DNA of 54,420 bases from Lachnospiraceae bacterium. GTDB lineage: Bacteria; Bacillota; Clostridia; Lachnospirales; Lachnospiraceae. The stretch covers positions 1 to 54,420 of the forward strand of contig JAETNQ010000023.1 in assembly GCA_021772075.1 (NCBI GenBank), in the 5' to 3' direction. Under the pieces are notes generated by a model. The model was not told the DNA's origin. It was given only the letters and a program-made list of their open reading frames with translations, and made no database searches. The position numbers were made by a program, and so were the translations under genes. Shown here piece after piece: positions 1-54,420 of this stretch; the first letter of the stretch is position 1; the number at the start of each line of letters is the position of its first letter.

Positions 1-116
1 TCGTGGGTCCCTCCTTACCAGGGGTACGTGATAAGGCATCCTCCCACTTCGTGGGTCCCTCCTTACCAGGGGTACGTGATAAGGCATCCTCCCACTTCGT
101 GGGTCCCTCCTTACCA
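1..116. repeat. 48-bp tandem repeat, about 2.4 copies, cut by window edge
   Basis: The start TCGTGGGTCCC recurs at 1, 49 and 97, giving an exact 48-bp period that ends at 116, eight bases beyond the mature tmRNA 3' end. Read on the minus strand, each unit holds the hairpin CCCAC-GAA-GTGGG and a GGTAAGG that can pair with CCTTATC, so each copy can fold alone. The period is a multiple of three, so the plus strand stays open and would encode a 16-residue repeat; I see no start or ribosome site to support that. Copies probably continue to the left of the window. There is no T-run of a normal terminator, so these hairpins are the only visible 3' structure for tmRNA. Confidence 0.9.
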
Positions 117-123
117 CAATACA

Positions 124-460
124 TGGAATAGGCGGGAGTCGAACCCGCGTCCAAAGACCCATTCCCTGTCCTTCTACTATCATAGTCAATTATATTCCAT
201 TCCCTCCTATATCGGGAAATTGACAGCCCGATATATTCAGTAGCTTCATATTACGCCCATAGGCTCAAAGCTTTGCCCATGTCGTTTCCCGCATCGTCGA
301 TGCCCGGTTCCCGGCGTGCGGGTGCGCCGGGGCGGACAGCTGCCATTAGGCAGCGAATGCTAAATTATCTTCAGCGTTTATATTTAGATTCGCGATTTGA
401 CGCATCGCCTGCGGATAGCTTCTCCAGCTGCAAGACCCCTGTCGAAACCTTTACTATCCC
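124..460 (-). ncRNA. ssrA: transfer-messenger RNA (tmRNA)
   Basis: The 5' end GGGATAG pairs with CTATTCC at the 3' end (one G-U), forming the 7-bp acceptor stem. Next to it are the hallmark GTTTCGACAGG near the 5' end and a T-arm GCGGG-TTCGACT-CCCGC near the 3' end. CCA is not encoded. The tag reading frame ends at TAA (346-348) and reads ANLNINAEDNLAFAA from a GCG resume codon (346-393); the hydrophobic AA end is the usual degradation signal. tmRNA frees stalled ribosomes and tags their products together with SmpB, whose gene lies just upstream on the same strand. Ends are inferred from stem pairing, so they may be off by one or two bases. Confidence 0.96.
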
Positions 461-516
461 TTGTTTCATACAGAAATCTGGTGTATTTTCTTAAAAATTC
501 TCCCAGATATATTTTT

Positions 517-545
517 ATTATATAATATTTTCCCGTAGAATTCAA
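517..545 (-). promoter_or_regulatory. sigma-A type promoter of ssrA
   Basis: On the minus strand TTGAAT (540-545) is followed after exactly 17 bp by TATAAT (517-522). Transcription would begin near 510, about 50 nt before the mature tmRNA 5' end, which fits a precursor trimmed by RNase P. It lies directly after the smpB stop codon with no terminator between, so read-through from smpB can add to tmRNA supply. Confidence 0.75.
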
Positions 546-549
546 TTCA

Positions 550-1014
550 TTATCCTCTCATTTTTATTTTCAGTTCTTTTTCCGCCTCCCTCCTCTGGTC
601 TTTTTTCGCAATATCCTGGCGCTTATCATATAATTTTTTCCCTTTCGCCAGCCCTATTTCCACTTTCGCCCTGCCATCTTTAAAATATACCTGTAAAGGC
701 ACGAGCGTATACCCTTTTTCTGCTATTTTCCCCATCAGTTTGTTAATCTCTTTTTTGTGCAGCAACAGCTTTTTTACCCGAAGCGGGTCTTTATTGAAGA
801 TATTTCCCTTCTCATAAGGGCTCACATGCATCCCATAAGCAAAGATCTCTCCGTTTTCGATGCGGATAAAGGACTCCTTAATGCTGCATTTCCCCATGCG
901 CATCGACTTTACTTCCGTACCGTGCAGCACGATCCCAGCTTCGTATTTTTCTTCTATAAAATAATCGTGATACGCTTTCTTATTATTAGCGATCAGCTTC
1001 ATTGCCTCACTCAT
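550..1014 (-). CDS. smpB: SsrA-binding protein SmpB
   Basis: SmpB binds tmRNA and places it in the A site of ribosomes stalled on broken messages. The product (154 aa) has the family's normal length and reads [19 protein letters not shown], then [15 protein letters not shown] and [20 protein letters not shown], the conserved core and basic tail. I chose the ATG at 1014, since GGAGG stands 9 nt upstream; a longer reading from 1032 would lie inside rnr without its own site. The start overlaps the rnr stop by 8 bp, implying translational coupling. Gene order rnr-smpB-ssrA matches many Clostridia. Confidence 0.96.
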
Positions 1015-3139
1015 CACAATCATCCTCCACAAAATCCACTGTCCTCGTAAAACGGTCCGTCCGTTCTACTACAATAGATATCCGCTGCCCAAGCTTGTAT
1101 TTTTTCCCCGTGTCCCTTCCCACCATTTCGTAATTGGCTTCGTCATAATAAAAATAATCGCCTTTTAGAACGGATACATGGATCAGTCCCTCTATCGTAT
1201 TCGGAAGTTCCACATACAGGCCCCAGCTCGTAATGCCGGAAATGACTCCCTCATAATGCTCGCCGATATGGCCTTCCATATACTCGGTCTTTTTCAGTTT
1301 ATCCGTCTCCCTCTCTGCTTCCTCGGCCCGGCGTTCCATCTTGGAAGAACGTTCCGCCACATGGGGAAGAATCGCCTCATAATGGTCGATGCGGTTTTCC
1401 TTTAGCCGGTTCCTCAAATGTTCCTTGATGATCCTGTGTATCTGCAAGTCCGGATATCTTCGGATCGGAGAGGTGAAGTGGCAGTAATATTGGCAAGCCA
1501 GACCGAAATGCCCCGTGCAGTCCACGGAATATCTTGCCTGTTTCATGCTCCGAAGGGCCAGACGGCTGATCAATGCCTCTTCCGGCGTTCCTTCCGCTTT
1601 TCCCAGCAGCTTCTGTATTTCCTTTGGATGCACCTCTTCCTTGGCCGTTTTGATGCCGTACCCGAAATTGCTGATAAAAATTCCGAGCTGGTTAATCTTC
1701 TCCGGATCCGGGTTATCGTGCGTCCTGTATACAAAGGGAAGTTCCATCCAGTAAAAATGCTGGGCCACCGTTTCATTTGCCAGCAGCATAAAATCCTCGA
1801 TAATCTTTGTCGCCGTATTTCTCTCATACGGTCTCACATCGATGGGCCTTCCTTCCTGATCCAATATAATCTTTGTTTCAGGGAAATCAAAATCTATGGA
1901 TCCTCTTTTTTTCCGTTTTGCCCTGAGTATGCCCGACAAAATCTCCATTTCTTCAAACATGGGAACGAAATCTTCATATTTTTTACGTTCCTCCGGATCC
2001 TTATCCTCCAGTATTTTCTTTACGCTTGTATAAGTCATGCGCCTGTCTACGCAGATTACCGATTCCACGATCCGGTAATCCCTTACCTCTCCTGCGGCAT
2101 CTATCCTCATCAGGCAGCTTAATGCCAGCCTGTTTTCCCCTGCATTCAGGGAACATATGCCATTGGAAAGCCGGTGGGGCAGCATAGGAATGACCCGATC
2201 CACCAAATAAACACTGGTGCCACGTTTCAGCGCTTCCCTGTCCAAAGCGGAATTCTCCTGTACATAATTTGTCACATCCGCAATATGGACGCCAAGGAGA
2301 AAATCCTCCCCGTCTCTGGACAAGCTTACCGCATCGTCCAGATCTTTGGCATCTTCCCCGTCGATCGTCACCATCGCCAGCCCGCGCAGGTCCTCCCGTC
2401 CCTGCATATCCGCCTCGGACACCTCCTGTCCCACGCGGCATGCCTGGTTTAAAACCCTTTCGTCAAATTCCATGGGAATATCAAAACTTCTTACAATAGA
2501 AAGGATATCGACTCCGGGATCATTGACATGCCCGAGAATCTCTGCGACTTTCCCTTCCGGGCTCTTCCTGTCATTTCCATAGGATGTCAGTTCCACTACT
2601 ACTTTATGCCCGTCAACCGCTCCCTTAGACTGTTCGATCGGAATAAAAATATCCGTCGCCAATTTCGTATTGTCAGGAATAACAAAGCCGAAATTCTTCC
2701 CTTTCCGGAAAGTTCCCACCACTTGCGCCATTCCTCTTTCCAGAATCTTTACCACTTCCGCTTCCTGCCGTTTCCCGCTCTGTTCAGGCAGCAGCCTCAC
2801 CTGGACGATATCGTTGTGGAAAGCGCCGTTTACCCTGTCTTCCGGGATAAACAGATCAGTCTCCCTTCCTTCCGCTTCCACAAAGCCAAACCCCCTGGCA
2901 TTGCTGATAAAAGTCCCCTTTATGATATCCTTGCCAGGCTTTACATATTTTCCTTTTTCCGTAATGCTGATCCGGCCTTCCTTTAAAAGCTCGTCCAGCA
3001 GTTCACGGAACTGTCCCCGTTCTTCTTTCCCTACCTGCATAAATGCCGCCATTTCTTTCTCTTTCATAGGGACATAGATTTCATCCTGTATCAATTCGCA
3101 TATGATTTTTTTTCTTTTTTCCTGTAATTTTTTATCCAT
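1007..3139 (-). CDS. rnr: ribonuclease R (3'-5' exoribonuclease)
   Basis: RNase R degrades structured RNA from the 3' end and works with tmRNA on faulty messages. The 710-aa product has an N-terminal helical region, two cold-shock-type OB folds (about 71-125 and 138-200), the RNB catalytic domain (about 250-575) and a C-terminal S1 domain (about 630-705). The metal-binding run [12 protein letters not shown] (260-271) supplies the catalytic aspartates, and the [13 protein letters not shown] signature follows. The start ATG is preceded by AAGGATAAAGGA. It lies between secG and smpB; a hairpin terminator after secG may lower but need not stop co-transcription. The alternative, RNase II, lacks this N-terminal extension in Firmicutes. 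Confidence 0.96.
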
Positions 3140-3168
3140 TTTCCTTTATCCTTATAATCTTTATAACG

Positions 3169-3200
3169 CAAAAAACGCCCTTGATTTCTGCAAGAGCGCT
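3169..3200 (-). terminator. intrinsic terminator after secG
   Basis: On the minus strand AGCGCTCTTG and CAAGGGCGTT form a 10-bp stem (some G-U) with a 7-nt loop, followed by a run of T. It stands between secG and rnr, so it likely attenuates rather than separates the two genes completely. Confidence 0.7.
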
Positions 3201-3213
3201 TTCGTATCTTTCT

Positions 3214-3453
3214 TTAAAATACATTGAGATTCAGAATAACCGCTAAAACAATGAAGCCGACGGCCAGATACTTCGTGATCTTCACCAGCGTTCCTTCCAT
3301 GGAACGTCCCTTGTTCTTTCCCCAGTAAGTCTCCGCCGCGCCGCTGATCGCGCCTAATCCCGCCGATTTCCCTTCCTGCATCAATACTAATATAACCAGC
3401 GCTATGCAAATTATAATAAATACTATCAGTAATATCGTTCTCAGAACCTGCAT
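3214..3453 (-). CDS. secG: preprotein translocase subunit SecG
   Basis: SecG is the small subunit of the SecYEG channel. The 79-aa product has two membrane helices (VLRTILLIVFIIICIALVIL and a C-terminal YLAVGFIVLAVILNL) joined by the conserved cytosolic loop QEGKSAGLGAISGAAETYWGK. I chose the ATG at 3453 since GGAGGTGTAAAA lies directly upstream; the 13 extra residues of the longer frame have no ribosome site and are not SecG-like. A promoter sits 30 bp upstream. It leads the secG-rnr-smpB-ssrA block. Confidence 0.94.
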   Translation of the reverse strand: MQVLRTILLIVFIIICIALVILVLMQEGKSAGLGAISGAAETYWGKNKGRSMEGTLVKITKYLAVGFIVLAVILNLNVF

Positions 3454-3482
3454 TTTTACACCTCCTAGTACACGTAGAGTTA

Positions 3483-3511
3483 AGTCTATCATATTTCTTT
3501 AAAATAATCAA
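3483..3511 (-). promoter_or_regulatory. promoter of secG, extended -10
   Basis: TTGATT (3506-3511) and TAGACT (3483-3488) are 17 bp apart on the minus strand, with a TGA triplet directly before the -10 element that makes it an extended -10. Confidence 0.6.
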
Positions 3512-3562
3512 GTACTTTACGCCGTTTTACTAAATTTTCAGAATTCCCGCAGGATCTGCCGT

Positions 3563-4087
3563 TCACTCTTCCACTTCCACCTGGCACATCTTCATAGTCA
3601 GAAGAGCTGCGGCATGGCTTTCCGGCGTCACGCCCGCACAACAGGAGGCATCCACGTGGATTCTCACTTCCGGCAGCGCCGTTTTCAGCAGCAGCACGTT
3701 TGTCACCACGCAGATATCCGTGCATAATCCGGCTAATTCAATCTCTATTTCCTCTTTTTTGCTCTCTTCCCGCAGTTTCTGCACCAGTTCTTCGGAACCG
3801 AATACCGGTTTGTCTACCACGACCGCTTCGGGCATGGCCTGCGCCACTTCTTTCCGGATCTCCCAGCCTTCCGTTCCCTTTATGCAATGTTCCACGGGCA
3901 GATATTTTCCTTCCGGCGTTTCCAGATAATTCTCCCCGTGCGTATCCCTGGTGGCATAAATGCAGTCCGGGGGGTAGCTATGTATTTTGCGGACGACGTT
4001 GTCCACAATCCCGGCCGCCTCCGCCGTTCCTAATGCTCCGTCGATAAAATCATTCTGCATATCCACTACTACCAATATCCTTTTCAT
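3563..4087 (-). CDS. isochorismatase-fold cysteine hydrolase (nicotinamidase-like)
   Basis: The 174-aa protein belongs to the isochorismatase/nicotinamidase superfamily. The expected triad is visible: Asp9 in VVDMQNDF, Lys93 in VDKPVFG and Cys126 in GLCTDICV. The middle section RDTHGENYLETPEGKYLPVEHC takes the place of the metal-binding DWH motif of classical nicotinamidases, so the substrate cannot be fixed; an amidase on a small pyridine or similar amide is likely. Start: the ATG at 4087, with GGGAGGATGGGAATT before it; the longer frame begins in the enolase downstream region. It stands alone between secG and eno, with a terminator upstream. Confidence 0.8.
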   Translation of the reverse strand: MKRILVVVDMQNDFIDGALGTAEAAGIVDNVVRKIHSYPPDCIYATRDTHGENYLETPEGKYLPVEHCIKGTEGWEIRKEVAQAMPEAVVVDKPVFGSEELVQKLREESKKEEIEIELAGLCTDICVVTNVLLLKTALPEVRIHVDASCCAGVTPESHAAALLTMKMCQVEVEE

Positions 4088-4165
4088 AATTCCCATCCTC
4101 CCAAAATGCACGCCGGCAGGCGCCTCAAACACCCGACATCCCGCAACGGACGCGGACCTGTGCAT

Positions 4166-4194
4166 AAAAATCCGGCGGCCATGCAGCCGCCGAA
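4166..4194 (-). terminator. intrinsic terminator after eno
   Basis: On the minus strand TCGGCGGC and GCCGCCGGA pair around a short loop, and the right arm runs into TTTTT. It lies 40 bp beyond the enolase stop codon. Confidence 0.8.
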
Positions 4195-4231
4195 TTTAAT
4201 ATAGCTCCGAATCCTCCTGTTGTCAATCGCT

Positions 4232-5536
4232 TTATATCTTGTTGAAGGGTTCTTTATAGGCTCCGACCTCTCCCAGTTCCTCCTCGATCCGAAGCAGCTG
4301 GTTGTATTTTGCCACCCGGTCCGAACGGCAGGGAGCGCCTGTCTTAATCTGTCCGGCATTGACCGCCACCGCCAGATCCGCGATAAAAGTATCCTCCGTT
4401 TCCCCGGAGCGGTGGGAAATTACCGCCCGGTAAGCATTCTTATGGGCCATCTCGATTGCCTCCATAGCCTCCGATACCGTGCCGATCTGGTTCACTTTTA
4501 CCAATATGGCATTGGCCACCTGAAGTTTAATTCCGGCATCCAGGCGCTTCGTGTTGGTAACAAATAAATCATCCCCCACAAGCTGTATTTTCCCGCCAAG
4601 CCGTCTCGTCATTTCTTTCCATCCGTCCCAATCATCCTCGGCCAGTCCGTCTTCAATAGAAATCACCGGAAATTTTTCGATCAGTTCTTCATAATAAGAA
4701 ATCATTTCCGCCGTGTCCCTCACCACTTCGCTGCCCTTCAGCCTGCTTTCGCCGGGAAAATGGTACATTCCCGTTTTCTCGTTATACAATTCGCTGCTGG
4801 CCACATCCAGCGCAATCTTGATGTCCTGACCGGGAATATACTTGCTCGTCTCAATGGCTTCCACGATCAGGGAAAGCACCGCTTCCGCGTCCGGCAGATC
4901 CGGCGCAAACCCGCCTTCATCGCCGACTCCTGTGGAAAGCCCCCTGTCGTTCAATATTTTTTTCAGGTTATGGTAGATCTCGGCGCAGATGCGCAGTCCT
5001 TGCGCAAAGTTCTCCGCCTGCACCGGCATGATCATGAATTCCTGGAAATCCACCGTATTCGCCGCGTGTTTTCCTCCGTTCAGAATATTCATCATCGGAA
5101 CGGGGAGCAGCCTGGTATGCGCGCCGCCGAGATAACGGTACAACGGCATTTCCAGCGCTTCCGCCGCCGCCCTGGCACAGGCCATGGATACGCCGAGCGT
5201 AGCGTTTGCCCCCAGGTTCCCTTTATTGTCCGTCCCGTCCGTCTCCACCAGTATCCGGTCGATCAGCCCCTGGTCCATCACGTTTTTTCCGACCAGCGCG
5301 TCCTTCAGCTTTGTATTAATGTTCTTAACCGCGTTTTTTACGCCCAGCCCGAAGTACCTGGTTTCCCCGTCCCGCAGTTCCACCGCTTCGAACCGCCCTG
5401 TGCTTGCTCCCGAAGGAACCGCGGCGCGCCCCGTAATACTTCCTTCCACAACGACTTCCGCTTCCACCGTAGGATTTCCCCTGGAATCCAATATTTCCCT
5501 TCCCCGTACGTCCGTAATTTTTAAATATAGATTCAT
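4232..5536 (-). CDS. eno: enolase (phosphopyruvate hydratase)
   Basis: Enolase converts 2-phosphoglycerate to phosphoenolpyruvate in glycolysis. The 434-aa product carries [16 protein letters not shown] at the N terminus, [27 protein letters not shown] with the catalytic glutamate region, VGDDLFVTN, and the C-terminal [15 protein letters not shown] and [19 protein letters not shown], all hallmarks of bacterial enolase. The start ATG at 5536 has GGAGG 6 nt before it; the annotated longer frame from 5572 has no such site. A perfect hairpin GCCTGA-AGA-TCAGGC (5556-5570) sits immediately upstream of the ribosome site and could affect initiation. gpmI, the previous glycolytic step, is 4 kb away in the same direction but in another transcript. 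Confidence 0.97.
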
Positions 5537-5555
5537 AGCATCCTCCATTCCTTCC

Positions 5556-5570
5556 GCCTGATCTTCAGGC
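5556..5570 (-). promoter_or_regulatory. small hairpin in the eno leader
   Basis: GCCTGA-AGA-TCAGGC is a perfect 6-bp stem with a 3-nt loop, ending about 9 nt before the GGAGG of eno. No clear promoter is visible in the 186-bp gap 5537-5722; a weak TTTTTC-16-TATAGA pair upstream is the best candidate. The rest of the gap holds nothing I recognise. Confidence 0.45.
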
Positions 5571-5722
5571 ATAGCTATTTTCTATATTTATTTCCTTATT
5601 TTGAAAAATTCATCGATACAAATTTTTCCAATTCGGGGTCAGGGGCTTTCCTGCTGTTTCCGCTCCGTCTTCTGTATGATCACGCTGCATCCGGTAAAGT
5701 ATAGAAACGCGCCGTCTTCTCT

Positions 5723-7852
5723 TCATTTATAAGCCGTCTCCGCCTCCAGCCATCCGGGAATCCTGTCTGCAATCAGGGCTGCTCCGGCATCTCCCCGGTA
5801 TGCAGCGCTGTCCGCCTTGCCGTCTTTATATTTTATGGTCACATAATAGTCATCGGAAATCTCTCCCGGAGCCTTCCACTGCCTGGACAGGTATGAAGGA
5901 TATACGGCTTCTGCCAGCTCCTTTATCTTTTCTTCTTCCGTAAATGTTTTTGTCACCGACACATCTTCCATATCTACCGTAACGTAGGAATCCCCATACT
6001 TTTCCGCCATTTCCCTGCGCAGCTTTATCTCCGCTTCCGTATGGAAATTGATCACCGTAATGCTTTCAATATCTTCCGCGTTCACGTAAGCATCCGTATG
6101 GATCCCTTTTTCTTCCAGATACCCCCGCAGATTAGTAAATGAGGGGTACACACTGCTGCTGGCATCATAAATATAATAAGAGTTGTTCCTCCATTCCCTC
6201 TTTGTCTCCATTTCTATGACTCCGCACAGGAATTCATTTTTTAAGGTGGAATAATTAAAGTTTTCCATATCCTTTTTCCACAACTCCCGTATGGCATCCG
6301 CCTCCTCCGGGTTCAGGTTTTCCACGCGGAAACCGTTGTTCAAAACTACTTCCTGCAATTTCTGCTTTTCTATATAACTTTTTATATACGCATAATCCTC
6401 GTCGTCATAATGCTGGTATGCCATTTTTTTATATTCTTTGCTTCCGATGATCCGGTTTAAAAGTTCTTCCTCGTCGCCATTTACTGCAAAATTCCTCCAG
6501 ACCACCTTCCCGTTCTTCATCCGGTAAGCTACATCCATCCAGATCAGGCAATCGCCGTCCTCCGCATCCGCTGTCCTTTTGGACGACAATTCGCAGATTG
6601 CTTCTATGTCCTTTACCCCCGGTTTGCTTAATGCGTATTCTTCCAAAGGAACTATCTCCATATTTTCATCCACATACTGCATATCCCCCCTGGAAAAAAG
6701 AAATACGGCATCTTCCAATTTTTCCGGGGACGGCTCCCAAGCATCGTACCCTATAAAATCAAAACAGAACACCGATGCAATCGCCGCCGTACACAATCCG
6801 GAAACCAATAGCTGGCGTTTTTTCCGGAAAGCCGCTTTCATATCGGCTTCATAAATAACTTCAATAACCGCATTACTTAGAATAATCGCTATGATCGTGG
6901 ACAAAACCACTAATGCGCTGTTCGATAGCACGATATCGTCTACGATCAGCGCCATCCCGAGGGAAAAAGGCACCGTCAGAAAAAGTTTGACCACAGCCTT
7001 GGTTTTTTCAAAAGCCATCGCCTTTCCCGCCGCTTCCGACGGTCTTTTCCAATAACAAAAATAAGCAAGGCCGACAGCAACCGCCGCCAGAAAGAGCATT
7101 CCGAACATGCCTGGCAGCGGCGATCCTCCGCTCTCAAAGGCCTCCGCCGCCCTGCCGAAATACCAGAAGGGGGACAGATACAGCGCATCGCCGGAAGAAT
7201 AATAGCAATAATAGGAAAAGAATTTCACCATATATCCCTCCAGCAGCATCCTGACGATAAGCTCATAGAAAAGGAAAATTGCCGTCGCAAATACCGTAAT
7301 CACCAGATTTCCCGTCAGCATCGCCGCCAGAACGGTAATTCCATAGACTCCCAGGTAAAGAAGAAAATACAGCAGCGCCGCCATCCAGGCCCGGGAAAAA
7401 ATATGGCCGTCCATCCCGCCGCTGAACCACGCGATAAGCATGGCCAGCAGAAGGTTCACCAGATAGGGAATCCAGCAGGCCAGTATGCCGTTGGCAAAAA
7501 TCACGGCAAATCTGCGGGATTTTTTCACCGGAACGCTATGATACAAGTCTACCTTCTTCCTGCTGTACAAATAGGAAAATCCCTGTATCGCACAGATAAT
7601 GGCGGCAGCCGTCACCAGCACGGCGGTCATATTGCCGCCGCCCAGCCAGTCCCCCGCCGCTTCCACAAGCCGCTGCCTGGCCGCTTCCCCAGCCAGCCCG
7701 TCTATTCGGTTATATTCCATCTTCCGGCTCATCAGCATCGCCATGCCCACCGGATAATAAAAAAACCAAAGCAGTTCGGATATGATCCAGATCCATATTC
7801 TCCGTTTATTATTTTCCTTCAGACTAACCAAGAATGAGTTTTTTGACATCAT
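5723..7852 (-). CDS. ABC transporter permease with large C-terminal extracytoplasmic part
   Basis: The 709-aa product has an ABC-2 type membrane region: about ten hydrophobic helices in the first 370 residues (for example WIISELLWFFYYPVGMAMLM and FATAIFLFYELIVRMLL), followed by about 340 soluble residues that start after the helix TAAIASVFCFDFIGYDAW. The soluble part is rich in acid and tyrosine and matches the layout of Clostridia permeases annotated with a DUF6449-type domain; that family name is from memory. The start at 7852 follows GGAGG by 9 nt and overlaps the ATPase gene by 29 bp, showing tight coupling. With the ATPase and GntR regulator it forms an operon. Export of a peptide or lipid-like compound is likely, but the substrate is unknown. 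Confidence 0.8.
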   Translation of the reverse strand: MMSKNSFLVSLKENNKRRIWIWIISELLWFFYYPVGMAMLMSRKMEYNRIDGLAGEAARQRLVEAAGDWLGGGNMTAVLVTAAAIICAIQGFSYLYSRKKVDLYHSVPVKKSRRFAVIFANGILACWIPYLVNLLLAMLIAWFSGGMDGHIFSRAWMAALLYFLLYLGVYGITVLAAMLTGNLVITVFATAIFLFYELIVRMLLEGYMVKFFSYYCYYSSGDALYLSPFWYFGRAAEAFESGGSPLPGMFGMLFLAAVAVGLAYFCYWKRPSEAAGKAMAFEKTKAVVKLFLTVPFSLGMALIVDDIVLSNSALVVLSTIIAIILSNAVIEVIYEADMKAAFRKKRQLLVSGLCTAAIASVFCFDFIGYDAWEPSPEKLEDAVFLFSRGDMQYVDENMEIVPLEEYALSKPGVKDIEAICELSSKRTADAEDGDCLIWMDVAYRMKNGKVVWRNFAVNGDEEELLNRIIGSKEYKKMAYQHYDDEDYAYIKSYIEKQKLQEVVLNNGFRVENLNPEEADAIRELWKKDMENFNYSTLKNEFLCGVIEMETKREWRNNSYYIYDASSSVYPSFTNLRGYLEEKGIHTDAYVNAEDIESITVINFHTEAEIKLRREMAEKYGDSYVTVDMEDVSVTKTFTEEEKIKELAEAVYPSYLSRQWKAPGEISDDYYVTIKYKDGKADSAAYRGDAGAALIADRIPGWLEAETAYK

Positions 7853-8729
7853 AGCCTGCCACCTCCGTTTCGCTGATAAAGATTTCCTCCAGAGAAAGAG
7901 GCAGCGCTTCGAAAAATACCGTGTCCACCGTTGCAAAATGCCCGATAATTTCTTCCCTGGATCCTCTTACCGTGAGAGTATGCAAGGAGCCCCTCTCCTC
8001 TTTCTTTATGATATTGATACCTTCCATTCCCTTTTTCTTATCCTCTTCCGTGGAAAACACGCACTGGATTTTCTGGATATTGCATTTCATGTCCTCCAGA
8101 TCTTTTGACAAAAGAACGCCTCCCTTATGCAAAAGTCCTACATGGTCGCAAATATCCTCCAATTCCCTTAAGTTATGGGATGCGATGATGGGAGTCAGCC
8201 CCCTGTTTTCCATTTCTTTTGCAAAAATACTTTTGATCCCCTGGCGCATGACCGGATCCAGTCCGTCAAAAGTCTCGTCGCACAGCAGATATCTCGCGCC
8301 GGAGCAAATGCCGCATAAAAGGGCGAGCTGTTTTTTCATTCCTTTGGAAAAGGTGTTGATTTTCCTCTTTTTATCGAGTCCGAAACTCTCCAGGTACCGG
8401 TAAAAATCCTCCCTGCGGAATTCCCCGTATACCGTGGAAAAATACTTTTCCATTTCCATTGCATTCGCATTGGCAAAAAAATAAGGTTCATCTGCTATAA
8501 AAAATATTCTTTTCTTTGCTTCCACATGGTCGAATACGGGAATCCCATCCACCGTAATGCTTCCCTCATCCGCTTTCAAAACCCCGGCAATCATCCGCAG
8601 CACGGTGCTTTTTCCCGCCCCGTTGGTACCGATCAGCCCGAACACCGTATCTTCCCTCATCTGCACGCTCACTCGGTCCACCGCCAGTATATCCGCATAG
8701 GATTTGCTGATATTCGTTACCTCAATCAT
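7824..8729 (-). CDS. ABC transporter ATP-binding protein
   Basis: A 301-aa ATPase subunit: Walker A GTNGAGKST (K40), signature FSKGMKKQ (about 127-134), Walker B YLLCDE (D151, E152), D-loop GLD and switch histidine in IIASHNLREL. The signature reads SKGMK instead of LSGGQ, common in the YtrB-type and bacitracin-export-like group. It begins 24 nt after the GntR gene and overlaps the permease gene. Together the three genes match the GntR(YtrA)-ABC layout that answers to cell-envelope stress in Firmicutes; that role is inference from family and layout. Confidence 0.92.
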   Translation of the reverse strand: MIEVTNISKSYADILAVDRVSVQMREDTVFGLIGTNGAGKSTVLRMIAGVLKADEGSITVDGIPVFDHVEAKKRIFFIADEPYFFANANAMEMEKYFSTVYGEFRREDFYRYLESFGLDKKRKINTFSKGMKKQLALLCGICSGARYLLCDETFDGLDPVMRQGIKSIFAKEMENRGLTPIIASHNLRELEDICDHVGLLHKGGVLLSKDLEDMKCNIQKIQCVFSTEEDKKKGMEGINIIKKEERGSLHTLTVRGSREEIIGHFATVDTVFFEALPLSLEEIFISETEVAGYDVKKLILG

Positions 8730-8753
8730 CCCTCTCTCCCTTCCTTTCCCTGC

Positions 8754-9113
8754 CTATTCTTCTATTCCCTGAAGGCATTCGATAAAATCCGCTTTGGTCA
8801 TCCCTAATTCTTTGCCTTCTCTGTACAGGTAGATCACTTTTTGTTTCATCTCTTCTTGCCTTTCATTCAGAAGCCCGCTGCTGTCCGCAATAAAATTCCC
8901 CCTGCCCTTCACTACATAAAGGTATCCCTGACGCTCCAATTCCGCATACGCCTTTTGAATCGTATTCGGATTGATGGACAGCTCCACCGCCAGGCTTCGT
9001 ACCGACGGCATCTGCTCATCCTTTTGTAAAACACCTTTCAATATGAGCAGCTTGAATTTTTCCACCACTTGCTCATAGATCGGCCTGGTGTCCTTATAGT
9101 CCAGAATTATCAT
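8754..9113 (-). CDS. GntR-family transcriptional regulator, YtrA type
   Basis: At 119 aa this is a short GntR protein: a winged helix-turn-helix (about 1-72: DTRPIYEQVVEKFKLLILKGVLQKDEQMPSVRSLAVELSINPNTI in outline) and a short helical tail of about 45 residues, without a ligand-binding domain. That shape defines the YtrA subfamily, which usually represses its own ABC operon. The dyad at 9150-9170, 37 bp upstream, is the likely binding site. It is the first gene of the operon with the ATPase and permease. Confidence 0.9.
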   Translation of the reverse strand: MIILDYKDTRPIYEQVVEKFKLLILKGVLQKDEQMPSVRSLAVELSINPNTIQKAYAELERQGYLYVVKGRGNFIADSSGLLNERQEEMKQKVIYLYREGKELGMTKADFIECLQGIEE

Positions 9114-9149
9114 ACGCTCTCCTTCCTTCTTCCCGTCACCAGTCTATAC

Positions 9150-9170
9150 TGTACTATCACAACTAATACA
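9150..9170. promoter_or_regulatory. candidate GntR operator
   Basis: TGTACTA and TAATACA flank seven bases (TCACAAC); the arms match as an inverted repeat in six of seven positions. It lies upstream of the GntR gene, in the place where a YtrA-type autorepressor would bind. A TTGTAT element (9178-9183 region) lies on its upstream side on the minus strand, but I do not see a convincing -10. Confidence 0.6.
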
Positions 9171-9245
9171 CTTAATATACAATAACTTCCTGCGGATGTC
9201 AACGGGGAATTTCCCATGTTCAGCAAAAGAACTGTTTTCCCACGC

Positions 9246-9279
9246 AAAAAGGACACAGGCCTACCGATTGCCTATGTCC
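9246..9279 (-). terminator. intrinsic terminator after gpmI
   Basis: On the minus strand GGACATAGGC and GCCTGTGTCC form a 10-bp stem (one G-U) around a loop, followed by TTTTT. It lies 40 bp past the gpmI stop and before the GntR operon. Confidence 0.88.
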
Positions 9280-9316
9280 CTCTATCCGTCTTATTTACCG
9301 CGATATGGCTTATTTT

Positions 9317-10861
9317 CTATTCCTTGACCAGCAGGGATTTCCCTGTCATTTCCGCCGGCTGTTCCATTCCCATGATCTCGATCATCGTAGGAATAATGTC
9401 CGCCAGGCATCCGCCCTCCCTCAGCGTATAACCTTTCTTATAATTTACGAGGATAAACGGAACCGGATTGGTCGTATGGGCGGTAAACGGTTCGCCCGTC
9501 TCATAATCCACAAGCTGCTCCGCATTGCCGTGGTCCGCGCAGATAAACATCGTCCCGTCCACTTCCTTAATCGCTTCCACAGCCCTGCCCACGCATTCGT
9601 CCACCGCTTCCACCGCTTTGATTGCGGCCGCTTCCACTCCGGTATGCCCAACCATGTCGGGATTGGCAAAATTAATGATGATCACATCATATTTTCCCGA
9701 TTTGATGGCATCCACCAGCTTATCGCATACTTCGTAAGCGCTCATCTGGGGCTTTAAATCATAGGTAGCAACATCTTTGGGGGAATTGACGAGGATTCTG
9801 TCCTCTCCCTTGTTGGGTTCTTCCACGCCTCCGTTAAAGAAGAAGGTGACATGGGCATATTTTTCCGTCTCGGCGATCCTTGCCTGGGTCATCTTATTGG
9901 CCGCCAGCCATTCGCCAAACGTATTTTCCACCGTAATCTTGTGGAACGCCACTTCCTTATTCGGGATTGTGGGGTCATAATCCGAGAAGCACACATAGGT
10001 CAGGTCCAGCCTGTCTCCCCTGTCAAAAGCAGTAAATTCATCGTTGCAGAAACATCTCGTGATCTCCCTCGCCCTGTCCGGCCTGAAGTTAAAAAATATG
10101 ACGGAATCTTTATCCTTGATGGTAGCCACCGGAGCGCCGTCCTTTACGACTACGGTCGGTTTTACGAATTCGTCCGTTTCTCCCCTTTCATAGGACTCTG
10201 CGATAGCCGCTGGACCTCCTGCCGCAGTCAGGCCCTCTCCCTTCGTCAGCGCATCGTAAGCCAGCTTCACCCTGTCGTAATTATTATCCCGGTCCATTGC
10301 ATAATAGCGGCCCATTACGGAAGCCACTTCGCCTACCCCGATCTCTTTCATTTTTTCTTCCAGCTCCTCTACAAAGCCTTTTCCGCTCTCCGGCGGCGTG
10401 TCCCTGCCGTCCAGGAAGCAATGCGCATAAACTTTGGATAAGCCGTTCCTCTTCGCCAGCTCAAGAATTCCATAGATATGGGTATTATGGCTGTGTACCC
10501 CGCCGTCGGACACCAGTCCGAACATATGCAGCGCGGAATCATTTTTCTTGCAATTATTGACTGCATCCAGAAGAGCCGGATTTTCAAAAAACGTGCCGTC
10601 TTGGATCTCTTTCGTGATCCTCGTCAGTTCCTGATACACGATCCGCCCTGCGCCCATATTCAAATGCCCTACTTCGGAGTTGCCCATCTGTCCTTCCGGA
10701 AGGCCTACCGCCATTCCGCTGGCATTTCCTTTTACAAAAGGATATTCCTTCATCAGTCTGTCCATTACCGGAGTAGCCGCTTCCGCTACCGCATTGCCGT
10801 CTTTTCTTTCATTCAGCCCATACCCGTCAAGAATCATTAAAACTGTTGGTTTCCTGCTCAT
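9317..10861 (-). CDS. gpmI: 2,3-bisphosphoglycerate-independent phosphoglycerate mutase
   Basis: This enzyme interconverts 3- and 2-phosphoglycerate using two Mn ions. The 514-aa product has the alkaline-phosphatase-fold hallmarks: MILDGYG at the N terminus, the phosphorylated serine Ser62 in GQMGNSEVGHLNMGAGR, DGGVHSH, DGRDTPP, and the C-terminal metal site FANPDMVGHTG and ADHGNAEQ. The start ATG at 10861 follows AAAGGAGAGAAAAA; the longer frame to 10987 runs through the promoter and is rejected. It is a single-gene transcript with its own promoter and terminator. Confidence 0.97.
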   Translation of the reverse strand: MSRKPTVLMILDGYGLNERKDGNAVAEAATPVMDRLMKEYPFVKGNASGMAVGLPEGQMGNSEVGHLNMGAGRIVYQELTRITKEIQDGTFFENPALLDAVNNCKKNDSALHMFGLVSDGGVHSHNTHIYGILELAKRNGLSKVYAHCFLDGRDTPPESGKGFVEELEEKMKEIGVGEVASVMGRYYAMDRDNNYDRVKLAYDALTKGEGLTAAGGPAAIAESYERGETDEFVKPTVVVKDGAPVATIKDKDSVIFFNFRPDRAREITRCFCNDEFTAFDRGDRLDLTYVCFSDYDPTIPNKEVAFHKITVENTFGEWLAANKMTQARIAETEKYAHVTFFFNGGVEEPNKGEDRILVNSPKDVATYDLKPQMSAYEVCDKLVDAIKSGKYDVIIINFANPDMVGHTGVEAAAIKAVEAVDECVGRAVEAIKEVDGTMFICADHGNAEQLVDYETGEPFTAHTTNPVPFILVNYKKGYTLREGGCLADIIPTMIEIMGMEQPAEMTGKSLLVKE

Positions 10862-10927
10862 TTTTTCTCTCCTTTTCTCTATTTTTACTGCCAGCCTCTG
10901 CCCGGCATATATTATAATCCGACTGTA

Positions 10928-10956
10928 ATTATACCCATTTTTTTCCCTGTTGTAAA
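10928..10956 (-). promoter_or_regulatory. promoter of gpmI
   Basis: On the minus strand TTTACA (10951-10956) is followed after 17 bp by TATAAT (10928-10933). It is divergent from the promoter of the cation transporter at 10972-11000. Confidence 0.75.
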
Positions 10957-10971
10957 CACGGAAATTAATGT

Positions 10972-11000
10972 TTGTATTTTTTCCCAAAAAGAGCTAAAAT
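10972..11000 (+). promoter_or_regulatory. promoter of the cation diffusion facilitator gene
   Basis: TTGTAT (10972-10977) and TAAAAT (10995-11000) are 17 bp apart on the plus strand, about 40 bp before the start codon of the transporter gene. Confidence 0.65.
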
Positions 11001-11039
11001 AGCCATATTGTTATGAAGCATACAGTTATGGAGGTTATT

Positions 11040-12218
11040 ATGGTATCTTTACTTGCAAAAATATTGATTAAAAATAGAGACAACACATCGGCGCCAGAAG
11101 TGCGCAAAGCTTACGGGATTCTTTGCGGCAGCGTGGGCATCGGCTTGAATATCCTGTTGTTTGCCGGAAAGTTCCTGGCAGGCCTGATCAGCGGTTCCAT
11201 CGCGATCACCGCAGATGCTTTCAACAACCTGTCCGATGCCGGTTCTTCCCTGATTACTTTGGTAGGCTTTCAGATGGCCGGCCAGAAACCGGATCCCCAC
11301 CATCCTTTCGGGCATGGCCGGATCGAGTATCTGTCCGGACTTTTTGTTTCCGCCGCCATCCTTATTATGGCTTTCGAGCTGGTACGTACTTCCTTCGATA
11401 AAATTATCCGCCCGGAACCCGTCGAATTCAGTATCCTTACGATCGCAATCCTGCTCGTTTCCATCGCTGTCAAACTTTACATGGCATATTACAATAACCG
11501 CATCGGCAAAAAAATAGACAGCGCCGCCATGAACGCTACCGCTACCGACAGTTTGAGCGATACCATGGCTACCACCGTCGTCCTGATCGCCTCGGTCACA
11601 GCCCATTTCACCGGGCTTAATATCGACGGATACTGCGGCGTCCTTGTGGGCCTGTTCATTTTTTACGCCGGATACTGCGCCGCCAAAGACACCATCAGCC
11701 CTTTGCTCGGCCAGCCGCCCCACCCGGATTTTGTCAAAAATGTGGAACGGATCGTTATGAGCTATGAGCATGTCCAGGGAATCCACGATATGGTCGTCCA
11801 CGATTACGGCCCGGGCCGTGTCATGATCTCCCTCCATGCCGAAGTCCCTGCAGACGGCAGCCTTCTCGTACTCCATGATATGATTGACAACATCGAACAC
11901 CGCCTTCACGACGAACTTCAATGCGATGCCGTCATCCATATGGATCCGGTCATCACCGACGACGAACAGACAAACCATCTGCGGCAGACCGTCGCCGACC
12001 TGTTGAAAGATACCTATCCGGAAGTCCTCTTCCACGACTTCCGTTTGGTCAAAGGCCCTACCCATACCAATATCATCTTTGATATCGTCGTTCCTTTTTC
12101 TTATAAGGAAAGCGACGAAGCAATCACCGATTTCCTGAAAAAGGAAATACATAACATCAATGACTCTTATTTTGCCGTTATCCAGGTAGACAAAGCCTAT
12201 ACCGGCAATGTGTTATAA
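11040..12218 (+). CDS. cation diffusion facilitator transporter with doubled C-terminal domain
   Basis: CDF proteins export divalent metals such as Zn, Mn or Fe in exchange for protons. The 392-aa product has the classical TM2 metal site TADAFNNLSDAGSS (D59, D66), the HHPFGHGR motif (87-94) and a DSLSDTMATTVVL stretch in TM5. It is longer than the usual 300 aa: after a first cytosolic domain (about 210-290, ending VIHMDPV) comes a second similar block (about 300-390, with LVKGPTHTNIIFDIVVPF). The start at 11040 follows GGAGGTTATT; an upstream ATG at 11013 is possible but overlaps this site. It is monocistronic. The metal cannot be named from sequence. Confidence 0.9.
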   Translation: MVSLLAKILIKNRDNTSAPEVRKAYGILCGSVGIGLNILLFAGKFLAGLISGSIAITADAFNNLSDAGSSLITLVGFQMAGQKPDPHHPFGHGRIEYLSGLFVSAAILIMAFELVRTSFDKIIRPEPVEFSILTIAILLVSIAVKLYMAYYNNRIGKKIDSAAMNATATDSLSDTMATTVVLIASVTAHFTGLNIDGYCGVLVGLFIFYAGYCAAKDTISPLLGQPPHPDFVKNVERIVMSYEHVQGIHDMVVHDYGPGRVMISLHAEVPADGSLLVLHDMIDNIEHRLHDELQCDAVIHMDPVITDDEQTNHLRQTVADLLKDTYPEVLFHDFRLVKGPTHTNIIFDIVVPFSYKESDEAITDFLKKEIHNINDSYFAVIQVDKAYTGNVL

Positions 12219-12257
12219 GGTTATCCGTAAGAAAATTGATTTCTTCCACTCGCTCTA

Positions 12258-12286
12258 TTGACAATTCATATTTCTCCTTATATAAT
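12258..12286 (+). promoter_or_regulatory. consensus sigma-A promoter of the small-membrane-protein/ybjQ pair
   Basis: TTGACA (12258-12263), 17-bp spacer, TATAAT (12281-12286): both hexamers match the consensus fully, so a repressor is expected to control it. The inverted repeat at 12287-12316 covers the start site. Confidence 0.9.
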
Positions 12287-12316
12287 TCTGTTGTATTATT
12301 TAATTAATACAACAGA
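12287..12316. promoter_or_regulatory. perfect 12-bp inverted repeat over the transcription start, likely operator
   Basis: TCTGTTGTATTA and TAATACAACAGA are perfect inverse copies separated by TTTAAT. The repeat begins directly after the -10 hexamer, so it spans the start site, a classical repressor position; as RNA it would be a 5' hairpin. The core TGTATTA/TAATACA resembles the arms of the GntR dyad at 9150-9170 (TGTACTA/TAATACA), though spacing differs by one base. Confidence 0.75.
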
Positions 12317-12346
12317 ACACATGAACCTGGCAGGGAGGTAAGTATT

Positions 12347-12574
12347 ATGAATATGCATACAAAAAAAATGATTGCGCCTATCATTATCGTATCCCTTTTA
12401 GTCCTTTATTACATAGGCTTTTTTATTCTTTGCATGCTCATTCCCATAGCTCCATTGCCAAAGCTTCTGTTAGGGCTTGTGCCGCTTCTGCTTGCGGGGG
12501 TGGGGGTATATGTCCTGGTAGAACGAATCAAAGAGATAAGGAGCGGTGAGGAAGATGATCTTAGTAACTACTGA
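12347..12574 (+). CDS. small two-helix membrane protein, unknown function
   Basis: A 75-aa protein with two hydrophobic segments (APIIIVSLLVLYYIGFFILCML, about 10-31, and LLLGLVPLLLAGVGVYVLV, about 40-58) and a charged end ERIKEIRSGEEDDLSNY. GGGAGG lies 9 nt before the ATG. I do not recognise a named family. Its last codons overlap the ybjQ-type gene, so the two are translated as a pair under the regulated promoter upstream, which suggests a joint job at the membrane. Confidence 0.75.
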   Translation: MNMHTKKMIAPIIIVSLLVLYYIGFFILCMLIPIAPLPKLLLGLVPLLLAGVGVYVLVERIKEIRSGEEDDLSNY

Positions 12575-12866
12575 TTACATTTCAGGCAAAGAATTAGAAA
12601 TGCTGGGGCTTGTAAAAGGAAGCACCATACAATCAAAAAATATCGGAAGGGATATCACGCAGGGCTTCAAAACCCTTGTAGGCGGAGAATTGGGAGCCTA
12701 TACGGAAATGATGAACGATGCAAGAGCCCTGGCAACCAAAAGAATGGTTGCGGAAGCAGAATCCATGGGCGCTGACGCCATTGTAAACATCCGTTACGCT
12801 TCCTCCGCTGTTATGCAGGGAGCTGCAGAGGTAATGGCTTACGGCACTGCCGTTAAATTCGTATAG
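12555..12866 (+). CDS. YbjQ/UPF0145-family protein
   Basis: The 103-aa product reads MILVTTDYISGKELEMLGLVKGSTIQSKNIGRDI and later AESMGADAIVNIRYASS...AYGTAVKF, the signature of the YbjQ (heavy-metal-binding-like, UPF0145) family, which forms pentamers; its physiological role is not settled. I chose the ATG at 12555 since family members start with this MxLVTTD stretch; a GTG at 12546 is an alternative. AAGGAG lies 12 nt upstream within the preceding gene, whose end it overlaps by 20 bp. No terminator with a T-run follows; structured DNA does. Confidence 0.88.
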   Translation: MILVTTDYISGKELEMLGLVKGSTIQSKNIGRDITQGFKTLVGGELGAYTEMMNDARALATKRMVAEAESMGADAIVNIRYASSAVMQGAAEVMAYGTAVKFV

Positions 12867-12891
12867 AATCCGCGGGCCAGCGTTTGAAAAT

Positions 12892-12969
12892 CGAGTAGGG
12901 GGGATTTATCTTCCCCTGCTCGCCGCGCGGGGCCACGTTGCATAAGCAACAATTTCATCTGTGCGCCCC
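12892..12969. repeat. intergenic multi-hairpin sequence after ybjQ
   Basis: Three nested or adjacent foldings lie here: CGAGTAGGGG with CCCCTGCTCG (12892-12922, 10 bp with one G-U), GTTGC-ATAA-GCAAC (12937-12950), and an outer GGGGCCAC (12929-12936) with GTGCGCCCC (12961-12969). The block is GC-rich compared with its surroundings and sits between ybjQ and the tRNA-Thr terminator. It may be a dispersed palindromic element or the 3' structure of the ybjQ transcript. Confidence 0.55.
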
Positions 12970-12976
12970 TGCGCAT

Positions 12977-13014
12977 AAAAAGGATTGCCACATATTTCTG
13001 TGGCAATCCTTTTT
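12977..13014. terminator. bidirectional terminator between ybjQ and tRNA-Thr
   Basis: AAAAAGGATTGCCACA and TGTGGCAATCCTTTTT are perfect inverse copies around a 6-nt loop, with A-tract on one side and T-tract on the other, so it can end transcripts from both sides: ybjQ on plus and tRNA-Thr on minus. Confidence 0.92.
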
Positions 13015-13015
13015 C

Positions 13016-13088
<73 letters not shown>

Positions 13089-13101
13089 ACTCGCAAATGC
13101 T

Positions 13102-13130
13102 ATTATACAGGGTAATTCTATTTTTTGCAA
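13102..13130 (-). promoter_or_regulatory. promoter of tRNA-Thr
   Basis: On the minus strand TTGCAA (13125-13130), 17-bp spacer, TATAAT (13102-13107), ending 14 bp before the tRNA. It lies just after the mscS-type stop codon. Confidence 0.8.
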
Positions 13131-13148
13131 GAACAAATTTCAATAAAT

Positions 13149-13997
13149 TTAATTTTTTATCATTTTTTTCGTTTTTCCCTTCTTCCTTCCTGTCAAATGG
13201 AGATCCATCTGGGGATAGGGAATGCCGATTTCGGCTTCATCCAAAGCGTATTTTATGTTTTCTGTCAGGCGCCATTTCCCCTGCCAGTAACCATCCATGG
13301 GGAACCAGCAGCGGATTCCCAGATTCACAGAGCTTTCGGCCAGCTCGTCCACATAGGCAAAATGTTCCTTTTCCTTTAAGACTCCTTCGTCTTCTTCCAA
13401 AACTTTCTGCACAACCTCCTTTGCCCGGCGAATATCCGCGTCATAAGATATCCCGACTTTGATATCCAGCCGTCTGCTGTCGCAAGCGGTTACGTTGGTC
13501 AGACTGGAATTGGCCAGCGTTCCGTTCGGCAGCACGATCACTCTGTTATCCACCGTCGCCAGCTTCGTGTAAAACAGTTCTATGGATGTTACTGTTCCTT
13601 CGTTGCCGTTCGTATCCTCTTTGATATAATCGCCTACCTTAAAAGGTTTCAGTACCAGAATCAGAACACCGCCCACAAAATTCGCCAGGCTCCCCTGGAT
13701 AGCCAAGCCGATGGCAACGCCTGCGGAACCCAGCAACGCCAGAATGCTCGCCGCATCCAGGCCGAAACCGGATGCTATCGTGATCAGCAAAACAACATAT
13801 AAAGAAAACTTGAGAAAGGAATCGATAAATTGTATGACTCCCTGATCCGCGCTTCCTCTTTCCAAAGATTTCTTCACCAATTTGCGTACCACTTTGATCA
13901 GTTGCGCGCCGATGAACAGCACAATGGCGGCCAGCACGATCCTAATTCCCAGATGCAACGCCTTTTCCGGCAGTTCCTGCATAAATTTCTCTATCAT
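13149..13997 (-). CDS. small-conductance mechanosensitive channel, MscS family
   Basis: The channel opens under membrane tension and releases solutes during osmotic downshock. The 282-aa protein has three N-terminal helices (about 15-110: IRIVLAAIVLFIGAQLI, FSLYVVLLITIASGF, and the pore helix with ASILALLGSAGVAIGLAIQGSLANFVGGVLIL) followed by the conserved beta domain (PFKVGDYIKEDTNGNEGTVTSIELFYTKLATVDNRVIVLPNGTL). Length and order match MscS/YggB. The ATG follows AGGAGATTGGTATTGGA, a slightly long spacing. It ends a run with glgB 15 bp upstream, so the two may be co-transcribed. Confidence 0.95.
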   Translation of the reverse strand: MIEKFMQELPEKALHLGIRIVLAAIVLFIGAQLIKVVRKLVKKSLERGSADQGVIQFIDSFLKFSLYVVLLITIASGFGLDAASILALLGSAGVAIGLAIQGSLANFVGGVLILVLKPFKVGDYIKEDTNGNEGTVTSIELFYTKLATVDNRVIVLPNGTLANSSLTNVTACDSRRLDIKVGISYDADIRRAKEVVQKVLEEDEGVLKEKEHFAYVDELAESSVNLGIRCWFPMDGYWQGKWRLTENIKYALDEAEIGIPYPQMDLHLTGRKKGKTKKMIKN

Positions 13998-14012
13998 TCC
14001 AATACCAATCTC

Positions 14013-16496
14013 CTATTCCGCTTTTTTCTTTTTCTTTTTTTCCGCCGTTTTTTGTTCCTTTATGACTTTTTCTTCTTCCTGTCTGACTAATTCCACTTCT
14101 TTCAGCATCTGTTCCGCGCGTTCCTTCGCTTCTTCCGCTTCGCGCAGCGCTTTTTCGATTTCTGCTTCTTTTTCCAGACGCTCTCTCTCCAATTGCTCTA
14201 TCTTCTCCAAGCGCTTTCTTTCTTCGGCTGCTTCCCGCTCTTCTCTTTCTTTTTCTTTCTTCTTCCTGTCAATTTCCTTCTGTTCCTCTTCCGTATATGG
14301 GGTATATCCAAAAATACTTACCGAAAGCGGGGCGCTCGTCATACGGATGGAATTTTCCCTGCCGTCGTATTCCTCTTCCACGGAACAGATCGTTTCCGCA
14401 TTCACATTGCCTTCTCCTCCGAATTCTTCTGCATCCGTATTCAATATTTCTTTATATTTTCCGGCATAAGGCACGCCGATCGTGAATTCCCGGCACACGT
14501 TCGCAAAGTTAGCCACCACGACAAGCGTCTCTTCCGGCGTATCCGCCTTGCGCAGAAAGACGAGCATACAATCATTGGAAGATATGCAATTCACCCATTC
14601 AAAGCCGTTCCATGAAGTATCGTACTTATACAAAGCAGGGGAAGAAGTATACAGCCTGTTCAATGCTTTTACAAGATTCTGCACCCCTTTATGGCTGTCA
14701 TAGGCGGTAAGCCCCCATTCTACTTCCCTTTCTTCGTTCCATTCGTCAAACTCCCCGATATCCTGCCCCATAAACAGCAGTTTTTTCCCCGGATGCGTCA
14801 TCATATAGGCATAGGTCAGCCTTAAATTGGCAAATTTATCTTTGATTTCTCCCGGCATTTTCCCGATCAGGGTTCCCTTTCCATGAACCACTTCATCGTG
14901 GGAGAATACGAGCATAAACTGCTCGCTGTAAGCATAGATCATGCTAAAAGTCAGTTCATTATGGTGATGCGCCCTGAAATACGGGTCACAGGCGATATAT
15001 CCGAGAAAATCATTCATCCATCCCATATTCCATTTAATATCGAAGCCAAGTCCGTTGTCCTCCAGGTCGCCCGTCACCTTCGGCCATGCCGTGGATTCCT
15101 CCGCGATCATCAGCACACCCTCGTCGCGTCTCTTTACGATCGAATTCAAATGTTTTAAAAATTCCACGGCTTCCAGGTTCTCATGTCCGCCGTAAATATT
15201 AGCTACCCATTCCCCGTCATTTTTTCCATAGTCCAGATAAAGCATGGAAGCCACCGCATCCATGCGGATACCGTCCGCGTGGTACTGCTCGATCCAGTAT
15301 AAAGCATTAGCGATCAGATAATTGGAAACCTGGGGGCGGCCGTAATTATAAATCAGCGTTCCCCAATGGGGGTGGCTTCCCTTTCTCGGATCCTGATGTT
15401 CATAAAGACATGTTCCGTCAAAATTGGACAGGCCGTAAGCATCCCTTGGAAAATGGGCGGGAACCCAGTCCAGGATAACGCCGATGCCTGCTTTATGCAT
15501 TTCATTCATAAAAAACATAAAGTCTTCGTTCGTGCCATATCTTGCCGTAGGCGCATAATAGCCGATTACCTGGTATCCCCAGGAACCGTCGAAAGGATGC
15601 TCCATCACCGGCATCAATTCGATATGGGTATAGCCCATTTCTTTTACATACTCGGCAACAAGGGGGGCAAGCTCCCGATAATTCATATATCCTCCTTCTT
15701 CCCCTTGGTGGAAAGAGCCAAGATACAATTCATAAATGCTGATCGGCTTATCGCTTCCCTGCCTTTCCTTCCTTCCCTGCATCCACTCCTTGTCTTCCCA
15801 TTTTACCTTGCTCCCCGCGTCTTCTCTTATGACGGATGCGGTGTCCGGCCTAAGCTGCTGCCCAAAAGCATAAGGATCCGCTTTCAGATAAGTCAGGCCG
15901 CCCTTTACCTTTACTTCATATTTGTAGTTCTGCCCCGCTTTTGCATCCGGCACAAAAATCTCGAAAATCCCTGAATCGCCTAATTTTCGCATCTGATGGA
16001 TGCGCCCGTCCCACTCGTTAAAATCCCCCACCGTGCTGACGCGCAGGGCATTCGGCGCCCATACCGCAAAATAAACCCCTTTCACCCCATCCACCGTCAT
16101 AGGATGGGCGCCCAGTTTCTGGTATATCGTATAGTGGATTCCAGCGGCAAATTTATCCATATCGCTTTCATCGATCTGAGGCGCAAAATTATAAGCATCT
16201 TTTACTTTTTTCAAGCTGCCGTTCTCATATTCCGCAATATATTCATAGGAAAGAGAAATCTTTCCCGGAATAAGCACGGCAAAAAATCCCTGCTCATCCG
16301 CCATTTCCATTTCATAGCTTTTCTTATCCTTCTTATTTTGTAAAATGACGCTCTTCGCTCCTGGAAGATATGCCTGTACGAGGGTATTATTCCCGACCGC
16401 ATGCGCCCCCAGCGTCCGGTGCGGATTCTCCGATTCCGAATAAATAATTTCCTCAATATCCGGCCAATTCATCAATTTATACAATTTGTTATTCAT
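14013..16496 (-). CDS. glgB: 1,4-alpha-glucan branching enzyme with charged C-terminal tail
   Basis: GlgB makes alpha-1,6 branches in glycogen. The 827-aa product has an N-terminal carbohydrate-binding module (about 128-200, with VYFAVWAPNALRVSTVGDFNEWDG), the GH13 barrel with nucleophile Asp413 in DGIRMDAVAS, acid Glu466 in LMIAEES, and FSHDEVVHGKG, then a C-terminal beta domain ending near SIFGYTPYTEEE. Beyond it lie about 90 residues almost only of Glu, Lys, Arg and Ala, a predicted coiled coil ending KKKKKK, which usual GlgB proteins lack. The start at 16496 follows GGAGG by 7 nt. No other glycogen genes are nearby. Confidence 0.95.
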   Translation of the reverse strand: MNNKLYKLMNWPDIEEIIYSESENPHRTLGAHAVGNNTLVQAYLPGAKSVILQNKKDKKSYEMEMADEQGFFAVLIPGKISLSYEYIAEYENGSLKKVKDAYNFAPQIDESDMDKFAAGIHYTIYQKLGAHPMTVDGVKGVYFAVWAPNALRVSTVGDFNEWDGRIHQMRKLGDSGIFEIFVPDAKAGQNYKYEVKVKGGLTYLKADPYAFGQQLRPDTASVIREDAGSKVKWEDKEWMQGRKERQGSDKPISIYELYLGSFHQGEEGGYMNYRELAPLVAEYVKEMGYTHIELMPVMEHPFDGSWGYQVIGYYAPTARYGTNEDFMFFMNEMHKAGIGVILDWVPAHFPRDAYGLSNFDGTCLYEHQDPRKGSHPHWGTLIYNYGRPQVSNYLIANALYWIEQYHADGIRMDAVASMLYLDYGKNDGEWVANIYGGHENLEAVEFLKHLNSIVKRRDEGVLMIAEESTAWPKVTGDLEDNGLGFDIKWNMGWMNDFLGYIACDPYFRAHHHNELTFSMIYAYSEQFMLVFSHDEVVHGKGTLIGKMPGEIKDKFANLRLTYAYMMTHPGKKLLFMGQDIGEFDEWNEEREVEWGLTAYDSHKGVQNLVKALNRLYTSSPALYKYDTSWNGFEWVNCISSNDCMLVFLRKADTPEETLVVVANFANVCREFTIGVPYAGKYKEILNTDAEEFGGEGNVNAETICSVEEEYDGRENSIRMTSAPLSVSIFGYTPYTEEEQKEIDRKKKEKEREEREAAEERKRLEKIEQLERERLEKEAEIEKALREAEEAKERAEQMLKEVELVRQEEEKVIKEQKTAEKKKKKKAE

Positions 16497-16539
16497 AAAC
16501 ATCCTCCGTTCCTGCACTGTCTTCAGTACCATTCTTTTT

Positions 16540-17787
16540 TTATATTCTATGGATCAGCAATCCGCTTCTTAACTTCGGTTCGAACCAAGTGGACTTCGGC
16601 GGCATCAGCTGCCCGGCATCCGCAACGGCAAACAGCTCCTCCACCGAAGTGGGATACAGGGAAAACGCCACGGCGGCATCCGTATGTACCCGGCGTTCCA
16701 GTTCTTCCAGCCCCCGTATGCCTCCTACAAAATCAATCCGCTTATCCGTCTTAGGATCCCTTATTCCAAGTACCGGATCCAGCAGCTTATCTTGTAAAAC
16801 CGCTACATCCAGCCCCTTCTCCGGGTGTCCGCTTTCATAGTCTTCCCGGAACGCTTCCTTTATTTTCAGACTGTACCAGCCATCTTCCAGATACATTCCA
16901 AAATGACCCTTTTCCTGGGGCCGATACGGCTCCGGACCTGTTTTTTCCACCAGAAAATTTTCCGAAATGCGGCGTATCAGCTCTTCTTTTCCCAATCCGT
17001 TCAGGTCTTTCACCACCCGGTTATAATCCATAATCATCAGCTGGTCATCGGGAAACAGGACGGAAAGAAAATAATTGAATTCTTCTTTCCCCGTGCTCCC
17101 AGGATCGGCTTCCCTGCGCTTCAGGGAAACTTTTACCGCAGAAGCGCATCTGTGATGCCCATCCGCAATATACATCCGGTCCACTTCCCGGAATGCTTCC
17201 CTCACCTTATTTACTGCCCCGGCTTCCCCGATCCTCCAGATCCTATGGACAACTCCGTCGGAAGCTGTAAAATCATAGAGAGGCTTTTCTCCACAAGCTC
17301 TTTTCACCTCTTCCTGTATCACAGGATGGGAACGGTACGCCAGAAAAATAGGCCCCGTCTGCGCCCGGCAGGCATCCACATGGCGTATGCGGTCGATCTC
17401 CTTATCTTCCCGGGTATTCTCATGCTTCCTGATTACTTGGCGCAGATAATCATCTACGGAAGAACAGGCAGCTATCCCTGTCTGTGACCTGCCGTCCATC
17501 ACCAATTCATACACATAATAGCATTCCCAGGCTTCTTCCACCAGCTCCCCGTCTGCCACCATTCCCCAAAGCAGATCGCGGGCTTTTTCGTACACAGCAT
17601 CCGTATAAGCGTCCACATCGTCCGCAAACTGCGTTTCCGCCCTGTCGATCCGCAGAAAGGACAACGGTTCCCTTTCTACTTCCCGCTTCGCCTCCTCCCT
17701 GCTGTATACGTCATAAGGAAGAGCAGCTATTCTCCGTTCCAGTCCCTCTTTGGGCCGGATTGCCCTGAAAGGTTTTACGTCTGCCAT
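16540..17787 (-). CDS. DUF1015 family protein
   Basis: A 415-aa cytosolic protein that reads MADVKPFRAIRP...AALPYDVYSREEAK at the N terminus and has the family's best-kept motif YIADGHHRCASAVKV (about 220-235). The DGHHR run resembles the GxxR signature of the ParB/sulfiredoxin fold, which in the archaeal serine kinase SerK binds nucleotide; a role on serine or phosphoserine is thus possible but not shown. In other Clostridia the gene often lies near serA/serC (recollection, not checked); here serA-serC are 2 kb away. The ATG lacks a strong SD. It lies upstream of glgB with a 43-bp gap. Confidence 0.85.
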   Translation of the reverse strand: MADVKPFRAIRPKEGLERRIAALPYDVYSREEAKREVEREPLSFLRIDRAETQFADDVDAYTDAVYEKARDLLWGMVADGELVEEAWECYYVYELVMDGRSQTGIAACSSVDDYLRQVIRKHENTREDKEIDRIRHVDACRAQTGPIFLAYRSHPVIQEEVKRACGEKPLYDFTASDGVVHRIWRIGEAGAVNKVREAFREVDRMYIADGHHRCASAVKVSLKRREADPGSTGKEEFNYFLSVLFPDDQLMIMDYNRVVKDLNGLGKEELIRRISENFLVEKTGPEPYRPQEKGHFGMYLEDGWYSLKIKEAFREDYESGHPEKGLDVAVLQDKLLDPVLGIRDPKTDKRIDFVGGIRGLEELERRVHTDAAVAFSLYPTSVEELFAVADAGQLMPPKSTWFEPKLRSGLLIHRI

Positions 17788-17840
17788 ATATCCATCCTCG
17801 CATTTTCTATTTTATATCAATTATTTTAGCAAATTAACCT

Positions 17841-17869
17841 ATACAGCACAAGCGCCAAGTGATAAAATG
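17841..17869 (+). promoter_or_regulatory. promoter of the small acidic gene, extended -10
   Basis: TATACA (17841-17846), 17-bp spacer ending in TGA, then TAAAAT (17864-17869): a weak -35 with an extended -10. Divergent from the DUF1015 gene. Confidence 0.5.
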
Positions 17870-17872
17870 TTA

Positions 17873-17911
17873 CTGTCCGTTCTGCAGCTGCTGTCCATGG
17901 AGCGGACAGTG
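17873..17911. promoter_or_regulatory. 10-bp inverted repeat in the 5' leader of the small acidic gene
   Basis: ACTGTCCGTT and AGCGGACAGT pair fully (one G-U as RNA) around a 19-nt loop. It begins 4 bp after the -10 element, so it is either an operator over the start site or the first hairpin of the transcript. Confidence 0.55.
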
Positions 17912-17943
17912 ACCTTCCATAATTTTGATAAGGAGATGATGCT

Positions 17944-18225
17944 ATGACTGACGAAAATAAAAAGATATGGGAAAAGATCAGCGCTTATGCGGAAGAAGCG
18001 TTGAAAGATATTGATCCCCAGAAAACCCAGGTATCCGTGCAGCTGGATGCCCTGCGTCCCGTAATGGAAGAAATCGCAAAAGAAAAAAACATGCCCTTGG
18101 AAGATGTCTTTATTCTTTATATGGATCTTGCCAGCGAAGCCGGCGTGGAGGCGGAAGCAAAATTTCAGATGGATATGGGTGAAGGAAACCGGGGATTTTC
18201 CGGTATGGCGAATTCCCTCCAATGA
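17944..18225 (+). CDS. small acidic helical protein, conserved unknown
   Basis: The 93-aa product (MTDENKKIWEKISAYAEEAL...) is rich in Glu, Asp, Lys and Ala, predicted mostly helical, without membrane segment or cysteine. AAGGAG lies 8 nt before the ATG, a promoter lies upstream and a strong terminator begins at the stop codon, so this is a complete single-gene unit. I know no function for it. The only plus-strand gene between 13 kb and 54 kb; the antisense frame covering it has no ribosome site and is discarded. Confidence 0.85.
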   Translation: MTDENKKIWEKISAYAEEALKDIDPQKTQVSVQLDALRPVMEEIAKEKNMPLEDVFILYMDLASEAGVEAEAKFQMDMGEGNRGFSGMANSLQ

Positions 18226-18260
18226 AAAAACTGCTTCGGATGATGCCGGAGCAGTTTTTT
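18225..18260. terminator. bidirectional terminator
   Basis: AAAAAACTGCTTCGG and CCGGAGCAGTTTTTT pair across a 6-nt loop (one G-U), with A- and T-tracts on each side. It serves the plus-strand small gene and the minus-strand lipoprotein gene, which converge here. Confidence 0.92.
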
Positions 18261-18272
18261 CATTCCCATTCT

Positions 18273-19565
18273 TTATTCACCCATGATCCTGCCGTTTTCC
18301 AGCAGTTCTTCCACCAGCTGGAAGGTATCCATTCCAAAAGTATCCATTTCCAGCCATTGGTACTGCATAGCGGCAATGACATAAGCCCTATCGCCTTTCC
18401 TCCCAAGATAAAGTCTACAGTCCGCCGTTCCATTGCCGTCTGCAACGCTGAATTGCGCTTCCATAGTCTCCCCGATGCAAGTCTCCCCGCAGGAACGTAT
18501 GCTTACGTCATCCGCCTCTTCTCCAAGTCCCCCGCTTATGATCATCTTCAGATATTCTTCGTCATCCCCCCCGTCCGGCAGTTCCTCTTCCAAAACAATA
18601 GCGCTCAAATCACCAACAGCAATGCCGCAGCCCGCTCCGTCGCTGTTTCCTCCCGGAGCGTAAATAACGACCTCGTCATCCTCAAACTCGATTTCCCATC
18701 CCTCCGGGAAATCGAACTCTATGATGCTGGAAAATCCTGCTTCCGACTTTTCGATATATCTGTCCAGCCTTTCCTTCATCTCTTCCGTATCCCATCCAAG
18801 GTCTATTTCATAAAAAGCTTCCAGTTCTTCTATCAGCTCCGGCGTTTCAGGCGTTGATTCCTGCCCGTCCACCGTCACATCCAGCAGCGCCAGCATATCC
18901 GGTTCCAGTTCCTTCAGATAAGAGGTTCTATAGCATACATGATATTCTTCCTCCAGATCGTCATAAAAACAATATTTTGCCGTTGCAGCAACGGCATTTT
19001 CGCCGGAAGCACGAATATCCGCAATCTCCAGATCCCCGTATTCTCCGCGTACGGCGCCTTCGTCCTCATAGTAGATTCCATCCATATGCTTCTGCAGCAT
19101 TTCTTCAAGGGAAGCGCCCTCCTGCTCCATGATCCCATAAGGATTGATGCTGAAATCAAAAGTAACGCCGAACACAGATGCCCAGGCGGTACCCGGCAGT
19201 TCCCCGTTCATGACAAACCACGATTCGTCCCAATAAGGAATATAAAGCGTAACTGTCTTGCGCCTTATCCTTCCGTTCCTCTTATCTTCCTCGATATGGG
19301 CGGTCAGCACTTCCTTCTGCATATATTGGAACCCGTCGTAGTCCCCTATATCTTCCATGCCGAATACCGGAACCTGGGAATCCTGGGCATCTTCTGCCTC
19401 CCCATCCCCTGCTTCCGAAGCTTTTTCCGTTTTTTTGTCTTCGCCTTCCTTTTCTGCCGCCGTATGAGCCACATTTCTGACTTGCTCCATGGGACCGCAT
19501 CCGACAAGCAGCATACATAAAAATAGAGAAATACCGATCCGCAAACCAACTGTTTTTTTCTTCAT
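18273..19565 (-). CDS. acidic lipoprotein of unknown function
   Basis: A 430-aa secreted protein with a clear lipoprotein signal: MKKKTVGLRIGISLFLCMLLVGC, lipobox LVGC with Cys23. A linker rich in Glu, Lys, Ala and Asp follows (about 35-65), then a globular part of about 360 residues with two halves: VTLYIPYWDESWFVMNGELPG and, later, EFDFPEGWEIEFEDDEVVIYAPGG, the latter like the beta-rich modules found in Clostridia surface lipoproteins. No enzyme motif is visible. No promoter is evident in the 214 bp upstream, which hold the structured elements after serA, so it may depend on read-through from serC-serA. Confidence 0.78.
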   Translation of the reverse strand: MKKKTVGLRIGISLFLCMLLVGCGPMEQVRNVAHTAAEKEGEDKKTEKASEAGDGEAEDAQDSQVPVFGMEDIGDYDGFQYMQKEVLTAHIEEDKRNGRIRRKTVTLYIPYWDESWFVMNGELPGTAWASVFGVTFDFSINPYGIMEQEGASLEEMLQKHMDGIYYEDEGAVRGEYGDLEIADIRASGENAVAATAKYCFYDDLEEEYHVCYRTSYLKELEPDMLALLDVTVDGQESTPETPELIEELEAFYEIDLGWDTEEMKERLDRYIEKSEAGFSSIIEFDFPEGWEIEFEDDEVVIYAPGGNSDGAGCGIAVGDLSAIVLEEELPDGGDDEEYLKMIISGGLGEEADDVSIRSCGETCIGETMEAQFSVADGNGTADCRLYLGRKGDRAYVIAAMQYQWLEMDTFGMDTFQLVEELLENGRIMGE

Positions 19566-19627
19566 TTATCCCGCTCCTGTTCGGCTCTTCGCCTTTTGCA
19601 TCCCAAATCCCATTGCGCTAACCCCCA

Positions 19628-19686
19628 TGCCGCCTCCGGCGGCACAAACCATCAACGGGAAGAACGCCGTATTTCTGGCGTTCTTC
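19628..19686. repeat. two strong hairpins between serA and the lipoprotein gene
   Basis: TGCCGCC-TCC-GGCGGCA (19628-19644, 7 bp perfect) and GAAGAACGCC with GGCGTTCTTC around an 8-nt loop (19659-19686, 10 bp perfect). Neither is followed by a T-run on either strand, so they are poor intrinsic terminators. They adjoin the cloverleaf element at 19688-19785. Confidence 0.8.
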
Positions 19687-19687
19687 G

Positions 19688-19785
19688 GTGTGAGAAAGAC
19701 TTGCGAAGCAAGTCTAGTACTTCTTAGCGAAATGCCCTCTGGCATGAACTTAAATTGCTAAAGCAATTCGAAGTACTTCTCACAC
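19688..19785. repeat. 98-bp cloverleaf-like inverted-repeat element overlapping the serA stop
   Basis: Outer arms GTGTGAGAA (19688-19696) and TTCTCACAC (19777-19785) are perfect inverse copies; a second closing pair AGTACTTC (19716-19723) and GAAGTACT (19770-19777) lies inside. Three perfect hairpins fill the space: AGACTTGC-GAA-GCAAGTCT (19697-19715), ATGCC-CTCT-GGCAT (19732-19745) and AATTGC-TAAA-GCAATT (19753-19768). The serA stop codon (19780-19782) is part of the outer right arm. The layout is typical of dispersed palindromic units or of a structured 3' UTR. Confidence 0.88.
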
Positions 19786-20943
19786 TACTACCCTGACGCG
19801 GAATACTCCCGGAATCGACTGCAGCCTCCCGATCATATCTTCCGTCGCCGGGCTTTCCAGATCAATCATCGTATACGCCACTTCCCCTTTGGATTTATTG
19901 GTCATATCGGTGATATTGATGCCCTCATCGCCAAAGCAAGCAGTAAATTTCGTAATCATATTCGCTATGTTTCTATGGAAAATAGCGATTCTTCCCGCCT
20001 GGGAACAAATTCCCATATCACAGTCCGGGTAGTTTACGCTATTGACAATGTTCCCATTTTCCAGATAATTCATTAGCTCCTTTACCGCCATCTTCGCGCA
20101 GTTGTCTTCGGATTCCTCCGTAGACGCGCCAAGGTGGGGAATCACGATGCAGCCTTCCTGCCCCGCCGTTACCGGATTGGGAAAATCGGATACATATTTC
20201 CGTATCTTTCCCCCCCGGATTCCTTCCAGCACATCCTCTTCCTTCACCAAGGAGTCCCTGGAAAAATTCAGCAATATGACTCCTTTTTTCATTTTTTCTA
20301 TAGCCGCTTTATCCACCATGCCCCTCGTACTGTCCAGCAGAGGAACGTGTATCGTAATGATGTCGCAGTTTTCATAAATCTCTTCCACATTCAGCACATG
20401 CTTCACGTCGCGGCTCAGGTTCCATGCCGCATCCACGGACACATAAGGGTCAAATCCATAGACTTCCATCCCCATGTGCTTTGCTACATTCGCCACTTTT
20501 ACGCCGATCGCGCCTAAGCCGATAATGCCCAGTTTCTTATCCTGCACTTCCGTTCCCGCAAAATTCTTTTTTTCCTTTTCCGCCGCTTTTGCAATATTTT
20601 CGTCCGACTTATTGGCCTCCACCCAGTTGATGCCGCCTACGATATCCCTGCAGGCAAGGAGCATTCCGGCAATCACCAGTTCTTTTACCCCGTTGGCGTT
20701 CGCCCCGGGCGTATTGAAAACAACGATGCCCTTCTCCGCGCACTTATCCAGCGGAATATTATTCACTCCCGCCCCCGCCCTGGCAACTGCCAGCAGCCTT
20801 TCGGGCAGCTCCATATCATGCATTGCCGCGCTGCGGACCAAAATCCCGTCCGCCTCGCCGATCTCCTCCGTTTTCTTATAATTTGCGGTAAACTTATTCA
20901 ACCCTACCTCCGCAATCGGGTTTAAACAATGATATTGAAACAT
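19780..20943 (-). CDS. serA: D-3-phosphoglycerate dehydrogenase, short ACT-containing form
   Basis: SerA oxidises 3-phosphoglycerate to phosphohydroxypyruvate, the first step of serine synthesis. The 387-aa product shows the NAD-binding GLGAIGVKVANVAKHMGMEVYGFDPY, the catalytic region DFPNPV...VIPHLGASTEESEDN with the conserved histidine, and a C-terminal ACT domain (about 315-387, MIDLESPATEDMIGRLQSIPGVFRVRVV) that usually binds serine for feedback. It lacks the extra middle domain of long SerA forms. AGGAGG-like GGGAGG lies before the ATG. It follows serC by 21 bp in one operon; the stop codon is inside an inverted-repeat element. Confidence 0.95.
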   Translation of the reverse strand: MFQYHCLNPIAEVGLNKFTANYKKTEEIGEADGILVRSAAMHDMELPERLLAVARAGAGVNNIPLDKCAEKGIVVFNTPGANANGVKELVIAGMLLACRDIVGGINWVEANKSDENIAKAAEKEKKNFAGTEVQDKKLGIIGLGAIGVKVANVAKHMGMEVYGFDPYVSVDAAWNLSRDVKHVLNVEEIYENCDIITIHVPLLDSTRGMVDKAAIEKMKKGVILLNFSRDSLVKEEDVLEGIRGGKIRKYVSDFPNPVTAGQEGCIVIPHLGASTEESEDNCAKMAVKELMNYLENGNIVNSVNYPDCDMGICSQAGRIAIFHRNIANMITKFTACFGDEGINITDMTNKSKGEVAYTMIDLESPATEDMIGRLQSIPGVFRVRVVV

Positions 20944-20964
20944 CTTTTTCCTCCCTCGCGTTGC

Positions 20965-22047
20965 CTACGCATTGTCGGCCTCAAATTTTTTCATAAACTC
21001 CACCAGTTTTTCCACGCCTTCTATCGGCATCGCGTTATAAATGCTGGCGCGCATGCCGCCCACGCTCCTGTGTCCCTTTAAATTCTCCAGCCCCGCTTCC
21101 TTCGCCTCTTTCACAAACTTCGCATCCAGCTCCCCGCTTCCCGTAACGAACGGAACGTTCATCAGGGAGCGGTCTTCTTTCCTTACCGTACCCCGGAATA
21201 ATTTGCTTTCATCCAGAAAATCATACAATATCTTCGCCTTTTTTTCGTTATATTCTTTCATCGCCGCCAGGCCGCCCTGCCTTTTCAGCCATTTAAATAC
21301 CTTGCCGCAAATATAAATGCCATAAGCCGGAGGCGTATTATATAGGGAATCCGCGTCCGCATGCGTTTTATATCTTAACATCGTAGGAGTTCCCGGCAGG
21401 ACATCTTCCGTAACCAAGTCTTCCCTTATGATCACGATCACTACTCCGGCCGGACCGATATTTTTCTGGACGCCGCCATAAATCAGCCCGTACTTGCTCA
21501 CATCCACCGGCTCCGACAAAAAACAGGAGGATACGTCCGCCACAAGAGTATGCCCTTTTGTGTTCGGCAGAGTCTTGAATTTCGTGCCATAAATCGTATT
21601 ATTTTCACAAATATAAACATAATCCGCGTCTTCCGGAATATCCAGGTCGGAACAATCCGGAATGTAAGAAAAGGTCTGGTCCGCGGAAGAAGCCGCTTCT
21701 ATGGCTTCGCCATATAATTTGGCTTCCTGGTATGCTTTCTTCGCCCACTGCCCCGTCACGATATAAGCCGCCTTTTTCTTTTTCATCAGGTTCATCGGGA
21801 TCATGGCAAACTGCTGGCTCGCCCCTCCCTGCAGAAATAATACTTTATAATTATCAGGAATGCCCATCAGTTCCCTTAAGTCCGCTTCCGCTTCCTTTAT
21901 AATCGTATCGTATGCTTTCGAGCGGTGGCTCATCTCCATTACGGACATGCCTGTCCCCTTATAATCCAACATTTCATCCGCCGCTTCTTTCAAAACTTCC
22001 TCCGGCAGAACCGCAGGTCCTGCTGAAAAATTATACACTCTGGACAA
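20965..22047 (-). CDS. serC: phosphoserine aminotransferase
   Basis: SerC is the PLP enzyme that turns phosphohydroxypyruvate into phosphoserine. The 360-aa protein starts SRVYNFSAGPAVLPEEVL, has LQGGASQQFAMIPMNL, HTLVADVSSCFLSEPVDV and the PLP lysine in YGGVQKNIGPAG, and ends with GHRSVGGMRASIYNAM. The start codon is TTG at 22047, supported by GGAGG 8 nt upstream; no ATG or GTG fits. It heads the serC-serA operon from its own promoter. Confidence 0.96.
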   Translation of the reverse strand: MSRVYNFSAGPAVLPEEVLKEAADEMLDYKGTGMSVMEMSHRSKAYDTIIKEAEADLRELMGIPDNYKVLFLQGGASQQFAMIPMNLMKKKKAAYIVTGQWAKKAYQEAKLYGEAIEAASSADQTFSYIPDCSDLDIPEDADYVYICENNTIYGTKFKTLPNTKGHTLVADVSSCFLSEPVDVSKYGLIYGGVQKNIGPAGVVIVIIREDLVTEDVLPGTPTMLRYKTHADADSLYNTPPAYGIYICGKVFKWLKRQGGLAAMKEYNEKKAKILYDFLDESKLFRGTVRKEDRSLMNVPFVTGSGELDAKFVKEAKEAGLENLKGHRSVGGMRASIYNAMPIEGVEKLVEFMKKFEADNA

Positions 22048-22087
22048 TTTTCTCTCCTCCTCTGTCTATGTTCTATCACAATATTTT

Positions 22088-22116
22088 ATTTTACATTTAT
22101 TGCATCTATCCGTCAA
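22088..22116 (-). promoter_or_regulatory. promoter of serC-serA
   Basis: TTGACG (22111-22116), 17 bp, TAAAAT (22088-22093) on the minus strand, about 40 bp before the TTG start and overlapping the end of the L,D-transpeptidase gene. Confidence 0.75.
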
Positions 22117-22126
22117 CCGGCAAACA

Positions 22127-23533
22127 TCAGTAGAACATGACCACCGGCGTTCCGACCTCCACCATATCGTACAAATCGCTCATGGCGTCATAAGGCGTAT
22201 TGATGCAGCCGTGGGAACCCGCGCTCTTATAAATCTCGCCGCCGTATTCGCTGCGCCATGCGGCGTCATGAATACCGATATTTCCCTTGACCGGCATCCA
22301 GAAGTTTACATGGGATTCATAACCCGGCCCCCGCAATATCCGGTTTCTGCCTTTTGCATATACATAATTCACGCCCTCGGGCGTTCCCCATCTCCTTCCG
22401 GTGTTGCCGGTCACGATAGGTGTTTCCAGTTCCAGCTTTCCATCCAGATAATAATACATCATCTGTTCCCCCATATCCACTTCGATATAGGTGTCGCCAA
22501 TATCATCTTTCCCCTGCTGTCTGCCCTCTTGGACATAACTTGGAATATGCATTTCCTCTTTTCTCTCAGCAAAAGCCTGTTTCAGATATTCCTTCTCCGC
22601 CTTCCGGTCCATCCGGTTGCCATAAATGCCTCCTTCGACTTCTACTGTCCCGCCCCGCGTCGCCTGAAAACACCGGACTCCTCCGACCGTATCGTATTCC
22701 TCCGCCAGTCTGTCTACAAATTCTTCTATTTTCTTTTCATCCGCCTCGATCCTGCCCTCTTCATTATAAAGAAACTCTCCGTTTTCCCCCGCTGCCATCC
22801 AGTCACAGACGACGGAAGCATCGACGGGAACCAATTCTTCCCCGAAGCAGTAAGTAATACGGCAGTCTTGGAACTCCCTTACTTTCTCCCACAAACCTAA
22901 AGTCTCTTTCATCTCCTTCGTATAAGGAAGATCCTCATAACATCCGCTCTCTTTCAGATCCAGTTCCGTCTCTGCAGCGAGCAGGCTCCTCCTCACCGCT
23001 TTCTTCGCCTTCTCTTCATTTAAAACGCCTTTCCGCTCGTCCACAAGTATGTATCCCTTATCCGTCTTTACGATCCACACCTGCCTCTCATCCGCCTTTT
23101 TCTCCATAAAGGCCGGACTCGACTCCAGGACCTCCCAAAGACGGTTCTCATCAAAAGAAATATCCGGCGCCAGTTTTTTCTCCCTTGATGCGATCAGCCG
23201 GTATCCCCACAGATAAGGATGCTGCACGCTTAAATGCAGACTGAGCGCCTCTTCAAAATCAAACGTAAAACCGATATCCTCCGCTTTTATCAAAAAAGGC
23301 TCCCCTTTGGCATCATAAATGGTCAGTCCCTCATAAGAGCAAGATTTTAACAATTCTTCATTTACCTCTTCCACCGTCTTCCCGGTGCAATAGACTCCGT
23401 TGATCCATGTGCCGTAACTAAACCCATCTTTATAATATTCCGCCAATCCCACATAGGATACCGCCAGCAGGAAAAAAATACCCGCTGCGGCGATTCCCGT
23501 TTTTCTTATCTTTTTTTGTCCGTCTTTATTCAT
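22127..23533 (-). CDS. membrane-anchored L,D-transpeptidase (YkuD domain)
   Basis: The enzyme makes or edits 3-3 peptidoglycan crosslinks outside the cell. The 468-aa product has one N-terminal helix (TGIAAAGIFFLLAVSYVGLA), two tandem substrate-side modules of the type seen before YkuD domains in Firmicutes (about 40-320), and a C-terminal YkuD domain with TYIEVDMGEQMMYYYLDGKL, HVNFWMPVKGNIGIHDA and the catalytic SHGCINTP. The ATG overlaps the ilvB stop by 8 bp without a separate strong SD, so it is translated from the ilvB message, an odd partnership of wall and amino acid genes. No terminator is visible after it. Confidence 0.92.
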   Translation of the reverse strand: MNKDGQKKIRKTGIAAAGIFFLLAVSYVGLAEYYKDGFSYGTWINGVYCTGKTVEEVNEELLKSCSYEGLTIYDAKGEPFLIKAEDIGFTFDFEEALSLHLSVQHPYLWGYRLIASREKKLAPDISFDENRLWEVLESSPAFMEKKADERQVWIVKTDKGYILVDERKGVLNEEKAKKAVRRSLLAAETELDLKESGCYEDLPYTKEMKETLGLWEKVREFQDCRITYCFGEELVPVDASVVCDWMAAGENGEFLYNEEGRIEADEKKIEEFVDRLAEEYDTVGGVRCFQATRGGTVEVEGGIYGNRMDRKAEKEYLKQAFAERKEEMHIPSYVQEGRQQGKDDIGDTYIEVDMGEQMMYYYLDGKLELETPIVTGNTGRRWGTPEGVNYVYAKGRNRILRGPGYESHVNFWMPVKGNIGIHDAAWRSEYGGEIYKSAGSHGCINTPYDAMSDLYDMVEVGTPVVMFY

Positions 23534-25214
23534 TCTTTTTCAAATCTGTCTCATCAAATGCTTTGCTGATCGCCTCTCCGGCAGGAACCATCGGAAACAC
23601 CTTATCATCTTCCTGGATCACGCATTCGATCAGCACCGGTGCTTTTAAAGCGATCGCCTTTTCGATCGCCGGAGCCGCCTCTTCCTTTTTTGTCACCCGT
23701 ATCGCCTCACAGCCAAGGCCTTCCGCCACTTTGCAAAAATCCACCTTATCATTCAAAACGGTCTGGGAATACCTTCCGCCATAAAACAGCGTCTGCCACT
23801 GGCGCACCATTCCAAGCACATGATTGTTGATCACGATCTGGATCACCGGAATATGATAACGGCTTGCTGTCGCCAATTCGTTCATGTTCATCCGGAAGCA
23901 GCCGTCTCCGGCAATATTCACGCAAATCTTATCCGGCCTTCCCATTTTGGCTCCGATGCAAGCCCCAAGCCCATACCCCATCGTGCCAAGGCCGCCGGAG
24001 CTTATAAAAGTTCTCGGCTCAGAATATTTATAATATTGGGCCGCCCACATCTGGTGCTGTCCCACATCGGTAGTAATCACCGCTTTCCCTTCCGTTATCC
24101 GGTCCAGCTCTTCTATGATATACGGGCAGGATAAGCCGTCTTTCTTATAATTCAGGGGATATTTGTTCTTCAATTCCTGAATATGGCCGATCCATTCCTT
24201 ATGCTCCATCTGCGGCAGGCGTTGGTTGATCTGCCCCAGCACCTCTTTCAGGTCGCCCACGATAGAAGCATCCGTACGAATATTCTTATTGATTTCCGCC
24301 GCATCGATATCGATCTGCAGAACTTTGGCATGGCTGGCAAATTTCGCCGCATTGCCCACCACACGGTCAGAGAATCTGGCTCCGAGAGCCACCAGCAGAT
24401 CGCATTCACTGACTCCCAGATTGGAAGTTTTCGTTCCATGCATACCGATCATTCCCGTATATAAATCATCATGCCCGTCAAATGCTCCTTTTCCCATCAG
24501 CGTATCGCAGACCGGGGCATCCAGTTTTTTTGCAAACTCTCTGACCTCTTCTGCCGCTTCCGATATTACCGCTCCGCCTCCCACATAAACATAGGGCTTT
24601 TTTGCTTTCTGCAGTAATTCCAGCGCCCGGTCGATCTCTTCCTGCGTATAGCTTCCATCCTTCCATGCATCTTTCCCCGGGAATGCCGCTTTCGGTTCAT
24701 ACTCGCACTCATTTGCCGTCACGTCTTTGGTGATATCCACCAGCACCGGGCCGGGACGGCCGCTTCCCGCAATCTGGAACGCTTTGCGCAGCGTGTCCGC
24801 TAAAATATTGACATCCTTTACGATGTAGCCGTGTTTGGTAATGGGCATGGTGACGCCGGCGATATCTACCTCCTGGAAAGAATCCTTGCCTAAAAGAGGA
24901 AGGTTTACATTACAGGTGATCGCTACCATCGGCACAGAATCCATGTATGCGGTAGCGATTCCTGTCACCAGGTTCGTAGCCCCCGGTCCGCTGGTAGCGA
25001 GGCAAACCCCTGTTTTTCCCGTAGCCCTCGCATAACCGTCCGCCGCATGGGCCGCGCCCTGCTCATGGGAAGTCAGAATATGATTGATTTCGCCGCTATG
25101 TTTATATAAAGCATCGTATACATTTAAAATCGTTCCTCCGGGATAGCCAAAAACGGTGTCCACTCCCTGTTCCTTTAAACATTCTACTACTATTTCCGCT
25201 CCTGTCAGCTGCAT
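23526..25214 (-). CDS. ilvB: acetolactate synthase large subunit
   Basis: A TPP- and FAD-dependent enzyme that condenses pyruvate for valine/leucine or with 2-ketobutyrate for isoleucine. The 562-aa protein shows VFGYPGGTILNVYDAL, the catalytic glutamate in LTSHEQGAAHAADGYAR, GPGATNLVTGIATAYMDSVP, and the TPP motif AGDGCFRMNMNELATA with NNHVLGMVRQWQ. The start is the ATG at 25214, with AGGAGG 8 nt upstream; a GTG one codon earlier is possible. No small regulatory subunit (ilvN) adjoins it, so the enzyme either acts without one or uses a copy elsewhere. Confidence 0.95.
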   Translation of the reverse strand: MQLTGAEIVVECLKEQGVDTVFGYPGGTILNVYDALYKHSGEINHILTSHEQGAAHAADGYARATGKTGVCLATSGPGATNLVTGIATAYMDSVPMVAITCNVNLPLLGKDSFQEVDIAGVTMPITKHGYIVKDVNILADTLRKAFQIAGSGRPGPVLVDITKDVTANECEYEPKAAFPGKDAWKDGSYTQEEIDRALELLQKAKKPYVYVGGGAVISEAAEEVREFAKKLDAPVCDTLMGKGAFDGHDDLYTGMIGMHGTKTSNLGVSECDLLVALGARFSDRVVGNAAKFASHAKVLQIDIDAAEINKNIRTDASIVGDLKEVLGQINQRLPQMEHKEWIGHIQELKNKYPLNYKKDGLSCPYIIEELDRITEGKAVITTDVGQHQMWAAQYYKYSEPRTFISSGGLGTMGYGLGACIGAKMGRPDKICVNIAGDGCFRMNMNELATASRYHIPVIQIVINNHVLGMVRQWQTLFYGGRYSQTVLNDKVDFCKVAEGLGCEAIRVTKKEEAAPAIEKAIALKAPVLIECVIQEDDKVFPMVPAGEAISKAFDETDLKKNE

Positions 25215-25232
25215 CACTGTTTCCTCCTGGAT

Positions 25233-26903
25233 TTATTTGTGCGGCGCTTCCAATATCGCGCCTCTGTTGCCGCTTGTTACCAGCTCCCTGTAACGCGCCA
25301 GATAACCGGTCGTTACTTTCGGCTCCCTGGGCTTCCATCCTGCCCTTCTCCGCGCCAGCTCCTCTTCCGGTACTTCCATATGAATGGTATTTTCCGGTAT
25401 ATTAATACAGATCCTATCCCCTTCTTCCACCAGGGCGATCGGGCCGCCCACCGCAGCTTCCGGCGATACATGGCCAATGGAGGCTCCCCGGGATGCGCCG
25501 GAAAAACGCCCGTCCGTAATCAGCGCCACGCTCGCTCCAAGTCCCATCCCGGCAATAGCGGAAGTCGGATTCAGCATTTCCCTCATGCCAGGTCCGCCTT
25601 TCGGCCCTTCATAACGGATCACCACCACGTCGCCCGCCACGATTTTTCCGCCTTTGATCGCCTCGATGGCATCCTCTTCGCAATCGAATACCCTTGCCGG
25701 CCCTTCATGTACCATCATTTCCGGCACTACCGCCGAGCGTTTTACCACGCAGGAATCCGGTGCCAGATTTCCCTTTAATACCGCGATGCCGCCGGTTTCG
25801 CTATAAGGATTCTCCAACGGGCGGATGACTTCGGGATTTTTATTGACGCAGCCGGCGATGTTCTCCCCTACTGTCTTTCCTGTCACCGTCAGCAGATCCG
25901 TATATAATAGATTCTTTTTATTCAATTCGTTCATCACCGCATAGATTCCGCCCGCTTCGTTCAGATCCTCCATATAAGTAGGGCCGGCCGGAGCCAAATG
26001 GCAGAGGTTCGGAGTCTCTGCAGACAACTTGTTCGCCACCTCCAGATCCAGTTCCACCCCGGCCTCGTGGGCGATCGCCGGAAGATGGAGCATGGAATTG
26101 GTAGAACATCCCAATGCCATATCCATGCGGAGCGCATTGATGAAAGCTTTTTCTGTCATAATATCCCGGGGCTTAATATCTTTTTCCACCAGCTCCATGA
26201 TTTGCATGCCCGCATGTTTCGCCAAACGGATCCTTTCCGAATATACCGCCGGAATCGTCCCGTTTCCCTTTAATCCCATCCCGAGGACTTCTGTCAGGCA
26301 GTTCATGGAATTCGCCGTATACATGCCGGAACAGGAACCACAGGTAGGGCAGACTTTTTCTTCAAATTCACAAAGTTCTTCCATGGACATCGTCCCGGCC
26401 GCCACGCTGCCTACAGCCTCAAACATGGAGGAAAGGCTTCTCTTTTCTCCCTTGACGCGTCCCGCCAGCATAGGGCCGCCGGAGCAGAAAATCGTAGGGA
26501 TATTGAGCCTTGCCGCCGCCATCAAAAGCCCCGGCACATTCTTGTCGCAGTTAGGAACCATAACCAATCCGTCAAAACCATGGGCTAACGCCATGCATTC
26601 CGTGCTGTCGGCGATCAAGTCCCTGGTTACAAGAGAATATTTCATGCCGATATGTCCCATGGCAATGCCGTCGCATACGGCGATCGCCGGAAATACCACC
26701 GGCATTCCTCCTGCCATAGCCACCCCCATTTTTACTGCCTCCACAATTTTATCCAGATTCATATGTCCCGGCACGATCTCGTTATAGGAACTTACAATAC
26801 CGATCATCGGCCGCTTTCTTTCTTCCTCGGTATAACCGAGCGCGTTGAACAAACTTCTGTGCGGCGCCTGCTGGGCGCCTGTCTTTACGGAATCACTTCT
26901 CAT
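25233..26903 (-). CDS. ilvD: dihydroxy-acid dehydratase
   Basis: IlvD dehydrates dihydroxy acids to 2-ketoacids in the valine/isoleucine path with an iron-sulfur cluster. The 556-aa product has [22 protein letters not shown] and [19 protein letters not shown] (cluster cysteines), [10 protein letters not shown], and the C-terminal [28 protein letters not shown] lies before the ATG. It is followed by ilvB after 18 bp. Confidence 0.96.
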
Positions 26904-26938
26904 CTTCCTCTTCTCCTCTTTCTTCCTGCAAAAATTCT

Positions 26939-28600
26939 TTATTTTCTTTGATATAAAATATACTCTTCATTTTCATAAACTGGGGTCATCCTCCCGTTCA
27001 CTTCCTCCCACGGGATCGTTCCATATGTATGGTAAAACTCCCAGCGGAAACCGTCTTCCCTGTCTGTCATCATCTCTTTATGAAGCAATACCACATCCGC
27101 TTCTTCTATCGAAGTATTTTCACATTCGATGCCATAATAAAACTTTAAAAGATACTGCTGGTAACAGTCCGTAACGCACAGTTCTTTTTCCTCGCTGATA
27201 TCTGCCCGTTCCAATGCGTCTCTCGCATAATACTCCGACATGCCGTACTCATTGTTGTAGCCTCTGGACAACAGCAGCAAAACCGCCAACAGCGTAATGG
27301 CCGCTGATGGAACCGCCTTTATGCAGATGCCGGGCAATCCTTTTCGGCCAGCCGCCGGAAACTTTCCTTCACACCATCCCCAAAAGCGCTTCCAATACCC
27401 GCTCTCTCCGATGCCCTGCAGCAGAAGGCACATCAGAATCGCCAGCGGAATTCCCATATAAGAAAATACCCGAAAATAGGGCAATGCGTTTTGGACAATC
27501 AGGAAGGCCGGCGTCATCACAAGCAAAATGCCCACGAACAACAACAAGAAAAAGCGTTCTTTCCTCCCTTCCTTATATTCCTTCCGCGCCCGCCAGGCAG
27601 TATAAACAATGCCGAATGCCGCTGACGCAAGCAGGAATATTTTGCCGTTCGGATAGTACAGATTAAAAAGAGAACGCAGCCAGCCTGCCAGCCTCGTAAA
27701 GTATCCGTCCCTTCCCACGCTTTGGATATAGGGTGTTTCCAGCATATAATCCATACCGGTCCTGACGGCCAGAACCGGCGCCGAACGGATGATGCTTATA
27801 TGCCCCTGCCCGTAAAAAACTCCGCCTTCCGCCTTGCTTAGCAAATTGGAGCCGATCGCGAGCCATATGACGGCGTATAAAAAGACCGTTGAAAACGCCG
27901 CTGCCATGCCGCTAATGACCAAATATGCCAGAGACCTGATTTTTTTATAAAAAAGAAGGAACAGCCCTCCCGCTATGCATACCGGAATTACCCAGTAAAC
28001 GCTGCTTGGAAGGATATACAGCCCTAACGTCAGGGAAACGGCAAATACTACATAGTATTTGATATCTTTTTTTGTACCCTCCCCCTCCTTCCAGCCGATC
28101 TCCTGTATCATGGAGACGGCGGCAAGAAAACAAGTGGCGGCCAGCGTATAACCCCTTCCCTGCACTGCAAGCTGGTTGACTAGGTTCATGCAGGAATAGA
28201 AAACCACCGAGCGAAATGCCCAGCCGGAAGATAAACATTTTCTGCCTATGCGGTATAAAAGAGCCAGATTCGCCAAGGCTGCTATGTAAGACATTCCCCT
28301 TAAGCCAATCACAGGACTGCCAAACAGATCCAGGAAGCCGGAAAGCACCGAATAACCGACATGGTTATTCGGCAGGGGCCAATGGACCGCCGCATAAACC
28401 GGCCCCCTGCTGATAAAATAATAATAAGTATAAAGTTCGTCGTACCAAGGGGTCAGATGGAACATCCGAAAGCCATAATAGACGGCCATCCATAAAAACC
28501 AGGCCAGGAACCACCGGTCCTCCTGATCCCTTATCCATCTTTTATTTACGGACTCTTTCCACAAGCAAATCACCCATCTTTGAACAGGACACCTGTTCAC
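26939..28600 (-). CDS. multi-pass membrane glycosyltransferase-like protein (GT39/ArnT type)
   Basis: The 553-aa product has about ten hydrophobic helices and, after the first helix, the motif [16 protein letters not shown], whose Asp-Glu pair in the first external loop matches the catalytic loop of lipid-linked sugar transferases of the PMT/ArnT/GT39 group. The C-terminal 100 residues are soluble and end [10 protein letters not shown]. The start is uncertain: the frame opens with GTG at 28600 inside leuB, another GTG lies at 28573, and the first ATG is after the first helix. It interrupts the leuB-ilvD neighbourhood. Which sugar or acceptor it uses is not visible. Confidence 0.72.
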
Positions 28601-29630
28601 ATCCTTCCGACATGATATCCGCCGTCCTGTAACCTTCCTTCAGTACTTCTTTCACCGCCGCTTCCACGGCATCCGCTTCTTCATCCAAATCAAAAGAATA
28701 CCGTAACATCATTGCCGCCGATAAAATCGTCGCTATCGGATTCGCAATATCTTTCCCCGCAATATCCGGCGCGGAACCATGGCTCGGCTCATAAAGGCCG
28801 AACTTCGTATCGTTCAGCGAAGCCGATGCCAGCATTCCGATGGATCCCGTCACCATGCTTGCCTCATCGGAAAGAATATCCCCGAACATATTCTCCGTCA
28901 GAATCACATCGAACTGGGCCGGATCCCTTACAAGCTGCATCGCGCAGTTGTCTACCAGCATATGTTCCAGCTCCACATCAGGATAATCTTTCGCCACTTC
29001 CTCCACCACGCTTCTCCAAAGCCTGGAAGAATCCAGCACATTCGCTTTATCCACGCTGGTCACTTTCTTTTTTCTCTTTCTCGCAATATCGAATCCCTTT
29101 ACCGCGATACGGCGAATCTCATTTTCGTCATAAGACAAGGTATCGATGGCTTTCCTTACTCCGTTTTCTTCCACCGTCTTTCTTTCCCCGAAGTAAAGCC
29201 CCCCTGTCAGCTCCCTCATAATCAGCATATCAAATCCTCTGTCGCTGATCTCCGTCTTTAACGGGCAGGCTCCTGCCAGTTCCTCATATAAAACTGCCGG
29301 ACGCAGATTGGCAAAAAGGTTCAACGCCTTGCGGATGCCCAGAAGCCCCGCCTCCGGACGCAGATTGGGAGGCAGTTTATACCAAGGGGATGTAGTCGTA
29401 TCTCCGCCGATCGATCCCATCAGCACCGCATCCGCCGCTTTTGCCACAGCAACCGCCTCTTCCGTCAGAGGCACCCCATGCACGTCGATAGAAGCTCCTC
29501 CCATCAAAATATCCGTATATTTTATTTCATGACCGTAGCTTCGCGCCACCTTATCCAATACCTTTTTTGCTTCCCTTATGATTTCCGGCCCGATGCCGTC
29601 GCCCGGGATACATGTGATCTTTAATTCCAT
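28542..29630 (-). CDS. leuB: 3-isopropylmalate dehydrogenase
   Basis: LeuB oxidises and decarboxylates 3-isopropylmalate for leucine synthesis. The 362-aa protein begins [18 protein letters not shown] and has [39 protein letters not shown], the [14 protein letters not shown] motif, metal ligands in [15 protein letters not shown], and [18 protein letters not shown]. The ATG at 29630 has AGGAG 11 nt before it; an upstream GTG sits too near the SD. It heads the leuB-GT-ilvD-ilvB-ldt run. leuA, leuC and leuD are not in the window. Confidence 0.96.
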
Positions 29631-29692
29631 CGCCCTGCCCACTCCTTACATTCATTCTTTGCCATAGTAAAGTATAAAAGCCTACTTGTATC

Positions 29693-29721
29693 ATAATATC
29701 GTATATTACATAAAAATTCAA
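29693..29721 (-). promoter_or_regulatory. promoter of the leuB-ilvD-ilvB run
   Basis: TTGAAT (29716-29721), 17 bp, TATTAT (29693-29698) on the minus strand, about 55 bp before leuB. I see neither a leader peptide with Leu/Val/Ile codons nor a T-box between promoter and gene. Confidence 0.75.
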
Positions 29722-29738
29722 GTCTGTCGTAAAACGTT

Positions 29739-29790
29739 AAAAAACGCCAATGCCTTCAGACTTTCTAACCTCCTGGGGATCGACGTTTTT
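29739..29790 (-). terminator. intrinsic terminator after yajC
   Basis: AAAAACGTCGAT and ATTGGCGTTTTT form a 12-bp stem (two G-U) around a 27-nt loop on the minus strand and end in a T-run. It separates yajC from leuB. Confidence 0.75.
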
Positions 29791-29809
29791 CAGATCTTAT
29801 CGTAATATT

Positions 29810-30130
29810 TTATTTTCCTTCCGTTTCCGGTTTTTCTACTTGCGCGATCGCTGATTTCTGCATCGGGATACGGCAGTTTTTATTATTACCGAATTCCACG
29901 ATAACCGTATCATCTGTAATATCAATAATAATCCCGTACATACCGCTGCTTGTCAGCACGCAATCACCTATTTCAAGCGCTGCCAGCATAGCCGCCATTT
30001 TTTTCTGTTCCTTTTTCTGCGGACGGAGCATGACAAAATAAAATACAGCGATAATCAATACAATCTCTATGATCATCAACGTTCCCATTCCGTCTCCGGC
30101 TGCTGCGCCTTCTGTCAACAATATACCCAT
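29810..30130 (-). CDS. yajC: Sec accessory protein YajC
   Basis: YajC is a small membrane protein linked to the SecDF-YidC part of the translocase. The 106-aa product has a single helix (LMIIEIVLIIAVFYFVM) followed by the signature LRPQKKEQKKMAAMLAALEIGDCVLTSSGMYGII. AGGAGG lies 8 nt before the ATG. It is downstream of tgt, the order found in most bacteria (tgt-yajC-secDF); secDF does not follow here. Confidence 0.95.
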   Translation of the reverse strand: MGILLTEGAAAGDGMGTLMIIEIVLIIAVFYFVMLRPQKKEQKKMAAMLAALEIGDCVLTSSGMYGIIIDITDDTVIVEFGNNKNCRIPMQKSAIAQVEKPETEGK

Positions 30131-30186
30131 TCGTAATTCCTCCTAAAATTTATCCTAACTTCGGCTTCAAAAATGACCTAATAGAT

Positions 30187-30215
30187 ATCATACACAAATT
30201 CGCTGCATAAAACAA
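30187..30215 (-). promoter_or_regulatory. promoter of yajC
   Basis: TTGTTT (30210-30215), 17 bp, TATGAT (30187-30192) on the minus strand, in the gap between tgt and yajC. The palindrome at 30233-30257 lies 17 bp upstream of the -35. Confidence 0.65.
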
Positions 30216-30232
30216 GCCTTTTTATTATTTTA

Positions 30233-30257
30233 TCAGTGAAACAAATTGTTTCACTGA
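30233..30257. promoter_or_regulatory. 25-bp perfect palindrome upstream of yajC
   Basis: TCAGTGAAACAA and TTGTTTCACTGA are perfect 12-bp inverse copies around one central A. A one-base centre makes a poor RNA hairpin and a good binding site for a dimeric repressor or activator. There is no T-run on the minus strand, so it is not a usual tgt terminator. The GAAAC...GTTTC core resembles sites of several TetR-type proteins; no regulator can be named. Confidence 0.7.
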
Positions 30258-30266
30258 AATCGATTT

Positions 30267-31394
30267 TTACAAAGCCCCCATCCTTTCCAGTTTGTCCTTT
30301 TTGTACGCCGCAAAGCGTCCCTGGTCCAGAGCGTCCCTGATCTCCTCCATCATGGTATTATAAAAATAAAGATTGTGCAGCACGCAAAGACGCATCCCCA
30401 GCATTTCTTTCGCCTTCAGCAAATGGCGGATATAAGCTCTGGAATAACGGCGGCAGGCCGGACAGCCGCAGCCTTCCTCGATAGGCCGGTCGTCGGTTTC
30501 GTATTTCGCGTTAAACAAATTAATTTTCCCGTAATTGGTATAGAGGTGTCCATGCCTTCCGTTCCTGCTCGGATATACGCAGTCAAAAAAGTCCACCCCG
30601 CGTTCCACGCCCTCCAGAATATTCGCCGGAGTTCCCACGCCCATCAGGTACGTCGGTTTTTCCAGCGGAAGATAGGGAACGGTTTCTTCCAATATATGAT
30701 ACATTTCTTCATGGCTCTCCCCTACCGCCAGTCCGCCGATGGCATAGCCGTCCAATTCCATTTCCGCAATCTGTTTGGCATGTTCGATGCGGATATCCGC
30801 AAAAACCGCACCCTGGTTAATGGCAAAAAGCATCTGCCGGCGGTTGATCGTATCGTCCAAACCGTTTAACCGTTCCATTTCTTTTTTACAGCGTCCCAGC
30901 CAGCGGGTCGTTCGATCCACGGATGCCTGGACATAATCTCTGTCTGCACGGCTGGAAGGACATTCGTCAAAAGCCATGGCAATTGTAGAAGCCAGATTGG
31001 ATTGTATCCGCATGCTTTCCTCCGGCCCCATAAAAATCTTCCTGCCGTCCACATGGGAGCGGAAATATACCCCTTCCTCTTTGATCTTGCGCAGCGATGC
31101 CAGGGAAAATACCTGGAATCCGCCGGAATCCGTCAAAATGGGGTTATTCCATGACATAAATCGATGGAGGCCTCCCATTTTTTTCACGATTTCATCTCCC
31201 GGCCTCACATGGAGATGGTAAGTATTGGACAATTCCACCTGGGTTTTGATTCCCTCCAGGTCTTCCGTGGAAACCGCCCCCTTGATAGCCGCTGCCGTAC
31301 CCACATTCATAAACACCGGCGTCTGAATGATGCCATGCACCGTATGAAATTCCCCTCTTTTTGCTCTGCCTTCCTGTTTTAACAATCGATACAT
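30267..31394 (-). CDS. tgt: queuine (preQ1) tRNA-ribosyltransferase
   Basis: Tgt exchanges guanine-34 in tRNAs for Asp, Asn, His and Tyr with preQ1. The 375-aa protein has TVHGIIQTPVFMNVGTAAAIK, the catalytic DSGGFQVFSLA, the second aspartate in FFDCVYPSRNGRHGH, and the zinc ligands CGCPACRRYSRAYIRH near the C terminus. The start ATG gives the standard MYRLLKQEGRAKRGE. queA is not adjacent. Confidence 0.96.
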   Translation of the reverse strand: MYRLLKQEGRAKRGEFHTVHGIIQTPVFMNVGTAAAIKGAVSTEDLEGIKTQVELSNTYHLHVRPGDEIVKKMGGLHRFMSWNNPILTDSGGFQVFSLASLRKIKEEGVYFRSHVDGRKIFMGPEESMRIQSNLASTIAMAFDECPSSRADRDYVQASVDRTTRWLGRCKKEMERLNGLDDTINRRQMLFAINQGAVFADIRIEHAKQIAEMELDGYAIGGLAVGESHEEMYHILEETVPYLPLEKPTYLMGVGTPANILEGVERGVDFFDCVYPSRNGRHGHLYTNYGKINLFNAKYETDDRPIEEGCGCPACRRYSRAYIRHLLKAKEMLGMRLCVLHNLYFYNTMMEEIRDALDQGRFAAYKKDKLERMGAL

Positions 31395-31474
31395 ATTTTT
31401 TTCTTTTCCTTTTCTCTTTTTCTATTCTTCCCGGCTGAAAAAATTTATATCCGGGCAAAACTCCCTGTTTTTCC

Positions 31475-32554
31475 TTATGGATTGCATCTGCCGCATGGCG
31501 CATATCCCTGGGCGATGATCTCTTCCCGGCTTTGTGTAGAATCGTTCCGGTTTTCTGTCGGCAGGGAATCACAAGACAACCTATGGAATTTTTTTGTTTT
31601 TGTATTCAATATGTAGGTTATTTCCTTCATACCCTGCTCCGCCTTTTTACCAGAACCCGTCCCAACGGGTTCTCCCGCTTTCCATGTATCGGAAGGAGAC
31701 GCATTCCAGGTAATCGTGCTTCCATCCGAAAGCGCAATGAGCGACCCCTGCTCATCCGTGCGGAACACTTTGATCCCCAGCCCCCGGAATGTATTCAACG
31801 TGGCCGCATGGGGATGGCCATATTCATTATCTTCCCCGCAGCTTATCACCGCATATTCCGGGTGAACCATAGCAACAAAATCGTCCGTCGAAGCAGTCCG
31901 GCTTCCATGATGTCCGGCTTTCAGCACATCGGCAGATAGATCCATTCCGCTATCGATCATATCTTTTTCTGCTTCTTCCTCTGCATCCCCGGTAAACACA
32001 AATTTTTTATCGCCGTGTTCCAGCAAAATGCCCACCGAATAGTTATTTGCCTCATCCCCATAATCATCTTTATTGGGAGCGATAATGGTGAATCCTGCGT
32101 CTCCCAGCCGATAATAATCCCCCACCTTCGGTTCCGTGACCTGATAATGCTTATAATCCAAAGCCCGGACTACATCCCGGTAAGAGGCCGTATCCTTGCT
32201 GTAATTCGGCATAATGACCGTACCAATATCATATTTGGTGATAATGACATCCGCCCCGCCGCAATGATCGGAATCCGGATGCGTGACGATCAGATAGTCC
32301 AGCGCCTTTACACCCTGTTTTCTCAGATAATTCTGAACCAAAACGCCCTTATCATTCTCCCCTGCATCAATGAGCATGGCCTGTCCGCCGCATTTGACCA
32401 GCGTGGCATCCCCCTGTCCCACATCAATGAAATGTACCTCCAGTTCTTCGATCTTTTCCGCCGAACCGGATTGCCCCTTTGCTGCCGGCGTACTGCCGCA
32501 TGCCGAAAGCATTATAAGGAACGCGGAGCATAAGACCAACCATCCTTTCTTCAT
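31475..32554 (-). CDS. secreted metallo-beta-lactamase-fold lipoprotein, ComEC/Rec2-type, with Cys-rich C-terminal module
   Basis: The 359-aa product is a lipoprotein (lipobox LSAC, Cys19). Residues about 38-280 form a metallo-beta-lactamase fold of the ComEC C-terminal class: HFIDVGQGDATLV, THPDSDHCGG (H92, D94, D96, H97), FTGDAEEEAE and KAGHHGSRTASTDDF. ComEC-like free hydrolases of this type are thought to degrade DNA or other phosphodiesters outside the cell. The last 50 residues (YILNTKTKKFHRLSCDSL...YAPCGRC) are a small zinc-ribbon-like module like that of Ada, frequent on such secreted proteins. The ATG at 32554 has GGAGG 7 nt upstream. It is between tgt and the small helical gene. Confidence 0.87.
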   Translation of the reverse strand: MKKGWLVLCSAFLIMLSACGSTPAAKGQSGSAEKIEELEVHFIDVGQGDATLVKCGGQAMLIDAGENDKGVLVQNYLRKQGVKALDYLIVTHPDSDHCGGADVIITKYDIGTVIMPNYSKDTASYRDVVRALDYKHYQVTEPKVGDYYRLGDAGFTIIAPNKDDYGDEANNYSVGILLEHGDKKFVFTGDAEEEAEKDMIDSGMDLSADVLKAGHHGSRTASTDDFVAMVHPEYAVISCGEDNEYGHPHAATLNTFRGLGIKVFRTDEQGSLIALSDGSTITWNASPSDTWKAGEPVGTGSGKKAEQGMKEITYILNTKTKKFHRLSCDSLPTENRNDSTQSREEIIAQGYAPCGRCNP

Positions 32555-32616
32555 CACTTACCTCCGTTCATCGTATCCTTTTTAAACTAATCATTAATTT
32601 TAGGTTATACAACTAT

Positions 32617-32642
32617 AGCCAGTCCGCTAATTCGGACTGGCT
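32617..32642. terminator. hairpin between the small helical gene and the MBL lipoprotein gene
   Basis: AGCCAGTCCG and CGGACTGGCT, 10 bp perfect, loop of 6. The T-run after it is poor on the minus strand (ATAGTTG) and weak on plus, so termination is plausible but may be partial. Confidence 0.55.
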
Positions 32643-32672
32643 TTATTGCTTCCATTATAAACAGTTCGCCAA

Positions 32673-32894
32673 TTACTGAAACATCCCCTTTAAAGCATTA
32701 GCCGCTTTAGATACACCGTCTATCGTCAGTTTTGCCTTTACGCCATCCATAATCTTCATAACAACATCATCCGGCAGATCAACGCCGATTACTTTTTCAA
32801 TTACCTTTACAGGCTCTTTTTCAAATTCTTCTTTAATATTGGGATTCTTGGAAATTTCTTCTACCATCTTATTCATCTGTTCTTTAATATCCAT
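32673..32894 (-). CDS. small helical protein, unknown function
   Basis: A 73-aa cytosolic protein, MDIKEQMNKMVEEISKNPNIK..., with a conserved-looking middle (VIEKVIGVDLPDDVVMKIMDGVKAKL) and end SKAANALKGMF. The plan of a short acidic helix, an LPDDVV turn and an amphipathic C-terminal helix recalls small proteins common in Lachnospiraceae; it also loosely resembles Nif11-type leader regions, but it has no GG cleavage site or cysteine core. GGAGG lies 8 nt before the ATG at 32894. It is preceded by tRNA-Glu. Confidence 0.72.
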   Translation of the reverse strand: MDIKEQMNKMVEEISKNPNIKEEFEKEPVKVIEKVIGVDLPDDVVMKIMDGVKAKLTIDGVSKAANALKGMFQ

Positions 32895-33000
32895 CATTGA
32901 TTCCTCCATTATTAATGTCCTGACAAAATAAAAATGCTACAAACCACATAAAACGAGGGTTTCCAGCATTCTTAGGGTTGGGCTGTTCAAAAACAGTCAA

Positions 33001-33072
33001 CAGCTCGTAGGGGAATCGAACCCCTGTTTCCGCCGTGAGAGGGCGGCGTCTTGACCGCTTGACCAACGAGCC
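33001..33072 (-). tRNA. tRNA-Glu(CTC)
   Basis: Acceptor GGCTCGT/ACGAGCT (first pair G-U), D-arm with TTGGTCAAGCGGTCAAG, anticodon stem CCGCC/GGCGG with loop CTCTCAC (anticodon CTC, codon GAG), T-arm CAGGGG-TTCGATT-CCCCT, discriminator G. CCA is not encoded. The G1-U72 pair is unusual for tRNA-Glu; length 72 nt. Confidence 0.95.
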
Positions 33073-33201
33073 ATATCTGCAAATAAATAAAACTCTTTTG
33101 TCCGCTTTATTCATTTGCCGACTTGCTTATTTTATTATAAAACAAAAAATAATGCAAGCATTTTTTTTATTTTTCCTCAAAATTTTCCTATATCTGTTTT
33201 T

Positions 33202-33567
33202 TTACTCGCTTTTCAGCACACGCCTTATCGCACTCAGAATCTGATCCGCATCAAAAGGCTTGGTAATAAAATCATCCGCGCCTTCCTTAATCGACTGCAC
33301 CATTTTCTCTTTCTGCCCTGCCGCAGTTATCATAATCACTTTGGAGTCTCCATCTTCCTTTTTGATACACATCAGAGCTTCTAATCCGTTCATATTGGGC
33401 ATCGTAATATCCATCGTAACCACATCCGGCTCCCGCTCTTTATAAAGGATTACCCCTTCTTCTCCGTTGGATGCCTCCCCGACGATCTCATGCCCTCCCC
33501 CTTCTAAAATCTCCTTTAAAATCTTGCGCGAAGTCCTTGAATCATCCACAATCAAAATTTTCGCCAT
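33202..33567 (-). CDS. cheY: CheY-like single-domain response regulator
   Basis: The 121-aa product is a lone receiver domain: acidic pair D8/D9 in ILIVDDS, phosphorylated Asp53 in TMDITMPNMNG, threonine/alanine switch in MITAAGQ and Lys in TKPFDA. There is no output domain. AGGAG lies before the ATG. The neighbouring upstream gene has a CheX-like phosphatase domain, so the pair probably forms a phospho-switch; no CheA, receptor or flagellar gene is present. Confidence 0.92.
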   Translation of the reverse strand: MAKILIVDDSRTSRKILKEILEGGGHEIVGEASNGEEGVILYKEREPDVVTMDITMPNMNGLEALMCIKKEDGDSKVIMITAAGQKEKMVQSIKEGADDFITKPFDADQILSAIRRVLKSE

Positions 33568-33646
33568 AATTATTTCTCCTCACTTCTATCCTTTGATTAT
33601 TCCACAAAACTTTACTGTCCCTAAAGCATATTATGAAGCATAACGG

Positions 33647-34537
33647 CTATGCTTCCACACGAATCGGCGTATCTGCCGCGATGATAATTCTTACCTTGCG
33701 GTTTTTGATATAAACCGGCACGATCAGCAGTTTGTCCTGCGCCCTTAGCTGTCCGGCTTGGTAATAAGTAGGCGGAATCATATCGACCATAATTCCCTGC
33801 GCGCTGAGCGCGGATGCATAAAGCCCGTTAATACAGTTGATGAACTCGCATACCGCATCGAAAGCGAACAAATCCATGGAAGGAAACTCTTCTTTTGCAA
33901 AAATATCGGCAATGGTCAAAAGATTGCCGTTTTCACCGGCAAGCCCCAACAGCAAAGAATGATCCCCCGTAACGCCCTGCACCGCAATATTTTCGAATTC
34001 ATAACTATAAGAACTGTACGAAGGTTCGATAGATATTTCGCTGTCGATCAGACGTACGATCGTACGTACCGCAACGCCCACCAGACCGGATGCCAGAGCA
34101 TTCTCCGTCCTGACATAAAGCGGAAGCATCCTGTCCATATCCCCGCTCTTGAACGCCTCCAGATCCGTATTGGTAAGGCCGTTTTCACGGCGGTACAGGT
34201 CAATAGCATTTTCTATTTCCTCCAAAGTCATAATGTCTTTTTCTGTCATGGCCTGGATAAAGACCAAATAGGGGTTTCCCTGAAGCTGCAAAAGACGGCT
34301 TACCTGGCTTTCCGTCAAATATCCCATTTCCACCGCGATATCCCCGAACCTCTTATCTTCCAGCGCCTGTTTCCGGTTAATCTTATCCGCCTGCTCCTGG
34401 GTCAGCAGTTTTTCACTGACGGCTATCAATCCAAGCTTTACCCTCACCTTCCTCTGCATGTCCAGAACTTCCTCCAGCGTCTCCTGAGAAATCATTTTCT
34501 GCTCCACTAGAAATCTCCCAAAAATATGACCAAACAT
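33647..34537 (-). CDS. MshEN/GspE-N plus CheX-like two-domain protein
   Basis: The 296-aa protein has an N-terminal region (about 1-90, FGRFLVEQKMISQETLEEVLDMQRK...FGDIAVEMGYLTESQVSRLLQLQG) of the type found at the N terminus of GspE/PilB ATPases (MshEN-like, in some cases a c-di-GMP binder). The C-terminal half (about 150-290) matches the CheX/CheC fold with an EFINCINGLYAS helix like the ExxN phosphatase motif. So it may sense a signal and dephosphorylate CheY next door. The start has GGGAGG 6 nt before. Domain calls are by pattern, the signal unknown. Confidence 0.75.
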   Translation of the reverse strand: MFGHIFGRFLVEQKMISQETLEEVLDMQRKVRVKLGLIAVSEKLLTQEQADKINRKQALEDKRFGDIAVEMGYLTESQVSRLLQLQGNPYLVFIQAMTEKDIMTLEEIENAIDLYRRENGLTNTDLEAFKSGDMDRMLPLYVRTENALASGLVGVAVRTIVRLIDSEISIEPSYSSYSYEFENIAVQGVTGDHSLLLGLAGENGNLLTIADIFAKEEFPSMDLFAFDAVCEFINCINGLYASALSAQGIMVDMIPPTYYQAGQLRAQDKLLIVPVYIKNRKVRIIIAADTPIRVEA

Positions 34538-34589
34538 AAATACCCTCCCGCATGTCGCATTCCATAAAATTATTACTATTATAGTCTAT

Positions 34590-37500
34590 TTATGAAACAA
34601 AATCAAATAAACTTATTTGGTTTGATTCCGGAAGATTTCCAAGCAGATTCAAAGAAGCCATCAGATCCACGATCGTCTTGGAGACTTTTGCCCTTTGGCG
34701 AAAATCATCTTTGGAAAGGAACGGCCCGTCCTTCGCCGCCTCTACAATGGAATCCGCCGCTTTTTCCCCCAAGCCGTCAATGCTGTTCAACGAAGGCATC
34801 AGTTTATCCCCCACAATCTGAAAATTCCTGGATTGCGCCGAAAAAATATCAATTGGTATGAATTCAAAGCCCCTGGCATACATTTCCTGCACCAGCTTCA
34901 TATCGCGGTAGGAATCCTGCTCCTTTTTTGATAAAGTATCCATCCGCTGTTTATAATCCGCCATCACTTTCTCCAGATGCTCCCTTCCCTGGCACATCAG
35001 TTCATAGGAAAAGGCAGATGCCCGGATGCTGAAAAAGGCCGCATAAAATGCCAGAGGATAATTGATCTTGCAGTATGCGATGCGCCATGCCATCATGACA
35101 TAAGCCGCCGCATGGGCTTTCGGGAACATATACTTGATCTTCTTGCAGGACCAGATATACCAGTCCGGCACGCCGGCCTCTTTCATGGCCTTCTCCATTT
35201 CCGGTTTCAGTCCTTTTCCTTTCCGGACGCTCTCCATAATCGTAAAAGCAAGGGAACTTTCCACTCCCATCCCGATCAGGTATACCATAATATCATCCCT
35301 CGTGCAGATTGCCGTAGAGATCGTCGCCTTTCCCTCCTGAATCAGCGTCTGGGCATTCCCCAGCCATACATCCGTGCCATGGGCAAGCCCGGCGATCCGC
35401 ACCAGATCCGAAAATGCCTGCGGCTTCGTATCGATTAACATCTGCATGGCAAATTCCGTACCGAATTCAGGAATCCCCAGCGCGCCCAGCCTGCAGCCGC
35501 CGATCTGTTCCGGCGTGACGCCAAGCGCTTCCGTATTTTTAAACAAAGACATCACCGCCGCATCATCCAAAGGGATTTTGACCGGATCGATCCCTGTCAG
35601 ATCCTGCAACATACGTATCATGGTAGGATCATCGTGTCCGAGTATATCCAGCTTCAACAAATTATGGTCTATGGAATGATAATCAAAATGAGTGGTAACG
35701 ATATCCGTCGTCATATCGTTAGCCGGATGCTGCACCGGAGTAAAAGAATTGATGTCCTCCCCTAAGGGCAGCACGATAATCCCTCCAGGATGCTGTCCCG
35801 TACTCCGCCGTATTCCCGTACATCCGGCAACAATCCGGTTAATCTCGCTTGTTCTTTTGCTCGTTCCTTTCTCTTCAAAATATCTTTTTACGTAACCGAA
35901 AGCCGTTTTTTCCGCCAGCGTGCCGATCGTCCCCGCCCGATAGGTCTGGCCTGCGCCAAAAATAACTTCCGTGTATTTGTGGGCCTTGCTCTGATATTCG
36001 CCGGAAAAATTCAAGTCGATGTCCGGTTCTTTGTCCCCTTTAAATCCCAAAAAAGTTTCAAAAGGAATATCGAACCCGTCTTTTCTCAAAGGAGCCCCGC
36101 AGACCGGACATGCCTTATCCGGCATATCGCACCCCGCTTTTCCCGCATATGCCTTCACTTCTTGGGAATCAAAATCGCTGTAATGGCATTTTTCACAATA
36201 ATAGTGGGGACTTAAGGGATTGACCTCCGTGATGCCCGCCATTGTCGCTACGAACGAAGAACCGACCGATCCCCTGGAGCCGACCAGGTATCCGTCTTCC
36301 ACCGACTTCCATACCAGTTTCTGTGCAATAATATACATCACTGCAAACCCGTTGGAAATAATAGAATTCAGTTCCCTTTTCAACCGCTGCTCTACAATAT
36401 CCGGCAATTCCTCCCCATAAATTTCATGGGCTTTATTATAGCAGATATCCGTCAATGTCTTATCGCTGTCCGCAATGACAGGAGCGCATTTATCCGGCCG
36501 CACCGGAGCTATTGTTTCCACCATATCCGCAATCCGGTTCGTATTCGTCACCACCACTTCCATAGCCTTGTCGCTTCCCAAATAGGAAAACTCTTCCAGC
36601 ATCTCCTCCGTCGTCCGCAAATACAAAGGCGACTGTTCGTCCGCACCGGAGAAGCCTTTGCCCGCCATAATGATCCTGCGGTATATTTCGTCCTCCGGAT
36701 CCAGAAAATGAACGTCGCAGGTCGCCGCTACCGGTTTGTTAAACTGTTCGCCCAGCTCTACGATCTTTCTGTTAATATTTTCGATATCCTCTATGGAATT
36801 GATATTCCTTACTTTTTCCGAAGCGATCATAAACTTATTGTTTCCCGTAGGCTGAATCTCTAAATAATCATAAAAATCCACCAGCTTTGCGATCTCTTCC
36901 TCGGACTTTTCATCCAAAAGGGCTCTGTATAACTCTCCCGCTTCACAGGCGCTGCCCAGAATCAGCCCTTCCCGGTATTTCTTCAACAGGCTTTTGGGGA
37001 TTCGCGGCCTTTTGCTGTAATAAACCAAATGGGATTCGGACACCAGCCGGTACAGATTTACCCTTCCTGTATCATTTTTGGCTAAAATGATCGCATGATA
37101 AGAAGGCAGCCTTTTAATAATATCGGGGCTGGAATCACCCATCGCATTGATTGTTTTCAGATCATGCGCCCCGGCTTCTTTCAGCATAGGGATAAACTTC
37201 AGGAATATTTCCGCCGTCGCTTCCGCATCGTCCACCGCGCGGTGATGGTTTTCCAAAGAAATGCCAAGCGTTTTTGCCACCGCATCCAGCTTATGCTTTG
37301 CCTGATTAGGAAGGAGAAGCCTGGCGATCCCTACCGTGTCCACATAAGTGAATTCCCTTTCCAGCCCGAGCCTGGATGCATTCTCTATGATAAAGCTCAT
37401 GTCGAAACTTGCATTGTGGGCCACCAGCACGGTATCCCGGCAAAATTCCAAGAACCGGGGCAGCACCTCCCCTATCATCGGCGCATCCACCACCGTCTCA

Positions 37501-39083
37501 TCCTGGATCCCCGTCAGTTTTTCAATTTCCAAAGGAATCGGCACATCCGGGTTCACGAAGGAAGAAAACCGCTCCGTAATCTCCCCTCCTTCCACTTTGA
37601 CTGCGCCGATCTCGATAATCCGGTTATGGACAGGCGAAAATCCGGTGGTTTCTATGTCGAAAACGACAAAAGAGCCATCCAGCCCCTGGTTTTTTCTTCC
37701 CGTCACGATTTCATCCAAATCGTCCACCAGGTAAGCTTCCATTCCATAAATCACTTTGAAAAAATCCTGTTTATCCGGAGCTGCCTCCCCCGCTTCCTTT
37801 CTTTTCGCTTTTTCCGCCCGCCACAAGTCTTCCCACACATGGTTCGCATCGGGAAATGACTGAACGACCCCATGGTCGGTAATGGCAATCGCCGGATGCC
37901 CCCATTGATAGGCTCTTTTTACGATATCCTTGGCCTCCGATACGCCGTCCATATCGCTCATTTTCGTATGGCAATGCAGCTCTACCCTCTTACGGATGCT
38001 GTTATCCGAACGGGACGAAGTAAAATCCGGTATTTTTTTAATGCCGCTGATGGAACCGATCGTCAGCTCGTTATCAAACTTATCGATCACGGCCATTCCT
38101 TTTACTTTCACAAAGCTTCCTTTCGCAAGTCCGCCGCCGATCTCGTCCACTTGGTCGTTATTTATAAACAGTTTAAAAGTCAGCGTGTCCGTAAAATCCG
38201 TGATATCATAAAAAAGAATTGTTTTTTCATTCTTTATTTCCCTCTTATCGGTCTTTATAATCTTGCCGCGGATTACCACTTGCCCCATTTCCCCAATAAT
38301 ATCTTCGATGGGCATTGCCGCCTCTTCAAAATCCCTTCCATAAATCACGTCAGGATGATCCGAACGCTTCACCGGCCGCCTGAAACCGGTCCTGTCCCCG
38401 TCCTTTTTCGCCGTTTTCCCTTCCGGCGCTCTTTCCGTCGTCCGCTCAGAAACAGTTTTTTCCTTTTCTTTTTTTCCAATTCCCGAAGCTGCTTCCGACC
38501 CCGATGCTTCTGCCGCCTTTGCGCTGATTTCCGCCACCTGCTTTGCGATCCTTAATTCATCGTCTTCTCTGTCCTGTCCCGGCTTTTCCTCTTTATAAGC
38601 AATTTCAACATTCGTCTGAAAACCGCATCTTTCATTGCATATCTTTTCCAGGATGCGGCGCAGTTCTTCGCCCCGGCTTCTCGCCGGCACCGAATCCCCT
38701 ACCGTCAAAACCAGCCGGTCCGCTTCCGGATAGGCAAGATCCCCGTTTTTAAAAAGATTATATTCTACGGGGCTGTATTCCCTTAATTCCAAAAGAATGC
38801 TGCTCCTGTATGCATTCATTAATTTTTCTACATTATACTGGGACGACAGTCGGTATTTTTCATAAATCTTTACTTTTGTCCGAAAAGAGGAAAGCATCCT
38901 TTCAATCCCCTTCTCCGCTTTCCATATGTATTCCTTTTCAATCAGCCTCCCGCTGACCATATAAATCCTCAAAAGATCTTTTTTTTTCGTGGAAGAAACT
39001 CTCTCCACTTCCGCTTCTTCCAGAAACTGTCTTACCTTATCATCCACTTGTAAAAAAGGAAATACATCAAAAAACTTTTTCAC
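34590..39083 (-). CDS. polC: DNA polymerase III alpha subunit, PolC type
   Basis: PolC is the main replicative polymerase of low-GC Firmicutes. The 1497-aa product has an N-terminal region, a low-complexity linker (about 180-235), an OB fold (about 265-350), a PHP domain (from about 367, ELHCHTKMSDMDGV), an inserted proofreading exonuclease (about 472-640, FVVFDIETTGFSP and AHNASFDMSF), and the polymerase core (GSRGSVGSSFVA, FKGDKEPDIDLNFS) with zinc cysteines CEKCHYSDF...CPVCGAPL. The start is GTG at 39083, with GCAGGTAAG before it, 12 bp after ispG; they are one transcript. Full length with no visible breaks. Confidence 0.98.
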   Translation of the reverse strand: MKKFFDVFPFLQVDDKVRQFLEEAEVERVSSTKKKDLLRIYMVSGRLIEKEYIWKAEKGIERMLSSFRTKVKIYEKYRLSSQYNVEKLMNAYRSSILLELREYSPVEYNLFKNGDLAYPEADRLVLTVGDSVPARSRGEELRRILEKICNERCGFQTNVEIAYKEEKPGQDREDDELRIAKQVAEISAKAAEASGSEAASGIGKKEKEKTVSERTTERAPEGKTAKKDGDRTGFRRPVKRSDHPDVIYGRDFEEAAMPIEDIIGEMGQVVIRGKIIKTDKREIKNEKTILFYDITDFTDTLTFKLFINNDQVDEIGGGLAKGSFVKVKGMAVIDKFDNELTIGSISGIKKIPDFTSSRSDNSIRKRVELHCHTKMSDMDGVSEAKDIVKRAYQWGHPAIAITDHGVVQSFPDANHVWEDLWRAEKAKRKEAGEAAPDKQDFFKVIYGMEAYLVDDLDEIVTGRKNQGLDGSFVVFDIETTGFSPVHNRIIEIGAVKVEGGEITERFSSFVNPDVPIPLEIEKLTGIQDETVVDAPMIGEVLPRFLEFCRDTVLVAHNASFDMSFIIENASRLGLEREFTYVDTVGIARLLLPNQAKHKLDAVAKTLGISLENHHRAVDDAEATAEIFLKFIPMLKEAGAHDLKTINAMGDSSPDIIKRLPSYHAIILAKNDTGRVNLYRLVSESHLVYYSKRPRIPKSLLKKYREGLILGSACEAGELYRALLDEKSEEEIAKLVDFYDYLEIQPTGNNKFMIASEKVRNINSIEDIENINRKIVELGEQFNKPVAATCDVHFLDPEDEIYRRIIMAGKGFSGADEQSPLYLRTTEEMLEEFSYLGSDKAMEVVVTNTNRIADMVETIAPVRPDKCAPVIADSDKTLTDICYNKAHEIYGEELPDIVEQRLKRELNSIISNGFAVMYIIAQKLVWKSVEDGYLVGSRGSVGSSFVATMAGITEVNPLSPHYYCEKCHYSDFDSQEVKAYAGKAGCDMPDKACPVCGAPLRKDGFDIPFETFLGFKGDKEPDIDLNFSGEYQSKAHKYTEVIFGAGQTYRAGTIGTLAEKTAFGYVKRYFEEKGTSKRTSEINRIVAGCTGIRRSTGQHPGGIIVLPLGEDINSFTPVQHPANDMTTDIVTTHFDYHSIDHNLLKLDILGHDDPTMIRMLQDLTGIDPVKIPLDDAAVMSLFKNTEALGVTPEQIGGCRLGALGIPEFGTEFAMQMLIDTKPQAFSDLVRIAGLAHGTDVWLGNAQTLIQEGKATISTAICTRDDIMVYLIGMGVESSLAFTIMESVRKGKGLKPEMEKAMKEAGVPDWYIWSCKKIKYMFPKAHAAAYVMMAWRIAYCKINYPLAFYAAFFSIRASAFSYELMCQGREHLEKVMADYKQRMDTLSKKEQDSYRDMKLVQEMYARGFEFIPIDIFSAQSRNFQIVGDKLMPSLNSIDGLGEKAADSIVEAAKDGPFLSKDDFRQRAKVSKTIVDLMASLNLLGNLPESNQISLFDFVS

Positions 39084-39094
39084 CGCTTACCTGC

Positions 39095-40198
39095 CTATCC
39101 CTGCGCCGCCTCACAGCGGCACAAAACAACCAATTCTTCCTTCAAAGCCGGAAGAAGCTCTGCTTCCGGCACTTTTCTTACCGTTTCTCCTTTTTTTATC
39201 AGAAGCCCTTCCCCTATGCCTCCTGCAATTCCGATATCCGCTTCCCTCGCTTCCCCGGGTCCGTTTACCGCGCATCCCATGACCGCCACTTTCACATCCC
39301 TGGGAAGCCCCTGCGGAAATTCCTGCAAAACCTCTTCCGCCATCCGTTCCACTTGGTTCGCCAGGCCGATCAAATCAATTTTGGTTCTTCCGCACGTCGG
39401 GCAGGATACCACTTCGATTCCTCCCTTCCGCAGCCCTAATGCGCCAAGGATCAGCTTCGCCGACCGGACTTCCTCTGCCGGGTCGCCCGTCAGCGATACG
39501 CGGATCGTATCCCCGATTCCTTGGTAAAGAATAATGCCAAGCCCTACTCCGGATTTTACATTGCCGCTGAACACCGTTCCCGCCTCGGTAATTCCTACAT
39601 GCAGCGGATAGCCTGTCTGCCCGGCCAGAATTTCATGGGCGTGTATGCACATCAAAACATCGGAAGACTTGATGCTGATTACCAGATTGTCATATCCCAT
39701 ATCTTCAATCATCTTTACTTTATCCAGAGCGCTTTCCACGATTCCTTCCGCCGTGACTCCCCCATACTTTTCTATCAAGTCCTTTTCCAGGGAGCCGCTG
39801 TTTACGCCTACCCGGATGGGAATGCCCCGCTCTTTGGCCACTGCTACCACTGCAGAAACCTTTTCCCTGCCTCCGATATTCCCGGGATTAATCCTGATCT
39901 TATCCGCCCCGTTCTCCATGGCCGCAATCGCCATCTTATAATCAAAGTGAATATCCGCAACCAGCGGTATGGAAATCTGCTTCTTGATTTCCTTAAGCGC
40001 CAGAGCCGCTTCCATCGTCGGAACCGTACAGCGGACGATCTCGCAGCCCGCCTTCTCAAGGCGGCGGATCTGCTCTATTGTTGCCTTTACGTCTTCTGTC
40101 CTCGTATTTGTCATCGACTGTATCAAAACCGGGTTCCCGCCGCCGATCACCCTGTCTCCAATATGTATTGTCTTTGTTTTCATCCTGTGCGTCTGCAT
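39095..40198 (-). CDS. ispG: 4-hydroxy-3-methylbut-2-en-1-yl diphosphate synthase (flavodoxin)
   Basis: IspG is the sixth step of the MEP isoprenoid path and uses a 4Fe-4S cluster. The 367-aa protein shows [52 protein letters not shown], and the cluster cysteines in [12 protein letters not shown] and [27 protein letters not shown] lies before the ATG. The MEP step dxr and the site-2 protease rseP are 8 kb upstream, an unusual separation. Confidence 0.96.
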
Positions 40199-40307
40199 CT
40201 CTTATCCGCTCCTTCTGTCTGGACCCCTTTCCATCTCCCGAAATCATAGGGGCTGGTTCGAAAACCTTCCTGAATATTTCCCTCTATTATCATACCCCAC
40301 TTTGCCT

Positions 40308-41663
40308 TTATGGTTCAAGACCTTTTAAATAGAAAGTTCTGCTATGCGTTTCTTCCGTTGCGCAATCCGTGCATTCTAAGCGCAGACGATAAATTCCGCC
40401 CTCCTTGAAATTGCTTAAGGGCAGTTCCAGTTTTAACGTTTCCGACAAGCCATATACTGCATCGTAACGTATGAGCAGCTTTTGTCCCTTTCCGTTCCTC
40501 ACGTCTACCCGAAGCGCATTCTCCTCCGCTGCGGATATTTCCCTTGCACTTTCCGGCGCCAAAACCTTTTGCGCTGCATTTACGGAATCCGATGCCTGAA
40601 CCACGCCTGTTATCGTTATGGATAAAATCCCCGCAGACAAAAGCAGAAGTCCCCTCCCTTTTTTCTCTGTCAAAAGCAAACTTCGTTCCCGGCGAATCCC
40701 GCTCCCCTTCCATCCCATACATACAGTCAGCGCCTCCTTTCCAAGGCAAAGTCCGATGATACATGCAGCAGCGCCAAGTATTCCTTTTTCCCTCCCCTGC
40801 ATGCCGCACAATTTTGCAAACCAGACGCATAGCCCGAACAATATTCCATAGTAAATGCCATTTGCCATTTTCCTGGCCCGTTCCCACACTCTGTTCTTTC
40901 TTTTATATTTCTCCAACACCGCCCGAAACTGCCTCATCGTCTGGTACCTTTTTCCTTTCTCCTCTTCCGTTGCCTTTGCCACCGCCCTTTCCAATCCCGC
41001 CGGAAAATTTCTGTCAAAAAAGCGGATAGGATGGAGCAAAAACGGCGGCTTCGCCGGATCATCTCCTGTCAGCATGTAATAAAGCGTGGCGCCTAACCCA
41101 TATATATCGCTTCTTTCATCAATGCCGTCCATATCCCCCGCCGCCAGCTGTTCCGGCGCCGCATACCCATAAGTCCCGGCATAGAAAATTTCATCCCCCG
41201 CCCGATAGCGCGCCCATGCCGTCCCAAAATCCACCAGCCTGAGATTCCCCCCATGATCTACCATAATATTAGCAGGCTTCATATCCCGGTAAATTACAGG
41301 GCAGTTCCTTTCATGGAAACAGAGCAGCGCCTCCGCCAAATCCAGCGCCCATCCCACTGCCTGTTCCTGCCCGAGCCTGCCCCTTTCCCGCACATAATCC
41401 GCCAGGTTTTCCCCCTCGATATATTCCATCACCAGATACCGGTCCTCTCCCTCCTCTATAACATCCGTTATAGCCGGCAGCAGAGGATGCCTCAGTTCCT
41501 TCAGCATGTCCAGCTCTCTTTTCCATACCCCGTCTCCTCCGGGGAATTTTTTGACCGCCCTGTCGCATTTCAGATGTTTATCGTAAGCTCTGTACACCGT
41601 TCCGCTTCCTCCGCTCCCCAATTCCTCATAAAAAATATACTTCCCCATCTCCGTACCTTCCAT
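40308..41663 (-). CDS. membrane-anchored serine/threonine protein kinase without PASTA domains
   Basis: The 451-aa product has a Hanks-type kinase domain (about 8-265): glycine loop GSGGSGTVYRAY, Lys38 in RAVKKF, catalytic YRDMKPANIM (Asp127), DFG at 145 and APEQLAAGDM in the activation region. About three hydrophobic segments follow (YYGILFGLCVWFAKL, GILGAAACIIGLCLG, GLLLLSAGILSITITGV), then an extracytoplasmic end of about 85 residues, predicted beta-rich, with ECTDCATEE cysteines. Usual PrkC kinases have PASTA repeats here. The ATG at 41663 follows AGGAGG; it is 11 bp after the PP2C gene, its natural opponent. Confidence 0.9.
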   Translation of the reverse strand: MEGTEMGKYIFYEELGSGGSGTVYRAYDKHLKCDRAVKKFPGGDGVWKRELDMLKELRHPLLPAITDVIEEGEDRYLVMEYIEGENLADYVRERGRLGQEQAVGWALDLAEALLCFHERNCPVIYRDMKPANIMVDHGGNLRLVDFGTAWARYRAGDEIFYAGTYGYAAPEQLAAGDMDGIDERSDIYGLGATLYYMLTGDDPAKPPFLLHPIRFFDRNFPAGLERAVAKATEEEKGKRYQTMRQFRAVLEKYKRKNRVWERARKMANGIYYGILFGLCVWFAKLCGMQGREKGILGAAACIIGLCLGKEALTVCMGWKGSGIRRERSLLLTEKKGRGLLLLSAGILSITITGVVQASDSVNAAQKVLAPESAREISAAEENALRVDVRNGKGQKLLIRYDAVYGLSETLKLELPLSNFKEGGIYRLRLECTDCATEETHSRTFYLKGLEP

Positions 41664-41674
41664 CATCCTGCCTC

Positions 41675-42397
41675 CTATTCCATCCATACCGCAACGGCGG
41701 AAATATTATCTCTCTCCCCTTGCTTCTTTACGTATTCTGTCATTTCTTTCAGCCGCTTATAAATCTGTTCTCTTCCCTCTATTGTTCCCGGCAGCATCGC
41801 TTCCTTTATCCGTTCTTCCCTCAACCGATTCCTGAAACCGTCGGAGCAAATTAGGAAGACGCTCTTTTTTATCAAATACCCTCTTTTTACATCCGGCCTC
41901 TTCCACGAGTAACTTCCAATGCAGCGCAGCAACATCACATGGTTCTGCGCATGATCCGTCGTCAGCCTTTTTATCTTTCCGCCGAATCCCCTGCCTGTGA
42001 TCCGGTATGCCCGGCTGTCCCCGCTATGCCATAGAAAATAACGTCTTCCTGAAAAAAGCAAGGCGGTAACTGTCGTTCCCATCTTTATCCCTTTTTCCTC
42101 TCCAAAACGCTGCATCTCCACATTGCATCCATACAGCGCCCGCAGTCCTGATTTTTCTATTTTCTTTCCGCTCTTTCTGTGTTTTAACATCATAATGGCT
42201 TCTTTATAAAACCACTCTGTCATTTTTTCCGCCACAAAACCGCTGGCCGCCTCTCCGCAGTCCAGTCCGCCGATCCCGTCGCAGACAAGTGCAAATACCG
42301 CCATTTTCCCCTTTATGCGGACTTCCTGAAGGGAAACGGAATCCTGATTCCCTTTCCTCATCCCCTTGTCCCAATATGCATCAGAAATAAACCTCAT
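41675..42397 (-). CDS. PP2C-family serine/threonine phosphatase
   Basis: The 240-aa protein has the PPM/PP2C metal motifs: CDGIGGLDCGEAAS (Asp40, Gly41), GTTVTALLFSGRRYFLWHSGDSRAYR, CSDGFRN and GERDNISAVAVWM. It removes phosphate from substrates of the kinase encoded directly downstream. Only the weak GGAGT lies before the ATG, which may reflect control through the 250-nt leader upstream. The N-terminal ISDAYWDKGMRKGNQDS is the usual motif I region (RxxNQD). Confidence 0.92.
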   Translation of the reverse strand: MRFISDAYWDKGMRKGNQDSVSLQEVRIKGKMAVFALVCDGIGGLDCGEAASGFVAEKMTEWFYKEAIMMLKHRKSGKKIEKSGLRALYGCNVEMQRFGEEKGIKMGTTVTALLFSGRRYFLWHSGDSRAYRITGRGFGGKIKRLTTDHAQNHVMLLRCIGSYSWKRPDVKRGYLIKKSVFLICSDGFRNRLREERIKEAMLPGTIEGREQIYKRLKEMTEYVKKQGERDNISAVAVWME

Positions 42398-42411
42398 TCT
42401 TTACTCCATTT

Positions 42412-42466
42412 CTGCGCGGCTTTTTGCGCATATCAAGTTTGTGGATGCCGCGCAGACACAAACTTG
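42412..42466. promoter_or_regulatory. interleaved inverted repeats before PP2C, pseudoknot topology
   Basis: CTGCGCGGC (42412-42420) is the inverse copy of GCCGCGCAG (42447-42455), and CAAGTTTGTG (42434-42443) of CACAAACTTG (42457-42466). Arms alternate A-B-A'-B', so both stems can coexist only as an H-type pseudoknot, or else they exclude each other. The end is 15 bp before the PP2C start codon. Confidence 0.8.
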
Positions 42467-42468
42467 GG

Positions 42469-42484
42469 ATTGAAAATTTTCAAT
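42469..42484. repeat. 16-bp palindrome in the PP2C leader
   Basis: ATTGAAAATTTTCAAT is fully self-complementary, 70 bp before the PP2C start codon and directly next to the interleaved repeats. A protein binding site is as likely as a random AT palindrome. Confidence 0.6.
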
Positions 42485-42653
42485 TTTCCTCCTTACTATA
42501 TTCTATTTTTTGATTTTGGGAAATTTATCCAGACTATTTGAAATATGATCGGATTTTAATAAATACGATTAGATTGCTGGAAATCCAGCCAGAATATGTC
42601 TTTTTTGAAATAAGAAAATTTTAAACAAATATCCTCTTCCCTTTATTTGTAAC

Positions 42654-42682
42654 ATTATACTTTATATCTGCTATTACCGCAA
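42654..42682 (-). promoter_or_regulatory. promoter of the PP2C-kinase pair
   Basis: TTGCGG (42677-42682), 17 bp, TATAAT (42654-42659) on the minus strand; it overlaps nothing else and lies just past the terminator of the HAD gene. Confidence 0.65.
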
Positions 42683-42693
42683 TAAAAATTTGC

Positions 42694-42730
42694 AAAAACC
42701 GCCTCTGCCATAACCCGGCCGAAGCAGTTT
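42694..42730 (-). terminator. intrinsic terminator after the HAD gene
   Basis: AAACTGCTTC and GAGGCGGTTT pair over 10 bp (some G-U) with a 15-nt loop on the minus strand, ending in TTTTT. It closes the PTS operon 30 bp after its last gene. Confidence 0.75.
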
Positions 42731-42756
42731 CTGCAAAAGAGTAACTATATATAAAA

Positions 42757-43626
42757 TTATTTGAGAAAGCAATTAATTGCTTCTGCCACAGCATCTTCCC
42801 TGCTCGTTCCCGTCACGATATCCGCCGCTTCTTTTATTTCTTTCCTTGCATTCCCCATGGCAAACCGCAGTCCAGCCTTTTCAAACATGTCCAAATCGTT
42901 CAGGCTGTCTCCCGCCACGGCCGTCTGTTCTAAAGGAATCTTTAGATATTCGCACAAAAACTCCAAAGACTTCCCTTTCGTGCAGTCCTGATACATAATC
43001 TCCGCATTGTGCGTTCCCGATATACATACCGACGTTCCCGCATAACCGGATGTCCACCCGCTTACTTTCCGAAGCACGTCTTTATCGTAAGTAATCAGCG
43101 AAATGCTGTATACTGCTTCTCCTTGCCCGAGATATTCCCGCACATTTTCTACCAGGCGGACTCCATGCTGCAGCTGCGTTTCCTGTTTGGCAAACGCTGC
43201 TTTTTCTTCCGGAATTTCCATTCCTTCCGCCCTTAGCCTGGACACCTCCCGGTCAAAAACTTCCGTCCAGTTCCTTGGAGCGATATAACCTCCGCTTTCC
43301 CCCAAACCATAACAAATCTTCTCCCGCTCCAAGTAATCCGTGATCGCATATACGAACTTCCTTTTGAGCTCCCTGCCGGAAAGCAGCGTTCCATCCGGAT
43401 CAAAGACACATGCCCCATTATTAGAGATAATATAAGGCTTTAGTGAATGTTTTGCACATATCATTTTTGCATCGTATTGCGTTCTCCCCGTAGCAACAGC
43501 AAACCGTATCCCTGCCGCCTCCAGCCGCTGTATCGCGGCCAGATTTCCAGGGCTTATGGTAAAATCATCCTGAAGCAGCGTTCCATCCATATCGCTGACA
43601 AACAGTAATATTTTTCTTTCCGGCAT
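42757..43626 (-). CDS. Cof-type HAD sugar-phosphate phosphatase
   Basis: The 289-aa protein has the HAD motifs FVSDMDGTLLQDD (Asp12, Asp14), ATGRTQYDAKMI, Lys in the TKGKSLEFL region and GDSLNDLDMFEKAGLRFAMGNA, with a type IIB cap, typical of Cof phosphatases that act on sugar phosphates or flavin. The start ATG at 43626 lies one base after the stop of the PTS IID gene, so it is part of that operon. The longer frame from 43668 overlaps IID and is rejected. Confidence 0.9.
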   Translation of the reverse strand: MPERKILLFVSDMDGTLLQDDFTISPGNLAAIQRLEAAGIRFAVATGRTQYDAKMICAKHSLKPYIISNNGACVFDPDGTLLSGRELKRKFVYAITDYLEREKICYGLGESGGYIAPRNWTEVFDREVSRLRAEGMEIPEEKAAFAKQETQLQHGVRLVENVREYLGQGEAVYSISLITYDKDVLRKVSGWTSGYAGTSVCISGTHNAEIMYQDCTKGKSLEFLCEYLKIPLEQTAVAGDSLNDLDMFEKAGLRFAMGNARKEIKEAADIVTGTSREDAVAEAINCFLK

Positions 43627-43627
43627 A

Positions 43628-44431
43628 CTACAGAATTCCAAAGAAGGATAACACAATCGCCAATACAAACGTCACTATGATCAGAACCACCGGGCTGACT
43701 TTCTTCTTTTTCAGGAAATAATACATCAAAAATACATATCCGATGGACAAAATATTCGGGAATATTTTGTCAAAGAAATCCGCTTGCAGTGCAACCGTTT
43801 TCGCCTCATTGACAACGATCTGCGTCTGTACGTTAATGCTCACATAAGAAGCAATCAAACCGCCGATAACAGTACATCCCAATACAGTAGCCGCTTTTGA
43901 CAGCACTTCGGAAATATCCGTAATCTGCGCAACCGCCTTCACGCCGAGATTATATCCCAGATGCGTCCAAAACCACCTCATAGCAAAAATCGCCAGATAA
44001 ACTAAGAAGAATATGATCGGTCCGAGTACGCTTCCTTCCATCGCCATAGAAGAACAAATACCTGCCACGATGGGAAGCAGCGTAAACCAGAAAATAGCGT
44101 CGCCGATACCTGCCAGCGGCGCGAATAACGCCACCTTCAAACCTTTGATAATTCCCCTGTCCGCTTTGGATTCTTCCATGGAAATCAATAATCCCATCAG
44201 AAAACCTACCAGATTCGGATGTGTATTAATGAATTCCAGATTATCCGTCATCGCTGCGGATAACCCTTCCTTATCGTCTTTATAAATCTTCTTTAAAGCC
44301 GGAAGCTGCGCCCCCAAAAAACCGCAGGCCTGCATTCTTTCATAGTTAAAACCAGCCTGAAGGAATATGGAATCAAACGCCAACCGGTTAATATCTTTTT
44401 TATCTAATACTTTCTTATTATCAGATGCCAT
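43628..44431 (-). CDS. PTS mannose/fructose/sorbose-family IID component
   Basis: IID is one of the two membrane subunits of mannose-type PTS importers. The 267-aa product shows the family hallmarks: DINRLAFDSIFLQAGFNYERMQACGFLGAQLPALKKIY, ETL-like FINTHPNLVGFLMGLLISMEES, and APLAGIGDAIFWFTLLPIVAGI, with helices in the C-terminal half. GGAGG lies before the ATG, which overlaps IIC by 11 bp. Substrate class cannot be fixed; with a class II aldolase nearby, a hexosamine or tagatose-path sugar is plausible. Confidence 0.94.
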   Translation of the reverse strand: MASDNKKVLDKKDINRLAFDSIFLQAGFNYERMQACGFLGAQLPALKKIYKDDKEGLSAAMTDNLEFINTHPNLVGFLMGLLISMEESKADRGIIKGLKVALFAPLAGIGDAIFWFTLLPIVAGICSSMAMEGSVLGPIIFFLVYLAIFAMRWFWTHLGYNLGVKAVAQITDISEVLSKAATVLGCTVIGGLIASYVSINVQTQIVVNEAKTVALQADFFDKIFPNILSIGYVFLMYYFLKKKKVSPVVLIIVTFVLAIVLSFFGIL

Positions 44432-45212
44432 CTTCTTCTTCCTCCTCTGCTATATTTTGAACTGCTTTGCCCGTTTTCATATTCTTTTCTATATTATATA
44501 CGAACAGCGCCAAAGCCACGCCAACTACCGCGATCGGCAATAAATTGGAAAAATCCAGGAAGCAAGCAATTACAAAGCCGATCAGCAGATAAGGAATAAA
44601 CTCTGCCTTCAGCATAACCTTCAACAGCATTGCAAAACCGACTGCGGGAAGAATTCCTCCGGCAACTTCAAAGCCATGGGTCAGCCATGCAGGTAATACT
44701 TCCACAAATGTCTTCATCGCATCCTGCGCCACAAATGTGCAAAGGAATACAACAAGGCCATACAGCAGAGCAATAATCGCGGTACATGTTATATTGATTT
44801 TCACGATCTTGGCCGTATCGGCTTCTGCCGCCGCCTGATCCGCACCCTTCATAAAGAAGGAGAAAGTAGAATAACAGAACAAAATAATATACTGCATTAA
44901 AAAACTAAACGGAAGCGCCAATGCCATAGCCGCAGTTGCCTCCGTCATCGTAGTATAAGCAATAACCGTGGACATTACGCCTGCCAGAACCGGGTTAGGC
45001 GGCTGCGTCCCCCCTGCAGGAGTCAGACCCGCAAACGCCAATTCCGTAATACCCCCGGTAATGAGACCGAGCTGGACATCCCCCAGAATAAGACCGGTCA
45101 GCGTACTGACGATGATCGGACGGAATATAAAAAATCCTTCCAGCCAAAAATCAACGCCTACAATAATTGCCATAATTGCCAGGCCTATGCCTTGCATCAA
45201 TGTAATTTCCAT
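44421..45212 (-). CDS. PTS mannose/fructose/sorbose-family IIC component
   Basis: The 263-aa membrane protein is the IIC partner: GLAIMAIIVGVDFWLEGFFIFRPIIVSTLTGLILGDVQLGLITGG, then FAGLTPAGGTQPPNPVLAGV, the typical sugar-path loop. It has about eight helices and an acidic tail EEEEEDGI. GGAAC is the only SD-like site before the ATG. Confidence 0.94.
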   Translation of the reverse strand: MEITLMQGIGLAIMAIIVGVDFWLEGFFIFRPIIVSTLTGLILGDVQLGLITGGITELAFAGLTPAGGTQPPNPVLAGVMSTVIAYTTMTEATAAMALALPFSFLMQYIILFCYSTFSFFMKGADQAAAEADTAKIVKINITCTAIIALLYGLVVFLCTFVAQDAMKTFVEVLPAWLTHGFEVAGGILPAVGFAMLLKVMLKAEFIPYLLIGFVIACFLDFSNLLPIAVVGVALALFVYNIEKNMKTGKAVQNIAEEEEEDGI

Positions 45213-45238
45213 AAGTCAGTTCCTTTCTTTCGTTTTGT

Positions 45239-45712
45239 CTAAATTTCTTTGATACGTTCTTTTGCATCACCCGGAACGTCCTGAATATAAAGTTCTACAC
45301 CGGCATCCTGGATCGCCTTCAGATCCTCCATATCCGCGTCGTCCACATACACTTTTTTGCTGATCTGGCGCTTGCCTGGGGAAAAATGCATATTTCCTAC
45401 ATTTACCTCCTTAATGGGCACACCGCCTTCGATCATTTTGCGCACACCCGCCGGTGTCTTGCAGACGATAAAAATCTTCTGCCTGTCCGCCGCTTTATGA
45501 ATCACGTCGATCGTTTTCTGGATTGTGAAAAACCTTACGCTTGCTCCTGATGATTTGGCTGTTGCGGCCATCAACTGCTGCATCAGTTCATTCTCCGCCG
45601 CTTCGTCATCTGCTACAAGAATCAGGTTTGCGCCTAACGTCATAGTCCATGTCACACCTACCTGTCCATGGATCAGACGGTTATCAATTCTTGTCAACAA
45701 AATATTGGGCAT
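45239..45712 (-). CDS. PTS mannose/fructose/sorbose-family IIB component
   Basis: The 157-aa cytosolic protein passes phosphate to the sugar; the phosphorylated residue is His15 in RIDNRLIHGQVGVTW. The C-terminal NVGNMHFSPGKRQISKKVYVD is characteristic. AGGAGGGAGGG lies before the ATG, overlapped by the end of a 26-codon leader ORF. No IIA protein or domain is in the window, so it must come from elsewhere. Confidence 0.94.
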   Translation of the reverse strand: MPNILLTRIDNRLIHGQVGVTWTMTLGANLILVADDEAAENELMQQLMAATAKSSGASVRFFTIQKTIDVIHKAADRQKIFIVCKTPAGVRKMIEGGVPIKEVNVGNMHFSPGKRQISKKVYVDDADMEDLKAIQDAGVELYIQDVPGDAKERIKEI

Positions 45713-45764
45713 AACCCTCCCTCCTTTCTTTCATCATTCCTTCAAAATAATCAACTATATTCAT
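45684..45764 (-). CDS. candidate 26-codon leader ORF overlapping the PTS IIB start
   Basis: An ATG at 45764 opens a frame that starts MNIVDYFEGMM, ends AQYFVDKN and stops at TGA 45684-45686, 29 bp into the IIB gene in another frame. A run of nine G four bases upstream could act as ribosome site. The frame carries the AGGAGGGAGGG of IIB within it, so its translation would control access to the IIB start. The peptide has no known relative to me; it may be chance. Confidence 0.4.
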   Translation of the reverse strand: MNIVDYFEGMMKERREGYAQYFVDKN

Positions 45765-45768
45765 TTTA

Positions 45769-45777
45769 CCCCCCCCC
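45769..45777 (-). repeat. run of nine G in the PTS leader
   Basis: Nine C on the plus strand (G on the minus), the longest homopolymer of that kind in the window, four bases before the leader ORF start. Such tracts can slip in replication. The rest of the gap 45778-45921 is AT-rich; TATAAT near 45857-45862 without a good -35 is the only promoter-like mark. Confidence 0.8.
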
Positions 45778-45921
45778 AATCCAATTTGTCTTTGTAAATT
45801 TCAACAATTTGTTTGTTCTATTCATTCTTTTTTTATATTTTTTTAATACTTTTTTCTATTATAATCTTTCTTTTTATGTATAATATGACGAAAAGCAAGG
45901 AAATATGTGTTCATTTTCCAT

Positions 45922-45965
45922 AAAAAATTACGGCAGGCTGAACAATTTCTGTTTCAGTCTGCCGT
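45922..45965 (-). terminator. intrinsic terminator after the aldolase gene
   Basis: On the minus strand ACGGCAG-A-CTGAA and TTCAG-C-CTGCCGT form a 12-bp stem with one mismatch, followed by AATTTTTT. It separates the kinase/aldolase pair from the PTS genes, so these are two transcripts. Confidence 0.85.
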
Positions 45966-45986
45966 GTCATCTATACGCTGGTTTTT

Positions 45987-46835
45987 TTATGCTTTTCCGT
46001 TGCATCCGCACATTTTTATGCGCTGCATTACTGTCTCTTTTACTTTTTCCATAGCTGCTTCCCCATATTTCTTCGGATCAAAAGCATCGGGATGCTCTGC
46101 CAGGAAGTTTTTTACTCCGTCCGTATAAGCAATCCGCAGTTCCGTAGCAAAATTCACTTTGCAGATTCCTCTCTTGATGCTCTCCGCCACCGCTTCTTCC
46201 GACAGCCCGCTGGCGCCGTGCAATACTAACGGAATCGTAACGACCTTGCGTATCTCTGCCAAGCGGTCCAAGTCCAGTTTGGGTTCTCCCTTATAAACGC
46301 CGTGAGCCGTCCCGATCGCCACCGCCAACGATCCGATACCCGTGCGTTCTACGAATTCCTTAGCTTCTTCCGGATCCGTATAGCCGCCGCTGCCGCCATC
46401 CAGGTCATCTTCCTTTCCTCCTACTTTGCCAAGCTCCGCTTCCACGGGAATCCCGGAAGGTCTGCAAGCATCCACTACCGCCTTTGTCACCGCGATATTT
46501 TCTTCAAATATATTATGGGAACCGTCGATCATGATCGAACTATACCCTGTGCGCAGGGCGCGCATAGCCAGATCAAAGCTGTCTCCGTGATCCAAGTGCA
46601 TGCAGACAGGAACGCCGGCGCGCTCTGCCGCCGTCCTCACATTGGCAAGATACATGTCCAGTCCGGCATACTTCACAGTAGACGGCGTTGTTTGGAGCAT
46701 CAGCGGAGCTTTCAATTCCTCCGCCGCCTCAATAACAGCCATTACCATTTCCATGTTTTCCACGTTGAATGCGCCCACCGCATACCCGCCTTTCTGGGCA
46801 TCCAATAACATTTTTTCCGATGTAACAAATGACAT
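45987..46835 (-). CDS. class II ketose-bisphosphate aldolase (fructose- or tagatose-1,6-bisphosphate)
   Basis: The 282-aa Zn enzyme splits a ketose 1,6-bisphosphate into two triose phosphates. It shows MHLDHGDSFD (Asp82 base, His83 ligand), the Zn histidines in GTAHGVYKG and LHGASGLS, EAELGKVGGKED, and NFATELR. The short length and YKGEPKLDLDRL favour the GatY/KbaY-like branch over the housekeeping Fba, but the two cannot be separated by eye. The start ATG at 46835 follows AAGGAGAGAGG. It is in tandem with the PfkB kinase, 30 bp upstream, giving a kinase-aldolase pair. Confidence 0.88.
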   Translation of the reverse strand: MSFVTSEKMLLDAQKGGYAVGAFNVENMEMVMAVIEAAEELKAPLMLQTTPSTVKYAGLDMYLANVRTAAERAGVPVCMHLDHGDSFDLAMRALRTGYSSIMIDGSHNIFEENIAVTKAVVDACRPSGIPVEAELGKVGGKEDDLDGGSGGYTDPEEAKEFVERTGIGSLAVAIGTAHGVYKGEPKLDLDRLAEIRKVVTIPLVLHGASGLSEEAVAESIKRGICKVNFATELRIAYTDGVKNFLAEHPDAFDPKKYGEAAMEKVKETVMQRIKMCGCNGKA

Positions 46836-46865
46836 TTCCCTCTCTCCTTCCATCCCTTGTAATTT

Positions 46866-47813
46866 TTACTTTATATTGGTATGTATCATTTTTTCCACAG
46901 TCTCCGGCGAAATATCTCCTTCCATCGGCCCGAACGCCGCCGCGTTCAGCGCCCCTGCCGCCGCTCCCATCCGCGCCGCCTCCTCCAGGCTCTTTCCCTG
47001 GGCAAGGCCGCAGATAAAGGCGGCATCAAAGCTGTCTCCCGCTCCTGTGGCATCCAGCTGTTTGACCGGATAAATCCCCATCTCCAATGCCAGCCCTTTT
47101 TCCGTATATATTTTAGAACCTTTTGAGCCGTTCTTCAAAACGAGAATCTCCAGATCTTTATTTTCAAAAGCAGCCTCAACAGCCTCTTCTATGTCCTCCC
47201 TCCCTGCCAGCATTTTCAATTCCTGTACGCCCGGCATAAAAACATGGCAATGCCTAAAGGCCTCCTGCATCATATGAAAAGCTTCAGGATCGCGCATTAA
47301 TTCGAGCCTCACGTTCGGGTCAAAACTGATTTTTGCCCCCTTTTTTTCAAACAGATCCATCGTTTTTAAAATTTCCCGCCCGAATTCCATGGATGCCGTC
47401 AGGGAACAGCCCATCACATGAAAATATTCCGTATCTTCCATCCCATCCAGACTCTTCGGCGCTTTCGGCTCCACAGCCGGGGTATGGTCCATATGGAAAA
47501 TAAATTTTCTGTCGCCGTTCGCATAATACGTAACAAAAGCTACCCCTGTGGAACCCTTATCGCTTTTACATATCCAGCGGCAGTCCACACCATCCCCGGC
47601 CAGCCGGTCCGTAATGTTTTTTCCGAAATCATCCTTGCCTACGCCGGCAATGATACCGCTGGAACAGCCGAGCCTTGCCGCGGTACTGATAAAGATTCCC
47701 GGAGCGCCGCTGGGAAAAGGCCCTTTGAAATCTCCCGTTTCATACAGTTCCATCCCTTCGCATGGGCGCATGATCTCACAGAGCAATTCCCCCATCGTCA
47801 TAATCTTTGGCAT
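46866..47813 (-). CDS. PfkB-family carbohydrate kinase
   Basis: The 315-aa protein has the ribokinase-fold signatures: the N-terminal GELLCEIMRP..., GGAPGIFISTAARLG-like stretch at 35-50, GKDDFGKNITDRLAGDGV, and the catalytic DATGAGDSFDAAF (254-266, base Asp260). It may phosphorylate fructose, tagatose-6-phosphate or 2-keto-3-deoxygluconate; with the adjacent aldolase, tagatose-6-phosphate or fructose phosphate is the better guess. GGGAGG lies before the ATG. It begins 24 bp after the rseP stop, so it may be transcribed from the upstream essential operon. Confidence 0.87.
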   Translation of the reverse strand: MPKIMTMGELLCEIMRPCEGMELYETGDFKGPFPSGAPGIFISTAARLGCSSGIIAGVGKDDFGKNITDRLAGDGVDCRWICKSDKGSTGVAFVTYYANGDRKFIFHMDHTPAVEPKAPKSLDGMEDTEYFHVMGCSLTASMEFGREILKTMDLFEKKGAKISFDPNVRLELMRDPEAFHMMQEAFRHCHVFMPGVQELKMLAGREDIEEAVEAAFENKDLEILVLKNGSKGSKIYTEKGLALEMGIYPVKQLDATGAGDSFDAAFICGLAQGKSLEEAARMGAAAGALNAAAFGPMEGDISPETVEKMIHTNIK

Positions 47814-47836
47814 TCTATTTCCTCCCTCCGTCTTAC

Positions 47837-48892
47837 TCAGGAAAAAATCCTCGCAATATCGTTAAACAGAACAAACGCCATCAATACCATCAAAGCCGCC
47901 ATTCCTGCCAGATGGACCATTCCCTCCTTTTCCGGCGGAATCGGCTTCCCCCTCGCCGCTTCGATCAAAAGAAAAACAAGGCGCCCTCCATCCAAAGCGG
48001 GAACCGGCAGAAGATTCAATATGCCCAGATTCACGGACAACAGAACTGCAATATTCATCATGGAAAGAACCACGCTGCTCATGCCATAAGGCTTCGCCTC
48101 TTCATAGGTATCCCCTACCAGCTGGGCAATGCCTACCGGCCCTGCCACATCATCTTTCGTCACCTTGCCTGTGAAAAGCATCCCCAGGCTCTTAAAAGTA
48201 GAACTCACCCAATATTCCAGCTTGTAAAAGCCGTGCTGGAACACCTCCAGCCCCCGGCATTTAAAGTATTCGCTGACACCGGCAAAACCCATATAATACC
48301 GACCGGCTCCGCTGTCATAAACCGGAGTGATAGTAACGCTTCTTTTTTCCCCATCTCGAAGATACTCCACTTCCATGTCCTCTCCCCGGTTCAATGCAGA
48401 AATCAGAAATACTTGATCTCCCAAATGGATCTTCTCTCCGTTAATTTTCGTAATCCTGTCGCCGCTTTGCATGCCGGCCGCCTCCGCCGCGCTGCCCGGA
48501 AGCACATTTTGGATGACCGGGCGGTTAGACCCGTCAAAAGCTACCACAATCAACGTAAGAATATAGGCCAATAGCAGATTAAACAAAGGCCCTGCCACCA
48601 CGGCCGATATCCTCGCCCACACGCTTGCTGACAGGAAAGAGCCTTCCCCGGGTTCTCCTTCTTTGGCATCCAGCCCGTCCTCTCCTTCGAACATGCAGGC
48701 GCCGCCAATCGGCAGCAGCTTCAAGCTGTATTTCGTTTCCCCTTTCTGAAAATGGAACAAAGTCGGCCCCATGCCGACCGCAAACTCCACCACATGTATC
48801 CCATTGATCTTCGCCAGCAGAAAATGACCGAATTCATGGGAAATTACGATCAGCCCAAATATTATTATAAATAAAATAATCGTTACAATCAA
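47837..48892 (-). CDS. rseP: site-2 intramembrane zinc protease RseP
   Basis: RseP cuts membrane-spanning regulators, such as anti-sigma factors. The 351-aa product has the HEFGH zinc site in the first helix (His19, Glu20, His23), a PDZ domain (about 120-200, NVLPGSAAEAAGMQSGDRITKING), and the C-terminal LNLLPVPALDGG motif with the aspartate ligand. The start is TTG at 48892, overlapping dxr by 4 bp and having AGGTG upstream; no ATG fits. It normally precedes ispG; here pfkB follows instead. Confidence 0.95.
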   Translation of the reverse strand: MIVTIILFIIIFGLIVISHEFGHFLLAKINGIHVVEFAVGMGPTLFHFQKGETKYSLKLLPIGGACMFEGEDGLDAKEGEPGEGSFLSASVWARISAVVAGPLFNLLLAYILTLIVVAFDGSNRPVIQNVLPGSAAEAAGMQSGDRITKINGEKIHLGDQVFLISALNRGEDMEVEYLRDGEKRSVTITPVYDSGAGRYYMGFAGVSEYFKCRGLEVFQHGFYKLEYWVSSTFKSLGMLFTGKVTKDDVAGPVGIAQLVGDTYEEAKPYGMSSVVLSMMNIAVLLSVNLGILNLLPVPALDGGRLVFLLIEAARGKPIPPEKEGMVHLAGMAALMVLMAFVLFNDIARIFS

Positions 48893-50034
48893 TTTATCAC
48901 CTGCTCTATGAATTCATGCGTTTCCCGCTCCGCCTGAAGAATCTCCTCCACTCCCGGCATTTCAATCTTCCTGTGCCTTTCCATGGATGCTTCTATCAGC
49001 TCCGGAATCTGCATGAATCCTATCTTTCTTTCCAAAAATAAGTTTACCGCTTTTTCATTTGCGGCATTATATACGGTGGGCATGCTGCCTCCCTGCCTCG
49101 CCGCTTGAAAAGCCAGCTTTAATCCTGTAAAGGTTTCCGGATCCGGCTTTTCAAAGGTAAGTGTACCCAGTTGGAAAAAATCTACTCGTTTTCCTTCCAT
49201 GGGTCTTCTGTCCGGGTAAAACAGCGCGTATGCAATAGGCAGTTTCATATCCGGCATTCCGAGCTGCGCCATTACCGCTCCGTCCTCGTATTCCACCATG
49301 GAATGAATAATGCTTTGGGGATGAACCACCACTTCTATCCTGTCCAGATCCACGCCAAACAGCCATTTTGCTTCCATGACTTCCAATCCTTTGTTCACCA
49401 TCGTAGCGGAATCCACCGTAATCTTCCTTCCCATGGCCCAGTTCGGATGCTTTAATGCATCCTCTACTCTTATGCCTTTCAGTTCCTCGCGGTTTTTTCC
49501 CCGGAACGGCCCGCCGGAAGCGGTCAGCAGAATCTTTTTTACTCTTTTCTTGTTTTCCCCGTTCATGGACTGGAAAACAGCGCTGTGTTCACTGTCCACA
49601 GGCAAAATAGGCACTCCCTTTTTCTCCGCCAGCGGCATAATAATATGCCCCGCCGTCACCAGTGTTTCTTTATTGGCGAGGGCAATTGTTTTTCCGTTCT
49701 CGATGGCCGCTATGGTCGGCCTGATCCCGATCATCCCCACGATCGCCGTCACCAATATTTCCATTTCCTCCATAGCGGCGATCTCCAAAAGTCCTTCCAT
49801 GCCCAAAAGAACTTTGACATCCGTATCCGCCACTCTCTCCTTCAAGTCCATATATGCCTTTTCATCCCACATAGCCGCCAGCCTGGGCGAAAATTCACGA
49901 ATCTGCCGTTCCATTTTCTCCACGCTGCTTCCCGCCGCCAAAGCGACTACCTCCAGATCTTTATTCTGTCGTACGATCTCCAAAGTCTGGGTCCCGATCG
50001 ATCCTGTGGAACCTAACACCGCTATTTTTTTCAT
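48889..50034 (-). CDS. dxr: 1-deoxy-D-xylulose 5-phosphate reductoisomerase
   Basis: Dxr commits carbon to the MEP isoprenoid path. The 381-aa protein begins MKKIAVLGSTGSIGTQTLEI (NADPH site 8-14) and has LANKETLVTAG, the metal site LPVDSEHSAVFQ, LTASGGPFRG and HPNWAMGRKITVDSATMVNKGLEVMEAKWLFG. The ATG at 50034 follows GGAGG by 5 nt; the longer frame enters the cdsA stop region and is rejected. Confidence 0.97.
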   Translation of the reverse strand: MKKIAVLGSTGSIGTQTLEIVRQNKDLEVVALAAGSSVEKMERQIREFSPRLAAMWDEKAYMDLKERVADTDVKVLLGMEGLLEIAAMEEMEILVTAIVGMIGIRPTIAAIENGKTIALANKETLVTAGHIIMPLAEKKGVPILPVDSEHSAVFQSMNGENKKRVKKILLTASGGPFRGKNREELKGIRVEDALKHPNWAMGRKITVDSATMVNKGLEVMEAKWLFGVDLDRIEVVVHPQSIIHSMVEYEDGAVMAQLGMPDMKLPIAYALFYPDRRPMEGKRVDFFQLGTLTFEKPDPETFTGLKLAFQAARQGGSMPTVYNAANEKAVNLFLERKIGFMQIPELIEASMERHRKIEMPGVEEILQAERETHEFIEQVIN

Positions 50035-50085
50035 CCGTGCCTCCATGATACCTATTCTTTGTGAATTTTTGGTGATTCCCATTTT

Positions 50086-50919
50086 CTATCTTATGAAAAG
50101 AAGCGCCAGTCCATAAATCATCGGCGCGGTGAAAATCACGCTGTCAAAGCGATCCATAATCCCCCCGTGCCCGGGAATGAGATGTCCATAATCTTTAATA
50201 TTATGGTTCCTCTTGATCGCAGAAGCCGCCAGATCCCCAATCTGGGAAATCATCGCCCCTATTCCGCTGATCAAGGCAAAGATCCATGTAATCTGTTGTT
50301 CCGAAACTACGCTCTCCACAACCAAATATCCGTAAAGAGCCCCTGCCAGCGCAGCACCGGCCACGCCTCCTACCGCTCCTTCGACAGACTTTTTCGGGCT
50401 TAACTTAGGGGTCATCTTATGTTTTCCGATCAGGATTCCCGTCAAATAAGCAAAGGTATCGCAGATCCAGGAGCTGATGAAAATCATCCATACCAAATAA
50501 ATGCCATGTCGGAGTTCTCTTGTCTGATAAATAAAAGAAAACATCACCGGCGCATAGACAAAGCTGAAAAAAGCGGCCATTACCTGGGATGCCTCATACT
50601 TAGGAAAAGTAAAGACATAGACGAACATAAAGCCGATCATCACGAATAGAATAGAAAGCATTTGTGCCGCCTGGGAACCGGTAAATACGACGATGCCGTA
50701 ATAGACTAATATACCGATATATCCCGCCGCCTCCAAGGCATTCATTTTCTTTCCTTCCCTACCGTTTATAGAATCGCCGTTGCAAGCCTGGCTCAGCTCG
50801 CGGTACGCAACCAGCGATATCAATAAAAGCACGGCCGCCAACAAATAACCCCCCTGCAGCAGAGTGACCAGCGCAACAATCACCAGTACGATGCTGCTGA
50901 GCAAACGAGTGAAAAACAT
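50086..50919 (-). CDS. cdsA: phosphatidate cytidylyltransferase
   Basis: CdsA makes CDP-diacylglycerol for phospholipid synthesis. The 277-aa membrane protein has about seven helices and the signature SPKKSVEGAVGGVAGAALAG...GAMISQIGDLAASAIKRNHNIKDYGHLIPGHGGIMDRFDSVIF. AGGAGG lies before the ATG. It follows uppS by 12 bp. Confidence 0.96.
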   Translation of the reverse strand: MFFTRLLSSIVLVIVALVTLLQGGYLLAAVLLLISLVAYRELSQACNGDSINGREGKKMNALEAAGYIGILVYYGIVVFTGSQAAQMLSILFVMIGFMFVYVFTFPKYEASQVMAAFFSFVYAPVMFSFIYQTRELRHGIYLVWMIFISSWICDTFAYLTGILIGKHKMTPKLSPKKSVEGAVGGVAGAALAGALYGYLVVESVVSEQQITWIFALISGIGAMISQIGDLAASAIKRNHNIKDYGHLIPGHGGIMDRFDSVIFTAPMIYGLALLFIR

Positions 50920-50931
50920 CTGTCCTTCCTC

Positions 50932-51663
50932 CTAATCATTTTTTACCAAGCCATACCTTCTATCCCTCTTATTATATGCTTCTATGGCTTTTATCAATTC
51001 TTCTTTTGAAAAATCCGGCCACGGCACCGGGGTAAAGTAAAATTCCGTATAGGCGAGCTGCCAGAGAAGAAAATTGGATATCCGTTGTTCGTTGCAAGTG
51101 CGGATCAGCAGATCAGGGTCGGGCAGACCGCACGTATCCAGCATTCCGCCGAACATTTCTTCCGTAATTTCTTCCTTTTTTATTTTTCCCTGTTCCATCA
51201 GATCCGCCATCCGCCTTGCCGCCCGCACGATCTCATCCCTTCCGCCGTAATTTAAGGCAATCTGGAAGTGAAGACCGTCATTGTTCCGTGTGGCCTCTTC
51301 CAATTCGGCGATCTTTGTCCTGATATCCTCATCCAGCCCCGTCTTATCTCCCAGGATCCTGACACACATCCTGTTTTTTTCCGCTGTTTTTAAACAGGTC
51401 TTCAAATAATTGCGTAAAAGTTTCATCAAGGCATTCACCTCTTCTTCGGGCCGGTTCCAGTTTTCCGTGGAAAATGCATATACTGTCAAGTACTGTATGC
51501 CCATGCGGTAAGCCTCTTCGCAGATTGCCTCCACCGTTTTTGCGCCTTGCACATGTCCGTAATTTCTCGGCATTCCTTTCTTTTTCGCCCATCTTCCGTT
51601 GCCGTCCAGAATAATTGCCACATGGTTTGGAATATTCATATTGTCCAGCATTTTGCCATCCAT
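50932..51663 (-). CDS. uppS: undecaprenyl diphosphate synthase (isoprenyl transferase)
   Basis: UppS builds the C55 carrier for wall synthesis. The 243-aa product has NHVAIILDGNGRWAKKKGMPRNYGHVQGAK (catalytic Asp20), TVYAFSTENWNRPEEEVNALM, FQIALNYGGRDEI and DLLIRTCNEQRISNFLLWQLAYTEFYF. I chose the ATG at 51663 after AAGAGAGGAT; the frame reaching 51696 adds residues without a ribosome site, and 51651 is a further option. Confidence 0.95.
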   Translation of the reverse strand: MDGKMLDNMNIPNHVAIILDGNGRWAKKKGMPRNYGHVQGAKTVEAICEEAYRMGIQYLTVYAFSTENWNRPEEEVNALMKLLRNYLKTCLKTAEKNRMCVRILGDKTGLDEDIRTKIAELEEATRNNDGLHFQIALNYGGRDEIVRAARRMADLMEQGKIKKEEITEEMFGGMLDTCGLPDPDLLIRTCNEQRISNFLLWQLAYTEFYFTPVPWPDFSKEELIKAIEAYNKRDRRYGLVKND

Positions 51664-51709
51664 ATCCTCTCTTCCCCTTGTTTGGGCATAACCCATCCTT
51701 ACTTATAAA

Positions 51710-51794
51710 AGGGACAATGCGATACACATCACATGATGCGGCCGTATCCTATGATGCGGTCGTATCCTGCGATACGATTATATCGACTGTCCCT
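51710..51794. repeat. 85-bp inverted-repeat element with 18-bp tandem repeats between frr and uppS
   Basis: AGGGACA (51710-51716) pairs with TGTCCCT (51788-51794), and CGATA (51720-51724) with TATCG (51781-51785), closing a long stem. Inside are two 18-bp tandem copies ATGATGCGG(C/T)CGTATCCT (51733-51750, 51751-51768) and the perfect hairpin TCGTATC-CTGC-GATACGA (51760-51777). On the minus strand the right arm ends in TTTTA, so it may be a terminator or attenuator. Confidence 0.8.
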
Positions 51795-51808
51795 GATTTT
51801 CCTATCCT

Positions 51809-52360
51809 CTATACCGTAAGAATTTCCTTTGATTTCTCATCCACCAGTTTATCGATTTCCTTGATAAACTTATCCGTCATTTTCTGTAAGTCTTCCCCTA
51901 ACTGCTTAATCTGGTCTTCCGACACATCTTCCTTTGCCAGCTTTTTGAAAGCGTCGTTTCCATCCCTGCGGATATTGCGGACGGCAACCTTGCTCTCTTC
52001 CCCTTTCTTCTTCACTTCTTTGACCAGATCCTTTCTGCGTTCCTCGGTAAGTTCAGGAAATACAAGGCGGATAATCGAACCGTCATTGGAAGGGGTAATC
52101 CCGACGTCAGAAGCCATAATCGCCTTTTCGATCTCCTTAATCAGTGATTTTTCCCAAGGAGCGATCTGTATCATCCTCGCTTCCGGCACCGTAATATTTC
52201 CTACCTGCTGGATCGGTGTCGGCGTCCCATAATAATTCACCCTGATCTTATCCAGCACATGGGGATTCGCCCTTCCCGCACGAATCGTGGCATAGTCCGA
52301 AGCCAGATAATCGATCGCCTTTTTCATCTTTTCATCATATACTTTTAACCTTTCATCCAT
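51809..52360 (-). CDS. frr: ribosome recycling factor
   Basis: Frr splits post-termination ribosomes together with EF-G. The 183-aa product has the family core MDERLKVYDEKMKKAIDYLASDYATIRAGRANPHVLDKIRVNYYGTPTPIQQVGNITVPEARMIQI and a helical end KFIKEIDKLVDEKSKEILTV. Start choice is uncertain: the ATG at 52360 fits homologues, but the only SD (GGAAGGA) lies 15 nt away and directly before an upstream ATG at 52375, which would add MVIDI. A similar setting is seen before pyrH. Confidence 0.96.
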   Translation of the reverse strand: MDERLKVYDEKMKKAIDYLASDYATIRAGRANPHVLDKIRVNYYGTPTPIQQVGNITVPEARMIQIAPWEKSLIKEIEKAIMASDVGITPSNDGSIIRLVFPELTEERRKDLVKEVKKKGEESKVAVRNIRRDGNDAFKKLAKEDVSEDQIKQLGEDLQKMTDKFIKEIDKLVDEKSKEILTV

Positions 52361-52392
52361 AATATCAATAACCATTCCTTCCGTAATTTTTC

Positions 52393-53085
52393 TTAAACTG
52401 TCACTTTCGTTCCGGTGAATTTTCCTTTTACCGCGTTGACTATGCTGTTTTCCCCGTTAAGGCCGAACACCCACATCGGCATCTTATTTTCCCGTGCCAT
52501 AATGGAAGCCGTCATATCCACAACCTGAAGGTTTTTCTCAATCACTTCGTCAATCGAAACCTCATCGTATTTCCTCGCTTTTGGGTCATTCCTTGGATCA
52601 GCGTCATAGACTCCGTCCACCGCCTTTGCCAACAGAATAACGTCCGCATCCACCTCCACCGCGCGCAGGACCACTCCCGTATCCGTAGAAAAATAAGGAT
52701 GGCCGGTTCCTCCGGCAAAAAATACGACTTTCCCCTGTCTAAAATATTTATTCGCCTTATCCTTGCTGAAGAGCTTCGTAAAAGAACCGCAGACAAACGG
52801 GGTAAGAATCTCCGTTTCCATGCCCGATGACCGGAAGATCTCCGACACATAAATACAATTCATCACCGTTGCAAGCATACCGATCTGATCCGCCTTCGTC
52901 CTGTCAATATTCTCGCTGGAACGTCCGCGCCAAAAATTACCGCCGCCGATCACGATGCCGATCTGCGTATCCTCTGTCAATTCCTTTACCTGTAATGCGA
53001 CCTTGCGCACCGTTTCTTCATCAAATCCTGTTTTCTTGCTGCCCGCCAGCGCTTCCCCGCTGAGTTTCAACAACATTCTCCGCAT
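52393..53085 (-). CDS. pyrH: UMP kinase
   Basis: PyrH phosphorylates UMP to UDP. The 230-aa protein has LLKLSGEALAG, VIGGGNFWRGR, FAGGTGHPYFSTDTG, and AKAVDGVYDADPRNDPKA, standard in the hexameric bacterial enzyme. I chose the ATG at 53085 (MRRMLLKLSG); an upstream ATG at 53097 (MVIH) lies too near AAAGG. rpsB and tsf, which usually precede pyrH, are absent; an Hpt gene stands there. frr follows after 32 bp. Confidence 0.96.
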   Translation of the reverse strand: MRRMLLKLSGEALAGSKKTGFDEETVRKVALQVKELTEDTQIGIVIGGGNFWRGRSSENIDRTKADQIGMLATVMNCIYVSEIFRSSGMETEILTPFVCGSFTKLFSKDKANKYFRQGKVVFFAGGTGHPYFSTDTGVVLRAVEVDADVILLAKAVDGVYDADPRNDPKARKYDEVSIDEVIEKNLQVVDMTASIMARENKMPMWVFGLNGENSIVNAVKGKFTGTKVTV

Positions 53086-53149
53086 ATGAATAACCATGCC
53101 TTTCTCTCAATCTGTGAACTCGTTTGTCTATAAAGCAAACGAATCCCTT

Positions 53150-53503
53150 TTACAAACTCTCGATGCAAACGATCGCCTTTTCATATCTGTCCCGGAACTC
53201 TTTCAATTCCTCCTGCAAGCCCTCTGCTTCGTTGGCACGCAGTTTTTCCACCATAGGAACCAATATCTGCAAAGCCCCGTCCACTCCAAGATTGGACATG
53301 ACTCCTTTTAATGTATGGCCGCTGCGGAATGCCGCCTCGCAGTCCTCTTTTTCCACTGCCTCTATAAAAGCCTTATAGTTCTGGTCAGCCGGGAGTTTCT
53401 TCAGGAATTTAAAATATAACGTTTCATTCCCCATAAAACGCTGTAATGTCGTGTCCACATCAAATCCGCATTCTACTAACTTGTCTTTCAGTTCCTTATC
53501 CAT
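53150..53503 (-). CDS. orphan Hpt-domain phosphotransfer protein
   Basis: The 117-aa protein is a four-helix histidine phosphotransfer domain, with the phosphorylated His63 in FRSGHTLKGVMSNLG. Such proteins carry phosphate between response regulators and kinases. No sensor or receiver is adjacent; the lone CheY is 20 kb away. AAGGA lies 8-9 nt before the ATG at 53503. A hairpin TCGTTTG/CAAACGA lies in the gap to pyrH (53122-53144). Confidence 0.88.
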   Translation of the reverse strand: MDKELKDKLVECGFDVDTTLQRFMGNETLYFKFLKKLPADQNYKAFIEAVEKEDCEAAFRSGHTLKGVMSNLGVDGALQILVPMVEKLRANEAEGLQEELKEFRDRYEKAIVCIESL

Positions 53504-53566
53504 AGCCCATTTCCTTCCCTTCTTATTCATTACCCGTTTTATATATAATTTTTATTCCTGCAATTA

Positions 53567-53595
53567 AGCGTACTATAATAACATTTCCTTGTCAA
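53567..53595 (-). promoter_or_regulatory. possible promoter of the Hpt gene
   Basis: A consensus TTGACA (53590-53595) is followed after 17 bp by TACGCT (53567-53572), a weak -10. It is the best match in the gap. Confidence 0.45.
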
Positions 53596-53664
53596 CATTT
53601 TAAATAAGTCTGACACAGAAATCAATTTTCTAATATAAATATTTATGAAAACCACTTGCTTTAT

Positions 53665-53706
53665 GAAATCTTTTAGATGAAACCTTTTAGATCAAATCTT
53701 TTAGAC
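53665..53706. repeat. three 14-bp tandem repeats
   Basis: gaaatcttttagat, gaaaccttttagat and caaatcttttagac follow each other without gap, differing at up to three sites. Confidence 0.8.
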
Positions 53707-53830
53707 CAATCAGAAACTAAGAAAAACTCCGGGAACAAGAAAATACACTGAATCAAAGATATCTCAGTACCAGATAAAATAAATTGTTTAATAATCTTTA
53801 TTTTAACAAATAAAATTTGCCAACAAATTG

Positions 53831-54145
53831 CTAACGAGCCAGCTCATGGATTCTAAAAATTTCTTCTATCGCATCCATGCCGTCTTGAAGCCTTGCAAAT
53901 TTCTTATTAGCATTCAATTCAAACGATTTTTGTGCCAACTGCAGTTCTGTTATTTGCCCTGCCATCTTATTTTGCTTGATTTCCATGACATCCAGCCTGT
54001 TATCGATCTTATTCAGCCTGTTATCCATCTTATCAAATCTGTCATCCATTTTGTCAAACCTGCTATCAATCTTATCAAATTTGTCATCCATTTTGTCAAG
54101 CCTGTCTAAAATTTTACCAAGGACTTCCCTGTTTTCAGCATCCAT
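53831..54145 (-). CDS. heptad-repeat coiled-coil protein, unknown function
   Basis: The 104-aa product is one long coiled coil. Residues about 10-55 repeat the heptad LDKMDDRFDKM-like unit six to seven times (DKMDDKFDKIDSRFDKMDDRFDKMDNRLNKIDNRL in part), giving 21-bp direct repeats in the DNA. The C-terminal half, MEIKQNKMAGQITELQLAQKS, goes on as helix and ends at IHELAR. The start at 54145 follows GGAGG by 10 nt; an ATG at 54154 is only one base after it. Similar repeat-variable proteins occur in many Clostridia; function unknown. Repeats may vary in number between strains. Confidence 0.75.
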   Translation of the reverse strand: MDAENREVLGKILDRLDKMDDKFDKIDSRFDKMDDRFDKMDNRLNKIDNRLDVMEIKQNKMAGQITELQLAQKSFELNANKKFARLQDGMDAIEEIFRIHELAR

Positions 54146-54199
54146 ATCATTCATACCTCCTTCCCATTTATTATCATATCTGCTTTAAACTGTTTGTAT

Positions 54200-54208
54200 A
54201 TTATAACA
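54200..54208 (-). promoter_or_regulatory. extended -10 element before the coiled-coil gene
   Basis: On the minus strand TG-T-TATAAT, about 45 bp before the ribosome site; I see no convincing -35, which extended -10 promoters may lack. A second TGTTATAAT copy is at 54259-54267. Confidence 0.5.
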
Positions 54209-54269
54209 TATGTCACCAACCGCCAGGTTGATGACTTGCTTGCGCATCAGCGCAATTCATTATAACATA
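54200..54269. repeat. two-hairpin cassette between 11-bp direct repeats
   Basis: ATTATAACATA occurs at 54200-54210 and again at 54259-54269. The 48 bp between hold two hairpins: GTCA-cc-AACC-GCCA-GGTT-ga-TGAC (54212-54235) and TTGCGC-ATCA-GCGCAA (54240-54255, perfect). The layout fits a small palindromic insert flanked by a target duplication; it also duplicates the -10 element. Confidence 0.65.
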
Positions 54270-54284
54270 ACGAATCCACAAAGT

Positions 54285-54410
54285 CTATGGTGTCATTCCC
54301 TGTTTTAGGGCTGTTTCACGAAAGGCTTTGGAAAAAGTAACGAGACGGCCATCTAAATTATTCTGGGCGTTTCGACTGAACACATACTCCTCCCATGACA
54401 AAAAGGGCAT
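54285..54410 (-). CDS. 41-codon ORF at the window edge, possibly the end of a longer gene
   Basis: From ATG at 54410 to TAG at 54285-54287, it reads MPFLSWEEYV... to ...LKQGMTP, with a balanced globular composition (FSRNAQNNLDGRLVTFSKAFRETA). GGGGG lies 5 nt before the ATG. The frame stays open to the window end, so this could be the C terminus of a larger protein instead. I recognise no family. Confidence 0.4.
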   Translation of the reverse strand: MPFLSWEEYVFSRNAQNNLDGRLVTFSKAFRETALKQGMTP

Positions 54411-54420
54411 ACTGCCCCCT

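What the first reader, a model, noticed from the sequence alone, without database searches (positions are those of the whole stretch)
19688..19785. Cloverleaf-like inverted-repeat element that includes the serA stop codon
Outer 9-bp perfect arms, a second 8-bp closing pair and three perfect hairpins within 98 bp form a multi-branch structure, and the outer right arm holds the serA stop. Such a dense palindromic layout is not a terminator (no T-run) and not a known riboswitch that I can name. It could be a dispersed palindromic mobile unit that inserted at the end of serA, or an RNA element that protects or processes the serC-serA message.
Basis: partly seen in the sequence, partly recalled or inferred. 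Interest (0 to 1): 0.72.

Follow-up and report, generated by a model that had tools for sequence, protein, structure and literature searches.

The report
Mobile palindromic repeat docked at stops
The folded DNA at the end of serA is one of about forty copies of a modular hairpin repeat scattered through this gut bacterium's genome, usually lying right at a gene's stop codon, and it looks like a mobile sequence rather than a serA control switch.

Summary
The structure is real and far from chance (z -5.5), but it is not specific to serA. It is the core (module A) of a ~170-bp copy (window 19618-19787) of a dispersed, modular palindromic repeat: 39 model hits in this genome, 107, 98 and 39 in three congeners, hits in 12 of 16 genus genomes, own included, and in 16 of 250 genera of the family, own included. 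No Rfam family matches. The other 12 genus genomes with a serA hit have no copy there and end RVRVVK*; here the element supplies the last Val and the stop. Copies lie almost only in sense (co-directional junctions 60:1), and 58 of 82 with a same-strand upstream gene start -6 to +5 nt from its stop codon. In 19 of 99 arrays the 3' end is the next frame's Shine-Dalgarno and start. Stems co-vary strongly, but as Watson-Crick pairs with G-U about as rare as A-C, which favours a DNA-level origin. The enzyme is unknown: Y1 and IS630-type transposases gave no hit in the copy-richest genome. I read it as a new BOX/MITE-like family with an unusual docking habit.

The parts
19618..19787 (-). whole repeat unit (TA | module A - hairpin B - hairpin C - ATGGGGGTTAG), read in the serA direction
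   Evidence: Same order of modules in copies printed; limits inferred from near-identical copies and from the serA site of G015.
19688..19785 (-). module A: multi-branch palindrome (the finding)
   Evidence: Fold z -5.47; model hit 19659-19787 (A plus B), 117.5 bits; 22 of 42 pairs, B included, change on both sides across 38 copies.
19697..19715 (-). optional arm hairpin GACTTGC..GCAAGTC, absent from 13 of 38 aligned copies
19732..19745 (-). conserved inner hairpin (ATGCC/GGCAT)
   Evidence: Helix 5: 4 of 5 pairs with two-sided changes, 99.5% of cells paired.
19753..19768 (-). optional hairpin AATTGC..GCAATT, present in 8 of 38 aligned copies and tandemly expanded in L020 and L022
19780..19782 (-). 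serA stop codon TGA, supplied by the repeat (GTG TGA); G015 has AAA TAA here
19786..19787 (-). TA that precedes the repeat (TA in 88 of 95 arrays)
19659..19686 (-). hairpin B, GAAGAACGCC..GGCGTTCTTC
   Evidence: helix 7, 91% of cells paired.
19629..19643 (-). hairpin C, GCCGCC..GGCGGC (ATTCCGC..GCGGAAT in many G012 copies)
19618..19628 (-). 3' terminus ATGGGGGTTAG: Shine-Dalgarno-like; with a following RTG it opens a frame of >=60 codons in 19 of 99 arrays; here the next gene starts ~52 nt further on
   Evidence: next ORF 18273-19565 (-).
19780..20943 (-). serA, upstream host gene
Evidence: ORF; 81-96% identical hits in 12 other genus genomes.

Best explanation
Window 19618-19787 is one copy of a dispersed, non-autonomous, modular palindromic repeat (MITE/BOX-like) of Lachnospiraceae. 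SHOWN: it is multi-copy across the genus. The serA site lacks it in the other 12 genus genomes examined, Lachnospiraceae bacterium 28-4 (G015) among them, so it was most simply gained on this genome's lineage, where it stands in place of the final Lys codon and stop. Copies dock in sense, with their first bases TA|GTGTGA acting as, or lying beside, the upstream stop codon, and the 3' end GGRGGTTRGNRTG serves some copies as the downstream frame's ribosome-binding site and start. INFERRED: it moves by an unidentified activity that joins its 5' end to a TA, preferentially at stop codons. Insertions persist because the element closes the upstream frame and can re-open translation downstream, so an operon junction survives a ~170-bp insert. 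Its hairpins are kept near-perfect mainly by DNA-level events (template switching between arms, or conversion by sister copies). Once transcribed, the folded spacer may change processing or stability of the two flanking messages; that step is not tested.
For: Copies: 48 places at E<=10, 19 of them below 1e-9, some places being pieces of one copy; 39 model hits in the own genome and 12 of 16 genus genomes positive; 16 of 250 genera. SerA: one model hit, the own one, among 13 loci. Other comparisons: L171/L168 and six junctions, four of which lack a copy in G015. Identical cores at 2-5 places. Docking: 58 of 82 within -6 to +5 of the upstream stop. Against a TA-site null of 9-16%, 11 of 16 convergent cases sit at the stop (P 3e-6 to 6e-9), and 31 of 49 co-directional cases against 10.8% (P 1.6e-18); both leave out the GTG TGA class. 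Orientation 60:1 in co-directional junctions and 50:1 in an overlapping sample. Terminus GGRGGTTRGNRTG opening >=60 codons: 19 of 99 arrays, against 0 of 93 reading outward from the 5' side. Palindromes: G-U 29 and A-C 38 of 1996 pairs (A3), G-U 46 and A-C 53 of 2666 (A4), against tRNA control G-U 17 and A-C 0 of 199. Six orthologous filled pairs: 29 two-sided against 9 one-sided changes.
Against: No mobilising gene was found, and no clean target duplication: at serA the codon AAA is missing, and in L171 roughly 20-25 bp of the ancestral site is absent. Every comparison with a site lacking the repeat is between species, none within one. Some orthologous sites are filled in two species, so some copies are old residents. 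The strict sense orientation could equally mean selection for an RNA function. G-U exceeds A-C in A2 (33 against 18) and, without two weak internal pairs, in A4 (43 against 21; my sum from the per-pair table). In one search one of five covariation measures, further pair types, is not raised (39 against 41.4 in shuffles).
Confidence: 0.78

Rival explanations
1. A cis-acting intercistronic/3'-UTR RNA element that is selected for (RNase processing site, stabiliser or translation insulator), spread over many operons and kept by selection on the transcript.
For: Sense orientation 60:1; abuts the stop codon also where the next gene is convergent, 11 of 16; 22 of 42 pairs with two-sided changes; some copies lie just behind -10-like boxes, e.g. 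L018 and L012/L039.
Against: G-U is not enriched over A-C overall in A3 and A4 and both are ~2%, whereas the tRNA control has 8.5% G-U and 0 A-C. Optional hairpins differ at the same site between species. No copy at the serA site of 12 other genus genomes. 4 of 16 genus genomes have no model hit.
Confidence: 0.3
2. REP/REPIN-type repeat mobilised by a RAYT (Y1 tyrosine transposase), because a GTAG or TTAG precedes the stem.
For: G at -3 in 18 of the first 39 copies, mostly before TA|G. REPs carry a terminal GTAG and are linked to RAYTs (PMC3733652, passages read).
Against: The genome with 107 hits has no Y1_Tnp hit; one with 10 Y1 hits has no copy; this genome has one broken fragment. Of 30 of the 43 Y1 hits whose loci were held, 1 has a good copy nearby. 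Size ~170 bp against REPs of 20-40 bp (PMC3733652 abstract).
Confidence: 0.05
3. MITE of an IS630/Tc1-type element (TA target).
For: TA precedes 88 of 95 arrays.
Against: No terminal inverted repeat between the two ends (GTGTGAG.. and ..ATGGGGGTTAG). DDE_3 (PF13358) gave no hit in the two copy-richest congeners, G012 and G004.
Confidence: 0.05
4. A serA-specific riboregulator.
For: The stop codon lies in the structure.
Against: Dispersed copies, and no copy at serA in 12 other genus genomes.
Confidence: 0.02

Closest known systems
BOX elements of Streptococcus pneumoniae (PMC3049150: passages and section 6)
   Same: Modular, dispersed, 67-637 bp; outer arms with an optional, multipliable inner module; predicted folded transcript. 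The share between convergent genes is alike (BOX 16 convergent and 70 upstream of a CDS there; 19 of 95 here).
   Different: BOX is reported with terminal inverted repeats and target duplications, and with distances to genes that follow the ordinary intergenic pattern. Here most copies start at the stop codon, in sense. No sequence test of relatedness was run.
YPAL, ERIC, Correia/NEMIS, RUP (review PMC2229807: passages)
   Same: Small mobile palindromic repeats with folded transcripts; 5'-TA at the termini of several; [quoted passage not shown]
   Different: Most in that review's table have terminal inverted repeats, and several have target duplications. The passages I read do not say that they begin at the stop codon or supply the next ribosome-binding site.
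REP / GTAG palindromes and RAYTs (PMC3733652: passages)
   Same: A TAG-type tag before the stem; alternative complementary stem residues between subfamilies.
   Different: REPs are 20-40 bp, G-T pairs are described as often observed in them, and they are linked to Y1 transposases. Here ~170 bp, no overall G-T excess over A-C, and no linked Y1 in this genome or in G012.
EFAR repeats of Enterococcus faecalis (recalled only; the library search returned nothing)
   Same: As recalled: modular palindromic insertion units assembled from several sequence types, with loss of target sequence on insertion.
   Different: Not compared in sequence; the recalled targets are stem-loops, here stop codons.
Template-switch maintained hairpins (PMC8794818: abstract and opening read)
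   Same: Offers a mechanism for two-sided changes without G-U intermediates.
   Different: A mutational mechanism, not an element family; shown there for RNA genes.

Membership tests
Small interspersed palindromic repeats (MITE-like in the broad sense) | many dispersed near-identical non-coding copies, mostly <200 bp | tested here: met
Small interspersed palindromic repeats (MITE-like in the broad sense) | empty orthologous sites | tested here: met
   SerA site without a copy in 12 of 12 other genus genomes; between species only.
MITE (strict) | terminal inverted repeats | tested here: not met
   The first bases of module A pair with its own 3' arm; the far end ATGGGGGTTAG is not its complement.
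MITE (strict) | target-site duplication | tested here: inconclusive
   TA precedes 88 of 95 and often recurs in ..GGGGGTTAG; no same-species empty site was available.
MITE (strict) | parental transposase with matching ends | tested here: inconclusive
   Y1_Tnp and DDE_3 do not track copy number; other families not searched.
REP/RAYT | Y1 tyrosine transposase gene flanked by the repeat | tested here: not met
   loci of 30 of 43 Y1 hits examined, one copy near.
BOX | boxA-(boxB)n-boxC sequence homology | not tested
   BOX sequences were not fetched; resemblance is architectural.
Rfam families (riboswitches, leaders and others) | match to a curated covariance model | tested here: not met
   No match at module A in 10 loci at E<=1 or in the window at gathering thresholds. 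One sub-threshold CRISPR-DR17 match (25.9 bits, cut-off 42) fell in the tandem hairpin repeats of L022.
Functional structured RNA | covariation with G-U in excess of A-C | tested here: inconclusive
   Covariation strong; G-U not in excess in A3 and A4 overall, mild excess in A2 and in A4 without two weak pairs.
Functional structured RNA | transcribed and folded in cells | not testable with these tools
   No RNA data.

The most novel reading that the evidence does not exclude
A class of mobile palindrome whose integration is coupled to translation termination: its 5' end is joined at UA|G of stop codons, on the coding strand only, as if it enters through the mRNA or the non-template strand. It carries a complete operon-junction kit (stop codons in two frames, folded spacer, Shine-Dalgarno plus start), so that it can enter an operon without breaking either gene.
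Probability: 0.15. Interest if true: 0.88.

Novelty: new variant of a known kind. Interest (0 to 1): 0.6.

Why it matters
Small interspersed palindromes are usually explained as insertions tolerated in dead space. This family instead sits mostly inside co-directional gene runs, in one direction and at the stop codon, and in some copies rebuilds the next gene's start signal. That makes two questions testable: how a repeat finds stop codons, and whether hairpin covariation can arise at the DNA level without RNA selection, which is a warning for covariation-based RNA discovery. It also gives a multi-copy marker for gut Lachnospiraceae and may explain some contig breaks in their assemblies.

Tried and rejected
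Y1/RAYT mobiliser: rejected. IS630-type: not supported. Known RNA family: none. Terminator: the scan of 19400-19900 finds two terminator-like sites against 0.3 in shuffles: on the minus strand, the serA direction, a weak 5-pair stem (19669-19653) that overlaps hairpin B and its spacer, and on the plus strand the arm hairpin 19697-19715. Phage carriage: the pattern occurs in only 3 stretches of the viral collection, and none is a model hit at E<=0.01. Simple TA insertion with neutral survival as the cause of the stop-codon position: rejected by the null; a hand count of 12 of 17 used was corrected to 11 of 16. Literature: in the listings (titles and starts of abstracts of at most 20 papers each, often out of many more) I saw no description of this family in Lachnospiraceae. 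PMC2267715 was looked at for passages only and not used. EFAR is recalled only.

Limits: genes were called by a simple longest-ORF script, so distances beyond ~10 nt are rough. The 39 copies were picked by a regular expression; 38 were aligned. Context counts use 121 elements: 35 of 39 hits of G000, 23 of 39 of G015 and 63 of 107 of G012; six of the 127 model hits, truncated or partial, were left out. Of 102 arrays, 95 had enough upstream sequence. In one search at most 150 candidates per genome were scored, so counts may be low. The family search used stricter filters and scored at most 15 candidates per genome. In one search, 75 of 90 model hits were used, tandem units counted singly, and some of those records are the same genomes as G012, G013 and G015, so overlap. 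One search compared six orthologous filled pairs; L126/L173 (one one-sided G-U change visible) and two L141/L166 pairs were not counted. One of its 29 two-sided changes no longer pairs. In one search two of 15 hom loci (L210, L218) were shown in a wrong frame; one search covers them with the model.

Full report
OBSERVATION. The 98 bases fold as described: -43.9 kcal/mol in 131 nt against -26.4 +/- 3.2 for 200 shuffles, none as good. The serA stop (minus strand, 19780-19782) lies in the outer right arm. The outer and inner arms share base 19777, so they cannot both pair fully.

WHAT IT IS. A search of the own genome with 131 bp finds 48 places at E<=10, 19 of them below 1e-9, on many contigs; some places are pieces of one copy. 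Copies share one architecture, read in the serA direction. It runs TA, then module A (outer stem GTGTGAG..CTCACAC, inner stem, a conserved hairpin, up to two optional arms). After that come C, hairpin B (GAAGAACGCC..GGCGTTCTTC), a spacer, hairpin C (GCCGCC..GGCGGC) and ATGGGGGTTAG. Units can stand in direct tandem: of 102 arrays, 85 are single, 15 double and 2 triple, with no mixed orientation. A covariance model from 38 copies finds 39 hits here, 107 in G012, 98 in G004 (lower scores, a divergent subfamily), 39 in G015 and 33 in G013. Of 16 genus genomes, own included, 12 have at least one at E<=0.01 and 4 have none. In the family, 16 of 250 genera, own included, are positive at E<=1e-4 with stricter filters. 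G015 is Lachnospiraceae bacterium 28-4, because its contig lengths equal those of KE159598 and KE159599. No Rfam family matches.

INSERTION. SerA was found in 13 of 16 genus genomes. In the 12 others it ends RVRVVK*, and the model finds no copy in their loci, while it finds the own one. Here serA ends RVRVVV*, where the last Val codon and TGA are the element's GTGTGA. Between serA and the next gene, G015 has a short junction. At hom-apgM (names by recall from the sequence, not scanned) this genome and G015 carry different variants, G012 has a weak hit of 31.9 bits in a decayed-looking insert, and the other 12 of 15 loci have no model hit at E<=1. In a 13-kb and a 10-kb stretch with six copies compared with G015, four of the six junctions lack a copy in G015 and two are filled in both species with different variants. 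Identical cores occur at 2 to 5 places in one genome. So copies are gained or lost between species, and some stay long.

DOCKING. Among 95 arrays with flanks from G000, G015 and G012, TA precedes the first G in 88. Flanking genes are same-strand on both sides in 60, and opposite to the element on both sides in 1; 19 are convergent, 11 divergent, and 4 lack one neighbour. Of the 82 with a same-strand upstream gene, 32 start so that TA|G is the stop codon, 12 so that GTG TGA is, 11 directly after a stop, and 3 within 3-5 nt. If copies landed at random TA sites, 9-16% of convergent cases should be at the stop (122 junction readings without a copy); 11 of 16 are. For co-directional junctions it is 31 of 49 against 10.8% (241 junctions). 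These tests leave out the GTG TGA class. In 19 of 99 arrays the element-type end GGRGGTTRGNRTG opens a frame of at least 60 codons, against 0 of 93 when read outward from the 5' side; a looser motif gave 38 of 99 without a control. In the window the next gene starts about 52 nt beyond the unit, so this use does not apply to serA.

PALINDROMES. Covariation is strong: 22 of 42 pairs change on both sides, 150 cells against 42.5 in shuffles, and 96.2% of cells pair against 87.4% in shuffles and 40-48% when slid; one of five measures, further pair types, is not raised. It is almost purely Watson-Crick. G-U and A-C are 29 and 38 of 1996 pairs in A3, and 46 and 53 of 2666 in A4, while nine tRNAs from the held sequences give 17 and 0 of 199. 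In A2 the counts are 33 and 18, and without two weak internal pairs A4 gives 43 and 21 (my sums), so the symmetry is not perfect. Six orthologous filled sites show 29 two-sided and 9 one-sided changes; one pair with ~95% identical flanks has a two-sided change in the outer stem. Template switching between arms can do this (PMC8794818, abstract and opening read), and so can conversion by sister copies. I did not separate the two.

MECHANISM. Mobility is inferred from dispersal, sites without a copy, and identical copies. The enzyme is unknown. Y1 transposases gave no hit in G012, which has 107 copies, and ten in G010, which has none. DDE_3 gave no hit in G012 and G004. The stop and start signals at the two ends explain why a copy inside an operon can be tolerated. 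The docking at stops where the next gene is convergent is not explained by that, and is the most puzzling part. An RNA effect is plausible, because a copy at the end of a gene should be transcribed with it, but nothing here tests it.

NOVELTY. I file it as a new family of small interspersed palindromes with an unusual habit. Architecture is closest to BOX (PMC3049150); membership in BOX, REP or strict MITEs is not claimed, because terminal inverted repeats and a linked Y1 gene were tested and not found, and BOX homology was not tested. In the listings of searches I saw no description of it; most subscription papers are not in that library.

Noticed in passing
L316:338-425; also L049 and L057 (G013): A sister repeat with the same hairpin B but a different palindrome (AAACATTAAGAAACTCT..AGAGTTTCTAAATGTTT), in the first case beside the stop codon of the upstream gene.
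   Followed up: partly
L020 and L022 around 1440-1540: The optional hairpin's half-unit is expanded in tandem (TTAAATTGCTAAAGC about 4 times, AAATCACTAAAGTG about 5 times).
   Followed up: no
L018 at 1482, L012 at 1463, L039 (oriented 1502): Some copies start directly behind a -10-like box (TATACTA|GTG, TATGATTA|GTG), i.e. near a possible transcript start, again in sense.
   Followed up: partly
L014:492-659 (-): TwoAYGGAY RNA (RF01731, 122 bits), far from the repeat.
   Followed up: no
window 121-460 (-); tRNAs at 13016-13088 (-) and 33001-33072 (-): tmRNA and two tRNA genes in the window.
   Followed up: no
G012 contig ends, e.g. L300, L304, L305: Contigs of the copy-rich genome end inside this repeat (truncated hits), so it probably breaks assemblies.
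   Followed up: no
L125 against L170: One species has an extra inner hairpin in module A at the same genomic site, with ~95% identical flanks: hairpins may be gained one at a time.
   Followed up: partly
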